From contig NZ_SZZN01000001.1 of NCBI RefSeq assembly GCF_006125015.1, positions 2,418,001-2,482,000 of the forward strand: a stretch of 64,000 bases of DNA. The letters are read 5' to 3'. Position 1 is the stretch's first letter; each line of letters begins with the position of its first letter. The notes below the pieces were generated by a model, which saw only the letters and a program-made list of their open reading frames with translations, made no database searches and had not been told where the DNA came from. Both the position numbers and the translations under genes were made by a program. Shown here one piece after another: positions 1 through 64,000 of the stretch. The DNA is from Roseovarius arcticus. Its GTDB lineage: Bacteria; Pseudomonadota; Alphaproteobacteria; Rhodobacterales; Rhodobacteraceae.

Positions 1-537
1 AGACGGGCCAGCCCCGATGACCAGCAGATCGCAATGCAGAAAGCCCTTGTCGTAGGTATCGGGATCCTCTTGCATCGACAGGCGGCCAAGGCCGGCAGAG
101 TTGCGGATGGCAGGCTCATACAGCTTTTCCCAGAACGCTTTGGGCCACATGAATGTCTTGTAGTAGAACCCGGCGCTAAGGAATGGCGACAACAGGTCGG
201 TGACAGCCATCATGTCAAATTCAAGCGGGCCACGGTGGTTCTGGCTGGTGGCGGTCAGCCCGTCGAACAACTCGGCCACGGTAGCGCGGGTATTCGGCTC
301 TTGGGCCGCACCAGTGCGCAGCTGAACCAGTGCGTTCGGCTCCTCGCTGCCTGCTGTGAAAATGCCGCGCGGGCGGTGGTATTTGAACGAGCGCCCGACC
401 AGGATCTGGCCATTGGCAAGAAGGGCCGAGGCAAGCGTATCGCCCGCATGGCCTTGCATGGTTTTACCGTTGAAAGTGAAATCCAGCGATTGCGAACGGT
501 CGATAAGGCCGCCCTTGATACGGTTGATCTGGCTCAT
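1..537 (-). CDS. soxA: Sarcosine oxidase subunit alpha, N-terminal part (cut by window edge)
   Basis: This is the large subunit of heterotetrameric sarcosine oxidase, which oxidises sarcosine to glycine and passes the one-carbon unit to tetrahydrofolate. Only the first 179 residues are inside the window. They show the ferredoxin-like N-terminal part typical of SoxA: a GxTxxGxxGDTLASALLANG-like stretch, then RSFKYHRPRG and GSEEPNALVQL, and at the edge the start of the NAD(P)-type dinucleotide fold (DLLVIGAGP). The start ATG overlaps the soxD stop by four bases (ATGA), so translation is coupled. The order soxB-soxD-soxA is the usual one; soxG is expected just outside the window. Confidence 0.93.
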   Translation of the reverse strand, partial: MSQINRIKGGLIDRSQSLDFTFNGKTMQGHAGDTLASALLANGQILVGRSFKYHRPRGIFTAGSEEPNALVQLRTGAAQEPNTRATVAELFDGLTATSQNHRGPLEFDMMAVTDLLSPFLSAGFYYKTFMWPKAFWEKLYEPAIRNSAGLGRLSMQEDPDTYDKGFLHCDLLVIGAGPS

Positions 538-821
538 TTGCTGCGCCCTCTCGCGCGGGCCACGTCACGGGCCATTTCAACGTCGGTAATCTCGTGGGTA
601 AGGGTGTCGCGGGTAACGACCAGCCAACTGCGATCCCCCTGCTCGTGATACCACAGCTCCTGCATCTTCCCGGCGATGTTGTCGCGCAGGTAGCCATATT
701 CATAGAATTTATCGGCGGCATCCTCTGCCTGCCAATCGGGACGGTCGATCAGGGCGGCGTCGCCCAGATAGATGAATTCGGCGGCGTCGCGCGGACCCAG
801 AAGGGGGTGGTCGATGATCAT
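534..821 (-). CDS. soxD: Sarcosine oxidase subunit delta, without the usual zinc ligands
   Basis: This small subunit (95 residues) of heterotetrameric sarcosine oxidase lies between soxB and soxA. The family pattern is clear: GPRDAAEF near the N terminus, a DRPDW/ADKFYEY stretch, then WYHEQGDRSW and RDTLTHEI. In characterised SoxD a structural zinc is held by a CPxCG motif and an HxxxC motif. Here the first reads HPLLG and the second HEQGD, so only the histidine is left. I chose the start at MIIDHPLL because the upstream in-frame extension has no family similarity. It is coupled to soxA by a 4-base overlap. A metal-free subunit is inferred, not proven. Confidence 0.88.
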   Translation of the reverse strand: MIIDHPLLGPRDAAEFIYLGDAALIDRPDWQAEDAADKFYEYGYLRDNIAGKMQELWYHEQGDRSWLVVTRDTLTHEITDVEMARDVARARGRSK

Positions 822-927
822 GTGTTCACCTCGAAATGTCCCGCAGCAGAGGCGGATTGAAAGCGGCACTGGGCCTCTGGCAGGGGCGGGATGTGATTGT
901 TTTCAGCAGGAAAAAACATGGAGTCCC

Positions 928-2178
928 TTAATGCAGGTTAGGCTGATTGCCCTGACCTTTTTCGTCGATCATATGGCCGCGCCGGAACCGGTCGAGGCGC
1001 ATTTCGGTGGCTACGGGGTGTGGCGTATCCTTGGCCAGCAGGTGGGCGTAGCACCAGCCAGAGGCTGGCGTGGCCTTGAAACCGCCATAGCACCAGCCGC
1101 CGTTAAAATAGAGACCGCCGATATCGGTCTTGTCGATAAAGGGCGAGCCGTCCATCGACATATCCATGATGCCGCCCCAACTGCGCAGAAGACGCGCGCG
1201 CCCGATCATCGGCATGATCGCCATGCCGCCTTCGGCCACGTCCTCGACCACGGGCAGGTTGCCGCGCTGGGCGTAGGAATTGTAGCCGTCGATATCGCCG
1301 CCAAATACCAGCCCGCCCTTGTCAGACTGACTGACATAGAAATGGCCCGCGCCGAAAGTGATGACGCCGGGAATGACCGGCTTTAGCCCTTCGGTGACGA
1401 AGGCTTGTAGGACATGGGATTCGATAGGCAGGCGCATTCCGGCCTGTGCAGCAACCCGGCCAGAGGAGCCGGCAACGCACATCGCGACCTTCTTGGCACG
1501 AATTGGACCGCGGGATGTCTCGACACCTCTGCAAACGCCGTTTTCTATCTGAAAACCGGTGACCTCGCAGTTCTGGATGATGTCGACGCCGCGACTGTCG
1601 GCCCCGCGCGCATAGCCCCATGCAACCGCGTCATGGCGCACAGTGCCGCCGCGGCGCTGGTAAAGGCCGCCTTTGATCGGGAAGCGCGCGTTGTCGTAGT
1701 CGAGAAACGGCAACTCTTCGCGCAACTGCTCGGCTGTGGCATATTCGGCGTCGGCTCCCGCGAGGAACATCGCATTCCCGCGCCGGATAAACGCGTCGCG
1801 CTGCGCATCCGAATGGAGCAAGTTCAGGATTGAGCGCTGCGACACCATTGCGTTGTAATTGAAGTCCTGCTCCAGATTTTCCCACAGCTTCAGCGATAGC
1901 TCATAGAAAGGCTCGTTGCCCGGCAGGAGATAGTTGGAGCGGATAATCGTGGTATTGCGCCCGACATTGCCACTGCCCAGCAAGCCCTTTTCGACGACCG
2001 CCACATTGGTGATGCCATGCTCTTTGGCCAAATAATATGCGGTGGCAAGGCCGTGACCACCGCCGCCGATGATGATGACGTCATACTCGGCCTTTGGCTC
2101 AGGCTCGCGCCAGACGGGCTTCCAACCCTTGTTGCCGGTCAGGCCTTCCTTGAGGATGCGGAGAGCGGAATAGCGCAT
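928..2178 (-). CDS. soxB: Sarcosine oxidase subunit beta
   Basis: This catalytic subunit carries the flavins and oxidises the methylamine group of sarcosine. It has 416 residues, the normal length. The FAD-binding Rossmann motif GGGGHG is at residues 38-43, followed by the acidic end of the second strand (VVEKG). The stretch GGTVRHDAVAWGYAR around residue 182 matches the family site where FMN is attached covalently to histidine. The C terminus (FNGGWCYGGFKATPASG) is typical of SoxB. It is the first gene of the minus-strand sox operon, 106 bases ahead of soxD, and faces a regulator gene 78 bases upstream on the other strand. Confidence 0.95.
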   Translation of the reverse strand: MRYSALRILKEGLTGNKGWKPVWREPEPKAEYDVIIIGGGGHGLATAYYLAKEHGITNVAVVEKGLLGSGNVGRNTTIIRSNYLLPGNEPFYELSLKLWENLEQDFNYNAMVSQRSILNLLHSDAQRDAFIRRGNAMFLAGADAEYATAEQLREELPFLDYDNARFPIKGGLYQRRGGTVRHDAVAWGYARGADSRGVDIIQNCEVTGFQIENGVCRGVETSRGPIRAKKVAMCVAGSSGRVAAQAGMRLPIESHVLQAFVTEGLKPVIPGVITFGAGHFYVSQSDKGGLVFGGDIDGYNSYAQRGNLPVVEDVAEGGMAIMPMIGRARLLRSWGGIMDMSMDGSPFIDKTDIGGLYFNGGWCYGGFKATPASGWCYAHLLAKDTPHPVATEMRLDRFRRGHMIDEKGQGNQPNLH

Positions 2179-2256
2179 GTAGATCGTCCGATATGTCAGG
2201 TTGCCTGCAGCATGGTCTGTTTACGGCATTTGCACTTTCCTAAAAAAGTCGGATAG

Positions 2257-3225
2257 ATGCCTAAAATGGACATACCGCACGATCATCCCATAGCGCCCAT
2301 GCGAATCGGTATCCTGCCGATCACTGACTTTGCCGTCATGTCCTACGCCGCCACGGTAGAGCCGCTGCGCGCGGCCAATCTGCTGGCAGGGCGCACTTTG
2401 TATGACGTGGTTCACATCGGCATGGGCAGTGGCCCGGTGCACAGCTCGGGCGCAGTCGTTGTTCCGCCGGATGTGCAGGTTGGCGATGCACTGCGACTGG
2501 ACATGCTGTTCGTAATCGCCGGCGGCGACGTGGGCGGATATGCTGATCCCGCGCTCTTTCGCTGGCTCGCGAGGCTGGCGCGCGAGGGGACGGCCCTAGC
2601 GGGTGTATCGGGCGGGCCGGTTATTCTGGCACGCGCCGGACTGATGGCGGGGCACCGCATGACGCTGCATTGGGAATACGCCGAGGCGCTGGCCGAGGTA
2701 TCGCCGGATCTGGCGCTGGAACGCACATTATATGTGATCGACCGCGACCGGATGACATGTGCTGGCGGCACTGCGCCGCTGGACATGCTGCACGCCCTGA
2801 TCGCCCGGCAGCACGGCGCAGGCTTTGCGCGTCAGGTCAGCGACTGGTTCATGCACACAGAAATCCGCCCGCCTGTCGGCCCGCAGCGGGGCGGGCTGGC
2901 CGAACGCGTGGGCACCCACACCCCCGCCATTCTGGACGCCGTCGAAGTGATGGAGACCCATATCGCCGATCCGCTGGATCTGGGCCAGTTGGCGCAGGTG
3001 GCAGGCGTATCGCCAAGGCAGCTCAACAGGCTGTTTGCGGATCAGCTGGGCCAGCCTGCAATGCGGTACTACCGCGCGTTACGGCTGGCACGGGCGCAGA
3101 GCCTGCTGCGCAATTCAGCCCTGCCCCTGACGCAAATCGCGCTGGCAACCGGCTTTGCCAATTCGTCGCATTTCTCGCGCAGCTATGCGGCGCAGTTCGG
3201 ACACGCGCCGTCCACGTATCGCTAG
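2257..3225 (+). CDS. GlxA-type AraC family transcriptional regulator
   Basis: This is a 322-residue regulator with an N-terminal DJ-1/PfpI (GATase1-like) domain (about residues 15-190) and a C-terminal AraC double helix-turn-helix (about 225-322, ending in ALPLTQIALATGFANSSHFSRSYAAQFG). The nucleophile elbow reads GVSGGPVILA, so the catalytic cysteine is absent and the domain is probably a ligand sensor. Regulators of this build (GbdR, SouR) control glycine betaine, dimethylglycine and sarcosine catabolism in pseudomonads. Divergence from soxB suggests this one senses sarcosine or a related compound; that is inference. The start could also be Met4 or Met15, since no clear ribosome site decides it. 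Confidence 0.85.
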   Translation: MPKMDIPHDHPIAPMRIGILPITDFAVMSYAATVEPLRAANLLAGRTLYDVVHIGMGSGPVHSSGAVVVPPDVQVGDALRLDMLFVIAGGDVGGYADPALFRWLARLAREGTALAGVSGGPVILARAGLMAGHRMTLHWEYAEALAEVSPDLALERTLYVIDRDRMTCAGGTAPLDMLHALIARQHGAGFARQVSDWFMHTEIRPPVGPQRGGLAERVGTHTPAILDAVEVMETHIADPLDLGQLAQVAGVSPRQLNRLFADQLGQPAMRYYRALRLARAQSLLRNSALPLTQIALATGFANSSHFSRSYAAQFGHAPSTYR

Positions 3226-3229
3226 ACGC

Positions 3230-4105
3230 TCAGTTCAGCAGGCCAGCGTGGCGCATTCCGTCTTCAACCAGCTTTTTGGTGCCATCTGTCAGCGTCACAA
3301 GCGGTGAGCGGACCTCTTCACTGCATTGGCCGATCAACGACATGGCATATTTCACACCGACCAGTCCCGGCTCGGTGAATATAGCGTGGTGCAGCGGCAT
3401 CAGGCGATCCTGAAGCTTTAGCGCCTCCGCATAATCGCCCGCCAGACAAGCGGCCTGTAGCTGCGCGCAGAGCTTGGGCGCGGCGTTGGCGGTGACGGAA
3501 ATGCAGCCAATGCCGCCTTGGGCGTTAAAGCCGTGGGCAGTCGCGTCCTCGCCAGACACCTGAATAAAGTCCGGGCCGCAGGTAATTCGCTGCGCGCAGA
3601 CGCGGGCCAGATCGCCGGTGGCGTCCTTGACGCCGATGATACGGGGCAGTTTTGCCAATTCGCCCATCGTGGCGGGCAACATATCGACGACCGACCGGCC
3701 GGGGATGTTGTAGATGATGATCGGCAGGTCGCAGCAATCATGGGCGGCGGTAAAATGCGCGATCAGGCCGCGCTGCGTAGGCTTGTTATAATAGGGCGTG
3801 ACGACCAGTGCGGCATCGGCGCCAACCTTGTGCGCGTGCTGCATCAGCCGCATCGTCTCGGCGGTGTTGTTGCTGCCAGCGCCGGCGACGATAGGAATGC
3901 GGCGGGCAGCGACGCGCACGACTTCCTCAACAACGGCCATATGCTCGTCGTGGCTGAGGGTCGGGCTCTCGCCTGTCGTGCCGACGGGGACTAGTCCATT
4001 GCTACCCTCAGCAATATGCCACTCCACCAGTTTGCCCAGCGTATCGAAATCCACCGCGCCGTTTTTCAGGGGCGTGACCAGGGCTGGAAGCGATCCTTTG
4101 ATCAT
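3230..4105 (-). CDS. dapA: 4-hydroxy-tetrahydrodipicolinate synthase
   Basis: This enzyme condenses pyruvate with aspartate semialdehyde, the first step specific to diaminopimelate and lysine synthesis. At 291 residues it has the normal length. It shows the pyruvate-binding GTTGES loop (residues 42-47), the catalytic tyrosine in IIYNIPGR (Tyr132) and the Schiff-base lysine in [10 protein letters not shown] (Lys160). The start [13 protein letters not shown] fits the family; an in-frame upstream extension does not. It is convergent with the regulator gene (4-base gap) and divergent from a lytic transglycosylase gene. The enzyme that makes its substrate, Asd, is encoded about 9 kb away in the same window. 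Confidence 0.96.
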
Positions 4106-4262
4106 GGCGGCGTCCTTTGCTAATGCCGGGCATATCGGCCCGAAACGTTGGGCGCGGCTGTGGCAGGCTGCCCACCGCATCCCTATATGGGATGGTGGAC
4201 GGCGCCCCGGCGCACGCGTAGGCTGGGCTGTCTATCCTTCGCCAAGACGGGAAATGCAAGAC

Positions 4263-6236
4263 ATGACGCGCTCTCTTTTAGCTGCCCTGCTGATGATGTG
4301 CAGCGCATTGCCCTCCTTTGGCGAGCCATCCCGCATCACGCCGCCCCGCGCACTGTCCAGCGCGCTGGACGCAGGCGCAGCCGGGCGCTGGGACCGCGCC
4401 GCACAGTTGGCCGCGCGCGATGGGCCCGTCGCCAAGGAGCTCGTCGAGTGGGCGCGCCTGCGGTCGGGACGCGGCACCCTGCCCGAGGTGCTGGCATTTC
4501 TGAACGCACATCCCGGCTGGCCGGGGCTGGACAAAATCCGCGAGGAATCCAAGGAAGTGCTGAAGAATGCCAATGATGCGCAGATCATCGCGTTCTATGA
4601 GGGCGCGCCGCCCGAAACCGGCGAGGGTGTTTTGCGCCTTGCCGCAGCGCAGGCAGCAAAGGGACGCCAGCGCGATGCCGAAAAGGGCGTGATCGCCGCA
4701 TGGCGCACCTTCGATCTAAGCTCCGAAGAGCATACCAACTTTTTGAACGCTTACGGCACCATTCTAGTGCCGCACCACGCCGCCCGGATGGACATGACCT
4801 TGTGGCGCGGCCTGCGCGATTCGGCGTTGATGCTGCCGCTGGTTGACGACGAGACCCGCGCGCGCGCCGATATCCGCCTGATGGCCCGCGACGGGAGACG
4901 CGGTATCGAGGCAAAAGTTGCCAGCCTGCCCCAAGAGATGCAGCGCGATCCCGGCATCGCCTACATGCTGTTCGAGCAATACATCAAGGCCGACAAGGCC
5001 GAGGCAGCTATGACCCTGATGCAAGGCCAGAGCCAGATTGAGAACGGTCTGGGCGAGGCATGGCGCTGGGCCGGGTGGCGCCGCAGCTTTGCCCGCCGAA
5101 TGATGCGCAATGGCGAATATGCCCGCGCCTACGATCTGGCTGCCAACCACCAGTTGCAGGATGGTGGTGCCTATGCCGATCTGGAATGGCTGTCGGGCTA
5201 TCTGGCGTTACGTTTCATGGACGATCCGGCCTTGGCGCTGGATCACTTCCAACGGCTGCGCGCCGCCGTGGAGACGCCTATATCACTGGGCCGCGCGCAT
5301 TACTGGATCGGACGCGCGCAAGAGGCGCTGGGCGACCCCGAAGGCGCGCAATTGACCTATGCCCAAGGCGCGGGAGAGCAAACCAGCTTTTACGGACTGC
5401 TGGCCGCCGAAAAGGCCGGGTTGCCATTCGATCCAGCACTGATAGGCGGCGAGGTGTTTCCGCCGTGGCAGGAGGCTGCGTTCACGCATGGCGATCTCTT
5501 TCAGGCGATCACGCTATTGGCCGCGTCCGACCAGCTAACTCTGGCCGAATGGTTCATCAATGCGCTCGCAGGTACGCTCAATCGCGGCGAAATGGGCAGC
5601 CTCGGCGCGGCTCTGGGCGATATGGGCCAGCCCCACTTGCAGATCATGCTGGGCAAGGCAGCGGCAGGGCGCGGAATTGTACTACCCGCCGACTACTATG
5701 CGCTGCATCCAATGCAGGAGATGGATCTGCCCGTCCCGATGGAAATGGCCCTTGCCATTGCCCGCCGCGAAAGCGAGTTCGACCACCGCGTCGCCAGTGG
5801 CGCGGGCGCGCTGGGGCTGATGCAGGTGCTGCCCGGCACCGCCAGCGACGTGGCGCGCGATCTGGGCATTGAATATGACCGGGGCCGCGTCCTTAGCGAT
5901 TGGCCTTATAACGCGCGGCTCGGCTCCACCTATCTGGCGCAGATGTCGCAGCGGTTTGGCGCGAATGTGGTGATGATGTCGGCAGGATACAACGCCGGGC
6001 CAGCCCGCCCGCCGCGCTGGATGTCCGAGCGCGGCGATCCAAGGGATGGCACCGGAATGGGCGATTTGGACGTGATCGACTGGATCGAGTTCATACCCTT
6101 CGACGAGACGCGCAATTACGTCCAGCGCGTCGCCGAAAGTCTGCCGATCTACCGTGCAAGACTGGGCAAGGCACCGCATCCGGTGCCATTCAGTCAGGAA
6201 TTAGTTGGCGCGACGGTGCCGTCATCGCTGAAGTAG
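4263..6236 (+). CDS. Soluble-type lytic murein transglycosylase (Slt70-like)
   Basis: This is a periplasmic enzyme that cleaves peptidoglycan glycan strands with formation of anhydromuramic ends. The 657-residue product starts with a signal peptide (MTRSLLAALLMMCSALPSFG), followed by about 450 residues of helical repeats like the superhelical ring of Slt70, and then the catalytic domain. The SLT signature is intact: RRESEFDHRVASGAGALGLM with catalytic Glu503, and later YNAGPARPPRW. An alternative start nine bases upstream adds three residues. The SRP RNA gene follows 56 bases after the stop. The family assignment is firm; the in vivo role among several transglycosylases is not known. Confidence 0.93.
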   Translation: MTRSLLAALLMMCSALPSFGEPSRITPPRALSSALDAGAAGRWDRAAQLAARDGPVAKELVEWARLRSGRGTLPEVLAFLNAHPGWPGLDKIREESKEVLKNANDAQIIAFYEGAPPETGEGVLRLAAAQAAKGRQRDAEKGVIAAWRTFDLSSEEHTNFLNAYGTILVPHHAARMDMTLWRGLRDSALMLPLVDDETRARADIRLMARDGRRGIEAKVASLPQEMQRDPGIAYMLFEQYIKADKAEAAMTLMQGQSQIENGLGEAWRWAGWRRSFARRMMRNGEYARAYDLAANHQLQDGGAYADLEWLSGYLALRFMDDPALALDHFQRLRAAVETPISLGRAHYWIGRAQEALGDPEGAQLTYAQGAGEQTSFYGLLAAEKAGLPFDPALIGGEVFPPWQEAAFTHGDLFQAITLLAASDQLTLAEWFINALAGTLNRGEMGSLGAALGDMGQPHLQIMLGKAAAGRGIVLPADYYALHPMQEMDLPVPMEMALAIARRESEFDHRVASGAGALGLMQVLPGTASDVARDLGIEYDRGRVLSDWPYNARLGSTYLAQMSQRFGANVVMMSAGYNAGPARPPRWMSERGDPRDGTGMGDLDVIDWIEFIPFDETRNYVQRVAESLPIYRARLGKAPHPVPFSQELVGATVPSSLK

Positions 6237-6257
6237 ACATCGCAGCGCGCGCCCCTC

Positions 6258-6286
6258 TTGCATCGGCCGATTATCCGCATTATCTG
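6258..6286 (+). promoter_or_regulatory. Putative sigma-70 promoter of the SRP RNA gene
   Basis: TTGCAT (6258-6263) and TATCTG (6281-6286) are separated by 17 bases. The predicted transcription start, six to eight bases downstream, falls on the first bases of the SRP RNA stem, which supports the call. Confidence 0.6.
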
Positions 6287-6292
6287 GTTGGT

Positions 6293-6388
6293 CGAGAGGT
6301 TGGCGCGGGCAGGCACCTCGCCAACCCGGTCAGATCCGGAAGGAAGCAGCCGTAACGAGCCTCGCTTGGGTCGTTGTCCAGCCTCTCA
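6293..6388 (+). ncRNA. ffs: Small bacterial SRP RNA (4.5S RNA)
   Basis: This is the RNA component of the signal recognition particle, which binds Ffh and targets membrane proteins. The universally conserved apical hairpin is present: GGTCAGATCCGGAAGGAAGC, then AGCCGTAACGAG. The ends pair over ten positions (GAGAGGTTGG at 6294-6303 with CCAGCCTCTC at 6378-6387), giving the expected single long hairpin of about 95 bases. It stands close to dnaX, a common arrangement in bacteria. Confidence 0.95.
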
Positions 6389-6400
6389 CCTTACTCCCCC

Positions 6401-6892
6401 CTATTCGGCGCCGCCCTGCAGTGCCCAGCGCATCTGGGCTTTGGTCTCGACCGCGCAGGGGCGGACTGCGCGCAGGCGGGCAAGCGCTGCATCAGGTGCC
6501 TCGCCTGCCGCGATCATCAGCCGCAGCGCGGCCATGCCAGCACGCCCGCATCCGCCCTTGCAATGAATCAAAACGCGCCCGCCCCCGCGCAGCGCAGGAA
6601 GCGCGTCGGCCACGGCCCGGCGCCATTTCGCGTTGTCAGCTGCATCAGGCACACCGTAGTCCGCCACTGGCAAATGAACCCACCGCGTGCCGATATGCAT
6701 TATGTCGGGCCCCAAATCGCCGGCGTCTGCTGCCACCATTTCGGACATCGTCGTCAGTGTCAGAACCAGCGCCGGGCGCCAATCGTGTAGATGCGCCAGA
6801 TCAGCGTCATAATCGCCCCCCGCCCCCGGCAGCGCCGAAATGGCGAGGATACCCCGCAGCACTGGCAGTGCATGGATGACGAGGGCTGTCAT
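6401..6892 (-). CDS. Dual-specificity-type protein phosphatase
   Basis: This is a 163-residue cysteine phosphatase of the tyrosine/dual-specificity superfamily. The P-loop HCKGGCGRAG gives nucleophile Cys111 and phosphate-binding Arg117. The aspartate-containing loop VADYGVPD, about 30 residues earlier, could supply the general acid. There is no signal peptide or membrane segment, so it is probably cytosolic. The substrate (protein, nucleotide or small molecule) cannot be told from sequence. It lies nine bases downstream of the metallopeptidase gene on the same strand and is probably co-transcribed with it. Confidence 0.82.
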   Translation of the reverse strand: MTALVIHALPVLRGILAISALPGAGGDYDADLAHLHDWRPALVLTLTTMSEMVAADAGDLGPDIMHIGTRWVHLPVADYGVPDAADNAKWRRAVADALPALRGGGRVLIHCKGGCGRAGMAALRLMIAAGEAPDAALARLRAVRPCAVETKAQMRWALQGGAE

Positions 6893-6901
6893 CCGACCGC
6901 C

Positions 6902-7756
6902 CTACAATCGCTCGGCGCCGAACGTGTCGCACGCGCCCATCTGACCAGACTCAAAGCCAGTCGCGAACCAGCGCGAGCGCTGTTCAGACGTGCCGTGCGT
7001 GAACGTATGCGGCTGCGGCACACGGCCTGCCTGACGTTGCAAATGGTCGTCACCGATCCGGCGCGCGGCATTCAACGCCTCCTCAATATCGCCCGGCTCT
7101 AGCAGGTTGCCCACCGCCTGCGCCCAGACGCCGCTAAGGCAATCGGCCTGCAATTCCAGCCGCACGGTCAGCGCGTTGGCCTGCCGCTCGCTGCTGGATT
7201 GGCGCGCATCATTCACCTGCCCCAAAATGCCCAGCTCGTTCTGGACGTGATGCGCAACCTCATGGGCGATGACGTAGGCCGCAGCAAAATCGCCCCGCGC
7301 GCCCAATTGCTGCGACAGTGTCGCAAAAAATTCGGTATCTAGGTACGCCTTGCGGTCCGCCGGGCAATAGAAAGGCCCGGTCGCGCCGGATGCACCACCG
7401 CACGGGCTGCGCGTGATGCCGGAATAGAGCACCATCACCGGCGGGCGGTAGTCCTGTCCAACTTGGCTGGGCATCAGGTCGGTCCACACCTCTTCTGTGC
7501 TCGCCAACACGCGCGAGCTGAAGTCTGCGGCGTGCTCTTCTTCAGCGCTTAGCTGGCGAGGAGCCGCATTCTGAACTGCCCCGCCGCCCTGCATTTCGTT
7601 CAGGATCGGCGTCACGTCAATCCCGGCAAAATACCCGATGGCGAGCACCACGATCAACCCGACACCGCCGATACCCGCGCCCCGCGCGCCACCGCCGCCG
7701 CCAGACCTGCGGCGGTCCTCGATATTGCGGCTGCGGCGCAATCCTTTCAGTCTCAT
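6902..7756 (-). CDS. YpfJ-type neutral zinc metallopeptidase
   Basis: This 284-residue protein is of the YpfJ/neutral zinc metallopeptidase family. The arginine- and glycine-rich N terminus (MRLKGLRRSRN, then a run of glycines) is followed by one membrane segment (about residues 29-45) and a periplasmic domain with the zinc motif HEVAH (165-169). The two cysteines of SPCGGASG and FYCPADRK precede it, as in relatives. The function of the family is poorly known. The gene is the first of a two-gene minus-strand unit with the phosphatase. Confidence 0.87.
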   Translation of the reverse strand: MRLKGLRRSRNIEDRRRSGGGGGARGAGIGGVGLIVVLAIGYFAGIDVTPILNEMQGGGAVQNAAPRQLSAEEEHAADFSSRVLASTEEVWTDLMPSQVGQDYRPPVMVLYSGITRSPCGGASGATGPFYCPADRKAYLDTEFFATLSQQLGARGDFAAAYVIAHEVAHHVQNELGILGQVNDARQSSSERQANALTVRLELQADCLSGVWAQAVGNLLEPGDIEEALNAARRIGDDHLQRQAGRVPQPHTFTHGTSEQRSRWFATGFESGQMGACDTFGAERL

Positions 7757-7864
7757 GATGTCTGCTCCTGCCCGGTTACAGTCCCTACAGGTATAGCGTC
7801 CTGCGCCCGGCGCACCAGAAAAACCCATATCGCCAAACGCGCGTACATCGCTTAGCGTTCCCCC

Positions 7865-8227
7865 ATGACGGACAAGACCGAAAAAGCAGAGCAGCGCACC
7901 GATTGGGCCGAGGATCGCACGATCATGGCCAATGAACGCACGTTTAATTCGTGGATGGGCCTCGGGCTGGGCGCTGTCGGCGTGGCCATCGCGCTAAAGG
8001 CGGTCTTCGGCGATTTTGAGCCAACATGGGCCGCCAAGGCTGTGGCAAGCCTCTTTCTGTTAACCGCAACGATCATTTATTGGATCGCTGCCAGGCAAGC
8101 CCACAAGACCCATCAGCACCTCACTGCCCGCGATGCCAACGTCACCGGGTCCAAGAACTTTCAAAGACTCGCGGCGCTGCTGACGCTCGCTACAATCGGT
8201 ACGGGCGCGGTTTTGTGGATGCTGTAG
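7865..8227 (+). CDS. DUF202 (YidH-like) membrane protein
   Basis: This is a 120-residue inner membrane protein. The soluble head contains the family pattern RTDWAEDRTIMANERTFNSW, and three hydrophobic segments follow (about residues 31-48, 56-73 and 100-118). It belongs to the DUF202/YidH family of uncharacterised membrane proteins. It precedes dnaX by 81 bases on the same strand and may share its transcript. No specific function can be assigned. Confidence 0.82.
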   Translation: MTDKTEKAEQRTDWAEDRTIMANERTFNSWMGLGLGAVGVAIALKAVFGDFEPTWAAKAVASLFLLTATIIYWIAARQAHKTHQHLTARDANVTGSKNFQRLAALLTLATIGTGAVLWML

Positions 8228-8308
8228 GCGGCAGGCTGGGTGGACGCGGGCGCGCCCTGCGCATACGTTGCAGACCAGAGTTTCCCGATTCCAGCAGGCA
8301 CGCCCCAC

Positions 8309-10096
8309 ATGACCGACACCGCCCCTTCCGGCTACCGCGTTCTGGCCCGCAAATACCGGCCCGAAACCTTTGCCGATCTGGTCGGACAGGACGCCATGGT
8401 GCGCACATTGAAAAATGCGTTCGAGGCCGACCGTATCGCCCAGGCGTTTATTATGACGGGCATCCGCGGCACTGGCAAAACGACGACCGCCCGCATCATC
8501 GCGAAGGGCATGAATTGCATCGGTCCCGATGGCGAGGGTCGCCCCACCACCGACCCGTGCGGCGTGTGCGAGCATTGCACATCCATCATGGAGGGCCGCC
8601 ATGTCGATGTGCTGGAAATGGACGCTGCCAGCCGTACGGGTGTCGGTGACATCCGCGAGATTATCGACTCGGTTGCATATCGCGCCGCCAGTGCGCGCTA
8701 CAAGATCTACATCATCGACGAGGTGCACATGCTTAGCACTTCGGCGTTCAACGCGCTGCTAAAAACGCTGGAGGAGCCGCCCGCCCACGTCAAATTCATC
8801 TTTGCCACAACGGAAATCCGCAAGGTGCCAGTGACGGTCCTGAGCCGCTGCCAGCGCTTTGATCTGCGGCGGATTGAGCCTGAGGTTATGCTGAAACTCA
8901 TGCGCAAAATTGCGGATGCCGAGGGCGCAGGCATCACCGATGACGCGCTGGCGCTCATCACTCGCGCCGCCGAGGGATCGGCGCGCGACGCGACCTCGCT
9001 ACTGGATCAGGCCATCAGCCACGGCGCGGGCGAGACGGGCGCAGATCAGGTTCGCGCCATGCTGGGGCTGGCCGACCGGGGCCGCGTGCTGGACCTGTTC
9101 GATCTAATCCTCAAGGGCGACGCGGCAGGCGCGCTGACCGAATTTGGCGCACAATATTCCGACGGCGCCGATCCACTGGCCGTCCTGCGCGATCTGGCCG
9201 AAATTACGCACTGGACCTCGGTCGTAAAAATCACCCCCGAGGCTGCGGACGATCCCACTATTGGCCCGGATGAGCGCGCGCGCGGGCTGCAAATGGCCGA
9301 GGCGCTGCCGATGCGCGTGCTGACGCGCATGTGGCAGATGCTGCTAAAGGCGCTGGAAGAGGTCGCAAGCGCACCGAACGCCATGATGGCCGCCGAAATG
9401 GCTGTAATCCGCCTGACGCATGTTGCCGATCTGCCCAGCCCCGAAGAACTGCTGCGCAAGCTGAAGGACACGCCCGTTCCTGCCAGCGCGCCCTCCGGCG
9501 CGGCGCCCTTGGGCGGTAGCGACGGGCAAACGCCGACATCGCAGACATCGCATGCATCGCAGGGCGCATATTCGGCGCCAGTGCCGCAGCCGCAACAGCC
9601 GCGCGCATCCTCTGGCAATGGTGCAGGCCAGACGCTGGCCATCGCAGCGGACGCGGCGCTGGCGCACTATCCGACATTCCACCACGTGGTCGAGTTGATC
9701 CGCAGCAATCGCGATGTCAAACTGTTGGTCGAGGTTGAAACCTGCGTGCAACTGGCGGCCTACCAGCCCGGCCGGATCGAGTTTGTTCCGACCGAAAATT
9801 CCCCCCGCGATCTGGCCCAGCGCCTCGGCGCTGCGCTTCAGCGCTGGACCGGCAATCGCTGGGCCGTCACGCTGGTCAATGAGGGCGGCGCCACGACCAT
9901 CGCGGGCGAGCGTGACGCCGAGGAAATGTCGCTGCGCGCCGAGGCCGAGGGGCATCCACTGGTGCAGGCCGTCAAGGACGCCTTTCCGGGCGCTCAGATC
10001 ATCGAAATTCGAACGGCGCGCCAGATGGCAGTCGAGGCGCAGGCCGAGGCGCTGCCAGAAGTCGAGGACGAATGGGACCCCTTTGAGGAGGACTAA
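8309..10096 (+). CDS. dnaX: DNA polymerase III subunit gamma/tau
   Basis: This is the clamp-loader ATPase of the replicative polymerase. The 595-residue product starts at MTDTAPSGYRVLARKYRPETF, the family N terminus. Walker A is GIRGTGKTT (51-59), the zinc site is Cys70, Cys84, Cys87 and Cys90, Walker B is IIDEVH (135-140), and the sensor region runs ATTEIRKVPVTVLSRC. A proline- and alanine-rich linker (about 395-440) leads to the tau-type C-terminal domain. I saw no obvious slippery A-run for programmed frameshifting. ybaB and recR follow, the standard recombination/replication cluster. Confidence 0.97.
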   Translation: MTDTAPSGYRVLARKYRPETFADLVGQDAMVRTLKNAFEADRIAQAFIMTGIRGTGKTTTARIIAKGMNCIGPDGEGRPTTDPCGVCEHCTSIMEGRHVDVLEMDAASRTGVGDIREIIDSVAYRAASARYKIYIIDEVHMLSTSAFNALLKTLEEPPAHVKFIFATTEIRKVPVTVLSRCQRFDLRRIEPEVMLKLMRKIADAEGAGITDDALALITRAAEGSARDATSLLDQAISHGAGETGADQVRAMLGLADRGRVLDLFDLILKGDAAGALTEFGAQYSDGADPLAVLRDLAEITHWTSVVKITPEAADDPTIGPDERARGLQMAEALPMRVLTRMWQMLLKALEEVASAPNAMMAAEMAVIRLTHVADLPSPEELLRKLKDTPVPASAPSGAAPLGGSDGQTPTSQTSHASQGAYSAPVPQPQQPRASSGNGAGQTLAIAADAALAHYPTFHHVVELIRSNRDVKLLVEVETCVQLAAYQPGRIEFVPTENSPRDLAQRLGAALQRWTGNRWAVTLVNEGGATTIAGERDAEEMSLRAEAEGHPLVQAVKDAFPGAQIIEIRTARQMAVEAQAEALPEVEDEWDPFEED

Positions 10097-10172
10097 AATA
10101 CCCCTCCCCTTGTTCCAGATGCCGCGCGCGCGTATCTAGACGCAAAGCGTTTTGACCAAATTGGAGACGGAT

Positions 10173-10517
10173 ATGTTCAAGGGACTGGGCCAGATGGGCG
10201 ACATGGCCAAGATGATGAAGGCCGCGCAGGAAATGCAAGGCAAGATGGCTGAGATGCAAGAAGAGATGCACACGCTTACCGTTACCGGCGAAAGCGGCGC
10301 TGGCCTGGTTAAGGCCGTCGCCACTTGCAAGGGCGAGCTAAAGAGCCTCGACATCGACCCCAGCATATTCTCGGGCGACGACAAGGAAGTTGTTGAGGAC
10401 CTTATCCTCGCCGCGATCAAGGACGCCCAAGGCAAAGCCAGCGACCGCGCCCAAGAAGAGATGAGCAAGCTAACCGAAGCGATGGGCCTGCCCAAGGATA
10501 TGAAACTGCCGTTCTAA
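10173..10517 (+). CDS. YbaB/EbfC family nucleoid-associated protein
   Basis: This small DNA-binding protein (114 residues) is encoded between dnaX and recR in most bacteria. The pattern MFKGLGQMGDMAKMMKAAQEMQ, followed by repeated QGKMAEMQEEM, is the typical methionine-rich amphipathic helix; the core TVTGESGAGLVKA follows. The start is chosen at MFKG because GGAG lies nine bases upstream; an in-frame ATG seven codons earlier has no such site. A role in nucleoid structure or recombination is known for homologues only. Confidence 0.93.
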   Translation: MFKGLGQMGDMAKMMKAAQEMQGKMAEMQEEMHTLTVTGESGAGLVKAVATCKGELKSLDIDPSIFSGDDKEVVEDLILAAIKDAQGKASDRAQEEMSKLTEAMGLPKDMKLPF

Positions 10518-10595
10518 CTGCAGCCCGCCAGCAGTGCGCCTTGCGCCCCCCCTTTAACAAAGGCGTTTGCGCCGCCCGCCGTCAGGACACACCTT

Positions 10596-11195
10596 TTGAG
10601 TTCAACCCGCGATATCGACAGCCTGATCGAGATGATGGCGCGGCTGCCGGGCCTTGGCCCTCGCTCAGCGCGGCGTGCGGTCCTGCATCTGATCGCCAAG
10701 CGAGAGATCAAGCTGCTGCCGCTAGCCGGGATGATGCAGAAGGTTGCTGAGACCGCACGCGAATGTGCCGTCTGCGGCAATATCGGCACGGCTGAGGTTT
10801 GCGATATCTGCCTCGCGCCCAAACGCGCGAACGGCATCCTTTGCGTGGTCGAAAGCGTCTCCGACCTCTGGGCGATGGAGCGTGGCGGCGCCTTCGAGGG
10901 GCGCTATCACGTCCTCGGCGGTACCCTTAGCGCGCTGGATCAGGTTGGCCCTGAACAGTTGCGCATCCCCGCAATGATCGGCCGGATCGAGCAGGAGAAG
11001 ATCACTGAAGTCATCCTCGCCCTCGCCGCTACGATCGACGGGCAGACCACCGCCCACTACATCGCTGACCAGATCGAGGGGCGCGTGCGCCTGACCTCAC
11101 TGGCCCAAGGCGTGCCTATCGGCGGAGAGCTAGACTATCTGGACGACGGCACGATCAGCGCGGCCTTGAGCGCGCGCAAGGATATCCAGACCTGA
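10596..11195 (+). CDS. recR: Recombination mediator protein RecR
   Basis: RecR acts with RecF and RecO to load RecA at gaps. The product has 199 residues. It has the N-terminal helix-hairpin-helix ([17 protein letters not shown]), a four-cysteine zinc finger (Cys57, Cys60, Cys69, Cys72) and the Toprim domain ([16 protein letters not shown]). The C-terminal [11 protein letters not shown] is typical. The start codon is TTG, supported by AGGA about nine bases upstream and by the family N terminus; no ATG fits. It is convergent with the DUF4139 gene after a 21-base gap. Confidence 0.96.
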
Positions 11196-11216
11196 AAATT
11201 GCTTGAGCAGGTGGCG

Positions 11217-12839
11217 TCAGCGTAGCACCTGATCCTCGGGCCATTGCATGTCGTACTCCAGCGTCAGGGTGCGCTCTTCGCCCGGGGCCATATCGAACTT
11301 CCACGCCAGAACGCCGGTCTGACCGTCCACGTCCACTTCGCTGGGGCGGGGGTCGGACTGCCAGTCGATTTGCAGATCCTCTTGCTCGGAATATGGCACG
11401 CGGTCCAGCACGCGCAGGGGCCACGCCTCGCCGGTCAGGTTCTCAATCTCGATGCGCGCTGTTTCGGTCAGGTCGCTGGACTTTCGAATCAGGCCGCTGC
11501 CGCCCTCTTCGCGGTCCAGCGTGGTGCGGGTCAGGCGCAGCCCATCGATGGGACCAAAGGACGCCTCGGCCTCCGCACCTGCCGCGATCAGCTGACCTTG
11601 GGTTTGTCCGACATAAGTGGCGCCCAAGTAGTAATGTGTCTCGCCGGGCAGGATCAGCTCGCCCATATCATTGGTGAACTCGGCCACCAGAAATGCGCTT
11701 TCGTCAAAGAGCGGCACGGCGCGGGCCTGCGTTTCTGCCTGCGTTGACAGAGTGCCCAGCGCGATACGCAGCGCATCAGCGCCCGAAGCAACCGAGACGG
11801 TCGGCTCGTAGTCGTAGGTGACAGCCAGACCGTCAAACGTGGCAGATGCCGCGATCACCGCGGGGGCCGGTGCAGACTCGGACATCGCCATATCATTCAT
11901 CTCGGCGCCCAGCGCCTCTTTGCGCATCAGTTGAAGCGGCGGGCCGATGCGGCGCAAAAGGGGGCCGATTTCGCTGGGACGGGTCTGGCCGCTAGGCCGC
12001 ACCGTGGACAAGGTCAGCGCCACGTCCTGCCAATTCTCGCCGGTATTTTGCTGCAGGTAAGCGCCGCGCGTGATATCCAGCGCGCCGGTCGCGCGCGTCA
12101 GCGTCATGTCATAGACTGGTGCCCATCCGGCGTTCCATGTCTGGTAGGTTACGTCCAGCGTTCCTGAAGTCTGGTCCTCTGCCGTGACAGATACGGCCAA
12201 CATCGCGCGGTCCTCGTCCTCGGGTACCAGTGCGGCCAACGCTTGGCGGGCCTCTTCCAATGCCTTGATCTGGTCCTTCAGGCCCTTCTCGGCCTCCTCC
12301 GCCTTGCGAGCGGCGTCATGGGCGGCCTCGCGCGCGGCCAGCGTCTGCGCGCCGATCATCTGCGCCAGATCGCGTAAGGTGCTGACGTCCTGCGCGGCGA
12401 TCCCATCGCCCTGCCCCAACTGCGACAGGAACTGCACCTGCGCGTCTGCTGCATCAACAACAAGGCGCAGCCGCGCGATATCTGAACGGGCCATCGCAAG
12501 AGCCTCTTCGCGCCGCTCCACCTCGGCCTCGGCGGCCTTGATCGCGGCGCTTTGTCGTTCGCCGCGCGGTGGCTGGGCATTGCGGCGGGTCGTCACGCTA
12601 CCCATCTGGGCGCCTGTGACAGTCACGCGCACCGTTTGCAGGTCCGTATCCTGAGGCAAATCCAGCAGGATCAATTCATGCTGTCCGGCGGGCGCAGTGA
12701 ACGGCACCTCGCGGTGGATCGTCGCGCCCTGCGGATAGAGGGTAACGTCGCTGACGCGGCTGGTCAGCGCGATATCCTCGGCCATCAGGGCCGTCGGCCC
12801 GGCAAGGGTGAGCGTCAGGATGAATGTGGTGGTACGCAT
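11217..12839 (-). CDS. DUF4139 domain (MuiA-like) secreted protein
   Basis: This 540-residue protein has a signal peptide (MRTTTFILTLTLAGPTALMA). An N-terminal DUF4140-like domain (about 20-100, with VTLYPQGATIHREVPF) is followed by a coiled-coil helical section (about 95-215) and a large C-terminal beta-rich DUF4139 domain (about 220-540, beginning TLDVTYQTWNAGWAPVYD). Relatives are annotated as mucoidy inhibitor MuiA family proteins, but the biochemical role is unknown. It is probably periplasmic or surface-linked and appears to be a single-gene unit. Confidence 0.82.
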   Translation of the reverse strand: MRTTTFILTLTLAGPTALMAEDIALTSRVSDVTLYPQGATIHREVPFTAPAGQHELILLDLPQDTDLQTVRVTVTGAQMGSVTTRRNAQPPRGERQSAAIKAAEAEVERREEALAMARSDIARLRLVVDAADAQVQFLSQLGQGDGIAAQDVSTLRDLAQMIGAQTLAAREAAHDAARKAEEAEKGLKDQIKALEEARQALAALVPEDEDRAMLAVSVTAEDQTSGTLDVTYQTWNAGWAPVYDMTLTRATGALDITRGAYLQQNTGENWQDVALTLSTVRPSGQTRPSEIGPLLRRIGPPLQLMRKEALGAEMNDMAMSESAPAPAVIAASATFDGLAVTYDYEPTVSVASGADALRIALGTLSTQAETQARAVPLFDESAFLVAEFTNDMGELILPGETHYYLGATYVGQTQGQLIAAGAEAEASFGPIDGLRLTRTTLDREEGGSGLIRKSSDLTETARIEIENLTGEAWPLRVLDRVPYSEQEDLQIDWQSDPRPSEVDVDGQTGVLAWKFDMAPGEERTLTLEYDMQWPEDQVLR

Positions 12840-13053
12840 GATCAGCTTCTCCGGCAGGGTCGGCGAGATTGGACGATGCGGCGTGCCGGATTGCAAGCAT
12901 TCCCGCGAGGTTATGCGCGGAAAAATGCTATCTCGGACTGCGCCGGATCAGGTGTTGTTTCGTGCAATTTTGGATTTGAATTCGCCGCGATCTGCGGGGA
13001 TCGGTCGGCGCAATATGATGCGCCAACCGCCAAGATGTAGCCCACAGGCGGGA

Positions 13054-14076
13054 TCAGCCCTTTTTCAGCACGCGCTGGCCCAGCGTCTCGGCAATCTGGA
13101 CCGCGTTGAGGGCGGCGCCCTTGCGTAGGTTATCGGACACGCACCACAGGTTCAGACCATTGTCGATGGTGCTGTCCTGCCGGATACGGCTGACAAAGGT
13201 GGCGAAATCACCAACGCATTCGATGGGCGTGACGTAGCCGCCGTCTTGGCGTTTGTCGATGACCATGATGCCGGGCGCCTCACGCAGGATATCGCGCGCC
13301 TCATCCTCGTCGAGGAATTCCTCGAACTCGATGTTGATCGCCTCGGAATGCCCGACAAAGACCGGAACGCGAACGCAAGTGGCTGTGACCTTGATCTTGG
13401 TGTCCAAGATTTTCTTGGTCTCGGCGACCATCTTCCACTCTTCTTTGGTGTCGCCGCTATCCATAAAGACGTCGATATGCGGGATCACGTTAAAGGCGAT
13501 CTGCTTGGTAAACTTGCGCGCAGGCTTGTCGTCTGTGGGGTTGTAGATGCTCTTGGTCTGGTCCCACAGCTCGTCGATGCCTTCCTTACCGGCGCCGCTG
13601 ACGGACTGGTAAGTGCTGACGACGACGCGCTTGATACGGGCGCGGTCGTGCAGCGGCTTGAGCGCGACGACCATCTGCGCGGTCGAGCAGTTGGGGTTTG
13701 CGATGATGTTTTTCTTGTGCACCAACTCGACGGCCTCGGGATTAACCTCGGGCACGACCAGCGGCACGTCCGGATCATAGCGATAGAGCGAGCTGTTATC
13801 GATCACGATGCAGCCCGCCTTGGCGGCCTTGGGCGCATAGATTTTGGTCGCGTCGGACCCGATGGCAAACAGAGCGATATCCCAGCCAGTGAAATCGAAC
13901 GCATCCAGATCCTTGGTTTTCAGCGTCTTGTCACCATAGCTGACCTCGCTGCCTATCGATTTCCGGCTGGCCAGTGCGACCACCTCATCGGCGGGGAACT
14001 GGCGCTCGGCCAGAATGTTCAGCATTTCGCGGCCCACGTTGCCCGTGGCACCAACAACGGCGACCCTATAGCCCAT
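13054..14076 (-). CDS. asd: Aspartate-semialdehyde dehydrogenase
   Basis: This NADPH enzyme reduces aspartyl phosphate to aspartate semialdehyde, the branch point for lysine/diaminopimelate, threonine and methionine. It has 340 residues. The N terminus VAVVGATGNVGREML is the nucleotide-binding fold; the catalytic cysteine is Cys130 in NPNCSTAQ; the QSVSGAGKEG and later C-terminal motifs agree with the family. It is a single gene ahead of the MFS gene on the minus strand; the upstream 80 bases may hold its promoter. The downstream 214 bases up to the DUF4139 start hold no gene I can support. Confidence 0.97.
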   Translation of the reverse strand: MGYRVAVVGATGNVGREMLNILAERQFPADEVVALASRKSIGSEVSYGDKTLKTKDLDAFDFTGWDIALFAIGSDATKIYAPKAAKAGCIVIDNSSLYRYDPDVPLVVPEVNPEAVELVHKKNIIANPNCSTAQMVVALKPLHDRARIKRVVVSTYQSVSGAGKEGIDELWDQTKSIYNPTDDKPARKFTKQIAFNVIPHIDVFMDSGDTKEEWKMVAETKKILDTKIKVTATCVRVPVFVGHSEAINIEFEEFLDEDEARDILREAPGIMVIDKRQDGGYVTPIECVGDFATFVSRIRQDSTIDNGLNLWCVSDNLRKGAALNAVQIAETLGQRVLKKG

Positions 14077-14156
14077 CTGTAATAACTCCTGATGTAAATC
14101 CGGTTCGGCTTGCTGCGCGTCTTAAACCGCATGGCCGCTGTAGGAAAGGGGTGGCG

Positions 14157-15332
14157 TCATGCAGGCGCGTCTCGGCTGAACAGATAGATCAGCGATCCGG
14201 TCAGCGCGGCCAGACCGAAAAACGCAAAGAGCGTCCCGTAAGCGGCAAGATCTCCAGAGCTGGCCGCCACGCGCCCATGCAGCACACCCGAGCCGAGCTG
14301 CAATAAACCCACGCCGCTCATCCCGAAAAGGTTCATCAACGTAACGCCGCGGCCCGCCAGATGCGCCGGGAAAAATCCGCGCGCATGCGCAATCATAATT
14401 GGAAACGTCGACCCGAACATCCCGATCACCGCACAGAGCGCTATGCCAAGTCCGACGCTCTGCCCGACCAGAACTGCCAGCAAAAGGCAGGTGACCGCGC
14501 AGCCCATGTTGCCGATAAAGATCACCCACTTATGTGTTCCAAAAACCCTGTCGAGCGGCCCGTAGATCAGCGTGCCACCGATCATCGCGATCCCCATCAC
14601 CAGCGACGCTTGCCCCAGTTGCGCTGTGGCGAGGCCAAAAATATCGCTGAGATATGGACCGATCCAAAGGCCCCGGATCGCGGCGACAGGTACATAACAA
14701 ACGAACATCAGCGGCATTATCGGCCAAAGTGCACGCATTTTCAGAAGGTCCAGCAATGATCCGCGCCGCCCGCCCGGCGCTGTCTCCGGGTCGCGCAATA
14801 GCACGAAAAGAACCAGTGACGCTGCGGCCGTAATCGCCGCAAGGAACATCATCGCCGCGCGCCAGCCAAACGCATCGACGGCCCAAGCCATCGGCCAGGA
14901 CGCGCCCAGATTACCGAGCGAGCCGATAGCCATCAGAAGCGACGCAATGGTGGCAAACTGCGCCGGGCTGCCCTGCCGGGCGAGGATATAATAGGCCGAT
15001 ACCAGAACCGGCGCGCAGCCTGCGCCGATTAGCATCATCGCGATGTTGATATGAGCCGGACTGGTGGCCGCAGCAAACATCAGCGCCCCCCCGGCGCCGC
15101 CAATCAACAGGACGGCTGACACGGTACGACGCGGCCCAATCCGGTCCAGCGCCCATCCAATCGGCAGCTGCAAGCCCGCAAAGGCGAGGAACCAAAGGCC
15201 CGAAGCCGTCGCCAGATCCTCGGGGCCCGCGCCGATATCACTTTCCAGCACGCTGCCCAGAACGGCAAGGAATGCGCGATAGAACTGGCTGAGAACGTAG
15301 GTGAGGCACAGCAATGACAAACCGGCGCGCAT
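14157..15332 (-). CDS. MFS transporter
   Basis: This 391-residue membrane protein has about twelve hydrophobic segments and the Major Facilitator layout. The loop motif between segments 2 and 3 is visible as GWALDRIGPRRTVS, and the middle charged loop holds LRDPETAPGGRRGS. The start is supported by GGAGGG six bases before the ATG. The substrate is not recognisable. It is the upstream neighbour of asd on the same strand (80-base gap) and lies downstream of the deacetylase-like gene on that strand. Confidence 0.85.
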   Translation of the reverse strand: MRAGLSLLCLTYVLSQFYRAFLAVLGSVLESDIGAGPEDLATASGLWFLAFAGLQLPIGWALDRIGPRRTVSAVLLIGGAGGALMFAAATSPAHINIAMMLIGAGCAPVLVSAYYILARQGSPAQFATIASLLMAIGSLGNLGASWPMAWAVDAFGWRAAMMFLAAITAAASLVLFVLLRDPETAPGGRRGSLLDLLKMRALWPIMPLMFVCYVPVAAIRGLWIGPYLSDIFGLATAQLGQASLVMGIAMIGGTLIYGPLDRVFGTHKWVIFIGNMGCAVTCLLLAVLVGQSVGLGIALCAVIGMFGSTFPIMIAHARGFFPAHLAGRGVTLMNLFGMSGVGLLQLGSGVLHGRVAASSGDLAAYGTLFAFFGLAALTGSLIYLFSRDAPA

Positions 15333-15464
15333 AAATCCCTCCGCGGCGTGTGGTCGCTTGATTTGGCACGATGGCGCAGTACTGGCAAGGGACCGAACCC
15401 GTATCGCGCAGTGGCAGAATTCGAGTATTTTCAGCAAGGTGGCAGCCCGGCGCCTCGCGCAGGC

Positions 15465-16391
15465 TCAGCCGCCGCGCGCGATCAGCACGTCCACATGCGC
15501 CGCCGCGCTGGCGGCCAACGCGGCGAGGTCGTATCCACCTTCCAGACACGACACCAGCCTGCCACCGCAATGTGTATCCGCCAGATCGCAAAGCGCATCT
15601 GTGATCCATTCGAAATCCGCCTCGGTTAGCATGAGGCCAGCCAGCGGATCATCGCAGTGCGCGTCAAAACCGGCCGACACCAGCACCAATTCAGGCGCGA
15701 AGGCGTGCGCGGCAGGCAGCAGATGATCCGTCATGGCGGCCCTGAACTCTGCGCTGCCCGCGCCGCTGCGCAGGGGTACGTTATGCACATTTCCCGCGAT
15801 GCCCGCCTCGGACGGATCGCCAGTGCCGGGGAATAGCGGCATCTGGTGCGACGACAGATACGCAATGCGCGCATCATCCTGCACCAGATCCTGCGTGCCG
15901 TTCCCATGATGCACGTCGAAGTCAAAAATCAGGACGCGCGTTAGCCCGTGATGATCCACCGCATGTTTGGCCGCAGCCGCAATGCTGCCCAGCAGGCAAA
16001 ACCCCATGGCCTGCGCCCGCTCGGCATGGTGGCCCGGCGGGCGCGTTGCGACAAAAGCGTTCTGCGCGGCGCCGCCCATCACCATGTCCACGCCATGTAT
16101 CGCACCGCCCGCGGAGCGCCGGGCGGCAACCATCGAGCCGGGCGAGACCCATGTGTCACCATCGACAGGTAAACAGCCAGCCGTTGGCATCATCGCGTCC
16201 AGCGCATCAATATGAGATTGTGGATGCACGCGCCGCAACTGCGCGTTTGTGGCCAGCGGCGCGTCCTCGTGCAGCAGGGCCTTGCCCTCCAGTGCGCGCA
16301 GCACGGCCTCTAGCCGGGCGGACCGTTCGGGGTAGCCGTCCGGCACGATATGCGCAAGGCAGTCAGGATGGCTGATCAAGGCTGTGGTCAT
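15465..16391 (-). CDS. Histone deacetylase family (acetylpolyamine amidohydrolase-like) protein
   Basis: This 308-residue zinc hydrolase removes acetyl or acyl groups from amines in its family. The motifs are RPPGHHAE with the active-site histidine pair 121-122, DFDVHHGNGTQ with zinc ligands Asp159 and His161, SAGFDAH with the third ligand Asp243, and GGYD near the end. There is no signal peptide. Bacterial members act on acetylated polyamines, acetoin-linked proteins or other small amides; the substrate here is open. It is divergent from an MscS channel gene, with about 100 bases between the two starts. Confidence 0.87.
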   Translation of the reverse strand: MTTALISHPDCLAHIVPDGYPERSARLEAVLRALEGKALLHEDAPLATNAQLRRVHPQSHIDALDAMMPTAGCLPVDGDTWVSPGSMVAARRSAGGAIHGVDMVMGGAAQNAFVATRPPGHHAERAQAMGFCLLGSIAAAAKHAVDHHGLTRVLIFDFDVHHGNGTQDLVQDDARIAYLSSHQMPLFPGTGDPSEAGIAGNVHNVPLRSGAGSAEFRAAMTDHLLPAAHAFAPELVLVSAGFDAHCDDPLAGLMLTEADFEWITDALCDLADTHCGGRLVSCLEGGYDLAALAASAAAHVDVLIARGG

Positions 16392-16494
16392 GGCAACGTC
16401 TTTCGCGAATGGGAGCGGCAATCCAAGCGTGAAAAGGGCGCGGCTGTCCAGTCCTGCCTTGCCGGAAGGCACGCCGCATGCAAATCTGTACGCC

Positions 16495-17832
16495 ATGGCA
16501 ACAGATCCCCCCCTTCCCCCAGTCGAACAGGCACAGGAAATCGCGTTAAGCCTCTGGTCGCAGGGGCACGCATTTTCAGTCGCGCTGCTGCGCCCTTGGA
16601 ACGCTTATCAGATCGGCATCATTCTGGCGCTAATGCTGGCTGCGCACATCTTGCGCATGATCTTTGGGCCGCGCCTTCACGCCTGGATGCGCACGCGCGA
16701 GGGCTGGCCAAAGTGGCGGATGCGCCTTTTGGTGATGGTGCACCGGCGCATTCGGTTGATTTTCTTTGTCGTGCTGGCATGGATCACCGTTGGGATCATG
16801 CAGCAGCTGACATGGCCTAGCCGATCCTATCTAGTTGGCAGCGCCGCAAGTCTGGCGGTGGCGTGGCTGGTTATCGCCTTTGTCACGAGGTTGATCGTCA
16901 ACGGGTTCGTGCGCGGCGTCGTGCGTTATGCCGGCTGGACTTGGGCAACGCTTATTATACTAGGTCTAACCGACGAAACGCAGCGTCTGCTTGACAGTAT
17001 CGCCGTGCATCTGGGCGAGACGCGGATATCTCTGTGGCTGGTTGTGCAGGCGATCGCGATCCTAGGCGCGCTTTTCTTTGCCGCGCGGCTTCTGTCCACC
17101 AGCACCTCTAGCAGGATCAAACGTAACGAGGAAATCTCGCCCTCCATGCAGGTGCTGGCGGTCAAGTTCCTGCAGGTTGCACTCTATGGCGCGGCGTTCT
17201 TTATCGGGTTGCGCACGGTTGGCGTCGACTTGACGGGCCTTGCATTTCTATCAGGCGCTATCGGCCTCGGCATCGGCTTTGGCCTGCAAAAAGTGGTGTC
17301 AAACCTGGTCTCTGGCGTCATCATTCTATTGGATAAATCGATCAAGCCCGGCGACGTCATTAGCCTGGGCGAAACGTTTGGATGGATAAACGCGCTGGGT
17401 GCACGTTATGTCAGCGTTGTCACGCGCGACGGCAAGGAATACCTGATACCGAACGAGGATCTGATCACCAGCCAAGTGGTCAACTGGTCCCATTCGAACG
17501 AGTTTGTCCGCCTGGATATCTATTTTGGCACCGCCTACGGCGACGATCCGCACAAGGTACGGGAAATCGCAATCGAGGCAGCGGCAAGCGTGGCGCGCGT
17601 CCTTAGCATGAAGGCGCCAGTGTGCCATATCGTCGGTTTTGGCGACAGCAGCGTGGATTATATCCTGCGCTTTTGGATTCGTGACCCCACCCAAGGGCTG
17701 ACCAATATTCGCGGCAACGTCTATCTGGCGCTATGGGATGCGTTCCGCGAAAACGGTATCTCTATCCCATTCCCACAGCGCGAAGTGAGGATGCTGCCAG
17801 ACAGCGAACATGCCGCTGGAGAAAAATTCTGA
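16495..17832 (+). CDS. MscS-type mechanosensitive ion channel
   Basis: This 445-residue inner membrane protein has several transmembrane helices in the N-terminal 250 residues, then the pore helix and beta domain of the small-conductance mechanosensitive channel family. The pore region reads GAIGLGIGFGLQKVVSNLVSG, followed by DKSIKPGDVISLG and the oxyanion-like loop RYVSVVTRDGKEYLIPN. It opens on membrane tension in hypo-osmotic shock. The extra N-terminal helices exceed the E. coli MscS length (286), so this is a larger-subgroup member. The ribosome site is weak. Confidence 0.9.
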   Translation: MATDPPLPPVEQAQEIALSLWSQGHAFSVALLRPWNAYQIGIILALMLAAHILRMIFGPRLHAWMRTREGWPKWRMRLLVMVHRRIRLIFFVVLAWITVGIMQQLTWPSRSYLVGSAASLAVAWLVIAFVTRLIVNGFVRGVVRYAGWTWATLIILGLTDETQRLLDSIAVHLGETRISLWLVVQAIAILGALFFAARLLSTSTSSRIKRNEEISPSMQVLAVKFLQVALYGAAFFIGLRTVGVDLTGLAFLSGAIGLGIGFGLQKVVSNLVSGVIILLDKSIKPGDVISLGETFGWINALGARYVSVVTRDGKEYLIPNEDLITSQVVNWSHSNEFVRLDIYFGTAYGDDPHKVREIAIEAAASVARVLSMKAPVCHIVGFGDSSVDYILRFWIRDPTQGLTNIRGNVYLALWDAFRENGISIPFPQREVRMLPDSEHAAGEKF

Positions 17833-17968
17833 CCCTTGTGGCGGAATTCGCCTGCCGCTGCGGCGCCCAAATCATTATGCCACATTGAAACTTGCCCGCA
17901 GGATCGCTATTTCCAACGCAGACCCGGCACCGGGACAGGATCAGGTGCGCAGCCAGGAGGACGAAGTT

Positions 17969-18421
17969 CTGTCCATTTCCACTGACGCGGCAAACACCGC
18001 CGATACCGCCGTATCCCCGAAAGGGGCGCGTGCGGCGACCACCGATACAGCAAGCAGCGAGCAACAGTTGGACCATATCCTGACGTCTCTGGACGCCGAC
18101 AAGGCCGAGGATATCGTTCAGATTGATCTGCGCGGCAAATCTGCAATTGGGGATTACATGGTCATATGCTCGGGCCGATCGTCCCGGCAAGTCGCCTCCA
18201 TCGCCGAAAAGCTGGTCGATAAGCTAAAGCACGACCTTGGCCGCGCCAGCCGCGTCGAAGGCAAAGAGACAGGCGATTGGGTGCTGATCGACACCGGCGA
18301 CGTGATCGTCCACGTGTTCCGCCCCGAAGTGCGCGATTTCTACCAGCTTGAAAAAATGTGGGTGCCCGCAGGCGGCCCCGGCGCTGAGGCGCCGCACACA
18401 CCGCCCACCAGCCCCGGCTGA
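17969..18421 (+). CDS. rsfS: Ribosome silencing factor RsfS, probable CTG start
   Basis: RsfS binds ribosomal protein L14 and blocks subunit joining when nutrients are low. The core is clear: DHILTSLDADKAEDIVQIDL, GKSAIGDYMVICSGRSSRQV, GDWVLIDTGDVIVHVF and REFYQLEKMW-like VRDFYQLEKMW. The start is the unusual point. A perfect GGAGG lies eight bases before an in-frame CTG and no ATG fits. A GTG eight codons upstream (17945), with a weaker AGGA, is the alternative and is what standard software would choose. The stop overlaps the rlmH start (TGATG). Confidence 0.9.
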   Translation: MSISTDAANTADTAVSPKGARAATTDTASSEQQLDHILTSLDADKAEDIVQIDLRGKSAIGDYMVICSGRSSRQVASIAEKLVDKLKHDLGRASRVEGKETGDWVLIDTGDVIVHVFRPEVRDFYQLEKMWVPAGGPGAEAPHTPPTSPG

Positions 18422-18891
18422 TGCGCCTGCACATTTGCGCCGTGGGCCGGATGCGCGCCGGCCCCGAGCGTGCGCTTTATGACGACTATATCCTGCGTGC
18501 CGATCGCACAGGCCGCGCACTCGGCCTCGGCCCAACCACCCTGCACGAGGTTGAGGACAAGAAAGGCGGCGGCCCTGCCGCAGAGGCGATGCTGCTGGAG
18601 CGCGCTCTGCCAGACGGCGCCGTCCGCGTGGCACTGGACGAGCGGGGCCGCACACTGACCTCGCCGAAATTTGCAAGTCGCATCGCCGAATGGCGCGACG
18701 CCGGACGCGGCGATCTGGCCTTTGTTATCGGCGGCGCTGACGGGATCGACGCTACGCTACGGGGTACGGTGGACTTCAGCGTGTCCTTCGGCACGATGGT
18801 CTGGCCTCACATGCTGGCCCGGGTCATGCTTGCCGAGCAGATATACCGCGCGGCGACTATCCTCGCTGGCGGGCCGTATCACCGCTCATAG
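18421..18891 (+). CDS. rlmH: 23S rRNA (pseudouridine1915-N3)-methyltransferase RlmH
   Basis: This SPOUT-fold enzyme methylates pseudouridine 1915 in helix 69 of 23S rRNA. It has 156 residues, the normal length. The N terminus MRLHICAVGRMRAGPERALYDDYILR, the SAM-binding knot FVIGGADGIDATLR and the C-terminal AEQIYRAATILAGGPYH are all family hallmarks. It starts on the last base of the rsfS stop codon, so the two ribosome factors are translationally coupled, as in many bacteria. The following 177 bases before gpmI hold no gene I can see. Confidence 0.97.
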   Translation: MRLHICAVGRMRAGPERALYDDYILRADRTGRALGLGPTTLHEVEDKKGGGPAAEAMLLERALPDGAVRVALDERGRTLTSPKFASRIAEWRDAGRGDLAFVIGGADGIDATLRGTVDFSVSFGTMVWPHMLARVMLAEQIYRAATILAGGPYHRS

Positions 18892-19068
18892 GCGGTACGG
18901 TCATCCACCAACCCGGGCCTTTCACTCGGCAAAAGGCGCAGAATTCGCCCTCCGCCGCGCACGCGTCGGCATAAATCGCTGTACCGTTACCGTTAACGTA
19001 GTTTTACCCCGGCGCCATCTTGGCTAAAAGCCGGATGAAACGGCCCTTTTCGAGGCCGGGAGCGAGAC

Positions 19069-20610
19069 ATGAGCACCCCCAAACCTGTTGTCCTGTGCAT
19101 TCTAGACGGCTGGGGCCTGTCCGAGAGCGAGATAGGCAATGCGCCGCTTCTGGCGCGCACGCCTAATTTCGACCGGGCCATGGCCACCTGCCCCAACACC
19201 ACCCTGATCACTCACGGGCTAGACGTGGGCCTGCCGCAGGGCCAGATGGGCAACTCCGAGGTGGGTCACCTCAACATCGGTGCCGGCCGCATCGTCGAGA
19301 TGGACCTGCGCCGCATCGACCGCGCGGTAGAAACCGGCACGTTTGACACTCTGCCCGGCGTGCGCCGCTTTGTGGATGCAATGCAGACGTCGGGCGGCAC
19401 GGCGCATCTGCTGGGTGTGCTATCGGACGGGGGCGTCCATTCGCATATCGGCCACATGATTGCGGCCGCGCGCGCACTGACGGATGCCGGGATCTCAGTG
19501 GCTATCCACGCGTTTACCGATGGTCGCGACGTCGCTCAAATCTCGGCAAAGTCCTATTTGGAAGACCTAGAGGACGCGTTGCCAGAGGGCGCCTACATCG
19601 CCACCGTGTCAGGGCGCTACTACGCTATGGACCGCGATAATCGGTGGGAGCGGGTCGCACTTGCCTATCGCGCCATCGCGCAAGGCGAGGGCTACGTCGC
19701 ACAGACCGCAGCCGAGGCTATCGACAATGCCTATGGCAAGGGCCGCACAGACGAGTTTATCAAACCGCGCGTTCTAGGCGATTACGCAGGGATGCAGGAC
19801 GGCGACGGCCTGTTGTGCCTCAATTTTCGCGCCGACCGCGCGCGCGAAATCCTTGCGTCGTTTGCCGACCCCGCGTTTGACGATTTCGAAACAGGGCCGC
19901 GGCCCAGCTTTGCCATCGTTTCAGGCTTTACCGAATATTCGGCGGCACACAGAAGGTACATGGACTGCATTTTCCCCGATGAGGTGCCGGAAAACACGCT
20001 CAGCATTTGGGTCGCGCAGCAGGGCCGCACGCAGTTCCACATCGCCGAGACTGAGAAATATCCGCATGTAACATTCTTTCTCAATGGTGGCCGAGAGGCG
20101 CCCGAGGTAGGCGAGGATCGCTATATGGCCCAGTCGCCTCGCGTCGCTACGTATGATCTTCAGCCTGAAATGTCAGCGCCCGAGGTCACTGATCATCTGA
20201 TCGGCGCGATCGAGGCGCGCTATGACCTGATCATCGTCAACTACGCCAACCCCGACATGGTCGGCCACAGCGGCGATCTGGACGCGGCGATAGCGGCCTG
20301 CGAGGCGGTGGATACCGCGCTGGGCCGAGTGATAGCTGCGCTCGAAAAGGTGGGCGGCGCGATGATTGTTACGGCCGATCACGGCAATTGCGAGGTGATG
20401 ATAGACCCGGTCACAGGCGCGCCGCATACCGCGCACACGACCAATCCCGTGCCAGCCATTCTAATCGGCGGGCCGGACGGCGCTGCATTGGCGCCCGGAC
20501 GGCTTAGTGATCTGGCGCCTACGCTGCTGTCGCTTATGGATTTAGAGCCGCCCGTCCAAATGACAGGCCGCTCTCTGATTCGCCTTGCAGCGATAGAGCG
20601 CACCGCGTGA
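19069..20610 (+). CDS. gpmI: 2,3-bisphosphoglycerate-independent phosphoglycerate mutase
   Basis: This glycolytic and gluconeogenic enzyme interconverts 3- and 2-phosphoglycerate, using manganese. The 513-residue product carries the alkaline-phosphatase-superfamily metal sites: CILDGWGLSES at the start, the phospho-serine Ser63 in GQMGNSEVGHLNIG, and later TADHGNCE and APHTAHTTN. It opens a run of genes with envC, ctpA and rppH on the same strand. Its stop overlaps the GTG start of envC by four bases. Confidence 0.97.
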   Translation: MSTPKPVVLCILDGWGLSESEIGNAPLLARTPNFDRAMATCPNTTLITHGLDVGLPQGQMGNSEVGHLNIGAGRIVEMDLRRIDRAVETGTFDTLPGVRRFVDAMQTSGGTAHLLGVLSDGGVHSHIGHMIAAARALTDAGISVAIHAFTDGRDVAQISAKSYLEDLEDALPEGAYIATVSGRYYAMDRDNRWERVALAYRAIAQGEGYVAQTAAEAIDNAYGKGRTDEFIKPRVLGDYAGMQDGDGLLCLNFRADRAREILASFADPAFDDFETGPRPSFAIVSGFTEYSAAHRRYMDCIFPDEVPENTLSIWVAQQGRTQFHIAETEKYPHVTFFLNGGREAPEVGEDRYMAQSPRVATYDLQPEMSAPEVTDHLIGAIEARYDLIIVNYANPDMVGHSGDLDAAIAACEAVDTALGRVIAALEKVGGAMIVTADHGNCEVMIDPVTGAPHTAHTTNPVPAILIGGPDGAALAPGRLSDLAPTLLSLMDLEPPVQMTGRSLIRLAAIERTA

Positions 20611-21761
20611 GACGTGCTGCCGCGATCTGCGCCGCTGCGCTGATTGCAGCATTCTGCACGCCAGCGCTTGCCGAGGGTGATCCCGCCGCCGAAGCGCGCG
20701 CCGCATCCGAAATGCTGGCGAAAGCGACCCGCGCGCTGGACGAGGCGGATGGCGCGTCCAGCCGTGTCAAAGCGCTAAGCCAAACCGTCCGCGCGTTCGA
20801 GGCCGGCCTGCGCGCGATGCGCGCCGGGCTGCGGCAGGCGGCAATCCGCTCGCAAACGCTGGAGCGTGATCTGGCATCGCGTGACGCCGAAATTGCGCAA
20901 CTTTTGGGCGTTCTCAGCGCCATCGACGCGACGCCCGCCCCGGTGACGCTGCTGCATCCGGCGGGGCCGGTCGGCACTGCGCGCTCTGGCATGCTGCTGG
21001 CCGATGTGACGCCAGCGCTGAATGCACGCGCCGCCGCCCTGCGCTCCGACCTAGAGGATCTGACCGCCCTGCGCACCTTGCAGCAAAGTGCTGCGCAAAA
21101 GCTGACCGATGGCCTCGCAACGGCGCAGGAGGCCCGGACGCGGCTGAGCCAAGCCATTGCGGATCGCACCGACCTGCCCCGCCGCTTTACCGAAGATCCG
21201 GTTAAAACGGCGCTGCTGATCGCGTCCACCGAATCGCTGTCGGGCTTTGCCAGCGGCCTAAGCCAGATCGCGCTGGATGAGGCGCCCGGCAGCCTGCCCG
21301 GCATCGAGGATCGCAAGGGACAGTTGCCCCTTCCGGTCGAGGGCCGCATCCTGCGCCGCGCAGGCGAGGCTGACGCGGCAGGCATCACCCGCCCCGGCAT
21401 CGTGATGGCCGCGCCGCCCCGCGCGCTGGTCACCACACCTGCGGCGGCGACACTGCGCTATCATGGCCCATTGCTGGACTACGGAAATGTTGCCATTCTG
21501 GAGCCGCAGTCAGGAATTCTGCTAGTATTTGCCGGGATGGACGTGGTCTATGGTGAAATAGGACAGGTCCTGCCAGGTGGCAGCCCGGTTGGCCTGATGG
21601 GCGGCCTTGGCGCTGCCGGCGGGCAGACAGATGACGAAATTGTGCCCGCCGAACTGCTTGAAGCGGCTACCGAGTGGACGCAAACTCTTTATATCGAGGT
21701 AAGACAAGGTGACACCGCCGTGGATCCCGCGCTGTGGTTCAAGACAGACAAGGATGACTGA
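20607..21761 (+). CDS. EnvC-like murein hydrolase activator, degenerate M23 domain
   Basis: This 384-residue periplasmic protein has a signal peptide (ICAAALIAAFCTPALA), long coiled-coil helices (about 25-200) and a C-terminal LytM/M23 domain (about 240-384). The metal ligands of active M23 peptidases are missing: the usual His-x3-Asp region reads GEADAAGITRPGI, and the HxH region reads LLVFAGMD. It is therefore probably an activator of an amidase, as EnvC is. About 25 residues rich in acidic side chains are inserted before the last strand (TLYIEVRQG). The start is GTG, overlapping gpmI by four bases; ctpA follows after three bases. Confidence 0.87.
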   Translation: MRRAAAICAAALIAAFCTPALAEGDPAAEARAASEMLAKATRALDEADGASSRVKALSQTVRAFEAGLRAMRAGLRQAAIRSQTLERDLASRDAEIAQLLGVLSAIDATPAPVTLLHPAGPVGTARSGMLLADVTPALNARAAALRSDLEDLTALRTLQQSAAQKLTDGLATAQEARTRLSQAIADRTDLPRRFTEDPVKTALLIASTESLSGFASGLSQIALDEAPGSLPGIEDRKGQLPLPVEGRILRRAGEADAAGITRPGIVMAAPPRALVTTPAAATLRYHGPLLDYGNVAILEPQSGILLVFAGMDVVYGEIGQVLPGGSPVGLMGGLGAAGGQTDDEIVPAELLEAATEWTQTLYIEVRQGDTAVDPALWFKTDKDD

Positions 21762-21764
21762 GCA

Positions 21765-23102
21765 ATGAAGAAATTTCTGATGGCGGCCGGTGCTGGCACC
21801 CTTGCCGGCGTGATCGTGACCACACAGATCGCCGCGCCCCTCATGGCGCAAGAGACCAAGCGCAATACTAATGTCTATGAGCAGTTGGACCTTTTCGGCG
21901 ACATATTCGAGCGGATTCGCGCCCAGTATGTCGAAGAAGTCGATGAGGGCGATCTGATTGAGGCCGCGATCAACGGGATGCTGACCTCGCTGGATCCGCA
22001 CTCCAGCTATCTGCCGCCGGAGGACGCCGAGGACATGCAGGTGCAGACGCGCGGCGAATTTGGCGGCCTTGGCATTGAGGTCACCCAAGAGGAGGGCTTC
22101 GTCAAGGTTGTATCGCCGATCGACGGTACGCCGGCCTTTAACGCAGGCGTCGAATCTGGCGACTATATCACCCATGTCGATGGCGAAAGCGTGCTGGGCC
22201 TGAACCTGGACGAAGCGGTTGATATGATGCGCGGCCCGGTTGGCAGCGAGATCGTCATCACTCTGGTGCGCGAAGGCGAGGCCGAGCCGTTCGATTTGTC
22301 GATCATTCGCGACACGATCAAGGTAACCGCCGTGCGCGCCCGGACCGAACAGAAATCTGTGGTCTTGCGCGTCTCCAGCTTTAGCGATCAGACCTACGCC
22401 AACCTTGAGGAAGGGTTGGCGGAGGAAATCGAAAAAGCCGGTGGCATCGACAAGGTCAACGGCATTGTCATAGACCTGCGCAACAATCCCGGCGGTCTGC
22501 TTAATCAGGCGATCAAGGTATCCGATGCGTTCCTGGAAAAGGGCGAGATTGTCAGCACCCGTGGCCGCGATCCACAAGACGGCGAGCGTTTTAACGCGAC
22601 CCCCGGCGATCTGGCGCAGGGCAAGCCCATCGTGGTCCTGATCAACGGCGGCTCTGCCTCTGCCTCGGAGATCGTCGCAGGCGCGCTGCAGGATCATCAC
22701 CGCGCGGTCGTCGTGGGCACCAGAAGTTTTGGCAAAGGGTCCGTTCAGACGGTCATGCCCCTGCGCGGCGACGGCGCGATGCGCCTGACCACATCGCGCT
22801 ACTACACGCCGTCTGGTCGATCCATTCAGGCGCTTGGCGTGTCGCCCGACATCCTGGTCGCCCAGCCCCGGCGCCAGCCCGAGACCGAAGAAGAAGAGAA
22901 GAGCACGCCGCCCCTGCTGCGCTCAGAGGCCGATCTGCGTGGCAGTCTGGACAATGACAGCCTGACCGAGGACGAGATCCAGCACATCAAGGACACCCGC
23001 GAGCGCGCCGAAGAAAGCGCAAAACTGCGCGAGGAGGATTACCAGTTGGCCTACGCCATCGACATCCTCAAGGGGCTCACCACGCTGAACGGCACCGAGT
23101 GA
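21765..23102 (+). CDS. ctpA: Carboxyl-terminal processing protease (S41)
   Basis: This is a periplasmic serine protease that trims C termini and regulates envelope proteins such as peptidoglycan hydrolases. It has 445 residues with an N-terminal signal/anchor (residues 1-29), a PDZ domain (about 95-170, GLGIEVTQEEGFVKVVSPIDGTPA-like) and the S41 core. The dyad is probably Ser299 in NGGSASASEI and Lys324 in TRSFGKGSVQT. The charged helical tail (about 390-445) is typical. It sits three bases behind the EnvC-like gene, a conserved pairing in alphaproteobacteria. Confidence 0.96.
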   Translation: MKKFLMAAGAGTLAGVIVTTQIAAPLMAQETKRNTNVYEQLDLFGDIFERIRAQYVEEVDEGDLIEAAINGMLTSLDPHSSYLPPEDAEDMQVQTRGEFGGLGIEVTQEEGFVKVVSPIDGTPAFNAGVESGDYITHVDGESVLGLNLDEAVDMMRGPVGSEIVITLVREGEAEPFDLSIIRDTIKVTAVRARTEQKSVVLRVSSFSDQTYANLEEGLAEEIEKAGGIDKVNGIVIDLRNNPGGLLNQAIKVSDAFLEKGEIVSTRGRDPQDGERFNATPGDLAQGKPIVVLINGGSASASEIVAGALQDHHRAVVVGTRSFGKGSVQTVMPLRGDGAMRLTTSRYYTPSGRSIQALGVSPDILVAQPRRQPETEEEEKSTPPLLRSEADLRGSLDNDSLTEDEIQHIKDTRERAEESAKLREEDYQLAYAIDILKGLTTLNGTE

Positions 23103-23110
23103 GCGCATCC

Positions 23111-23143
23111 GCCGGGCGGCCCATTACAACGGGCCCGCCCGGC
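23111..23143 (+). terminator. Strong GC-rich hairpin between ctpA and rppH
   Basis: The arm GCCGGGCGGCCC (23111-23122) pairs with GGGCCCGCCCGGC (23131-23143) around an eight-base loop, with one bulged base. No T-run follows, so it is not a classical terminator. It may weaken read-through into rppH or protect the upstream mRNA from 3' decay. Confidence 0.45.
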
Positions 23144-23199
23144 GCTGACATTGCTCAACGCGGCCAGCAGCCCGCCATCACCGCCGGAGACACGAACTT

Positions 23200-23682
23200 A
23201 TGACCCCGGACCAGATCGCCTCACTTCCCTACCGCCCCTGCGTTGGCGTCATGCTGGTAAACCGCACCGGGCACGTATTCACCGGCCAACGCATCGAAAC
23301 GTCTCAGCCTGCTTGGCAAATGCCCCAAGGCGGGATTGATGCGGGCGAGGACGCGCGCACTGCCGCCCTGCGAGAGCTGCTGGAAGAGACGGGCGTGACG
23401 GCAGATCTGGTGCGCATTGAGGCCGAAACCACCGACTGGGTGCGCTACGATCTGCCCCATGATCTGGCGGCGCGCATTTGGAAGGGCCGCTATCGCGGGC
23501 AGGAGCAGAAATGGTTTCTGGCCCGCTTTCAGGGCGAGGATGCACAAATCGACATCGCAACTGCCCATCCTGAATTCTCTGACTGGCGCTGGTTGCCGCC
23601 CTCGGATTTGGTGGAAAACATCGTCCCGTTCAAACGCGAGGTCTATGCCGCCGTGCTGGCCGAATTTGAGGGTTTTTTATGA
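23200..23682 (+). CDS. rppH: RNA pyrophosphohydrolase
   Basis: This Nudix hydrolase removes pyrophosphate from the 5' end of transcripts (or hydrolyses diadenosine polyphosphates in alphaproteobacterial relatives). It has 160 residues. The Nudix box spans residues 44-66 (GGIDAGE, then RELLEETGV). The N-terminal [20 protein letters not shown] and internal [12 protein letters not shown] are typical of RppH/NudH. It lies about 100 bases after ctpA, with a strong hairpin between them. Its stop overlaps the start of the next gene (ATGA). Confidence 0.93.
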
Positions 23683-24182
23683 TACCGCGCACAGTCTACG
23701 CCGCCATCGCCAGCGTTGCACTTGCTGGTCCCGCTGCCGCGCTGTCGTGCTTGCCACATGATCTGGCCACGACGTTTAAGCGGATCGATGCCGCCCCCGA
23801 GACATATGTCGCGATACATGGCACGCTCGATTTCGACGAGGCTAAATTGCCCAAGGTCGATATCGACAATCAGCAGGCCACCCCGCCCGAGACGAAGATC
23901 CCGGCGCGGTTGCGCGGCGAGGCGCTGGGGCGGATCGGCTTTAACAGGCCGTTCGATGGACCTGTGATGCTCAATGTCCAGTGTGTTGGCCCATGGTGCG
24001 CGAACCCGGCCGCCGGGGGCACCGTATTGGCCTTTGTTCAGCAGGACGCAGAAGGGTTTTCCCTGACGCTGAACCCTTGCGGAGGCGACGCCTTTTTCGC
24101 GCCTGCGCCGGAATTGCTGGACACCGCGCATCGCTGCTTTACCGGTAGCGCCTGCGCAGCGGAGCAGCCCCAGACCGAGTAG
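23679..24182 (+). CDS. Hypothetical secreted cysteine-rich protein
   Basis: I do not recognise this 167-residue protein. It begins with a signal peptide (residues 1-21, ending ALAGPAAA) and the mature part has six cysteines (24, 102, 107, 134, 153, 159), an even number that could form three disulfides in the periplasm. It is otherwise soluble, with no membrane segment and no known active-site motif. The start ATG overlaps the rppH stop by four bases, so it is translated together with that gene. Codon use is like its neighbours, so it is probably a real conserved gene. Confidence 0.75.
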
Positions 24183-24327
24183 CAATATGTGTGAAAGCGT
24201 CAGCATCGGGGACGGCATAGGGGCAAAAGATAAATTTTTGATGATGCGCTACAATCGACCGTTGCAAATTTAGGCTAACGTCCAAGAAACACTGCCCCGC
24301 TGGCCTTGGCGTGATAGGGACGATTTC

Positions 24328-24801
24328 ATGATACTCAGGTTTCCCGAATTTAGCCGCGATATGCACCGCGGCGAAGAAGACGCGGTGGACGCATTGCTCG
24401 CGCGCGCCTTTGGCAGCCCCGACAAGGCCAAGATGGTCGCATCCCTGCGCCAGAGCGGTGACATCGCAGGCGAGGTGGTGTTGCCGTTTCAAGGCGGCAT
24501 TGTCGGTTATTATGCATTGGCACGGATGAAAGCTCCCGCCGACTGGCTATGCCTCGCCGCAGTGGCGATTGACCCAGACTGGCAAGGCGCAGGCCATGGA
24601 CGCCGTCTGATTGGCATGCTGTCCGAATGGGCGCGCCTCAGCCAGCAATCTGTGATCGCGTCTGGGCCAGCGGCCTTTTTTACGCGCGCAGGGTTCGCCC
24701 CATCACCCATCAAAGGCGCGCTGCTGGCAGGACCAAGCGCCGATCTGCCCCCGACCACCCCGCTATACCCCCCGGCGTTTAAGGCGCATTTGTGCGGCTG
24801 A
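24328..24801 (+). CDS. GNAT family N-acetyltransferase
   Basis: This 157-residue protein has the GNAT acetyl-CoA-binding pattern: the strand LAAVAIDPDWQGAGHGRRLI contains the Q/RxxGxG/A loop (QGAGHG), and the C-terminal part AAFFTRAGFAPSPIKG matches the family 'FY..GF' strand. It resembles the YhbS subgroup by layout. Substrate unknown. It overlaps the following EamA transporter by ten bases and so forms a unit with it. The 145-base gap before it should hold the promoter; I see no strong consensus there. Confidence 0.82.
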   Translation: MILRFPEFSRDMHRGEEDAVDALLARAFGSPDKAKMVASLRQSGDIAGEVVLPFQGGIVGYYALARMKAPADWLCLAAVAIDPDWQGAGHGRRLIGMLSEWARLSQQSVIASGPAAFFTRAGFAPSPIKGALLAGPSADLPPTTPLYPPAFKAHLCG

Positions 24802-25640
24802 TCCTGCTAACGGCACTGGCGATGGCGGCGTTCGCGGCCAATTCGGTGCTGAACCGCGCGGCGCTGACTGGTGGCGGCATCGATCCGGTCAGCTTTGGCA
24901 CTGTGCGCCTGATATCCGGCGCGGCGATGCTGGTGATCCTATCAACGGCGCGACGGCGCAACGTTACCCTGCGCGGCATGACCCGCTGGATTGGTGTCGC
25001 TGCGCTGCTGATCTATGTCTTTGCCTTCTCGTTGGCCTACCAACGCCTTGATGCAGGCCTCGGCGCGCTAATTTTGTTCGGCTGCGTGCAGATTACTATG
25101 TTCGCCGGGGCGCTGGTCGCCCGCGAGAGCGTGCCCCCGCTACGCTGGCTAGGTGCGGGCATTGCATTTTCGGGACTTATTTGGCTGCTATGGCCGGACG
25201 GAGGCGCAGAGGTGCCGCCCCTTTATGGCATGGCAATGGCCGCAGCGGGCGCTGCCTGGGGCGTCTATTCGCTGGCCGGGCGCGGGGGCGGTGATCCGCT
25301 GGCCGGAACGGCGGCAAATTTCGTGCTGGCCGCGATTATTGCGGTCCCACTGACCGTCGCTATTGCCGTCTGGCCGGGCGCCGCAGCGCTGCATATTCAC
25401 TGGGGCGGCGCAGCGATGGCCAGCCTTTCGGGCGCAGTCACGTCGGGGCTGGGCTATGCGCTGTGGTATGCCGTGCTGCCCCGGTTAGCTGCGACAACAG
25501 CGGCGACAGCGCAGTTGAGTGTGCCCATTATCGCCATGGCAGGCGGAGTGGTAATGCTCAGCGAGCCGCTAACCGGCACATTCGCGCTTGCCGCAGCTTT
25601 GGTGTTGGGCGGTGTCGCGCTGTCGATACTGCGCCGCTAG
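24792..25640 (+). CDS. DMT superfamily (EamA) transporter
   Basis: This 282-residue membrane protein has ten hydrophobic segments in two EamA halves, the drug/metabolite exporter layout. The start is a GTG inside the last codons of the GNAT gene (10-base overlap). The second half holds SGLGYALWYAVLPRLAATTAATAQLSVPI, the usual EamA signature region. The stop TAG lies in a CTAG palindrome shared with the stop of the convergent Gre-like gene. The pairing with a GNAT enzyme could mean export of an acetylated compound, which is only a guess. Confidence 0.87.
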   Translation: MRLILLTALAMAAFAANSVLNRAALTGGGIDPVSFGTVRLISGAAMLVILSTARRRNVTLRGMTRWIGVAALLIYVFAFSLAYQRLDAGLGALILFGCVQITMFAGALVARESVPPLRWLGAGIAFSGLIWLLWPDGGAEVPPLYGMAMAAAGAAWGVYSLAGRGGGDPLAGTAANFVLAAIIAVPLTVAIAVWPGAAALHIHWGGAAMASLSGAVTSGLGYALWYAVLPRLAATTAATAQLSVPIIAMAGGVVMLSEPLTGTFALAAALVLGGVALSILRR

Positions 25641-26140
25641 GGCGCCTTGGTGATGGAGACTACCTCTAGCTCGACCATGCCGCTGGGGCGCTGCCATTCG
25701 ACGACGTCGCCCACCTGCGCCTCTAACAGCGCGCGCGCCAGCGGGGATGGTGCGCCGATCAGGCCGGCGTCTGGGTCGGCCTCATCCTCACCCACGATGG
25801 TATAGCTCGCGGCATGGCCGTCCTCATCCAGCACGCCGACAACTGCGCCAAACTGGACGCGCGGATAATCGCCCTCGGGCGGGGTCACTAGCATCGCGGA
25901 CGCAATCCGCGCCTCGGCATAGCGCAAATCCCGCTCGGCCACGGCAAGGGGATAGAGCGCGCTCGCATCGTCCTTGGCCGCGCGCAGCCGCACGATGTCA
26001 GCCTCCAGCGCCTCGGCACGCGCATGAAGCTGCGCCAGCCCGGCGGGCGTGACATGGTTTGGATGCTGCGAGATTGGCAGATCGTCCAGCCGCTGTGGTG
26101 CGGTGCTGCCGTCGTCTTCCTTGGTGAATGCCTTGTTCAT
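25637..26140 (-). CDS. GreA/GreB-like transcription elongation factor family protein
   Basis: This 167-residue protein has an N-terminal helical hairpin (about 32-88) and a C-terminal FKBP-like GreA/GreB domain (about 95-167, with YTIVGEDEADPDAGLIGAPSPLARALL). Gre factors reach into the RNA polymerase channel and stimulate RNA cleavage with acidic residues at the hairpin tip; here a candidate is the AKDDASA turn. It differs enough from GreA and GreB that an altered or inhibitory role is possible. It is the second gene of a unit with the upstream Nudix gene (4-base gap). Confidence 0.75.
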   Translation of the reverse strand: MNKAFTKEDDGSTAPQRLDDLPISQHPNHVTPAGLAQLHARAEALEADIVRLRAAKDDASALYPLAVAERDLRYAEARIASAMLVTPPEGDYPRVQFGAVVGVLDEDGHAASYTIVGEDEADPDAGLIGAPSPLARALLEAQVGDVVEWQRPSGMVELEVVSITKAP

Positions 26141-26144
26141 GGCG

Positions 26145-26582
26145 CTACCTCGTGATGGTTTCCAGCGGATCATAAGCGATGCCGTTGCCGAATGCGATAT
26201 CTGGCAGGCTGTCCGGCTTTAGCCGGATGCCCAGCAGGTCGTCCGGTGAAAACCAGCGGCGCTGCGACACCACGCCGTCTGGATCATGCCAATCATCGCG
26301 GAGCGATCCGCCAACCAAAGTGCAGCGAAAGAACACTTCGACCTGGTGAAAGCCGCGCTCCGCGCTATGAAACTCGTTAACGAGACAGGGCGCGCCCACG
26401 GCGATCCGCAGGCCGGTTTCCTCATGCACCTCGCGCGCCAGATTTTCGGGCAGGCCAAAATGCATGTCGGCGCCGCCGCCGGGTGCGCACCACAGATCGC
26501 TTATCCCGGCTGGATATGCATTGACCAGCAGCAGACGGGCATCATGGATCAGGACCGCGCGGGCGGCTACACGGATGGGCAT
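26145..26582 (-). CDS. Nudix hydrolase
   Basis: This 145-residue protein belongs to the Nudix family. The box begins at WCAPGGGADMHFGLPENLARE and continues VHEETGLRI, with the glutamates that bind magnesium. The N-terminal strand VAARAVLIHDARLLLVNA is typical. The substrate is not predictable: nucleotide sugars, dNTPs and dinucleotides are all possible. It precedes the Gre-like gene by four bases on the same strand, and its start lies about 70 bases from the divergent secreted hydrolase gene. Confidence 0.85.
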   Translation of the reverse strand: MPIRVAARAVLIHDARLLLVNAYPAGISDLWCAPGGGADMHFGLPENLAREVHEETGLRIAVGAPCLVNEFHSAERGFHQVEVFFRCTLVGGSLRDDWHDPDGVVSQRRWFSPDDLLGIRLKPDSLPDIAFGNGIAYDPLETITR

Positions 26583-26653
26583 GGGCGGACTTCCCCCTCT
26601 ATCGCGGCAGCTGGGCCTTTTCGCCGCGTTAGTTTGCGCCTATCTGAGCGGGT

Positions 26654-27391
26654 ATGAAAGCCCTGCCCCTCATCGCCGCGCTCGCGCTGTCCGTTTTTGC
26701 GCCGTTCGGCGCAGCGATGGCCGATTGCGCCGTGCTGATCCACGGACTTGCGCGCAGCGACGCGTCGTTTCTGGTGATGGAGGAGGCATTGGAGCTGAAG
26801 GGCATGCAGGTCGTGCGCCCCTCCTACCCGTCAACCGAGGCGCGCATCTCGGTGCTGGCCAATGAGGCGCTGCCTGCGGCGGTGGCCGCCTGCGGCGATC
26901 AGAAAGTGCACTTTGTCACACATTCAATGGGCGGTATCCTGCTGCGTGCGTGGCTGCCGGGCCACCGGCCTGAAAATATGGGCCGGGTAGTGATGATGGC
27001 CCCGCCGAACCATGGCAGCCAGGTGGTCGACGAACTCGCGGGCCTTGAGCTGTTCGAGTGGTTTAACGGCCCCGCCGGGATGCAACTGGAAACCGGGCCG
27101 GGCACATATACCGAAACGCTGCCCGACGTCGATTTCGAATTGGGAATTATCGCCGGCACACGCTCGCTCAACCCATACTTCTCGCTCCTGCTTGAGGGGG
27201 CGGACGATGGCAAGGTATCGGTCGCGTCCACCCGCGTGGACGGCATGACCGACCACATCGAATTACCGGTCACGCATACATTTATGATGAATAATCCCAT
27301 GGTCATCGCGCAGGTCGAGACGTTTCTGACCACCGGCGCCTTCGATCACGATATGGACTTGACCGATTTATTCTGGTGGGGCGATCCGTGA
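26654..27391 (+). CDS. Secreted alpha/beta hydrolase (lipase-like)
   Basis: This 245-residue protein has a signal peptide ([23 protein letters not shown]). The alpha/beta-hydrolase motifs are the oxyanion-hole HG (residues 30-31, LIHGLARSD), the nucleophile Ser91 in VTHSMGG, and a C-terminal histidine in [10 protein letters not shown]. The middle ([13 protein letters not shown]) is like bacterial triacylglycerol lipases and phospholipid esterases. It probably acts in the periplasm or outside. The stop overlaps the GTG start of phnM by four bases, so the two are coupled. Confidence 0.82.
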
Positions 27392-28530
27392 CGCTGGAGC
27401 TATGTTTTGAGGGCGCCCGCGTGCTGCGCCCCGGTGGGTTGGATGATGCCCCGCTCAGCATAAAGGGCGGGCGCATTGCGAGCGGCGGCGGGCGCGTGGT
27501 GGATCTAACAGGATTTACCATTCTGCCTGGCATCGTCGACGCTCATGGTGACGGGTTTGAGAGGCATCTGGCCCCCCGGCGCGGCGCGATGAAGGACATC
27601 AGCGAGGGCCTGATCGCGGCCGAGGCCGAGCTGGCGGCGAATGGTATCACGACAGCTATTCTCGCTCAGTTCTATAGCTGGGAGGGGGGGATGCGCGGCC
27701 CTGAGTTTGCGCAGCGCGTGATGGAGGGGCTGGGCCGCATCCGCACGGACGTGATGACTGATCTGCGCGCGCAGCTACGGTTTGAGACGCCAATGGTCGA
27801 CGATTATGGCACCATCGCCGCGTTCATTGCGGCGCATGACATCGGATATGTCGTCTTTAACGATCACCTACCGCACGACGCGCTGGCGGCGGGCAAGCGG
27901 CCACCGCGCCTGACAGGCCAGGCCCTGCGCATAGGGCGCAATCCGGAAAAACACCTCGCGGCGATGCAGGCCTTGCATAACGGGATGCACAGGGTGCCGG
28001 GCGCGCTAGCAGTGCTGACCGCTGATCTGGCGGCTGCAGGCGTCCTGATGGGCAGCCATGATGATCGCAGCGCCGAGGGGCGTGCAGGCTGGAGGGCGCT
28101 CGGCGTGGCTATTACCGAGTTTCCGGAAACGATAGACGCCGCCGAGGCCGCACGCACGTCCGGTGATGCGATCATCATGGGCGCGCCCAACGTGGTGCGA
28201 GGCGGCTCGCATAACGGCAACGCCAGCGCGCCCGACATGGTGGCAATGGACCTCGTCGATGCGCTCGCGTCAGACTACCATTACCCCTCGCTCAGACGCG
28301 CGGCGTTTTTGTTGGCCGATGCGGGCGTACGCGATCTGGCCGGGGCGTGGCACCTTGTTTCAAAGGGGCCGGCGCAGTTGCTGGGCCTATCCGACCGGGG
28401 CGATCTGAACGTGGGCCAACGCGCCGATCTGGTGATAATCGACAGCAAGACGCGCCGCGTTGCGGCCACCCTCGCAGGCGGTAGAATAAGCCATCTAACC
28501 GGGATCGCAGCCCAACGGATGATTGGCTAA
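27388..28530 (+). CDS. phnM: PhnM-like alpha-D-ribose 1-methylphosphonate 5-triphosphate diphosphatase
   Basis: This amidohydrolase-superfamily protein has about 380 residues. In the C-P lyase pathway PhnM removes pyrophosphate from ribose 1-methylphosphonate 5-triphosphate. The family pattern is strong: [37 protein letters not shown] and a metal-site [15 protein letters not shown], with [15 protein letters not shown] at the end. No other phn gene lies nearby. The start is GTG with GTGA overlap to the secreted hydrolase; another GTG four codons upstream is possible. A different phosphoester substrate cannot be excluded. Confidence 0.87.
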
Positions 28531-28641
28531 CACAGCCTTTGCAGCAGTCGGCGAAACCTTGCAGGCGCGGCGCAGCAATGGCTTTCGCAATTTGCGACTG
28601 TTGCGTAGTGTGAAACAAACGCAGGCAGGGGAGAGGCGCAT

Positions 28642-29952
28642 ATGACCCATTGGATCAAAGGCTGGCTCGCAGTCATCGCGATCGCGACGCCTGTTGCTGC
28701 GGCTGCCGATGCAGGCCCTACCTTGCGATCCGACAGCACATCGGAGGTCATAGTGGCGGCGGCGAATGTTGTGCGTCCCGTCCTGCGGCCCGAGGGCGTC
28801 CAGCGCGCAAGCGAGCGGCTTGCGGCATCAGATGCAGGCTTTCGCACTTGGATCGCCGGATTTCGCAGCCGCGCCATTGTGGCAGGTATCCGCAAACCCA
28901 CGCTCGACGCCGCGTTCGCCGGGGTGCGCTATGATGCGGGCGTGATCCGCCGGGATCGCAATCAGTCCGAATTTTCCAAACAGATCTGGGATTATCTGGA
29001 TACTGCCGTGTCGCCCGCCCGTGTCGCTAATGGCCGCAAGGCGCTGGACCACAACAGCGCAGCCTTGGACCAGATCGAGGCGCGATTCGGCGTCGATAAG
29101 GAGGTAGTCGCCGCCATCTGGGGCCTCGAGAGCGCATTTGGCGCCGTGCGGGGAGGCGAGCCGCTGATCGGATCGCTGGCCACGCTTGCCTATGACGGAC
29201 GGCGCGGCGAGTTTTTCGAAGAGCAGTTGGTAGCGGCGTTGAAAATCGTACAGGCTGGCGACGTAGCCCCCCGCGCAATGACCGGCAGCTGGGCTGGAGC
29301 AATGGGGCACACGCAGTTCATGCCGACATCCTACCTGTCCCATGCGGTCGATTTCACCGGCGATGGGCGGCGCGATATATGGTCGGAGGACCCCACCGAC
29401 GCATTGGCCTCGACCGCCGCATATCTAAAGCATTTTGGCTGGACCAAGGGACAGCCTTGGGGTGTCGAAGTGCGACTGCCAGCATCCTTTGACCCCTCCC
29501 TCGCGCGGCGCGCGCTGACGCGTAATCCCGCCGAATGGGCGAATGAAGGGGTCCGCGACACGGCAGGTCGCAAGGTGCCTAACTATGGACGGGCGTCCAT
29601 CCTGCTGCCCGGTGGATCAGATGGCCCAGCCTTCATGATCTTTGATAACTTTGCGGTAATTGAACGCTACAACAAGGCCGACGCATATGTCATCGGCGTC
29701 GGCCATTTGTCAGATAGGCTCAAAGGCGGCCCGGCGATCCAGGCTGAATGGCCACGCCAGCACCGCGCGATCAGCGCCTCGCAGCGCAAGGAGATCCAGC
29801 GCCGCCTTCAGCGCCGCGGCTTTGGCGTCGAAAAAATAGACGGCATCATCGGGCCGAACACCATTGATGCGATCCGCGCGTTTCAGAAATCCGCAGGGCT
29901 GGGGGCAGACGGCTTTCCAACACAGGATCTACTGACGGCTCTGGGGCGCTAG
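28642..29952 (+). CDS. MltB-type lytic transglycosylase with peptidoglycan-binding domain
   Basis: This 436-residue periplasmic protein has a signal peptide (residues 1-22), an SLT_2/MltB catalytic domain (about 60-355) and a C-terminal peptidoglycan-binding domain (about 370-436, RKEIQRRLQRRGFGVEKIDG). The catalytic glutamate is Glu163 in IWGLESAFGAVRGG; GAMGHTQFMPTSYL is the second hallmark. It cleaves glycan strands and differs in fold from the Slt70-like protein encoded at 4.3 kb. GGGGAGAGG lies just upstream of the ATG. No lipobox cysteine is evident, so it is probably soluble. Confidence 0.93.
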   Translation: MTHWIKGWLAVIAIATPVAAAADAGPTLRSDSTSEVIVAAANVVRPVLRPEGVQRASERLAASDAGFRTWIAGFRSRAIVAGIRKPTLDAAFAGVRYDAGVIRRDRNQSEFSKQIWDYLDTAVSPARVANGRKALDHNSAALDQIEARFGVDKEVVAAIWGLESAFGAVRGGEPLIGSLATLAYDGRRGEFFEEQLVAALKIVQAGDVAPRAMTGSWAGAMGHTQFMPTSYLSHAVDFTGDGRRDIWSEDPTDALASTAAYLKHFGWTKGQPWGVEVRLPASFDPSLARRALTRNPAEWANEGVRDTAGRKVPNYGRASILLPGGSDGPAFMIFDNFAVIERYNKADAYVIGVGHLSDRLKGGPAIQAEWPRQHRAISASQRKEIQRRLQRRGFGVEKIDGIIGPNTIDAIRAFQKSAGLGADGFPTQDLLTALGR

Positions 29953-30076
29953 GGCTGCTATTTGGATATTTAAGGCAAGAAGAAAGAAGCGGGGACGTGA
30001 GGCTTTTTGCATCTTCTGGCCTGACGTTTCTTGGCCGGAGCATCTAAACTTTTGCTGCGGGCGTGCTGCAATAGCA

Positions 30077-30108
30077 AAGGGGCCGCCCGGTGAGGCGACC
30101 CCTTCTTT
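30077..30108. terminator. Hairpin between the transglycosylase gene and groEL
   Basis: AAGGGG (30077-30082) pairs with CCCCTT (30099-30104), and the inner CGCC/GGCG part extends the stem past one mismatch. The T-rich CTTTGTCT follows on the plus strand; on the minus strand the flank is less T-rich. It may serve both convergent genes. The rest of the 252-base gap holds nothing I recognise. Confidence 0.5.
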
Positions 30109-30204
30109 GTCTGGCGTCTGGTTTGGTGCGGTCGAGGCTCTTTGCAGTTGGCTGGGCCAAACGCCTGCCGCCTCGACCATATCGGATTTCGCTGGGCGAA
30201 AACC

Positions 30205-31848
<1,644 letters not shown>

Positions 31849-31934
31849 TCAATTTCCTTCGAATTAGTGGAAAGGGGTCAATGCGCGCCCTGCCCGGACT
31901 TTGCGTCTGGGGGCCGGCGCTGCATCGTGCGATA

Positions 31935-32222
31935 TCAGGCCAATTTGCCCAGAATATCGCTCTCCTTCATGATCAGCAGCTCTTCGCCGTCGATCGTGAT
32001 TTCGGTGCCGGACCATTTGCCGAACAGAATGCGATCGCCGGCCTTCACAGCCATTTCGATCAGCTCGCCGCTATCCTTGCGTGCGCCTTCGCCAACCGAG
32101 ACGATTTCGCCTTCGCTGGGCTTCTCTTTGGCGCTATCGGGGATGATCAAGCCACCCTTAGTTTTTTCTTCGCCTTCGACGCGGCGCACAAGTACGCGGT
32201 CATGCAACGGTTTAAATGCCAT
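31935..32222 (-). CDS. groES: Co-chaperonin GroES
   Basis: This 95-residue lid protein of the GroEL chamber reads [21 protein letters not shown] at the start and has the mobile loop [18 protein letters not shown] and the C-terminal [16 protein letters not shown]. It is the first gene of the groESL operon. The CIRCE operator lies 55 bases upstream, so its transcription should be held back by HrcA and released on heat or folding stress. Confidence 0.99.
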
Positions 32223-32277
32223 CTCTGAGGCTCCCTTAGCTCAAAGTTACGTTTCGTTGGCCCACTTTTCGGGGCCG

Positions 32278-32304
32278 TTAGCACTCGCCTTGAGTGAGTG
32301 CTAA
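32278..32304 (-). promoter_or_regulatory. CIRCE operator (HrcA site) of groESL
   Basis: The inverted repeat TTAGCACTC, nine bases, GAGTGCTAA is a perfect match to the CIRCE consensus. It covers the predicted transcription start of groESL, which fits repression by HrcA. hrcA itself is not in the window. Confidence 0.97.
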
Positions 32305-32311
32305 CGACGGG

Positions 32312-32340
32312 TAGGTAAGCAAGGAGGGGGCCCGTGTCAA
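32312..32340 (-). promoter_or_regulatory. Putative groESL promoter
   Basis: Read on the minus strand, a perfect -35 TTGACA (32335-32340) is followed after 17 bases by a poor -10, TACCTA (32312-32317). The start would lie at the edge of the CIRCE repeat. The good -35 and the position support it; the weak -10 leaves doubt. Confidence 0.55.
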
Positions 32341-32525
32341 CTAGGCTGAAGTGCAATTCGGCGGCCATTAGCTCAAGTTTGGTTTAAGCCGGGCACGCGC
32401 TGGCACGGCGGGATCTGCAGCTGATGCCAGTCGAGGTTGATCGGGGCCGAAGCAGTCGGCGCCGAACACCGCAAGCTAAGCGCAAATTTCCCTATCCGCT
32501 GGCAGATGACGAACTACCTGCGCAA
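32341..32525. other. Spacer between groESL promoter and the DUF2161 gene
   Basis: These bases complete the 303-base gap between groES and the DUF2161 stop. I see no gene, tRNA, clear terminator or repeat in them. Confidence 0.5.
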
Positions 32526-33206
32526 TCAGCCAGCGGTTGGCGCATCCGGAATGTAGTTGCTTGCCAGTGCTGTGACGCCTTGATCGCTCAGCGCATAGAC
32601 CCCGCGCGCGACCCTGCAGAACCAGCCGTGATGGTTGTCAGCCATGATGCGCGTTGCCCGGCCGACGCTCGCGCCTCGCGCGACGTCTGCGCCTTTTGCG
32701 GTGCCTGCCCCGGCCAGGTAGGCAGCACAGGCTAGCGCGTCCTGCCGATACGATGTCATAACCTGCCCGTTCGTGCCGCCATGAGTAGGATCGCCCACAC
32801 GCGCCTCAAATTCGCGCATCAGTCGCCCGCGCCGCGCCGGCGATTTGCGCGGCTGAAACGGGCCGGGCACCGCGTGTTCCTGCACCTCGCCGCCCGCCAT
32901 CCGCACCGACAATACGCCCAGCCCCAGACGGCGGCAAAGGCCAAGGTTACCCTTGAAACTACGCCAGCCCGCCTTGCCACTCCAGCGGGGGACGGCCACA
33001 TAAACCGCGTCGCATACTGCCTGCCGCGCCACGGCCTGTTGCAGAAGGACGAGGGAAAAACCCAGCTTTAACTCTACGATTAACATCTGCGTTTCGGCCT
33101 GCGCCACAACGTCGGCGGCGCCCACCTCACCCTTGACGGTGTATCCCTGCTCCTCCAGCCACGCTTTCACGGGTGGATACAGATCGGTTTCGGCAATTTT
33201 ATCCAT
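32526..33206 (-). CDS. DUF2161 protein: PD-(D/E)XK nuclease-like domain plus winged-helix-like tail
   Basis: This 226-residue protein is of the DUF2161 family. The N-terminal half carries the PD-(D/E)XK pattern: Glu6 in the first helix (ETDLYPPVKAWL), Asp32 in GAADVV, Glu45 and Lys47 in IVELKLGF, and glutamines in the next helix. The C-terminal part (about 150-213) looks like a winged helix that ends RVARGVYALSDQG, a form seen in some regulator and antitoxin proteins. No partner gene is adjacent on its strand. Function is unknown; DNA cleavage or binding is inference from fold. It is divergent from ppaC. Confidence 0.77.
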   Translation of the reverse strand: MDKIAETDLYPPVKAWLEEQGYTVKGEVGAADVVAQAETQMLIVELKLGFSLVLLQQAVARQAVCDAVYVAVPRWSGKAGWRSFKGNLGLCRRLGLGVLSVRMAGGEVQEHAVPGPFQPRKSPARRGRLMREFEARVGDPTHGGTNGQVMTSYRQDALACAAYLAGAGTAKGADVARGASVGRATRIMADNHHGWFCRVARGVYALSDQGVTALASNYIPDAPTAG

Positions 33207-33304
33207 ATGCGCCAGATTGGCCGCGCCCCGCCCCCGTGACAAGCCCGAATGCTGCGCCTATAAGCTGCGCAAAACCGCAATTCTCAAGACAAGGACCGCG
33301 CCTC

Positions 33305-34225
33305 ATGACAACCCTCGTATTCGGCCACACCTCCCCCGACACCGACAGCACCGGATCGCCCATCATCTGGGCGTGGTACCTCAATGAGATCAAGGGCGAG
33401 GATGCCAAGCCTGTCCTTCTGGGCAAGCCGAACACCGAGGCTGCGTTCATGCTAAAGCATTGGAAGCTGGACACGCCCGATATCATTGAGGACGTCGAGG
33501 CGGATCAGCCTGTGGTCATCGTCGACACGAACAACCCGTCCGAACTACCCCCCAGCATTAACAGCGCCGATATCCGCAGCATCATCGACCATCACCGCCT
33601 CGTTGGCGGACTTGAGACCCGCGGTCCGCTGGAAATCCGGATTGAGCCGTTGGCCTGCACCGCTACCCTCATGTGGAAGATGATCGGCAAGGACATGGCC
33701 CAGATGCCTGAGAGCATCAAAGGCGCAATGCTATCGTGCATCCTCAGCGATACGCTGGAATTCCGCAGCCCAACCACGACGCAAGAAGACGAGGCGATCG
33801 CCCATGATCTGGCCGAGCAACTGAACGTCGATATTGGCGATTATTCGGCCCAAATGTTCGCGGCGAAATCTGACGTCTCGGAATTTTCCGATGCGGAACT
33901 TCTGCGCATGGACAGCAAGGAATTTGAACTGCCCGGCGCCAAATTTCGTGTCTCAGTGCTAGAGACGACAGCGCCCAAGGTCGTGCTGGATCGCAAGGAC
34001 AGCCTCATGAAGTCGATGGAGACTGTCGCTGCCGAAGACGGCGTCGATCAGGTGCTGCTATTCGTTGTGGATATCCTCAATGAGGAGGCAACACTGCTGA
34101 TACCAAACGATATGGTTAAAACGCTGGCCGAGAAATCTTTTGGCGTTGCGCCCACTGGCGATACCGTAGTTCTGCCCGGCGTGATGAGCCGCAAAAAGCA
34201 GATCATTCCCAATCTCAAGCTGTAA
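33305..34225 (+). CDS. ppaC: Manganese-dependent inorganic pyrophosphatase (family II)
   Basis: This cytosolic DHH-superfamily enzyme hydrolyses pyrophosphate. The 306-residue product has the family motifs in order: GHTSPDTDS at residues 7-15, VDTNNPSEL, IIDHHRLVGG (the DHH motif), LSDTLEFRSPTTT, and the C-terminal SRKKQIIP with the SRKKQ substrate-binding loop. The first motif is usually GHxNPDTDS; here serine replaces asparagine. Family II is less usual than family I in alphaproteobacteria. It is followed after three bases by a DUF1294 gene. Confidence 0.95.
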   Translation: MTTLVFGHTSPDTDSTGSPIIWAWYLNEIKGEDAKPVLLGKPNTEAAFMLKHWKLDTPDIIEDVEADQPVVIVDTNNPSELPPSINSADIRSIIDHHRLVGGLETRGPLEIRIEPLACTATLMWKMIGKDMAQMPESIKGAMLSCILSDTLEFRSPTTTQEDEAIAHDLAEQLNVDIGDYSAQMFAAKSDVSEFSDAELLRMDSKEFELPGAKFRVSVLETTAPKVVLDRKDSLMKSMETVAAEDGVDQVLLFVVDILNEEATLLIPNDMVKTLAEKSFGVAPTGDTVVLPGVMSRKKQIIPNLKL

Positions 34226-34228
34226 TCC

Positions 34229-34549
34229 ATGATCGGCCTATCCCACCCGGCGGCGCTGGGTGGCTATCTACTGGTCGTGAACGCGGTGACGTATCTGGCC
34301 TTTCTGCGCGACAAACGGCGGTCTGTCGCGCGGGAATGGCGCACGCCCGAAAAGCGCCTGCTAACGCTAGCAATCATCGGCGGTTGGCCCGCGGCCAAAT
34401 TGGCGCAGCGCAGATTGCGGCACAAGACACGCAAGCAGCCGTTTGCTTTTAGGCTGAACATGATCGGTGTCGCATGGGCATGGGTGTTGTTTCTGCTGCT
34501 CGCCGCACCCTATTTGCTCTTTCTATTGTCGATCTCGCCGGGTCCGTAG
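34229..34549 (+). CDS. DUF1294 membrane protein
   Basis: This 106-residue protein has three hydrophobic segments (about 9-24, 46-56 and 76-102). The charged part DKRRSVAREWRTPEKRLL and GGWPAAKLAQRRLRHKTRKQPF is the DUF1294 signature. It is a small inner membrane protein of unknown function, coupled to ppaC by a three-base gap, and convergent with the cation exporter gene. Confidence 0.87.
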   Translation: MIGLSHPAALGGYLLVVNAVTYLAFLRDKRRSVAREWRTPEKRLLTLAIIGGWPAAKLAQRRLRHKTRKQPFAFRLNMIGVAWAWVLFLLLAAPYLLFLLSISPGP

Positions 34550-34557
34550 AAGCCGCG

Positions 34558-35445
34558 CTACATGTCTAGCTCTATCGTTACATGGCCAATTCCATGCCCC
34601 TTCTCCAGCCGCTCGCGAATCGCAGCCTTGACTGTTGCTGGGTCGCTGCCCTCCTCAAGCGTGACGGTCATCGTGACCATGGGCCTTTCTTGGGTGACGG
34701 ACCACGCATGGACATGACTGATATCGCGTAGCCCTGGAATGTCGTCGCACAGCGCCTTGACCACGGCACGACGGTCGAAACCTTCTGGCGCGCCCTCCAG
34801 TAGGATATGCCCACTTTGCGCCACCACCGACCAAGCAGAGCGCAGGATGATGAACGCAACAAGCACCGAAAGGATCGGGTCAATCGGCGTCCAGCCTGTC
34901 CAGATGATGACAATTGCGGCCGCCAACGCCGCAACCGATCCCAGCAGGTCGCCCATCACATGAAGCGCGGCGGCGCGCACGTTCAGATTCTCGCCCTCTC
35001 CGCCGCGGGTAAGGACCAAGATGGCCACAATGTTCACCGCCAAACCGGCCAGCGCGACCCATAGCATGACACCGCCCATCACGTCCTGAGGGTGACCTAG
35101 CCGCTGAACGGCCTCCCACAGGATCCATGCGGCAATGACAAACAGCGACATTCCGTTGACGAAGGCGGCCAGCACCGAAAAACGGTCAAAGCCGTAGGTC
35201 CGCTTCGAATCTGCCGGACGGCGGGCCAGCCGAAAGCCGAGCCACGCCAGTATCAGCGACGCGAAATCAGTCAGCATATGCCCCGCATCCGCGATCAGCG
35301 CGAGCGAGCCTGAGATGACCCCGCCGGCCACCTCGGCCAGCATGAACGTGCCCGTCAGCGCGGCGGCGATGGCGATCTTAGTCTCATTCTTGGGGATGTG
35401 CGAATGATCGTGGCCGGCGTGGCCGTGGTCTGAATGATCTTGCAT
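34558..35445 (-). CDS. Cation diffusion facilitator (zinc/cobalt exporter)
   Basis: This 295-residue inner membrane antiporter exports divalent metals. The N terminus is histidine-rich (MQDHSDHGHAGHDHSH). Six membrane segments follow, with the metal-site HxxxD in TM2 (ADAGHMLTDFASL) and a C-terminal cytosolic ferredoxin-like domain (about 210-295). It resembles the CzcD/ZitB subgroup. The start is chosen at the histidine-rich ATG, behind a GGCAGGAC site. It is divergent from the HAD-IIA gene. No metal regulator is adjacent. Confidence 0.93.
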   Translation of the reverse strand: MQDHSDHGHAGHDHSHIPKNETKIAIAAALTGTFMLAEVAGGVISGSLALIADAGHMLTDFASLILAWLGFRLARRPADSKRTYGFDRFSVLAAFVNGMSLFVIAAWILWEAVQRLGHPQDVMGGVMLWVALAGLAVNIVAILVLTRGGEGENLNVRAAALHVMGDLLGSVAALAAAIVIIWTGWTPIDPILSVLVAFIILRSAWSVVAQSGHILLEGAPEGFDRRAVVKALCDDIPGLRDISHVHAWSVTQERPMVTMTVTLEEGSDPATVKAAIRERLEKGHGIGHVTIELDM

Positions 35446-35566
35446 GATGTCCTGCCTTTTGCAGGCCAATCTGCTGGATGTGGCGCTGCGCTGCAACCAC
35501 ACTCCGCTCTGGCGTTGCTGCCCTGTGCCTGCCATATCTGCCCCAAACACCGCGCAGGAGACAGCC

Positions 35567-36442
35567 ATGACCCAGATCATCCAATCACTCGACGAAATTT
35601 CCAGCCGCTATGACGCAGCGTTCGTCGATCTGTGGGGTTGCCTGCACAATGGCGAGACGGCGTATCCAGAAGCGGTAGAAGCGATGCGCCGCTACCGCGC
35701 AGGCGGCGGAACCGTGGTGCTGGTCACAAACTCGCCAAAATCACGCACGGGTGTCGAGGGGCAATTGGCCGAGTTTGGCGTGCCCAAGGACGCCTATGAC
35801 GCCATTGCCACATCAGGCGATTCGGCCCGCGCCGCGATGTTTCGCGGTGTCGTCGGAGAGAAGGTCTATGTCATGGGCGCATGGGACAGCGACAAAGGCT
35901 TTTTTGAGCCGCTGGATGTCATCGAGAATCCGGTGACTATCACGTCTGTTCCGTTGGAAGACGCGACAGGCATCGTCTGCGTCGGTCCGTTCGATCCGAT
36001 GGCCGATCCATCAGTCAACCGCCCCGATTTCCTCTATGCCAAGCAAAAGGGGCTAAAGCTGCTCTGCGCCAATCCCGATATCGTCGTGGACCGCGGCAGC
36101 AAGCGCGAATGGTGCGCGGGCGCTTTGGCGCGGCTCTATACGGAAATGGGGGGGACGAGCCTCTATTTTGGCAAGCCGCATCCACCGATATACGACTTGG
36201 CACGTCGGCGACTGGCCGCCCTTGGCAAGGACGTCGGCGAGAACAGTATACTGGCTATCGGCGATGGCATCGGTACCGATGTTGCGGGCGCCATGGGCGA
36301 AAACCTTGATTCTCTGTTCATCACAGGCGGCCTTGCAGCAGGTGAGACGCACGACGGCGATCAGCCCGATCCGGCGCGGCTAGAGGCATACTTGCAGCGC
36401 GAACAGACCAGCCCGACATACACCATCGGCCATCTGCGCTGA
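35567..36442 (+). CDS. HAD-IIA family phosphatase (TIGR01459-like)
   Basis: This 291-residue hydrolase belongs to the haloacid dehalogenase superfamily, class IIA. Motif I is FVDLWGCLHNG with the nucleophilic aspartate, motif II VLVTNSPKSRTG, motif III FGKPHPPIYDLA and motif IV AIGDGIGTDVAGAMG. A CAGGAG ribosome site supports the start. Substrate unknown; relatives act on small phosphometabolites. The gene lies upstream of a MaoC hydratase and ribF, which makes a flavin- or vitamin-related phosphate one possibility, not more. Confidence 0.87.
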   Translation: MTQIIQSLDEISSRYDAAFVDLWGCLHNGETAYPEAVEAMRRYRAGGGTVVLVTNSPKSRTGVEGQLAEFGVPKDAYDAIATSGDSARAAMFRGVVGEKVYVMGAWDSDKGFFEPLDVIENPVTITSVPLEDATGIVCVGPFDPMADPSVNRPDFLYAKQKGLKLLCANPDIVVDRGSKREWCAGALARLYTEMGGTSLYFGKPHPPIYDLARRRLAALGKDVGENSILAIGDGIGTDVAGAMGENLDSLFITGGLAAGETHDGDQPDPARLEAYLQREQTSPTYTIGHLR

Positions 36443-36587
36443 TCTCAAGGCCGAACAATACGACAGCATGTTTCCTGCATCACGCCCGCTTTAGGGGTTG
36501 ATTTTCTGCGCTTGCAAAGTAATAAAGTTCCAATCTGGGCCGCCCATGCGTCCTAATATTACTTAGCGGGTTACACGGGAGGGCCTC

Positions 36588-37031
36588 ATGTTGGATAATC
36601 TGCCACGCGGCACAATCTGCATCGAAGACATCGAAATTGGGATGATACGCCATCTGCGTAAGGTCATCACCGACCGCGATATTGAGCTGTTTGCCGAGGT
36701 ATCAACCGACCGCAACCCTGTGCACCTGGACGACGCTTACGCCCGCGATACGATTTTCGAGGGCCGTATCGCGCACGGAATGCTGACCGCCGGGCTGATT
36801 TCTGCCGTGATCGGCGAGCAGCTGCCGGGTCATGGCACCGTTTATATGGGCCAGTCGCTAAAATTTCTGGCCCCCGTGCGCCCCGGCGACATGGTAACCG
36901 CCGAAGTCGAGGTAATCTCCATCGATCCCGCCAAGCGCCGCGTCGGACTGGATTGCCGCTGCATGGTGGATGGTAAAAAGGTGCTGATCGGCGAGGCGAC
37001 CGTGATGGCCCCGTCGCGCAAGTTCGACTAA
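36588..37031 (+). CDS. MaoC family dehydratase ((R)-hydratase-like)
   Basis: This 147-residue hot-dog-fold protein is of the MaoC/(R)-specific enoyl-CoA hydratase group. The hydratase motif is visible: the aspartate and histidine in STDRNPVHLDDAYA, followed by FEGRIAHGMLTAGLISAVIG. The later VYMGQSLKFLAPVRPGD is typical. It would hydrate crotonyl- or enoyl-CoA to (R)-3-hydroxyacyl-CoA, for polyhydroxyalkanoate or fatty acid metabolism. The upstream 145 bases contain no gene I can see. Confidence 0.87.
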   Translation: MLDNLPRGTICIEDIEIGMIRHLRKVITDRDIELFAEVSTDRNPVHLDDAYARDTIFEGRIAHGMLTAGLISAVIGEQLPGHGTVYMGQSLKFLAPVRPGDMVTAEVEVISIDPAKRRVGLDCRCMVDGKKVLIGEATVMAPSRKFD

Positions 37032-37055
37032 AGCGCCTAGCGCTGCGCTGCATCT

Positions 37056-37075
37056 CGCGTTTTTAGCGAAACGCG
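37056..37075. repeat. Inverted repeat before ribF
   Basis: CGCGTTT and AAACGCG form a seven-base-pair stem around a six-base loop. It lies in the 100-base gap between the MaoC gene and ribF. It could act as a weak terminator or leader hairpin; nothing marks a known riboswitch such as the FMN element. Confidence 0.4.
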
Positions 37076-37131
37076 TTGGACGCCACTTGCATCATGCGCT
37101 TGCGAACGGCAATGCGCCGCGCTAGGCCTGC

Positions 37132-38073
37132 ATGATGCGTATTTTCCACGATTACAGGGCCGTCCCGGCCAATGCCAAAGGCGCCAGCGCCGCCATCGGT
37201 AATTTCGACGGCGTCCATCTGGGCCACCGTGCCGTCATCGACCTTGCGCGCAGCAAAGGTGAGGCCATTGGCGCGCCGCTCGGCATCTTGACGTTTGAGC
37301 CGCATCCCCGCGAATTTTTTGCGCCGGACGCGCCGCCCTTTCGCTTGATGAGCCCTGCCGCACGCGCCAGCCGTCTGGCCAAGCTGGACGTTGATCTGCT
37401 CTATCAAGCGCCCTTCAATGCGGCGATGGCCGCGCTTAGCCCGCGCGAGTTTGCTCAGACGGTACTTAAAGACGGCCTCGGCCTCGCTCATGTCGTCGTC
37501 GGTCGCGACTTCCGTTTTGGCAAGGGGCGCGCGGGTGATGCCGGTATGCTAACCGAATTCGGTGCTGAGATGTGTTTTGCCGTCACCGCCGCCGACCTGC
37601 TGGAGGGGCAGAGCGGCGAGGTCAGTTCTACCGCGATCCGCCGCGCGCTTAGCGATGGTCTTCCGCAAGAGGCGGCCGCGATGCTGGGCCATTGGCACCG
37701 GATCGAAGGCACAGTGATGGGCGGCGAACAGCGCGGGCGCGAGCTGGGATATCCCACCGCCAACATGTCGATTGCGGGCCTGCACCCACCGCGCTTTGGC
37801 GTCTATGCTGTGCGGGTCGACGTGCTGAACGGCACGCATGCGGGGGAGTATATCGGTGCCGCATCGCTGGGCGTTCGGCCCATGTTCGACGGCGAAATGC
37901 CGAACCTCGAGACGTTTCTTTTTGATTTCTCGGGCGATCTGTACGGCGCCGATATGTCCGTCGCGCTGGTTGATTATCTGCGCCCCGAGGCAAAATTTGA
38001 TAGCCTAGAGGCGTTCATCGCCCAGATGGATGCCGATTGCGCGCAGGCACGCCGCATATTGGAGGCCCTATGA
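37132..38073 (+). CDS. ribF: Bifunctional riboflavin kinase / FAD synthetase
   Basis: This enzyme makes FMN and then FAD. The 313-residue product has an N-terminal nucleotidyltransferase domain (about 1-180) with GNFDGVHLGHRAV and LTFEPHPREFF, and a C-terminal riboflavin kinase domain (about 185-310) with RGRELGYPTANM and FLFDFSGDLYG. Two ATG codons stand in tandem at the start. The stop overlaps the next gene by four bases (ATGA). It supplies flavins to enzymes such as the sarcosine oxidase encoded at the left edge. Confidence 0.97.
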   Translation: MMRIFHDYRAVPANAKGASAAIGNFDGVHLGHRAVIDLARSKGEAIGAPLGILTFEPHPREFFAPDAPPFRLMSPAARASRLAKLDVDLLYQAPFNAAMAALSPREFAQTVLKDGLGLAHVVVGRDFRFGKGRAGDAGMLTEFGAEMCFAVTAADLLEGQSGEVSSTAIRRALSDGLPQEAAAMLGHWHRIEGTVMGGEQRGRELGYPTANMSIAGLHPPRFGVYAVRVDVLNGTHAGEYIGAASLGVRPMFDGEMPNLETFLFDFSGDLYGADMSVALVDYLRPEAKFDSLEAFIAQMDADCAQARRILEAL

Positions 38074-38525
38074 CAGCCCCCCTGCGCCCCCGCTTTTGGG
38101 AGGATACCCCGCCCAGCCGCATGACGCGTCCCGAGTGGGAGGCGCTGTGTGACGGCTGCGGCAAGTGCTGCATGAACAAGTTGGAGGACGAGGATACTGG
38201 CGAGGTTGTGATGACCCGCGTCGCCTGCCGCCTTTTCGACGATACCACCTGCCAATGCGCGCAGTATCCGATCCGCCACAAGTTCGTGCCGGAATGTATC
38301 GTGCTGAAACCGACCAATATGGACGCAAACCTCTACTGGATGCCCGAAACCTGCGCCTACAAACTGCTGTGGCAAGGCAAGAAGCTGTATGACTGGCACC
38401 CGCTGATCTCGGGCGATCCGCAGACAGTGCATGACGCCCGCGTGTCGATGCAAAGCCGGACTGTGCCGGAATTCGAGATCGACGAAGACGACTGGGAAGA
38501 CCATATCATCGAGGAGCCTACCTGA
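38070..38525 (+). CDS. UPF0260/YcgN family cysteine-cluster protein
   Basis: This 151-residue protein has the YkgJ/YcgN cysteine cluster: CDGCGKCCMNKLED, then CRLFDDTTCQCAQYP, and two later cysteines in PECIVLKP and PETCAYKLLW. The cluster probably binds zinc or an iron-sulfur centre; the family function is unknown. Its start overlaps ribF by four bases and its stop overlaps the threonine aldolase start by one base, so three genes are coupled in translation. Confidence 0.9.
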   Translation: MTAPLRPRFWEDTPPSRMTRPEWEALCDGCGKCCMNKLEDEDTGEVVMTRVACRLFDDTTCQCAQYPIRHKFVPECIVLKPTNMDANLYWMPETCAYKLLWQGKKLYDWHPLISGDPQTVHDARVSMQSRTVPEFEIDEDDWEDHIIEEPT

Positions 38526-39565
38526 TGTATTTCGCCTCCGACAATTCCGGCCCGATGCACCCTGCAGTCGCGCAGGCAATGATCGCTGCCGATACCGGCT
38601 ATCAGCCTAGCTATGGCACTGATCCTATCATGGACGGCGTGCGCGCGCAGATTCGTGGGATCTTTGAGGCGCCAGAGGCGGCTGTTTATCTGGTGGCAAC
38701 AGGAACAGCCGCCAACGCCCTCGCTCTGGCGACGCTGGCCCAACCGTGGGAGACGGTGTTCTGCACGCCACTCGCGCATATCAACGTCGATGAATGCCAC
38801 GCGCCGGAATTTTATACCGGCGGTGCCAAGCTGAGCCTTGTGGGCGCTGGTGACAAAATGACGGCAGAACAGCTGCGCGCCCGGATTGAGAGCTGGCCCA
38901 AGGGCGATGTGCACACGTCGCAGCGCGGCCCGGTGCAACTGACGCAAGTGACCGAGATGGGGCGCCTCTATACGTTGGGCGAGTTGCACGCGTTGACCAG
39001 CACCGCGCGCGAATACGGCCTGCCCACCTTTCTGGATGGGGCGCGGTTTGCCAATGCGTTGGTTGCGCTGGATTGCTCGCCCGCTGAAATGACGTGGAAG
39101 GCCGGCATCGACGCACTTAGCCTTGGTGGCACGAAAAACGGCTGCGCGGGTGTCGAGGCGGTGATTTTCTTTGACCCGAAACATGCCTGGGAATTTGAGC
39201 TGCGGCGCAAGCGCGGTGCGCATCTATTCTCCAAGCATCGGTATCTGTCGGCGCAGATGCAGGGCTATCTGGATGGCGATATCTGGCTAGAGGCCGCGCG
39301 CGCCGCCAACGCCAACGCCGCCCGGCTGGCGGCAGGCCTGCGCAGCGTGCCCAAGCTGGAGTTCGTGGAGAAGCCAGAGGCCAACATGATTTTTGCCACC
39401 CTGCCCCGGCACGAACATCAGCGGCTCAAGGCGGCAGGCGCGGTCTACGGCCTTTGGGGCGATCTGGAGGGGGACGCGGACGAACGGCTGATGATGCGCC
39501 TTGTCTGCGACTGGTCCATATCGCATGAGATGATCGACGCGTTCATATCGCTGGCAAAGGGTTAA
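38525..39565 (+). CDS. ltaE: Low-specificity L-threonine aldolase
   Basis: This PLP enzyme splits threonine or allo-threonine to glycine and acetaldehyde. It has 346 residues. The family start FASDNSGPMHPAV, the catalytic lysine Lys204 in LSLGGTKNG, and the PLP-binding region FLDGARFANALV are clear. The gene begins on the last base of the preceding stop codon (TGATG). It gives glycine, a metabolite shared with the sarcosine oxidase reaction. The reverse route to threonine is also possible for this family. Confidence 0.93.
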   Translation: MYFASDNSGPMHPAVAQAMIAADTGYQPSYGTDPIMDGVRAQIRGIFEAPEAAVYLVATGTAANALALATLAQPWETVFCTPLAHINVDECHAPEFYTGGAKLSLVGAGDKMTAEQLRARIESWPKGDVHTSQRGPVQLTQVTEMGRLYTLGELHALTSTAREYGLPTFLDGARFANALVALDCSPAEMTWKAGIDALSLGGTKNGCAGVEAVIFFDPKHAWEFELRRKRGAHLFSKHRYLSAQMQGYLDGDIWLEAARAANANAARLAAGLRSVPKLEFVEKPEANMIFATLPRHEHQRLKAAGAVYGLWGDLEGDADERLMMRLVCDWSISHEMIDAFISLAKG

Positions 39566-39594
39566 TCCGCAAGCCGGGCTAACATATGCGTCTG

Positions 39595-40407
39595 TCAAAC
39601 GTCCTGAAGAAATCGCAGCACCTCGGCGCTTACCTGCGCCGGATGTGTCGCCACCGACATATGCCCTGCCCCGCCAATCACGCCGCGCTGTGCGTTTGGT
39701 AGCCGCGATGCCAGCCCTTCGTTGATGGCAGGGATGATCGCCGGCGCGTCGCTTCCCTCCAGCAGCAGCACAGGGATGTTGACCGCCTCCAGAACTCCGG
39801 GTTCCAGCATCCCGCCGACATCGTCATATAGCGCCGGACCTGCCGCCGCGATCAATGGCATTTGCTGCGCGATGCGCGCCTGCTGATCCGCGCTAAACTT
39901 GGACCATGGCCGCCCGCCGCCCCATGCGGCCACGAACCCTTGGGCAGCAAGCGCAAGATCACCCGCCGCCATCGCCACGTCAAAGGCGTGTTTTTCCGCC
40001 AGATGGGCAGCGCAGGCATCGGGACGCGCGCGCAAACCGACAGCGAAAAAGACCGGCTCGATCATCACCAAGGAGCGCACGAGGTCTGGCCGTTCTATCG
40101 CCAGCTTCAACGCCACAACCGCGCCGAAGCTGTGGCCGATTACGTCCATCGGCGCGGCGTCCTTGGCAAAATCTGCGGCGATGCCCGCGCAAACTGCGCT
40201 CATCTCGCCGCGGGCGTCCCAAACATCGCTGCGTCCATGCCCCGGCAGATCGAACGCCGTCATGGTCAGCGCACCGGACAAATCGCGCGCCATGCTGCCC
40301 CAAACGCCAGCCTCTGCAAGGCTGCAATGGATCAGCAGGGCCGCACGCGGGCCTTGCCCGAAAGTCGTCCACGACGTGCCAAATCCGCCCTTGAGTCCGC
40401 GTGGCAT
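39595..40407 (-). CDS. Alpha/beta hydrolase
   Basis: This 270-residue cytosolic alpha/beta hydrolase has nucleophile Ser93 in [10 protein letters not shown], the DLPGHGRSD loop, and a C-terminal histidine in GGAGHMSV. There is no signal peptide when started at [10 protein letters not shown]; the longer in-frame extension has no family character. It belongs to the broad family of esterases and C-C hydrolases; the substrate is unknown. It lies convergent with ltaE and divergent from prs. Confidence 0.82.
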
Positions 40408-40573
40408 GTTAGTCCAACGCCCAAAAATGCAGCAGAGGGACGTAAAAATAATAGGGCAGGTCCATATTTTCGGGCCTCCTTTGGCTACGGCAGCTTTGCC
40501 AGACCCTAAGCCCATGCTAAGCCGTGTCAACGCCGCGAATCTGCCAATTCAGCCACGCACGGGAACCCATCAC

Positions 40574-41590
40574 ATGTCATCCAGTTCAGAACCGAAATTG
40601 ATCTCGGGCAATGCCAACATGCCGCTGGCCACTGCAATCGCCCGGCGCATGTCGATGCACCGGGGGGTCAATGTCGGCCTCGTCGATGCGCGGGTCGAGC
40701 GGTTTAACGATGGCGAGATTTTCGTCGAGGTGTTCGAAAACGTGCGCGGCGAGGATATGTTTATCATCCAGCCGACATCGAACCCAGCGAATGACAACCT
40801 GATGGAGCTGCTGATTATGGCAGACGCGCTGCGCCGCTCGTCCGCGTCGCGCATCACTGCCGTCATCCCCTATTTTGGCTACGCGCGGCAGGATCGCCGG
40901 TCCAAGGCGCGCACGCCCATCTCGGCCAAGCTGGTCGCCAACATGCTGGTTGAGGCTGGCATTGAGCGGGTCCTGACGATGGACCTGCATGCGGCCCAAA
41001 TCCAAGGTTTCTTTGATATTCCGGTAGATAACCTCTATGCGTCGCCGGTATTCGCGCTGGACATCATGAAGCAGTTCAAGGGTAGCCTTGACGATGTCAT
41101 GATCGTATCACCTGATGTTGGCGGCGTCGCGCGCGCACGCGAATTGGCCAAGCGGATCAACGCGCCACTCAGTATCGTGGACAAGCGCCGCGAAAAGGCT
41201 GGCGAAGTGGCCGAAATGACGATCATCGGCGACGTGACAGGTAAAAAGTGCATTATCGTCGACGACATGTGCGACACGGCCGGTACCCTCTGCAAAGCGG
41301 CCGAGGTGCTGATGGAAAACGGCGCGTCCGAGGTCCACGCCTACACCACACACGGCGTTATGTCTGGCCCGGCGGTGGACCGGATCACGAACTCCGTGCT
41401 GAAATCCATGGTCATTACCGACACGATCGCGCCAACCGATGCTGTGCGCGCCACGCCTAATATCCGCATCATCCCTACCGCGCCGGTCTTTGCCCAGGCG
41501 ATCCTGAACATCTGGAACGGCACGTCGGTGTCGTCGCTGTTCGAGACGCCTACGCTGGAGCCGGTTTATGAAGGGCAGTTCGGGAATTGA
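40574..41590 (+). CDS. prs: Ribose-phosphate pyrophosphokinase (PRPP synthase)
   Basis: This enzyme makes PRPP for nucleotides, histidine, tryptophan and NAD. The 338-residue product starts [19 protein letters not shown]. It has the ATP region [15 protein letters not shown], the catalytic [16 protein letters not shown] and the PRPP-binding [12 protein letters not shown]. The long upstream in-frame extension is not coding. It is convergent with the lectin gene (63-base gap), where a small GGGGC/GCCCC inverted repeat is seen. Confidence 0.96.
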
Positions 41591-41653
41591 TAGGGGCATT
41601 TGCCCCCCGCGGCCTCAAGGGGATAGTCAGCCTCTGACGCTGCATCCAGCGAC

Positions 41654-42004
41654 TTAGTAGAGATCCCAGTCATCTTCGTGAGATACTTCGCCAATCGCCA
41701 TCCAGCGCACGCGGGCGCGGGCGATGCGGGTGTCGGCCCATGTGCGGAACGCAACTTCGAAACCAACCTCGGTGATTGCCTCGGCGCTGACCTCAACCCG
41801 CGCGTTCGTGCGGCTATCAATATCCCACATCGACAGGGCGCAATGGACCGCAGGCGGCGTGCGGAAACGCTCGGTGAAGCGGACGGTATGGACGCGCGTG
41901 CGCTCGCCCTCGCCGGTCCACATGGCCCCGCCTTTTTCAAAGTCAGTGAACAGGACCAATTCGCCCTGATCTATCCCCATAAGTTTCGTGTCGATGCGTT
42001 TCAT
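41654..42004 (-). CDS. H-type lectin domain protein
   Basis: This 116-residue protein is almost entirely one H-type lectin domain (about residues 38-106). The pattern is VRFTERFRTPPAVHCALSMWD, then AEAITEVGFEVAFRTWADT, and WMAIGE near the end. H-type lectins bind N-acetylgalactosamine-like sugars and are best known from discoidins and snail agglutinins. There is no signal peptide. It lies 127 bases downstream of atpC on the same strand, past a strong terminator, so it is probably transcribed on its own or by read-through. Role unknown. Confidence 0.82.
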   Translation of the reverse strand: MKRIDTKLMGIDQGELVLFTDFEKGGAMWTGEGERTRVHTVRFTERFRTPPAVHCALSMWDIDSRTNARVEVSAEAITEVGFEVAFRTWADTRIARARVRWMAIGEVSHEDDWDLY

Positions 42005-42070
42005 ACCAATTTAACCGTTACCCATCCGCAGACCTACACAACGTTTTCGGCAGAAATATGATCCAACATT

Positions 42071-42100
42071 AAAAAAGGGCCTGCAATATAATGCAGGCCC
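42071..42100 (-). terminator. Rho-independent terminator of the atp operon
   Basis: On the minus strand a perfect nine-base-pair GC-rich stem (42077-42085 with 42092-42100, GGGCCTGCA/TGCAGGCCC, six-base loop) is followed by six T's (42076-42071). It lies 31 bases past atpC and should end the operon before the lectin gene. Confidence 0.93.
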
Positions 42101-42130
42101 CTTAATCATCGCGCCGCACAGGCCCGCAGA

Positions 42131-42556
42131 TCAATATCCGCTGAGGCCCATATGCTCGCCCATGGCGACCATGTCAGCAAGCAGCTTGGCCGCGTCGTCG
42201 ACAGGGCCAGGCTCGTTCACGAATGTCTCGCGCGCCTTGGTCAGACGGTTATTTGCATCCTCGACAAGGGCCTTGAATCGCTCTTGCGTCATGTCCGAGC
42301 GGTGGATCGCTTGCTCGGCCAAGACCGACACGCTATCGCCGTTGATCTCGGCAAAGCCGCCCGTGACGGCGTATTCTTCCTCGCCCTTGTCTGAAATGAC
42401 GCGGACGATCCCAGGGCGCAGAGTAGTGATGAGGGGCGAGTGGTCGGCCATGGCCGTCAGATCGCCCTCGGCGCCCGGTATCTGTACTTCGCGCGCCTGA
42501 ACCGATGTCAGAAGGCGCTCGGGCGATACCAGATCGAATTGCACTGTGTCAGCCAT
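42131..42556 (-). CDS. atpC: ATP synthase F1 subunit epsilon
   Basis: This 141-residue subunit of the F1 rotor regulates ATP hydrolysis. The N-terminal beta domain is visible as [30 protein letters not shown] and PGIVRV; the C-terminal helices follow ([18 protein letters not shown]). The start MADTVQFDL fits the family. It is the last gene of atpHAGDC and is followed by a clear terminator. Confidence 0.97.
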
Positions 42557-42628
42557 GGGTGGCCTCCTTCTTGAAGCGGGTGTTCGTGGCGAAATGCCGG
42601 ACCGCACACTGGCGGTCCGGCAGATGCA

Positions 42629-44948
<2,320 letters not shown>

Positions 44949-44977
44949 TGCCTTATCTCCCCCTTATTCCAAGTCTG

Positions 44978-46516
<1,539 letters not shown>

Positions 46517-47077
46517 TTATCCGACCTCTTTCATTGAATTCTGGAGCGATGCAAGCTTGGAGCGGATCGACGTGTCGATCATCTTCGAGCCCACTTTTAC
46601 GACAAGACCGCCGATGAGACTTTCATCAACGGTCGCATTGATCTTGACCTCTTTGCCGATATTGGCCTTGAGCGTCTTGATGAGTTTGTCTGACTGCGCT
46701 TTCGTCAGGGCCTTGGCGCTGGTCACCTCTGCCTGCACTTCGCCTTTGCTGTCCGCGATCATGGCGCGCAACTGCGAAATCAGCTGGGGCGCGGCGAACA
46801 GGCGGCGCTTTTGTGCCATCAGGCCCAGACCACGCGCCAGCGCTGGCGTTAATTTCAAATGTGCGGCGATGGCCGACATCGCACTGGCCTGCTCGGCCCG
46901 GCTAACGATGGGGCTGGCGATCATGTCACGCAGATCGGTGCTGACGTCCAGCGCCTCGGCCAGCGCGTCGACGCTAGACTCCAATTTGGGCAGGCGGCTG
47001 TTTTCTTGGGCAATCTCAAAGATCGCGGTCGCATAGCGTTCGGCGATACCCGAGGAGATCGAAGCTGGTTCGGACAC
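46517..47077 (-). CDS. atpH: ATP synthase F1 subunit delta
   Basis: This 186-residue stator subunit joins F1 to F0. The start is a GTG giving MSEPASISSGIAERYATAIFEIA, a known alphaproteobacterial N terminus, with AGGGTGG just upstream. The C-terminal VDESLIGGLVVKVGSKMIDTSIRSKLASL is the delta/OSCP signature. It opens the operon; the F0 genes lie elsewhere, as is normal for alphaproteobacteria. Confidence 0.97.
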   Translation of the reverse strand: MSEPASISSGIAERYATAIFEIAQENSRLPKLESSVDALAEALDVSTDLRDMIASPIVSRAEQASAMSAIAAHLKLTPALARGLGLMAQKRRLFAAPQLISQLRAMIADSKGEVQAEVTSAKALTKAQSDKLIKTLKANIGKEVKINATVDESLIGGLVVKVGSKMIDTSIRSKLASLQNSMKEVG

Positions 47078-47430
47078 GTCCACCCTTTCGACAATTAGGC
47101 CCCTGCGACAGACACAAGATGCATCTGAGGGGCGTTGGAGAGCTTTGGCAACTCTTATCACTGTAATCCGGCGTGGGTCTAGCAGAGCCTTTGCCACTTG
47201 CCAAGTTGCTATGCGGCACCCAAATGGCGCAGTAAGTCCTTTGCTTTCAAGGTGTTGTCTTTGGTGCGATGCATTGCGCGACATTTTGGGGCGAAAAAAA
47301 TATGTGCCGACGCTGACCTATGGCGATTCTAGCGAGGGCATATAGGGGACACATTCGCAGCCCCGTACGCGCCGCCGCGCACTTAACGAGGCAGAGCATT
47401 GGTGAACGATCTAGCCTGCACAGACAGTTA
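47078..47430. other. 353-base gap upstream of the atp operon
   Basis: This gap holds no gene I can support. It must contain the atp promoter. One possible minus-strand promoter is TTGGCA (47199-47204), 17 bases, TAGACC (47176-47181), which would give a leader of about 90 bases. An A-run near 47284-47290 is unexplained. Confidence 0.4.
47176..47204 (-). promoter_or_regulatory. Possible atpH promoter
   Basis: TTGGCA and TAGACC are 17 bases apart on the minus strand. The -35 has one mismatch and the -10 is poor, so this is only a candidate. Confidence 0.28.
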
Positions 47431-48177
47431 CTAGATCTGCCCGGCGACTGGCTTTGGCTGGGGTGCCAGCGCCTCCAGTGGTTTGCGCACGCTGGCGCGC
47501 AGGCCCGGTCCGCGCGGCGCATGCACGCGCTTGGTCGCCTCTACCATCAACACGCCGCCGGCGGCTATCATCGATAGGTTGCCGCCCAGACGCTCCCACA
47601 TTCCAGCCGTCTTACGCCAGAAGCTGCGCGTGCTGGGCGGCTGATAAAGCGTGGTCATGTGCCGTTCGGGCAGGAAATTGTGGGATTTCAGCAACGTCTC
47701 TAACTGGGTCTGGCTATAAGGCCGTCCCGATCCAAAGGGTGTGCGATCGCTGCGCGACCACAGCCCTGCCCGGTTCGGCACCACGAACAGCGCGGACCCC
47801 CCCGGCCCCAGCACGCGCCAGCATTCGTCCAGCAAATCAGCCGGCCGCTCGCTCGCCTCCAGTCCGTGCATCACCAGCAGTTTGTCGACGTGACCCGTCT
47901 CGATGGGCCACATAGTTTCCTCGCACAAGACCGAAATATTGGGCATCTTTTGCGGCCAGGCGATCACGCCCTGAGGGCCGGGCATTAGCGCAATAGTGCG
48001 CCGCGCGGTTGCCAGATAGGGCCGCAGGAACGGCAGGGCGAATCCAAAACCGACCACCGTCTGGCCCTTGGCCTCAGGCCAGATATCGGCGATCTGCGCG
48101 CGCACAGTTTTCTGAACAGCCCGCCCCAGCGTGCTGCGGTAGTAGAAATTCCGTAACTCCTGAACGTCGACATGCAT
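47431..48177 (-). CDS. SAM methyltransferase-like protein, degenerate motif I
   Basis: This 248-residue protein looks like a class I methyltransferase by layout: the C-terminal half has [45 protein letters not shown], the usual motif IV/V pattern. Motif I, however, reads [12 protein letters not shown] (about residues 40-51) instead of the D/E-GxGxG form, so SAM binding is less sure. A hydrophobic stretch near the C terminus ([12 protein letters not shown]) is seen. It is divergent from gloB with about 100 bases between starts; that pairing is common in alphaproteobacteria. Confidence 0.77.
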
Positions 48178-48278
48178 TGCGGTGTCGCCCCTGATCCGTC
48201 ACGCTGGAGACTAGCTGATGACGCGGGCCGGGAAAACACCCAAGAGATTCCGGCGCGCAAAACGACAAGGAGCCACTG

Positions 48279-49046
48279 ATGCCGCTTGAGATCGCCACGA
48301 TCCCCTGCCTATCCGACAACTACGCTTTTCTGGCCCATGATGCGGCCAGCGGCGCTACGCTATGCGTTGACGTACCAGAGGCCGGACCGATCATCGAGGC
48401 GCTTGACGAACGCGGCTGGACCCTGTCGCATGTACTACTAACGCATCACCATGCGGACCACGTGCAGGGGCTGGCGGCGTTATTGGCCGATCATCCCGCG
48501 CAAGTCATCGGCGCGCGCGCCGATGCGCATCGCCTGCCCGCACTGGATATCGCGGTGGCCGAGGGCGATCGCATCAGCATCGCGGATCAAATCGGCGACG
48601 TAATCGATGTGTCTGGCCATACTTTAGGCCATATCGCCGTGCATTTCCCAGCCAGCCATGCAGTATTTACCGCCGACAGCCTGATGGCGCTGGGGTGCGG
48701 CCGCCTTTTCGAGGGCACACCAGAGCAGATGTGGCACTCTCTTAAGAAGCTGATGGCGCTACCGCCCGAAACCAAGGTATACTCAGGCCATGAATACACG
48801 AGCAGTAACGCCAAATTCGCCCTCACCGTTGATCCTGACAATCCGGACCTTATATCTCGTTCCAAGGCGATAGAGACGGCCCGCAATCAGGGCCGCCCCA
48901 CTGTTCCCAGCACCCTGGCCGATGAATTGGCCACCAACCCGTTCCTGCGCGCTGCAGATCCCGCCATTCGGGCACATCTGGGCCTTGCAGGAGCCACCGA
49001 CGCCGCCGTCTTTGCCGAAATCCGTGCGCGCAAAGATGCCTTTTGA
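48279..49046 (+). CDS. gloB: Hydroxyacylglutathione hydrolase (glyoxalase II)
   Basis: This metallo-beta-lactamase-fold enzyme hydrolyses S-lactoylglutathione to lactate and glutathione, the last step of methylglyoxal removal. The 255-residue product has the metal motif LLTHHHADHVQG, GHTLGHIAVHFP, FTADSLMALGCGRLFEG and GHEYTSSNAKFA. The start MPLEIATIPCLSDNYAFL is typical. It is divergent from the methyltransferase-like gene. Confidence 0.95.
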   Translation: MPLEIATIPCLSDNYAFLAHDAASGATLCVDVPEAGPIIEALDERGWTLSHVLLTHHHADHVQGLAALLADHPAQVIGARADAHRLPALDIAVAEGDRISIADQIGDVIDVSGHTLGHIAVHFPASHAVFTADSLMALGCGRLFEGTPEQMWHSLKKLMALPPETKVYSGHEYTSSNAKFALTVDPDNPDLISRSKAIETARNQGRPTVPSTLADELATNPFLRAADPAIRAHLGLAGATDAAVFAEIRARKDAF

Positions 49047-49202
49047 CCCTAGCCCCCGCTCGCTGCGGCCCCTTCATTTCAAAAAAGTGAGAGGCTCGCG
49101 CGAAAATAAACCTTGAAGCGTGGCGTTTATCGACCAAACTTTAAGAGTATCAGGCCAAGGTTGTCGGCATAACGCCGCACCAGATAAGAAGGAGCACTAC
49201 CC

Positions 49203-51527
49203 GTGCCTTCATTCTCGACCACACTGGAACAGGCAATTCACGCCGCACTGGCGCTGGCAAACGCACGCCAGCATGAATTTGCCACACTGGAACACTTGCT
49301 GCTCGCCCTCGTGGACGAGCCTGACGCGAACCGCGTGCTAAAGGCATGCACCGTCGACACCGAGGAACTGCGCACCGCCCTTGTCGAGTTCATTGACGAT
49401 GAATTGTCAAACCTCGTCACCGACATCGAAGGCTCCGAGGCGGTCCCAACCGCTGCGTTTCAACGCGTTATCCAGCGCGCCGCGATTCATGTGCAATCCT
49501 CGGGCCGCACCGAAGTAACAGGCGCCAACGTGCTCGTCGCCATCTTTGCCGAGCGCGAGAGCAACGCCGCCTTCTTCCTGCAAGAGCAGGACATGACGCG
49601 CTATGATGCGGTCAACTTCATTGCGCATGGCGTAGCCAAGGACCCTGCATTCGGCGAGGCCCGTCCTGTGCAGGGCGCAGAAGAAGAGACAGGCAACGCA
49701 AGCCAAGACGCAGGCGCAGTCGAGCCGGGCGAATCGGCGCTCGCTAAATATTGCGTCGATCTGAACGAGAAATCGCGCACTGGCGACATTGACCCCCTCA
49801 TCGGGCGCGCCGAGGAGGTTGAACGCTGCATTCAGGTGCTGTGCCGCCGCCGCAAAAATAACCCTCTGCTCGTCGGCGATCCCGGCGTGGGAAAAACGGC
49901 TATTGCCGAGGGGCTGGCGTACAAGATCGTACAGGGCGACACGCCCGAGATCCTGTCGAAAACGACGATTTACTCGCTCGACATGGGTGCGCTGCTGGCA
50001 GGCACCCGCTATCGCGGTGACTTTGAAGAGCGGCTGAAGGCCATTATGACCGAGCTGGAACACCACCCAGACGCGGTCCTCTTTATCGACGAAATTCACA
50101 CCGTGATCGGTGCCGGCGCCACATCTGGCGGCGCGATGGACGCGTCCAATCTGCTGAAGCCTGCGCTTCAGGGCGGTAAACTGCGCTGCATGGGCTCCAC
50201 AACCTACAAGGAGTTCCGCCAGCACTTTGAAAAGGACCGTGCGCTGGCCCGCCGTTTCCAAAAAATCGACGTGGCAGAGCCGTCCGTCGAAGACGCGATC
50301 AAGATCCTCAAGGGCCTCAAGCCCTACTTTGAGGAGCATCACAGCGTGAAATACACCAACGAAGCGATCAAGACCGCCGTCGATCTGGCGTCGCGCTATA
50401 TCAATGACCGAAAATTGCCGGACAAGGCCATCGACGTCATTGATGAGGCTGGCGCTGCCCAGCATCTGGTCGCTGCCTCCAAGCGCCGCAAAAGCATCGG
50501 CGTCAAGGAAATTGAGGCTGTGGTCGCCAAGATCGCCCGCATCCCGCCCAAGAATGTTTCCAAGGATGACGCTGCCGTGCTGCGGGATCTGGAGGCATCG
50601 CTCAAGCGGGTCGTGTTCGGCCAAGACGCGGCTATTGGCGCGCTTAGTTCCGCGATCAAGCTGGCCCGCGCTGGGCTGCGAGAGCCTGAAAAGCCCATCG
50701 GCAACTACCTTTTTGCCGGACCGACAGGCGTGGGCAAAACCGAGGTGGCCAAGCAACTGGCCCACACTCTCGGAGTGGAACTGATCCGCTTTGACATGTC
50801 TGAGTATATGGAAAAGCACGCCGTTTCGCGGCTGATCGGCGCGCCTCCGGGCTATGTTGGGTTTGATCAGGGCGGCCTGTTGACCGACGGCGTAGATCAG
50901 CACCCCCATTGCGTGCTGCTGCTGGACGAGATCGAAAAGGCGCATCCGGATGTATTCAACATCCTGCTGCAAGTGATGGATCACGGCACGCTGACCGATC
51001 ACAATGGCCGCGCAATCGACTTCCGCAACGTCGTGCTTATCATGACCTCAAACGCGGGCGCCTCGGAGCTGGCGAAATCGGCCATCGGCTTTGGCCGCGA
51101 TCGCCGCGATGGCGAGGATACGGCAGCCATTGAGCGGACATTCACACCTGAATTCCGCAACCGTCTGGATGCGACTATATCTTTTGGGCCGCTGCCCAAA
51201 GAGGTCATAATGCAAGTGGTCGAGAAGTTCGTGCTGCAACTTGAGGCCCAGCTAATGGACCGCAACGTCACCATTGAACTGACGCCAGCCGCTGCTGCAT
51301 GGCTGGCTGACAAAGGCTATGACGACAAAATGGGCGCGCGCCCCTTGGCCCGCGTCATTCAAGAGTACATCAAAAAACCACTGGCCGAAGAGCTGCTCTT
51401 TGGCAAGCTGGCCAAAGGCGGTGTGGTCAAGGTGGCGGTCAAGGACGGCAAGATCGACCTGCTAGTCGATGGTCCCGACAGGCCGCGCTTGAGCGGTGGC
51501 AAGCCGCCGCTGCTGACTGCCGAGTAA
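49203..51527 (+). CDS. clpA: ATP-dependent Clp protease ATP-binding subunit ClpA
   Basis: This AAA+ unfoldase feeds ClpP. The 774-residue product has the N domain (1-150), the first AAA module (Walker [25 protein letters not shown]) and the second ([26 protein letters not shown]). The ClpP-binding loop IGF is visible in [13 protein letters not shown]. The start is GTG with AAGGAG a few bases upstream. clpS, which often precedes clpA, is not in the 156 bases before it. The 240 bases after it hold no gene I can support beyond a 14-codon frame. Confidence 0.97.
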
Positions 51528-51766
51528 GGCATGTGATCTTCCTTGCGGCGCTGGCCCTAGTGGTCGGCGCCGCATAGGCAAATTCTCTGCCCGCAAACAG
51601 ACCGCGCCTTGATCCAGTCAGCAATGAGCGCCGCGAAATCGCAAATTCATCGCTTCGGACAACGGACAAAACGCGCAGTAAGGCTTCGCAGTGACGCGTC
51701 GATGGATCCTGCGCAAAGACGACATTTCAACAAAGTGATCTTTGCCAGATCACGCCGCCGCTTCTT

Positions 51767-53506
51767 TTATTTTTCGGTAAATTTCAGCTCGATCCGCCGG
51801 TTCTGCGCACGCGCCTCGGGGCTGCTGCCACTCGCAATTGGCTGATACTGGCCAAAGCCGTTTGCGGCCAAGCGATCTGGTGGCAGGCCCAGAAAATCAA
51901 TCATATAACGCACGACCGACAGCGCCCGCGCTTGGCTAAGCTCCCAATTGTCGGCAAAAGCGGCCGAGCCGACGATCGGCACGTCATCGGTATGCCCGTC
52001 AACGCGGATCACCCAATCGATTTCGTCGGGGATATCACCCACAATCTTGCGCAAGATCTCAGCCACCTTTGCAATCTCGTTCTTACCAGTGCTCGACAGT
52101 GTTGCCTGTCCCGGCTCAAACAGCACCTCGGAGCTAAAGACGAAGCGATCGCCCACGATCCGCACGCCCTCCTGATTACCAAGCAAGTCGCGCATCCGCC
52201 CAAAAAAATCTGAGCGGTACTTTTCAAGGTCCTGCTTTTCAGCCTCAAGCAACTTGTTCTTATCTTCCTCAGCCTGTCTACGGCGCTTTTCCTCGGCGGC
52301 GACGCGGGCCAATGCGGCGTTCAAATCTTGCCCCAGCGACTGCATCTGCACGTCGCTGGCGGCCTCGCGCGCCTTGGAATCGTCCAGCAGCGCCTGCAAC
52401 TGACCCAGTTGATCGCGCAATGCGGCGACTTGTTGGTTCAGAACCTCCTGCGCGCGCTCGGCCTTTTCGGTCTTGGCGGTCTGTGTGCTCAGCGATTTGC
52501 GTGCCTCACTCAGGAGGGCCGCGCGCTCTTCTGCGGCGGTCATCTGGGTGTTTGCCGCGTCCTCCGCGGCCAGTTTAGCGGCGAGGGCGGCAGCCAGCTT
52601 GGCGCGTACATCTGCTTCGGTCAGTTGCTGCTCCGCCTTGACGGCGGCCAGCGCGGCCTCCAAAGCCGCGATTTCGTCCCCGTCACTCTGCTGATTGACA
52701 AGGGCGGCCGCCAATTCGGCCTCCAGATCGTCGCTGCCTTGGCGCGCTGCTGCCAACAGGGTCAGCGTCTCTTCCGCGCGGCGACGCTGCTCTTCGAGCG
52801 CGAGGGTCATGGCGGTTAGTTCCGACTGCGAATTCGACAACTTTTCGCGGAGCGCCTCGGCAGCAGCGGCTTGGGCGAGGCGTGCGGCCTCGGCATCGTT
52901 CAGTTGCGTTTCCCTCTCGCCCGCCTCGGCGCGCAGGTCGGCGGCTAGCGCCTCCAGGGCATCACGCTGCGCCGCTGCTAATCGCGCGGCCTCGGCCTCG
53001 GCGTCCACCTCATCGCGCAGACCTGCCAACGCCAGCTGCAGCGCCTCTTTTTCCGACAGAAGCGTATCGCGCGCATCCTCCAGATCGCGGGCCTGCCCAA
53101 GCGCAGTATCGCGTTCGGCTAAAAGGCCCGCGACCTGCTGCTCAAAGCTGGCGATGCGGGCATCTGCGGCGGCGTTATCGGCGGTCAGCGAGGAAATTAA
53201 AGCCGTCTGCTCTTCTTGCCGCTGGCGCGCGTTGGTCAACGTCGTGGTTAACGCGCCGACGCGCTCCTCCAGCGTGGCGCTTCGGTCCTGCTCCATACCC
53301 AGCGCGCGGGACAGCGCAGCGACCTCGGCCGACAGCGTATCCAATTCGGTCTCTTGGCCGGTAATCGTCTCGCGAAGCGAAAATTGCACGACCATAAAGA
53401 TCGTCAGGACAAACATCAGGACCAGCAACAGGCCTGTCATCGCGTCAACAAAGCCCGGCCAGATCGAGGCCTGAAAGCGGTGCCCGGTGCGGCGCGACAG
53501 AGCCAT
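51767..53506 (-). CDS. MotB/ZorB-like protein with long coiled coil and OmpA domain
   Basis: This 579-residue protein has one N-terminal membrane helix (about 19-43, FVDAMTGLLLVLMFVLTIFM) with an aspartate, Asp21, at the place of the ion-binding aspartate of MotB and ZorB. About 380 residues of alanine/glutamate-rich coiled coil follow (50-440). The C-terminal OmpA-like peptidoglycan-binding domain (448-579) has VDGHTDDVP, NWELSQARALSVV and QNRRIELKF. It probably spans the periplasm and grips the wall. It pairs with the MotA/ZorA-like gene three bases upstream. It is not flagellar MotB; its coiled coil is far longer. Confidence 0.85.
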   Translation of the reverse strand: MALSRRTGHRFQASIWPGFVDAMTGLLLVLMFVLTIFMVVQFSLRETITGQETELDTLSAEVAALSRALGMEQDRSATLEERVGALTTTLTNARQRQEEQTALISSLTADNAAADARIASFEQQVAGLLAERDTALGQARDLEDARDTLLSEKEALQLALAGLRDEVDAEAEAARLAAAQRDALEALAADLRAEAGERETQLNDAEAARLAQAAAAEALREKLSNSQSELTAMTLALEEQRRRAEETLTLLAAARQGSDDLEAELAAALVNQQSDGDEIAALEAALAAVKAEQQLTEADVRAKLAAALAAKLAAEDAANTQMTAAEERAALLSEARKSLSTQTAKTEKAERAQEVLNQQVAALRDQLGQLQALLDDSKAREAASDVQMQSLGQDLNAALARVAAEEKRRRQAEEDKNKLLEAEKQDLEKYRSDFFGRMRDLLGNQEGVRIVGDRFVFSSEVLFEPGQATLSSTGKNEIAKVAEILRKIVGDIPDEIDWVIRVDGHTDDVPIVGSAAFADNWELSQARALSVVRYMIDFLGLPPDRLAANGFGQYQPIASGSSPEARAQNRRIELKFTEK

Positions 53507-53509
53507 GGC

Positions 53510-54742
53510 CTAGCCCTCCTGCTCCGAAGGATCGCCGCCGCCAGTCGCGATACCGGGCGCCGCACGATAGCTGCGCCGGGCGACGCGCCCACCATGTATT
53601 GCGGCCTTCAGCCCAGCTAGATCGGTACGCAGTTCGCTCATGCTTTCCTGTCTGCCGGCGCTGATTTCCTCAAGGATGCGCAACATCTGCACGTCGATGG
53701 AGCGCAGGCGCATGCGGCTTTCGGCGTCCAGCCCGGTGTCTTGAGCAGGTGCCGCGCGCGCCTCAAGCGCGTCGATCAGACGCTCCTGCCCGTCGGCGAC
53801 GCGGCCCAGCGCGGCGGCGTTGCTGCCATCGTCGTGCATCCCGTCAGCCAGCCGCCCGACAGCTCCCGCCAGTGCCACCATCTGCTCATCCGCCGCCGCG
53901 CGGCTGATGTCCGATTGTGTCAGCATTTGTTGCAAGGATTCCATCTGCTCGGTCATCTGGTCGATGATGCCAGTTAGCAGCGCCTGTTCGGTGCTACCCT
54001 CGTCAGCACTGGCAAATCCGACGCGCGTAATGGTAGACATCCACTCTTCCAGCTCGCGGTAGAACCGGTTCTGACCATGGCCGGCGAACAGCTCCAACAG
54101 GCCCACAATCAGTGACCCAGCCAGACCAAGGAGCGACGAGGCAAAGGCGACGCCCATCCCGCCCAATTGGGACTGAAGGCCCGTCATGAGGCGGGTAAAT
54201 ACCTCGGTGCCGGCCTCACCCTCTTGCGGGGCAAGCCCCTTGATCGTCTCGACGAGCGCCGGAACAGTCGTGGCAAGGCCATAGAACGTGCCCAAAAGTC
54301 CCAAGAAAATCAGCACGTTGACGATATAGCGCGTAATCTCGCGCGCCTCGTCGATGCGCTGCGCAACCATATCCTGGATTGAGCGGGCCGACGATTGCGA
54401 GATCTGCATCCGCGTCCCGCGCTGGCGCAAGAGAGTGGCAATAGGTCCCAGCAATAGCGGCGGCTTGGTCGCCTCATCACCCGGACGCTCTCCTGCGAAA
54501 CTCTCAAGCCAGCGGACCGAGCCGATAAGCTGGAACACCTGCCAGAAACACGCCACAACGCCGATCAAAAAGACGAAGAAGATAAAGCCGTTTAGGTAAG
54601 GATTGGCCTGAAATACAGGCAGGACACGCGGCAGCGCCATGAAGGCACCGAAGGCCGCAAGGCCCAGCACCGAGAACATGATGACGATCTGCCGCCACGG
54701 CTGCGAAAAATGCGTGTTGACCTCGCGGTCCGGCTGCCCCAT
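53510..54742 (-). CDS. MotA/TolQ/ExbB-type ion channel protein (ZorA-like)
   Basis: This 410-residue inner membrane protein has four membrane helices (about 18-40, 50-75, 139-165, 192-220). The conserved proton-channel core is present: NVLIFLGLLGTFYGLATTVPALV and GGMGVAFASSLLGLAGSLIVG. A long cytosolic tail (221-410) is mostly helical. The start MGQPDREVN has GGGAG eight bases upstream. Partnered with the MotB-like gene, it should form a 5:2 ion-driven motor. The target of the motor is unknown. The closest described relatives by layout are ZorA and TolQ, not flagellar MotA. Confidence 0.85.
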   Translation of the reverse strand: MGQPDREVNTHFSQPWRQIVIMFSVLGLAAFGAFMALPRVLPVFQANPYLNGFIFFVFLIGVVACFWQVFQLIGSVRWLESFAGERPGDEATKPPLLLGPIATLLRQRGTRMQISQSSARSIQDMVAQRIDEAREITRYIVNVLIFLGLLGTFYGLATTVPALVETIKGLAPQEGEAGTEVFTRLMTGLQSQLGGMGVAFASSLLGLAGSLIVGLLELFAGHGQNRFYRELEEWMSTITRVGFASADEGSTEQALLTGIIDQMTEQMESLQQMLTQSDISRAAADEQMVALAGAVGRLADGMHDDGSNAAALGRVADGQERLIDALEARAAPAQDTGLDAESRMRLRSIDVQMLRILEEISAGRQESMSELRTDLAGLKAAIHGGRVARRSYRAAPGIATGGGDPSEQEG

Positions 54743-54809
54743 TCGGACGCTCCCGACACTTGTTTTACTCAGCCGCACCGTAGCTGTATCGCCGGGCCAA
54801 GCCAAGGCG

Positions 54810-55340
54810 TTAAGCGCATAGTCTCCGTACGCGACCGGACAGCCATTCCAGGTCACTATCGGCGATGCCCAATTGGGCCAAATGGTCGGCTGTGTTGTAG
54901 AGGTATTCGGTATTCGGGCCAAGCCCGCCGATGGCATGCGCAATGATGCGGGCCTGCTCTTCTAGTGGCAATCCACCGCAATACTGCACATGATGCGGAT
55001 CAATCACGTAGGTCACTGCGCGCACGTTGCGCCCGTCGTCCAGCCGGATGTCCAGATCCCGCTCCAGATACGCCGATGAGATCAGTTCCCGCTCGCGCAG
55101 GTATTCCAGCGTCTCGGCCTCCTTCCCGCCTGCAACGGCAAGCGCGACGCCTTGGCAACTGGCCGTTTGACTCTCATCAAGCGCCAGCACGAGGCCCGGC
55201 GCCTTGCTCGTGCCGCGATGGTGGATCGAGCGCATGCAAAAGCTGCGCGCGTAGCCCGGTAGAGTCGCGATCATCTGGTGCGATACTTCAAAACCGGGGT
55301 TCCAAACCAGCGAGCCGTAGCCGAATACCCACATCGTCAT
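54810..55340 (-). CDS. ChaC-type gamma-glutamylcyclotransferase
   Basis: This 176-residue enzyme splits glutathione (or gamma-glutamyl peptides) to 5-oxoproline and the rest. The family motif WVFGYGSLVWNPGF is at the N terminus, with RSFCMRSIHHRGTSKAPGLVLAL next and the catalytic-glutamate region YLRERELISSAYLER in the middle. It is 67 bases upstream of the motor genes on the same strand, so co-transcription is possible. It is divergent from the DUF2125 gene. Confidence 0.92.
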   Translation of the reverse strand: MTMWVFGYGSLVWNPGFEVSHQMIATLPGYARSFCMRSIHHRGTSKAPGLVLALDESQTASCQGVALAVAGGKEAETLEYLRERELISSAYLERDLDIRLDDGRNVRAVTYVIDPHHVQYCGGLPLEEQARIIAHAIGGLGPNTEYLYNTADHLAQLGIADSDLEWLSGRVRRLCA

Positions 55341-55407
55341 AGTTCTGTTCCTCACGCCGTTTCGCCCTATAAACACGATTGTGGGCGGTCGCGAAAGGGT
55401 TTGGATC

Positions 55408-56424
55408 ATGCGAATATTGCTGGCAATCTGTCTGGCGCTGGCGGCGGCATGGGCTGGGTATTGGTTCATTGGGTCCACGGCGGTCAAATCCGGCATCACG
55501 GCATGGTTTGACGCGCGGCAATCCGAAGGGTGGCTGGCGGAGTATTCGGATCTATCGGTGCAAGGCTTTCCCAGCCGGTTCGATACCACGCTTACCGATC
55601 TAAGACTGTCGGACCCCGTATCTGGACTTGGCTGGGAGGCACCTTTTTTCCAATTACTGACGCTGAGCTATACGCCCAATCACGTCATCGCCGTTTGGCC
55701 GCATGAGCAGCGCATCACCAGCCCGGAAGGCACCTATACGTTGGCCAGCCGCGACATGCGTGCGTCGCTGGTGGTTGAGGCCAGCACCGCGGTGGCGCTC
55801 AAACGCGCGACCATGACAGCCGAGGGTCTCGCATGGACGCCAGAGGCAGGCGGCGACGCCGCCGCAGTCGAAGCGTTGCGGCTCGCGGCCGAACGGTTGG
55901 ACGATGCCCCGGACACCGGCGACGCGCGCTATCATCTGGGGCTCGCGGCCGAAGGTGTGGCACCGGCCGCAAGTCGCCTCGCGCTGGTCGACCCCGAGGG
56001 CACCCTGCCCCGCGTGCTCGACACGCTCAACGCCGATATCACGGTAGATTTCAGCGCCCCATGGGACCGTTTAGCGATCGAGAACGCCCGCCCGCAACCA
56101 ACCCATATTGAAATGAAGCGCGTCGCAGCATCCTGGGGCGTTATGACCCTGGAGGGGTCCGGCACACTGGATGTCGACCCGCAAGGATTTCCCACTGGCA
56201 CTATTACTGTCAAGGCACGCAACTGGCGCGAAATGCTGGCGCTGGCCGAGCGCGCAGGCGCGCTGACACCAGATGCGGCCACGATGGCCGAAAACGCATT
56301 GGGCCTGGTCGCGAGCGGTTCGGGTAATGGCAAGACGTTGGAAGTACCGCTACGGTTTGAAGGTGGACGGATATGGCTTGGCCCGCTGCCTATCGGAGAC
56401 GCGCCGATTTTGCGGTTGCAGTAG
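55408..56424 (+). CDS. DUF2125 protein, membrane anchored
   Basis: This 338-residue protein has an N-terminal membrane anchor or signal (MRILLAICLALAAAWAGYWFIG). The rest is beta-rich with the DUF2125 pattern (SDLSVQGFPSRFDTTLTDLRLSDP and SYTPNHVIAVWPHEQ). It is probably periplasmic. Function is unknown; the layout recalls AsmA-like lipid-transfer proteins, but that is a guess. It is convergent with the extensin gene (3-base gap). Confidence 0.8.
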   Translation: MRILLAICLALAAAWAGYWFIGSTAVKSGITAWFDARQSEGWLAEYSDLSVQGFPSRFDTTLTDLRLSDPVSGLGWEAPFFQLLTLSYTPNHVIAVWPHEQRITSPEGTYTLASRDMRASLVVEASTAVALKRATMTAEGLAWTPEAGGDAAAVEALRLAAERLDDAPDTGDARYHLGLAAEGVAPAASRLALVDPEGTLPRVLDTLNADITVDFSAPWDRLAIENARPQPTHIEMKRVAASWGVMTLEGSGTLDVDPQGFPTGTITVKARNWREMLALAERAGALTPDAATMAENALGLVASGSGNGKTLEVPLRFEGGRIWLGPLPIGDAPILRLQ

Positions 56425-56427
56425 CGC

Positions 56428-57357
56428 CTAACGGCAATAGCTACCACTGCGATATCGCGCGGTATCAAAGTGAAAATGATCGCGGTGAAACTTGTTCGCG
56501 TCCGGCCCGAGCACGGTGCCAAACGGGCCGCAAGCCGAACGGTGCATCCGGCTGAGAATGCGCCCCTTTTTCCCTTCGCCCCAATCATTGAGGACGGAGA
56601 TCGTGCGCCCGTCCCGCAACTGGAATCCGGCTATGTCGATGGCGCGGCCCTTGCCATGCTCGGATATTTTGCCGCCGCGCTGGTTGTTACGCGTCCGGCA
56701 GGCGTAATGCGCGGCAATGCGCAGTTGCGCCACGCCGCCGCCATAGCCGCGCACGGCGGGCTTCATCCCCTTGTCGAGCCACGACTTCATAGCCCGCGCC
56801 TGCCCGCAATCCATTGTGGCGTGCTGGCTAAGGGCGACACCCGCGATGCTGCGCACCTTGACTGCGCCGTCGACGCCGCAGCCGGTGATGCGGCCCGGTA
56901 CGCGGCCGATTTCTTCGCCCTGAATTGCAGGATCACCGCAGACCATCCCGCGCGCACGCGCCTCTTTGCGCTTGCTTGCCTCGCGCCCAATAGCGAGCGG
57001 GCGCAAAAGCGGGCGAAGCGAGGCCAAAAGGCCACCGCGCTCTTGGGTGACCACTGTCGCGCCTTGATTGACGGGCGGCGCAATGTCCTCGCGGCGATCG
57101 TCGGTCTGATCGCCGCCCGCCGGGCTGCCCGTCTCAAAGGTCAAAGAGGGGGTTGGCTCCGCAGGCAGGGCGGCTGCCAATTCATTCGGCCGCGATAGTG
57201 GTCGCGTGAGAAGGACAGGCGAGGAGGCCCGCAAGGGCGTCTGCACGGTTGCAGGCGCATCAGGTCGCGCGACGGGACGCAGAGAAATCGCTGGTGCGCC
57301 AGCCATGGCGGCGCTTGTGGCGGCGATCAAGACGGCGGTGATCGCAGCCCGCCTCAT
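56428..57357 (-). CDS. Extensin-like C-terminal domain protein (periplasmic)
   Basis: This 309-residue protein has a signal peptide, a proline-rich spacer (about 25-130) and a C-terminal extensin-like domain (about 135-309). That domain shows the M15-type zinc pattern SEHGKGRAIDIAGF and HRDHFHFDTARY, typical of D,D-carboxypeptidase-like folds. Five or more cysteines could form disulfides. It is the last gene of the hisC-tyrC-extensin run, with a 4-base ATGA overlap to tyrC. Its role in peptidoglycan is inferred. Confidence 0.85.
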   Translation of the reverse strand: MRRAAITAVLIAATSAAMAGAPAISLRPVARPDAPATVQTPLRASSPVLLTRPLSRPNELAAALPAEPTPSLTFETGSPAGGDQTDDRREDIAPPVNQGATVVTQERGGLLASLRPLLRPLAIGREASKRKEARARGMVCGDPAIQGEEIGRVPGRITGCGVDGAVKVRSIAGVALSQHATMDCGQARAMKSWLDKGMKPAVRGYGGGVAQLRIAAHYACRTRNNQRGGKISEHGKGRAIDIAGFQLRDGRTISVLNDWGEGKKGRILSRMHRSACGPFGTVLGPDANKFHRDHFHFDTARYRSGSYCR

Positions 57358-58271
57358 CCGCCGCGTGCCCGGCCAAAATCAGGCGCATCGGTGTCCTGGC
57401 CCGCGTCGATAATACCGCGCCGAATCGCGCGGGTGCGTGTGAAATACTCGTGCAGGTGGTCGCCATCGCCAGTGCGGATCGCGCGTTGCAGTGCAAACAG
57501 CTCTTCGGTAAAGCGGCCGAGGATTTCCAGCGTCGCCTCACGATTATTCAGAAAAACATCGCGCCACATCGTCGGATCGCTCGCCGCGATGCGGGTAAAG
57601 TCGCGGAAACCGGCGGCGGAATACTTGATAACTTCGGTATCCGTGACACGGCCCAGATCGTCGGCCACGCCGACCATCGTGTAAGCAATCAGGTGGGGTG
57701 CATGGCTGGTAACGGCCAGCACCAGATCGTGATGGTCCGCGTCCATCTCGTCGGTTAGTGCGCCCATGCCCTGCCACAGCGCCTCGACTAGGTCGACAGC
57801 AGTGCGGTCTGCGCCCTCCTGCGGTACGATCAGGCACCAGCGATTGTCAAACAGCTCGGCATAGCCGGAGCGCGGCCCCGAATGTTCTGTGCCAGCCAGC
57901 GGATGCGCGGGGACGAAATGCACGTTGTCCGGCAGGTGCGGCGCAACCGCGTCAATAACCGCCCGCTTGACCGACCCAACATCGCTGACCGTCGCGCCCG
58001 GCTTTAGGTAGGGGGCAATCTCGGCGGCGACGGCGCCCATCGCGCCGACGGGAACGCACAGCACCACCAGATCCGCGCCCTCGACTGCGGCGGCAGCGCT
58101 ATCCTCGATCCGGTCGCAAAGACCGATTTCGCGCGCAACATCGCGTGTCCCCTCAGACCGCGAATACCCCACAATTTCGCGAGCCAGCCCGGCCCGCCGC
58201 ATCGCCAGCGCCATGGACCCGGCAATGAGACCAAGCCCGATCAGCGCGACGCGGTTGTAGATGACGCTCAT
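57354..58271 (-). CDS. tyrC: Prephenate/arogenate dehydrogenase
   Basis: This NAD(P) enzyme oxidises prephenate or arogenate in tyrosine synthesis. The 305-residue product has the fold [19 protein letters not shown], the NAD ribose region GYSRSEGTR, and [28 protein letters not shown]. The start [12 protein letters not shown] fits; the upstream extension inside hisC does not. It overlaps both neighbours by four bases. The coupling with a HisC-type aminotransferase suggests that one or both of the prephenate and arogenate routes are made here. Confidence 0.93.
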
Positions 58272-59353
58272 CGCGCGGTGGCCATGAATTGCCCCACTGC
58301 GTGCGCAACGCGGCGGCAGCTGGCCTCGTCGCCGACGGTGATGCGCAGGCAATTTGGCAGGTTATAGCCCGCAACGCGGCGCACGATCAGGCCTTCGGAT
58401 TTCAGATGGTCGTCGCAGGCCTCGGCCTCGGCCTGATTGGCGAAACGGGCGAGGATGAAATTCGCGAGCGACGTGTCAGACGGCACTCCATGCTCGGCCA
58501 GCGCCTCGGCCAGCCATCCGCGCCAGCGGGCATTGTCCACGCGGCACTTATCGGCCCATGCGGTATCGCGTATTGCGGCCTCAGCGGCTGCTTGTGCGGC
58601 GGAGCTAAGGTTGAACGGGCCGCGCACGCGGCCTAGCACGCTTATCACATGCTCAGGGCCGTAGGCCCAGCCGATGCGCAGACCGCCAAGGCCATATAGC
58701 TTTGAAAAAGTGCGTGTCATCACGACGTTCTGGCGCGCCTCAACCAAGGCTGAGCCACCATCATAACCCTCGACATATTCGGCGTAGGCACCGTCCAGCA
58801 CCAGCAGAACATGATCCGGCAAGCCACTGGCAAGGCGCGCAATCTCGCCCTCGCCGATCATGGTGCCGGTGGGATTGTTCGGGTTAGCGATAAATACAAG
58901 CTTGGTGGCACCATTGCAGGCAGCGAGGATGGCATCGACATCGGTGACGCGCTCGCGCTCACGCACCTCGACCGGGGACGCGCCGTTGGCCAGCGTGCTG
59001 ATGCGGTACATGCCAAAGCCGTGTTCGGTATGGATCACCTCGTCGCCCGGCCCGGCGTAGGCCTGGCACAGGAACGCGATAATCTCGTCGCTGCCATTGC
59101 CGCAAATAATGCGTTCGGGGTCCAGCCCGTGATGCTCGGCAATGGCGCGCCGCAGGGCGGCGTGATCGGAGGCCGGATAGCGGTGCAGAGTAAAGGACGC
59201 CTTGCGAAACGCCTCTTTGGCGGCGTCGCTGGGACCAAATGGGTTTTCATTGGAGCTGAGTTTGACCGCGTTAGAGATGCCCGGCACATGTGCCGTCCCG
59301 CCCTGATATGGCGTGATGTCCAGAATACCCGACTGCGGTGTGATGTTGCTCAT
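58268..59353 (-). CDS. hisC: Histidinol-phosphate / aromatic aminotransferase
   Basis: This 361-residue PLP aminotransferase (class II, HisC) has the [10 protein letters not shown] substrate loop, [14 protein letters not shown], the catalytic lysine in [16 protein letters not shown], and the C-terminal [17 protein letters not shown]. The enzyme can serve histidine or, in relatives linked to tyrC, phenylalanine and tyrosine synthesis. It lies downstream of rpsD but beyond its terminator, and overlaps tyrC by four bases. A second HisC-like gene is cut by the right edge of the window. Confidence 0.93.
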
Positions 59354-59413
59354 GAGCCCCCCCTCCAACAGCGCCCGTTCTAGCCACCGTGCCGCGCGAT
59401 GACCAGCACCAAT

Positions 59414-59446
59414 GAAAAAGGCCGCCCCGGTTTCCCGGCGCGGCCC
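59414..59446 (-). terminator. Rho-independent terminator of rpsD
   Basis: On the minus strand a GC-rich stem (59420-59430 with 59435-59445, one mismatch, short loop) is followed by five T's (59419-59415). It lies about 30 bases past the rpsD stop and isolates rpsD from hisC. Confidence 0.88.
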
Positions 59447-59474
59447 CTGCCCTGTGGCAAATGTGCAGAACTCT

Positions 59475-60095
59475 TTAGTTCTGCGCGTAGAATTCGATAA
59501 CCAGGTTCGGCTCCATTACGACGGCGTAGGGCACATCGCTGAGGCCGGGTGTGCGCACGAATGTCGCCTTCATCTTTGAGTGGTCAGCGTCGATGTAATC
59601 GGGCACGTCGCGCTCGGCCAGTTGGGTGGCCTCCAGAAGGACGGCAAGCTGCTTGGACTGCTCGCGCACTTCGATTACGTCGCCCTCTTTGACTCGGTAG
59701 GACGGAATGTTGACGCGGCGGCCGTTGACCATGACATGGCCGTGATTCACGAACTGGCGCGCGGCGAACACTGTCGGCACGAACTTGGCGCGGTAAACGA
59801 CGGCATCAAGACGGCGCTCGAGCAGGCCGATCAGGTTCTCGCCGGTGTCACCCTTAACGCGGGCGGCCTCGATGTAGACGCGCTTGAATTGCTTTTCGGT
59901 CAGGTCACCGTAGTGGCCCTTGAGCTTTTGCTTGGCGCGCAACTGAAGGCCGAAATCAGAAATCTTGGCCTTGCGGCGCTGGCCGTGCTGGCCGGGGCCG
60001 TATTCACGGCGATTTACTGGTGATTTGGGGCGGCCCCAAATGTTTTCGCCCATGCGGCGGTCTAGTTTGTACTTGGCAGACGTGCGTTTGGTCAC
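59475..60095 (-). CDS. rpsD: 30S ribosomal protein S4
   Basis: This primary rRNA-binding protein of the small subunit has 206 residues. The N terminus [44 protein letters not shown] is typical of alphaproteobacterial S4, and the S4 domain is [42 protein letters not shown]. The start is GTG behind AAGGAG. It has its own promoter and terminator here and is not within the alpha operon. Confidence 0.99.
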
Positions 60096-60192
60096 GGCTG
60101 ATCTCCTTCTTTAGTTTGCGAAGGGCGTTGTCCTTTGGATCGCTCCCGACAGGCATCCCCTTGCGAGGGCCACCAACACCAATGAAGCCGCG

Positions 60193-60220
60193 CTTATACC
60201 TGCGGCCCGGCCAGAGTCAA
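60193..60220 (-). promoter_or_regulatory. Putative strong promoter of rpsD
   Basis: TTGACT (60215-60220), 16 bases, TATAAG (60193-60198) on the minus strand: both boxes are near consensus. The predicted start gives a leader of about 90 bases. The remaining part of the 275-base gap towards smpB shows no gene. Confidence 0.75.
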
Positions 60221-60370
60221 CGGGCGCTGCGCCAAAAGAGATTTCATGCCTCCCCTCTCGGCGGAAGTGTCCGCCTGCCGGCAATGGGCGGGGATTTTTC
60301 CAGCAAGAAGAAAGCCGGGGGGCGCCCTCTATGACTGGACTTGGGCGCAGGGCGTGATTAGATCGCCTGC

Positions 60371-60847
60371 ATGGCAAAGACTGATGAGAACAAGAATTAC
60401 AAGGTGGTCGCCGAAAACCGGCGCGCGCGGTATGATTACGCGATCGAGGACGATATAGAATGCGGGATCATTCTTGAGGGGTCCGAGGTCAAATCCCTGC
60501 GCGAGGGCGGCTCGAACATCGCCGAGAGCTATGCATCCGTGGAAGATGGCGAGCTGTGGTTGGTGAACAGCTACGTCGCACCCTACAAGCAAGCCAAGAC
60601 ATTTGGCCATGACGAGAAGCGGCGGCGCAAGCTGCTGGTGTCGCGAAAGGAAATGGCGCGGCTGTGGTCCGACACGCAGCGCAAGGGCATGACGCTGGTG
60701 CCGCTGGTGCTGTATTTCAATCATCGCGGATTGGCCAAGCTGAAGATCGGCATCGCCAAGGGTAAGAAGAACCACGACAAACGCGAGAGTGACGCCAAGC
60801 GGGACTGGGGGCGGCAAAAGCAGCGCCTTCTAAAGGATCACCGCTGA
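60371..60847 (+). CDS. smpB: SsrA-binding protein SmpB
   Basis: This 158-residue protein carries tmRNA into stalled ribosomes. The start [39 protein letters not shown] and the C-terminal [28 protein letters not shown] are family hallmarks. No tmRNA gene (ssrA) is in the window. Its stop overlaps the next start by one base (TGATG). Confidence 0.97.
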
Positions 60848-61107
60848 TGGAACTGCTCATCGCGATGTTCTGCGGTGCGGTGGGCGCAGTTGTGGTGCGC
60901 TGGGTCTTGCGAGGGTCGACGCCGGGCGTCTGGATCGCAACTGTGCTGGGAATCCTTGGCGGCGCGGGTGCGTGGCAGGTGCTGGCGCTGATCGGGCCGG
61001 GGGAAAAGGCCGGGCCGCTGGCGATGTGGCATCTGGCGGGCGGCATGATCGGAGGCGGCGCCTTGCTGGCGCTGGCCGCGATCCTGCGAACGCGGCTCAG
61101 GCGGTAA
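60847..61107 (+). CDS. Small hypothetical membrane protein
   Basis: This 86-residue protein has three hydrophobic segments (about 3-20, 29-48 and 59-80) with a positive C terminus (RTRLRR), so it is probably an inner membrane protein. I do not recognise a family. It starts on the last base of the smpB stop codon, so it is translated with smpB. The glycine-rich helices recall transglycosylase-associated (GlsB/YeaQ) proteins, which have a similar size; that is a weak guess. Confidence 0.7.
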   Translation: MELLIAMFCGAVGAVVVRWVLRGSTPGVWIATVLGILGGAGAWQVLALIGPGEKAGPLAMWHLAGGMIGGGALLALAAILRTRLRR

Positions 61108-61173
61108 CGCGCCCTTGTCGCCACTAGGCGGCGGCGCTAATAATTCAGGCAAGTAGCAAAACGGGAGCCGATC

Positions 61174-62031
61174 ATGGCTGAGGACGATCCAAGAATTCTG
61201 GTCTCGACCGAGTGGCTGGGCGCGCATCTGAAGGATCCGGATCTGCGTATTCTGGATGCGACTGCGTTCCTGCCCGGCGCAGGGCGCGATGCACGTGCCG
61301 AGTATGGCGCGGCGCATATTCCGGGCGCACGATTTTTCGACATAGACGAAGTCAGCGATCACCGGTCGGATCTGCCGCATATGGCGCCCACAACCGAAAA
61401 ATTCATGTCGCGGATGCGCAGCCTAGGCGTCGGAGACGGGCATCAGGTGGTGGTCTATGACACACATGGTCTGTTTTCCGCGGCACGCGTGTGGTGGCTG
61501 TTTCGCCTGATGGGCCAGAGCGATATTGCGGTGCTGGACGGCGGCCTGCCCAAATGGCAGGCCGAGGGACGCCCGATTGAGGATATGGCCCCCATCGTGC
61601 GCGACCGTCATATGACGGTGCGGCGGCAGAACCAAATGGTCAAGGATGTGACCCAGGTCTCGGCCGCGTCAAAGCTGGGCGATCACACTATTTTGGACGC
61701 CCGTTCCGCCGCCCGTTTTCGCGGTGAGGCACCAGAGCCGCGCGAGGGGTTGCGCGCCGGTCATATTCCCGGGTCGCAAAATGTACCCTATACCGATCTG
61801 CTGAACGAGGACGGCACGATGAAGGCGCCTGACGCCTTGCGAGCGATCTTTGATACCGCCGGCGTGGACCTCAGCAAGCCGGTCATCACGACCTGCGGAT
61901 CTGGCATCACTGCGGCGGTTATCAATTTGGCGCTGGCGCGGATCGGTAACGTGAATAACGCGCTGTATGATGGATCATGGGCCGAGTGGGGTGCCTTTCC
62001 CACCGTGCCAGTGGCCACAGGCGAGGCCTGA
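61174..62031 (+). CDS. sseA: 3-mercaptopyruvate sulfurtransferase (rhodanese family)
   Basis: This 285-residue enzyme has two rhodanese domains (about 1-145 and 160-285). It moves sulfur from mercaptopyruvate or thiosulfate to an acceptor. The active loop CGSGITA with catalytic Cys241 is in the second domain and is closer to the mercaptopyruvate type than to thiosulfate rhodanese. Linker and first domain (VVVYDTHGLFSAARVWWLF, VLDGGLPKW) agree. The next gene starts one base after the stop. Confidence 0.93.
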   Translation: MAEDDPRILVSTEWLGAHLKDPDLRILDATAFLPGAGRDARAEYGAAHIPGARFFDIDEVSDHRSDLPHMAPTTEKFMSRMRSLGVGDGHQVVVYDTHGLFSAARVWWLFRLMGQSDIAVLDGGLPKWQAEGRPIEDMAPIVRDRHMTVRRQNQMVKDVTQVSAASKLGDHTILDARSAARFRGEAPEPREGLRAGHIPGSQNVPYTDLLNEDGTMKAPDALRAIFDTAGVDLSKPVITTCGSGITAAVINLALARIGNVNNALYDGSWAEWGAFPTVPVATGEA

Positions 62032-62032
62032 T

Positions 62033-63217
62033 ATGCTGGGCCGCCTGCCCGCCTTTTCCGCCGATGGCATCCTCAGGATCAAGGAACAACTACGCAGCGA
62101 TCCGCGCCCGGGCAAGATCGACCTTGGCGTTGGCGTCTATAAGGATGCCACCGGCGCGACGCCTATCATGCGCGCGGTCAAGCGGGCCGAGCGTCTGCTG
62201 TGGGAGGCCGAGACGACCAAGAGCTACACCGCGCTTCCCGGCGAGCCGGAGTATCTTGCGGCGATGCGGCGGCTGATATTAGGTGATGATTTCGAGGCAG
62301 GCCGCGTCGCGGCGATCGCCACCCCCGGCGGCACAGGCGCAGTGCGGCAAGGATTTGAATTGCTGCGCATGGCGCGGCCCGGCGTGCGGGTGTTCGTCAC
62401 CGATCCGACATGGGGTAACCACCTGAGTATCCTCAGCTATCTGGGGATCGAGACGGTTCCATTTCGCTACTTTGACCCCGCCACGCATGATGTCGACGCC
62501 CCCGGCATGCTGAGCGATCTCGCGGAGTTGCGCGAGGGCGACGTCGTTTTGCTTCATGGCTGCTGTCATAACCCATCTGGCGCCGACCCGGACGCGCAAG
62601 GCTGGCAGGCGCTGATCCGCGTGATTAATTCTGCGGGCGCCGTGCCCATGATTGATTTGGCGTACCAGGGATTTGGCGACGGGCTGGAGGCAGACGCCGC
62701 GGCAACGCGCGCGGTTTGCGCTGCATGCCCTGAGGTGCTGATCGCCGCCAGCTGTTCCAAAAACTTTGGCATCTACCGCGAGCGGACCGGCATCCTGCTG
62801 GCCGTTATGCAGGACGCAGGCTCACGCCCGCTGGCCCAAGGCGCGCTGACGCACCTGAACCGGCAGAGCTATTCCTTTCCACCCGATCATGGTGCGCGGC
62901 TGGTTACAATGGTCCTGAACGATGCGGGCCTGCGGGCCGATTGGCAGGGTGAATTGGACGGGATGCGCAGCCAGATCGTGTCGCTACGCGGTGCACTGGC
63001 GCAGGAACTGCGCAGGCGGTCAAACTCCGGCAGGTTCGATTTCGTTGAGGCCCATCGCGGTATGTTTTCGCTGATCGGTGCCAGCCCGGCACAGGTGGCA
63101 AGCCTGCGGGATGATCACGCGATCTATGTCATCGGCGACGGTCGGATCAATATCGCAGGCCTAGGAATGGGCGACGTGCCAGCCCTTGCCAAGGCGATGA
63201 TCAAGGTCGGCCTTTAA
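62033..63217 (+). CDS. Aspartate/aromatic aminotransferase (class I)
   Basis: This 394-residue PLP enzyme is of the TyrB/AspC type. The start GRLPAFSADGILRIKEQLRSDPRPGKIDLGVGVYKD, the PLP region LHGCCHNPSGADP, and the Schiff-base Lys243 in SCSKNFGIYRERTG are clear. The C terminus (DDHAIYVIGDGRINIAGLG) is typical. It would transaminate aromatic amino acids or aspartate. It is close behind the sulfurtransferase gene (one-base gap). Its exact substrate preference is not decided by these motifs. Confidence 0.9.
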   Translation: MLGRLPAFSADGILRIKEQLRSDPRPGKIDLGVGVYKDATGATPIMRAVKRAERLLWEAETTKSYTALPGEPEYLAAMRRLILGDDFEAGRVAAIATPGGTGAVRQGFELLRMARPGVRVFVTDPTWGNHLSILSYLGIETVPFRYFDPATHDVDAPGMLSDLAELREGDVVLLHGCCHNPSGADPDAQGWQALIRVINSAGAVPMIDLAYQGFGDGLEADAAATRAVCAACPEVLIAASCSKNFGIYRERTGILLAVMQDAGSRPLAQGALTHLNRQSYSFPPDHGARLVTMVLNDAGLRADWQGELDGMRSQIVSLRGALAQELRRRSNSGRFDFVEAHRGMFSLIGASPAQVASLRDDHAIYVIGDGRINIAGLGMGDVPALAKAMIKVGL

Positions 63218-63269
63218 GGCCCTCTCTCCAAGCCTTGCGCGCGGCGGCGCCTTACAGTTATCTGGCGTC

Positions 63270-64000
63270 ATGCCTCATACGCGCACCACACCCCTGATCC
63301 AATCGCTGCCCGCCACCGTGCCGTTCGTCGGCCCCGAGGTGCAGGAGCGGCTTAGCGGCGCGCGTTATACCGCCCGCCTTGGCGCGAATGAGAACGCGTT
63401 CGGCCCCTCGCCCCGCGCGGTGGAGGCGATGCAGGCCGCCGCGTCTGAGATCTGGCAATACGCCGATTCGTCCAGCTATGAGCTGCGTTCGGCGATAGCC
63501 CAGCGGCACCGGGCGACGCCCGAAAATATCGTGGTTGGTGAGGGAATTGACGGCCTGCTTGGCTATCTGGTGCGTATGATGATCGCGCCGGGCGATGCGG
63601 TGGTGACCTCCGGCGGCGCATATCCGACGTTCAATTATCACGCGGCCGGTTATGGCGGCACGATCCACAAGGTTGCCTATCGCGGCGACAGCGAAGATTT
63701 GCCCGCCCTGATGGCCCGCGCCTCCGAGACCAACGCCAAGCTGATCTATTTCGCCAACCCCGACAATCCGATGGGCAGTTGGTGCAAAGGCGCGGATATC
63801 GTCGCCGCGCTGGAGCATCTGCCAGACGGATGCCTGCTGATCCTCGACGAGGCCTATGTAGAATTCGCGCCCGAAGGGACAGCCGCGCCAGTCAGTGTCG
63901 ACGATCCGCGTGTGATCCGGATGCGCACCTTTTCCAAGGCCTATGGCATGGCAGGCGCCCGCGTCGGCTATGCCATCGGGGCGCAGCCGCTGATCGCGGA
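63270..64000 (+). CDS. HisC-like PLP aminotransferase, N-terminal part (cut by window edge)
   Basis: The first 243 residues of a second class II aminotransferase are present. They show RLGANENAFGPSPRAVEAM, YFANPDNPMGSWCKG, LILDEAYVEFAPE and the lysine region RMRTFSKAYGMAGARVGY. The rest is outside the window. It resembles HisC2 or a general PLP aminotransferase. The role beside the complete hisC at 58.3 kb is open; histidine, aromatic or other substrates are possible. Confidence 0.88.
   Translation, partial: MPHTRTTPLIQSLPATVPFVGPEVQERLSGARYTARLGANENAFGPSPRAVEAMQAAASEIWQYADSSSYELRSAIAQRHRATPENIVVGEGIDGLLGYLVRMMIAPGDAVVTSGGAYPTFNYHAAGYGGTIHKVAYRGDSEDLPALMARASETNAKLIYFANPDNPMGSWCKGADIVAALEHLPDGCLLILDEAYVEFAPEGTAAPVSVDDPRVIRMRTFSKAYGMAGARVGYAIGAQPLIA

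Follow-up and report, generated by a model that had tools for sequence, protein, structure and literature searches.

Only a few ion-driven motors have been assigned a task, namely those of the flagellum, the Tol and Ton systems, gliding/type 9 secretion and Zorya. For the ZorAB motor of Zorya, a role in sensing the cell wall has been proposed in the part of one study drawn on here (PMC11890865), and excerpts of a survey describe non-flagellar ("GIT") B subunits as having no OmpA-type domain (PMC12505986). A further described system comes from Komagataeibacter hansenii, in which, according to excerpts of two reports, adjacent genes named motA and motB encode proteins of 348 and 321 amino acids in a bacterium without flagella; GFP fusions were polar and overexpression gave longer cells in chains (PMC6570709, PMC6315621). 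The excerpts of the first report add that overexpression also altered colony spreading and cellulose and that in Escherichia coli it left the cell shape unchanged (PMC6570709), and a division role is therefore not a specific reading of these phenotypes.

The gene pair described here lies in a window of 64,000 nucleotides from Roseovarius arcticus. As far as the excerpts go, it resembles K. hansenii motA/motB in consisting of an adjacent four-helix A and OmpA-type B in a non-flagellate alphaproteobacterium, and a table in that work matches the K. hansenii B to a Rhizobium gallicum protein (46% identity over 98%). It differs in that the K. hansenii B is shorter, the data presented in the excerpts concern overexpression only, and the other matches in the table are named flagellar Mot; we infer the orthology. 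The pair is not nameless, as by sequence its B protein belongs to NCBIfam PRK09039 (NF006542 to NF006546) and the K. hansenii papers are probably on orthologues. The NCBIfam entry offers a family name only, without function, partner or mechanism. Our search for earlier descriptions covered the open-access literature without supplementary files, and a passage search of the Agrobacterium, Sinorhizobium and Rhodobacter literature yielded nothing on the pair. The phenotypes found were the overexpression effects in Komagataeibacter, in putative orthologues, with no loss-of-function phenotype among them.

Results

Gene A (positions 53510..54742, minus strand; 410 amino acids) encodes a MotA/TolQ/ExbB-like channel subunit and is separated by three bases from gene B (51767..53506, minus strand; 579 amino acids), which encodes a MotB-like partner; the first-pass annotation had placed both genes correctly. 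All features located below are likewise on the minus strand. A ChaC-like gene (54810..55589; start codon uncertain) precedes A in the same orientation. It occupies this place in 83 of the 85 loci from Rhodobacteraceae and in none of the 36 loci from other alphaproteobacteria; it is a syntenic neighbour, which need not imply a functional tie to A and B. The neighbours were also said to include no ZorC, ZorD or ZorE, flagellar or Tol genes, and neither these nor ZorG were recognised among those scanned in the window (eight with Pfam and NCBIfam, ten with PADLOC). As far as could be tested, nothing flagellar or tol-pal-like was recognised beside the pair. A tol-pal-type cluster is present elsewhere in the R. 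arcticus genome, away from A and B.

In protein A, four hydrophobic helices (about residues 19-37, 52-70, 140-158 and 198-216) precede a C-terminal cytosolic tail (residues 217-410; 53513..54094) that is helical in the AlphaFold2 monomer model, which agrees with this layout (mean pLDDT 79.7, pTM 0.58). A four-helix channel with a tail of about 190 residues had been predicted, and the tail measures about 194. Thr152 in helix 3 (GLLGTF; codon at 54287..54289) and Ser203 in helix 4 (AFASSLLGL; codon at 54134..54136) are invariant in 26/26 A proteins; in an alignment judged by eye, the former is aligned with the helix-3 Thr of the TolQ/ExbB rows and the position of the latter is Thr in those rows. 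The tail residues Asp350, Glu358, Arg364 and Arg372 are equally invariant (26/26), and some relatives of A (258 and 267 amino acids) have no tail. A exceeds no family cut-off, reaching 14.1 bits with MotA_ExbB (PF01618) against a gathering cut-off of 22.9. Searching solved structures by sequence gave nothing with A alone and only chance coiled coils with an A profile.

Protein B has one hydrophobic helix (residues 22-40) with Asp21 at its start (IWPGFVDA; codon at 53444..53446). This residue, a predicted ion carrier to which the first-pass annotation had drawn attention, is invariant in 29/29 aligned B proteins and, together with Thr152 and Ser203 of A, makes up the residue set of a 5:2 rotary motor. 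An OmpA-type peptidoglycan-binding domain (PF00691, E 2e-18) spans residues 462-570 (51797..52123), and its GHTD, NW..S..R and NRR residues are invariant in the same 29 proteins. Over its full length, B scores 795.7 bits with NF006542 (PRK09039.1-1, "peptidoglycan-binding protein"), against a curated cut-off of 388; B proteins of three other loci exceed the cut-off of NF006543, and two of the three also that of NF006545.

Between the helix and the OmpA domain, B contains an unusually long periplasmic coiled coil (about residues 46-447; 52166..53371), which is free of proline from residue 46 to 440. A coil of about 380 residues had been claimed, and about 395-400 were found. The periodicity of its hydrophobic residues is strongest at 3.51 residues (power 4.5), compared with a mean of 0.73 (sd 0.23) and a maximum of 2.3 in 500 shuffles of the same protein, so that the coil is not a chance feature. 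We measured coil length, taken as the stretch between the membrane Asp and the OmpA domain with the membrane helix included, in 172 B proteins; the other 19 of 191 loci gave no value because of contig ends or anchors that were not recognised. In all 172 the periodicity peak exceeded all 40 shuffles (median period, 3.50), which together with the window protein strongly supports the coil. Lengths range from 182 to 1009 residues, and 167 of the 172 coils contain no proline (5 prolines in 66,846 residues).

Coil length is quantised in heptads. Of the 108 distinct lengths, 91 are 0, 3 or 4 modulo 7, and differences between nearest relatives among the 172 proteins are divisible by 7 in 16/42 and 16/27 cases once equal-length pairs (8/50 and 9/36) are left out; this test is stronger than an earlier one on 52 sequences, in which 7 of 24 nearest pairs differed by multiples of 7 (P = 0.046, weak). 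The scarcity of prolines and the quantised lengths suggest that B is probably one continuous rod, which in the window protein would be about 60 nm long and hence probably unable to fit upright into a periplasm. In the structure model of B (pLDDT 73.4, pTM 0.33), helices cover residues 18-165, 176-291 and 297-442; the breaks, at 166-176 and 293-304, are of low confidence and coincide with a weaker heptad signal, and a folded-back rod is on this account possible. A hairpin with paired arms should favour even heptad numbers; the 47 distinct lengths divisible by 7 split into 24 even and 23 odd, which lends hairpins no support.

Of 385 alphaproteobacterial genomes sampled, 250 contain a relative of A, mostly as a single copy; some of the 250 are about 0.7-0.9 Mb in size. 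B lies downstream of A in 125/130 loci, the remaining five stopping at contig ends, and the gap is at most 60 bases in 123 of the 125; neighbours are conserved inside large groups. The pair is thereby widespread in Alphaproteobacteria and probably mostly inherited vertically. No A match was obtained in the other 135 genomes, and the related B model NF006543 had no match above its cut-off in any of 14 control genomes, among them Caulobacter vibrioides, so the pair is not essential to all. In the sequence tree, A is a clade of its own near ZorA (support 90/95; not starred), nested in a larger clade that also includes ZorA type III (99/93) and away from MotA and TolQ/ExbB.

Flagellar MotAB shares with A/B the overall layout of a four-helix A and a one-helix B with an Asp and an OmpA domain, and the R. 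arcticus genome has a FliG-like gene. That the pair is a flagellar stator is nevertheless extremely improbable. MotA is a separate, starred clade, and A has no MotA N-terminal domain (PF20560), for which the whole genome gave no match at E 0.001, while four of 14 control genomes did; FlhA is missing from this genome too, so that neither a MotA_N domain nor a flagellum in the same cell was found. Nor does the pair track flagella: among 27 Rhodobacteraceae genomes, A is present in all five that have no FlhA and absent from one that has it, and among 16 genomes of the class covered by both searches, A occurs with MotA_N in seven and without it in six, while two of the three A-less genomes have MotA_N. 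Outside the Rhodobacteraceae, nearly all listed FliG-like matches are weak (E > 1e-20; one exception at E 4.5e-28) and seem to be the usual FliG of flagella, which makes the FliG-like protein an unlikely rotor partner of a class-wide pair.

The ZorAB label of the first-pass annotation is not supported. ZorA is the nearest named relative of A by sequence and in the tree, and ZorAB likewise combines a cytosolic A tail with an OmpA-type B and a conserved Asp. However, the PADLOC models, which come without cut-offs and were judged by the scores of true members, gave at most 35.5 bits for A against 815-1509 for five true ZorA proteins, and at most 86.3 for B against 375.8 for the single ZorB scanned. 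The proportions are also reversed, Zorya pairing a very long ZorA tail with a short ZorB: in five of six Zorya loci, ZorA has 675-958 and ZorB 214-225 amino acids, whereas in ten A/B loci A has 258-435 and B 337-387, B being longer in the family of the window. ZorG adjoins ZorA in three of the four control loci whose upstream gene was scanned, whereas no Zor effector model matched any of the ten window neighbours at E 0.01. With scores this far below those of ZorA and ZorB and no effector match among the ten neighbours, a Zorya-type anti-phage system without effectors is very unlikely, and the wide spread, mostly single copy and neighbours conserved over large groups rather than in islands speak against defence, one of the tasks that had been suggested.

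A Tol/Ton-like energiser, in which the motor would drive a separate periplasmic transducer and the coil would merely be a stalk, finds some backing in the best solved-structure folds for A, TolQ and ExbB (Foldseek; weak, best E 2.5e-3), and in a candidate transducer, protein C. Outside the family of the window, the gene for this secreted protein (signal peptide, Pro/Ala-rich linker, OmpA domain) sits immediately before A in 32 of 46 loci. A also shares the channel motif with TolQ and ExbB. On the other hand, C precedes A in none of 79 Rhodobacteraceae loci, has no convincing match in the R. arcticus genome (best E 0.03) and, judged by eye, carries no TolA/TonB-like membrane anchor beyond its signal peptide. 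B is OmpA-type rather than ExbD/TolR-type (ExbD models gave no match up to E 1, and OmpA matched instead), A is in a separate clade, and the genome already has its own tol-pal-type cluster. We consider this reading unlikely.

Discussion

The architecture and the neighbour scan support the first-pass reading of a MotAB-like ion motor that stands alone, is anchored to the wall and has a coil of unusual length. On balance, we think it probable that A and B together make up an ion motor of the 5:2 type with a continuous, wall-anchored rod and serve as a widespread envelope machine, most likely at poles and division sites. By analogy with MotAB and ZorAB, we infer the stoichiometry, ion flow, rotation and wall binding. 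Ions would pass Asp21 of B and Thr152/Ser203 of A in the inner membrane, turning the A ring round the B dimer. B would leave the membrane as a single continuous, parallel, in-register coiled coil, and its OmpA domains would hold peptidoglycan. As its length far exceeds the depth of the periplasm, the rod would probably run along the wall and hold the motor to peptidoglycan at a distance of tens of nanometres, and torque would go to the rod as well as to the A ring with its cytosolic tail. Constriction or maintenance of the envelope at poles and division sites would be the most likely role, in view of the polar GFP fusions and the chains of longer cells in K. hansenii; this, like the flat position of the rod, is put forward tentatively.

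The rod could instead gauge the distance or strain between membrane and wall, with A opening an ion leak or signalling via its tail and no useful rotation. The conserved motif in the C-terminal tail of A, a coil that varies in length while keeping its register, and the wall-sensing proposal for ZorAB in the excerpted study (PMC11890865) would suit such a mechanosensor or gated channel. We regard it as quite unlikely, since the Asp/Thr/Ser residues that are invariant here are those of motors and the tail is missing from some relatives.

Within the motor reading, a bolder proposal, doubtful but worth stating, is that this non-flagellar, non-defence family uses as its anchor a single coiled-coil rod that is torsionally continuous and measures about 27 to 150 nm (182-1009 residues), the upper end being several times the depth of the periplasm. 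Such a rod would run within the wall plane and either pass torque on to a distant point or store it, its length being free to evolve mostly by whole heptads.

The range of coil lengths, the near-absence of proline and the heptad quantisation are new here, and the heptad rule makes the need of a motor for a torsionally continuous anchor directly testable. With its OmpA-type B, the family also breaks the rule for GIT B subunits given in the excerpted survey (PMC12505986). If the motor reading is true, Alphaproteobacteria would have in this further branch of ion-driven motors, with relatives in 250 of the 385 genomes sampled, a basic machine of the envelope that was overlooked on account of the vague names given to its parts.

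Results

In the window, two adjacent minus-strand genes separated by three bases encode a predicted MotA/TolQ/ExbB-like channel protein, here referred to as A (53510-54742; 410 aa, of which ~194 form a cytosolic tail behind four membrane helices), and a MotB-like partner, B (51767-53506; 579 aa, with Asp21 in its single membrane helix, then an extended helical region and an OmpA domain [E 2e-18]). Both genes and the three-base gap had been called in the first-pass annotation and were borne out here. Close relatives of A share its start at 54742, and the AlphaFold2 model of A has a mean pLDDT of 79.7.

The feature that sets B apart is the stretch between its membrane helix and its OmpA domain. 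Coil length, defined as the distance between the membrane Asp and the point where the OmpA domain begins, could be measured in 172 of 191 loci and ranged from 287 to 1009 residues in 100 Rhodobacteraceae and from 182 to 663 in 72 others, with a value of 431 for the B protein of the window. These coils are nearly free of proline (5 in 66,846 residues; 167/172 lack it altogether). Each of the 172 has a periodicity peak higher than that of any of 40 shuffles, and the median period is 3.50. Among 108 distinct lengths, 47, 25 and 19 fell into classes 0, 4 and 3 modulo 7, giving 91 in these classes versus 46 expected (chi-square p 3e-20), and the lengths were flat for moduli 5, 6, 8, 9 and 11. The window's coil is in class 4; a single stammer or stutter in a coiled coil would yield classes 3 and 4. 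Since kinship could inflate such quantisation, nearest relatives were paired. For pairs of unequal length, the difference was a multiple of 7 in 16/42 cases in Rhodobacteraceae (p 1e-4) and in 16/27 in other families (p 8e-8), multiples of 5, 6, 8 and 9 being near or under chance; a smaller first pairing test had been weak (7/24 multiples of 7). Rhodobacteraceae coils of >600 residues (26 coils) contain internal repeats of 28 and 21 residues and thus seem to have grown by duplication of whole heptads; a 28-residue repeat does not stand out in the window's coil. The B coil at locus L113 has clear 28-residue (four-heptad) internal repeats, and of the 62 B proteins from Rhodobacteraceae that were read cleanly, 6 are longer than 1000 residues, with a maximum of 1157.

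The simplest reading of these data is that the coil forms a parallel rod held in register. With a helical rise of 0.15 nm per residue, the window's rod would be ~60 nm long, whereas the periplasm is some 20 nm deep, and so the rod has to be folded if it is to stand upright. The AlphaFold2 model of B contains low-confidence helix breaks near residues 166-176 and 293-304 that coincide with a weaker heptad signal, and the rod may therefore fold back on itself.

Residues expected of an ion motor are conserved. Asp21 of B is invariant in 29/29 aligned proteins; in a looser motif scan of 116 B proteins, 110 matched; of the remaining six, three have the Asp but a variant of the motif, and the other three were judged to be wrong-frame reads. 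Thr152 and Ser203 of A are invariant in 26/26 and correspond in the alignment to the threonines in helices 3 and 4 of TolQ/ExbB; in B, the OmpA domain has GHTD, NW..S..R and NRR residues that are invariant in 29/29. The C-terminal tail of A also carries invariant residues, including Asp350, Glu358, Arg364 and Arg372, which suggests a cytosolic contact. At L180 and L190, A (267 and 258 aa) lacks this tail and the B partner is kept.

A relative of A was found in 250/385 alphaproteobacterial genomes (214/315 of good quality), mostly as one match per genome and in some genomes of only ~0.7 to 0.9 Mb. In a phylum-wide sample, the A profile matched in 126/398 genomes. Beyond Alphaproteobacteria, strong matches occurred in six listed genomes from three families (E 2e-95 to 4e-135); six weaker out-of-class matches that were inspected (E 7e-16 to 3e-12) were all ZorA-like in length (675-958 aa), and the five scanned with PADLOC were all ZorA type III. 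B follows A on the same strand at 125/130 loci, the other five ending at a contig end, and the gap is ≤60 bases in 123 of the 125. The distribution has real holes, since none of 14 control genomes, Caulobacter vibrioides among them, scored above the threshold of NF006543, a related B model. L181:9223-10557 (+) encodes a related A-type protein of 444 aa with a long tree branch and no OmpA-type B after it.

B belongs to NCBIfam NF006542 (PRK09039.1-1, "peptidoglycan-binding protein"; 795.7 bits, cut-off 388). A lies below every Pfam and NCBIfam family cut-off, including those of MotA_ExbB (14.1 bits, cut-off 22.9) and NCBIfam ZorA (E 0.0022, 17 bits, cut-off 500), and scored at best 35.5 bits against the ZorA models of PADLOC, which sets no threshold. 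One record of Sinorhizobium meliloti labels the pair "MotA/TolQ/ExbB proton channel family protein" and "peptidoglycan-binding protein" and lists it after genes for thiamine phosphate synthase, a sel1-repeat protein and inositol monophosphatase.

In a tree of 68 A-type proteins (246 columns; ZorA represented by type III, long branches flagged by the tool), the family of A formed one clade (support 90/95, not starred), nested in a wider clade (99/93) that also takes in ZorA type III and two distant proteins, and apart from flagellar MotA (100/99) and TolQ/ExbB (94/83). Foldseek searches of solved structures with the A model placed TolQ and ExbB at the top but weakly (best E 2.5e-3; none ≤0.001), with ZorA and PomA lower in the list. 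At six Zorya-like loci, ZorA had 675-958 aa, and five of the ZorB proteins had 214-225 aa (the other, of 444 aa, overlaps A and probably has a wrong start), whereas at ten loci of the pair's own family A had 258-435 aa and B 337-387 aa.

The window's genome has a separate tol-pal-type cluster of TolQ-, TolR-, TolB-, OmpA/Pal- and TPR-type genes, in which the gene at the tolA position has no Pfam match, and it lacks MotA_N and FlhA. FlhA was present in 22/27 Rhodobacteraceae genomes, and A in 5/5 of those without it. Outside the window, a FliG-like gene (L310:27-878 [+], equivalent to G000:C1:2886027-2886878), in a genome without FlhA or MotA_N, scored 84.9 bits for FliG_C and 98.8 bits for NCBIfam fliG (cut-off 226.7); by reading, it adjoins aconitase-like and haem-exporter-like genes. 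It is the sole FliG match in 5/5 Rhodobacteraceae compared, two of which lack FlhA, with 46-58% identity in the other four.

Downstream of the pair lies clpA, on the opposite strand; upstream are, in order, a ChaC-like gene (54810-55589), DUF2125, an extensin-like protein, tyrA and hisC. The ChaC-like gene precedes A at 83/85 Rhodobacteraceae loci (exceptions: L117, where A begins at the contig end, and L151) versus 0/36 other alphaproteobacterial loci. Elsewhere, efp (18 loci), inositol monophosphatase (16) and a secreted OmpA-domain protein, C (21), recur upstream of A, in a tally of 40 loci, with 8 left out since A was not called there, and with names assigned partly by reading. In C, a Pro/Ala-rich linker joins the signal peptide to an OmpA domain at the C-terminus. 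A C profile, made from 16 of the very loci then counted, placed it upstream of A at 32/46 loci outside Rhodobacteraceae, four of them beyond Alphaproteobacteria, and at 0/79 Rhodobacteraceae loci; a search of the window's genome gave nothing convincing (best E 0.03). A VxVNxxAL-like motif that follows the signal peptide is also conserved in C (e.g., L066:10264-11454 [-]). The pair had been described as free of flagellar and tol-pal neighbours, and among gene clusters common to at least four loci none was judged by eye to be flagellar or tol-pal.

Discussion

The pair is very probably a motor. The first-pass observation is real and extends further than claimed; the leaning towards Zorya and defence found no support. 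Komagataeibacter hansenii, which has no flagella, carries a "motA" gene (348 aa, four helices) next to a "motB" gene (321 aa, OmpA); size, adjacency and one table hit fit the pair's family, of which these two are putative members (PMC6570709; PMC6315621). Their overexpression reportedly led to elongated cells in chains, increased colony spreading and changed the cellulose; GFP fusions were polar, and the shape of E. coli cells was unaffected by overexpression (PMC6570709; PMC6315621). Together with the wide conservation and the wall-binding domain, these data make an envelope role probable, and action at the pole or division site is a more tentative proposal.

Motors of the 5:2 type, with a pentamer around a dimer, are a known kind; the pair's family is a separate branch for which we found no assigned task. 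What is unusual is its quantised, over-long wall rod.
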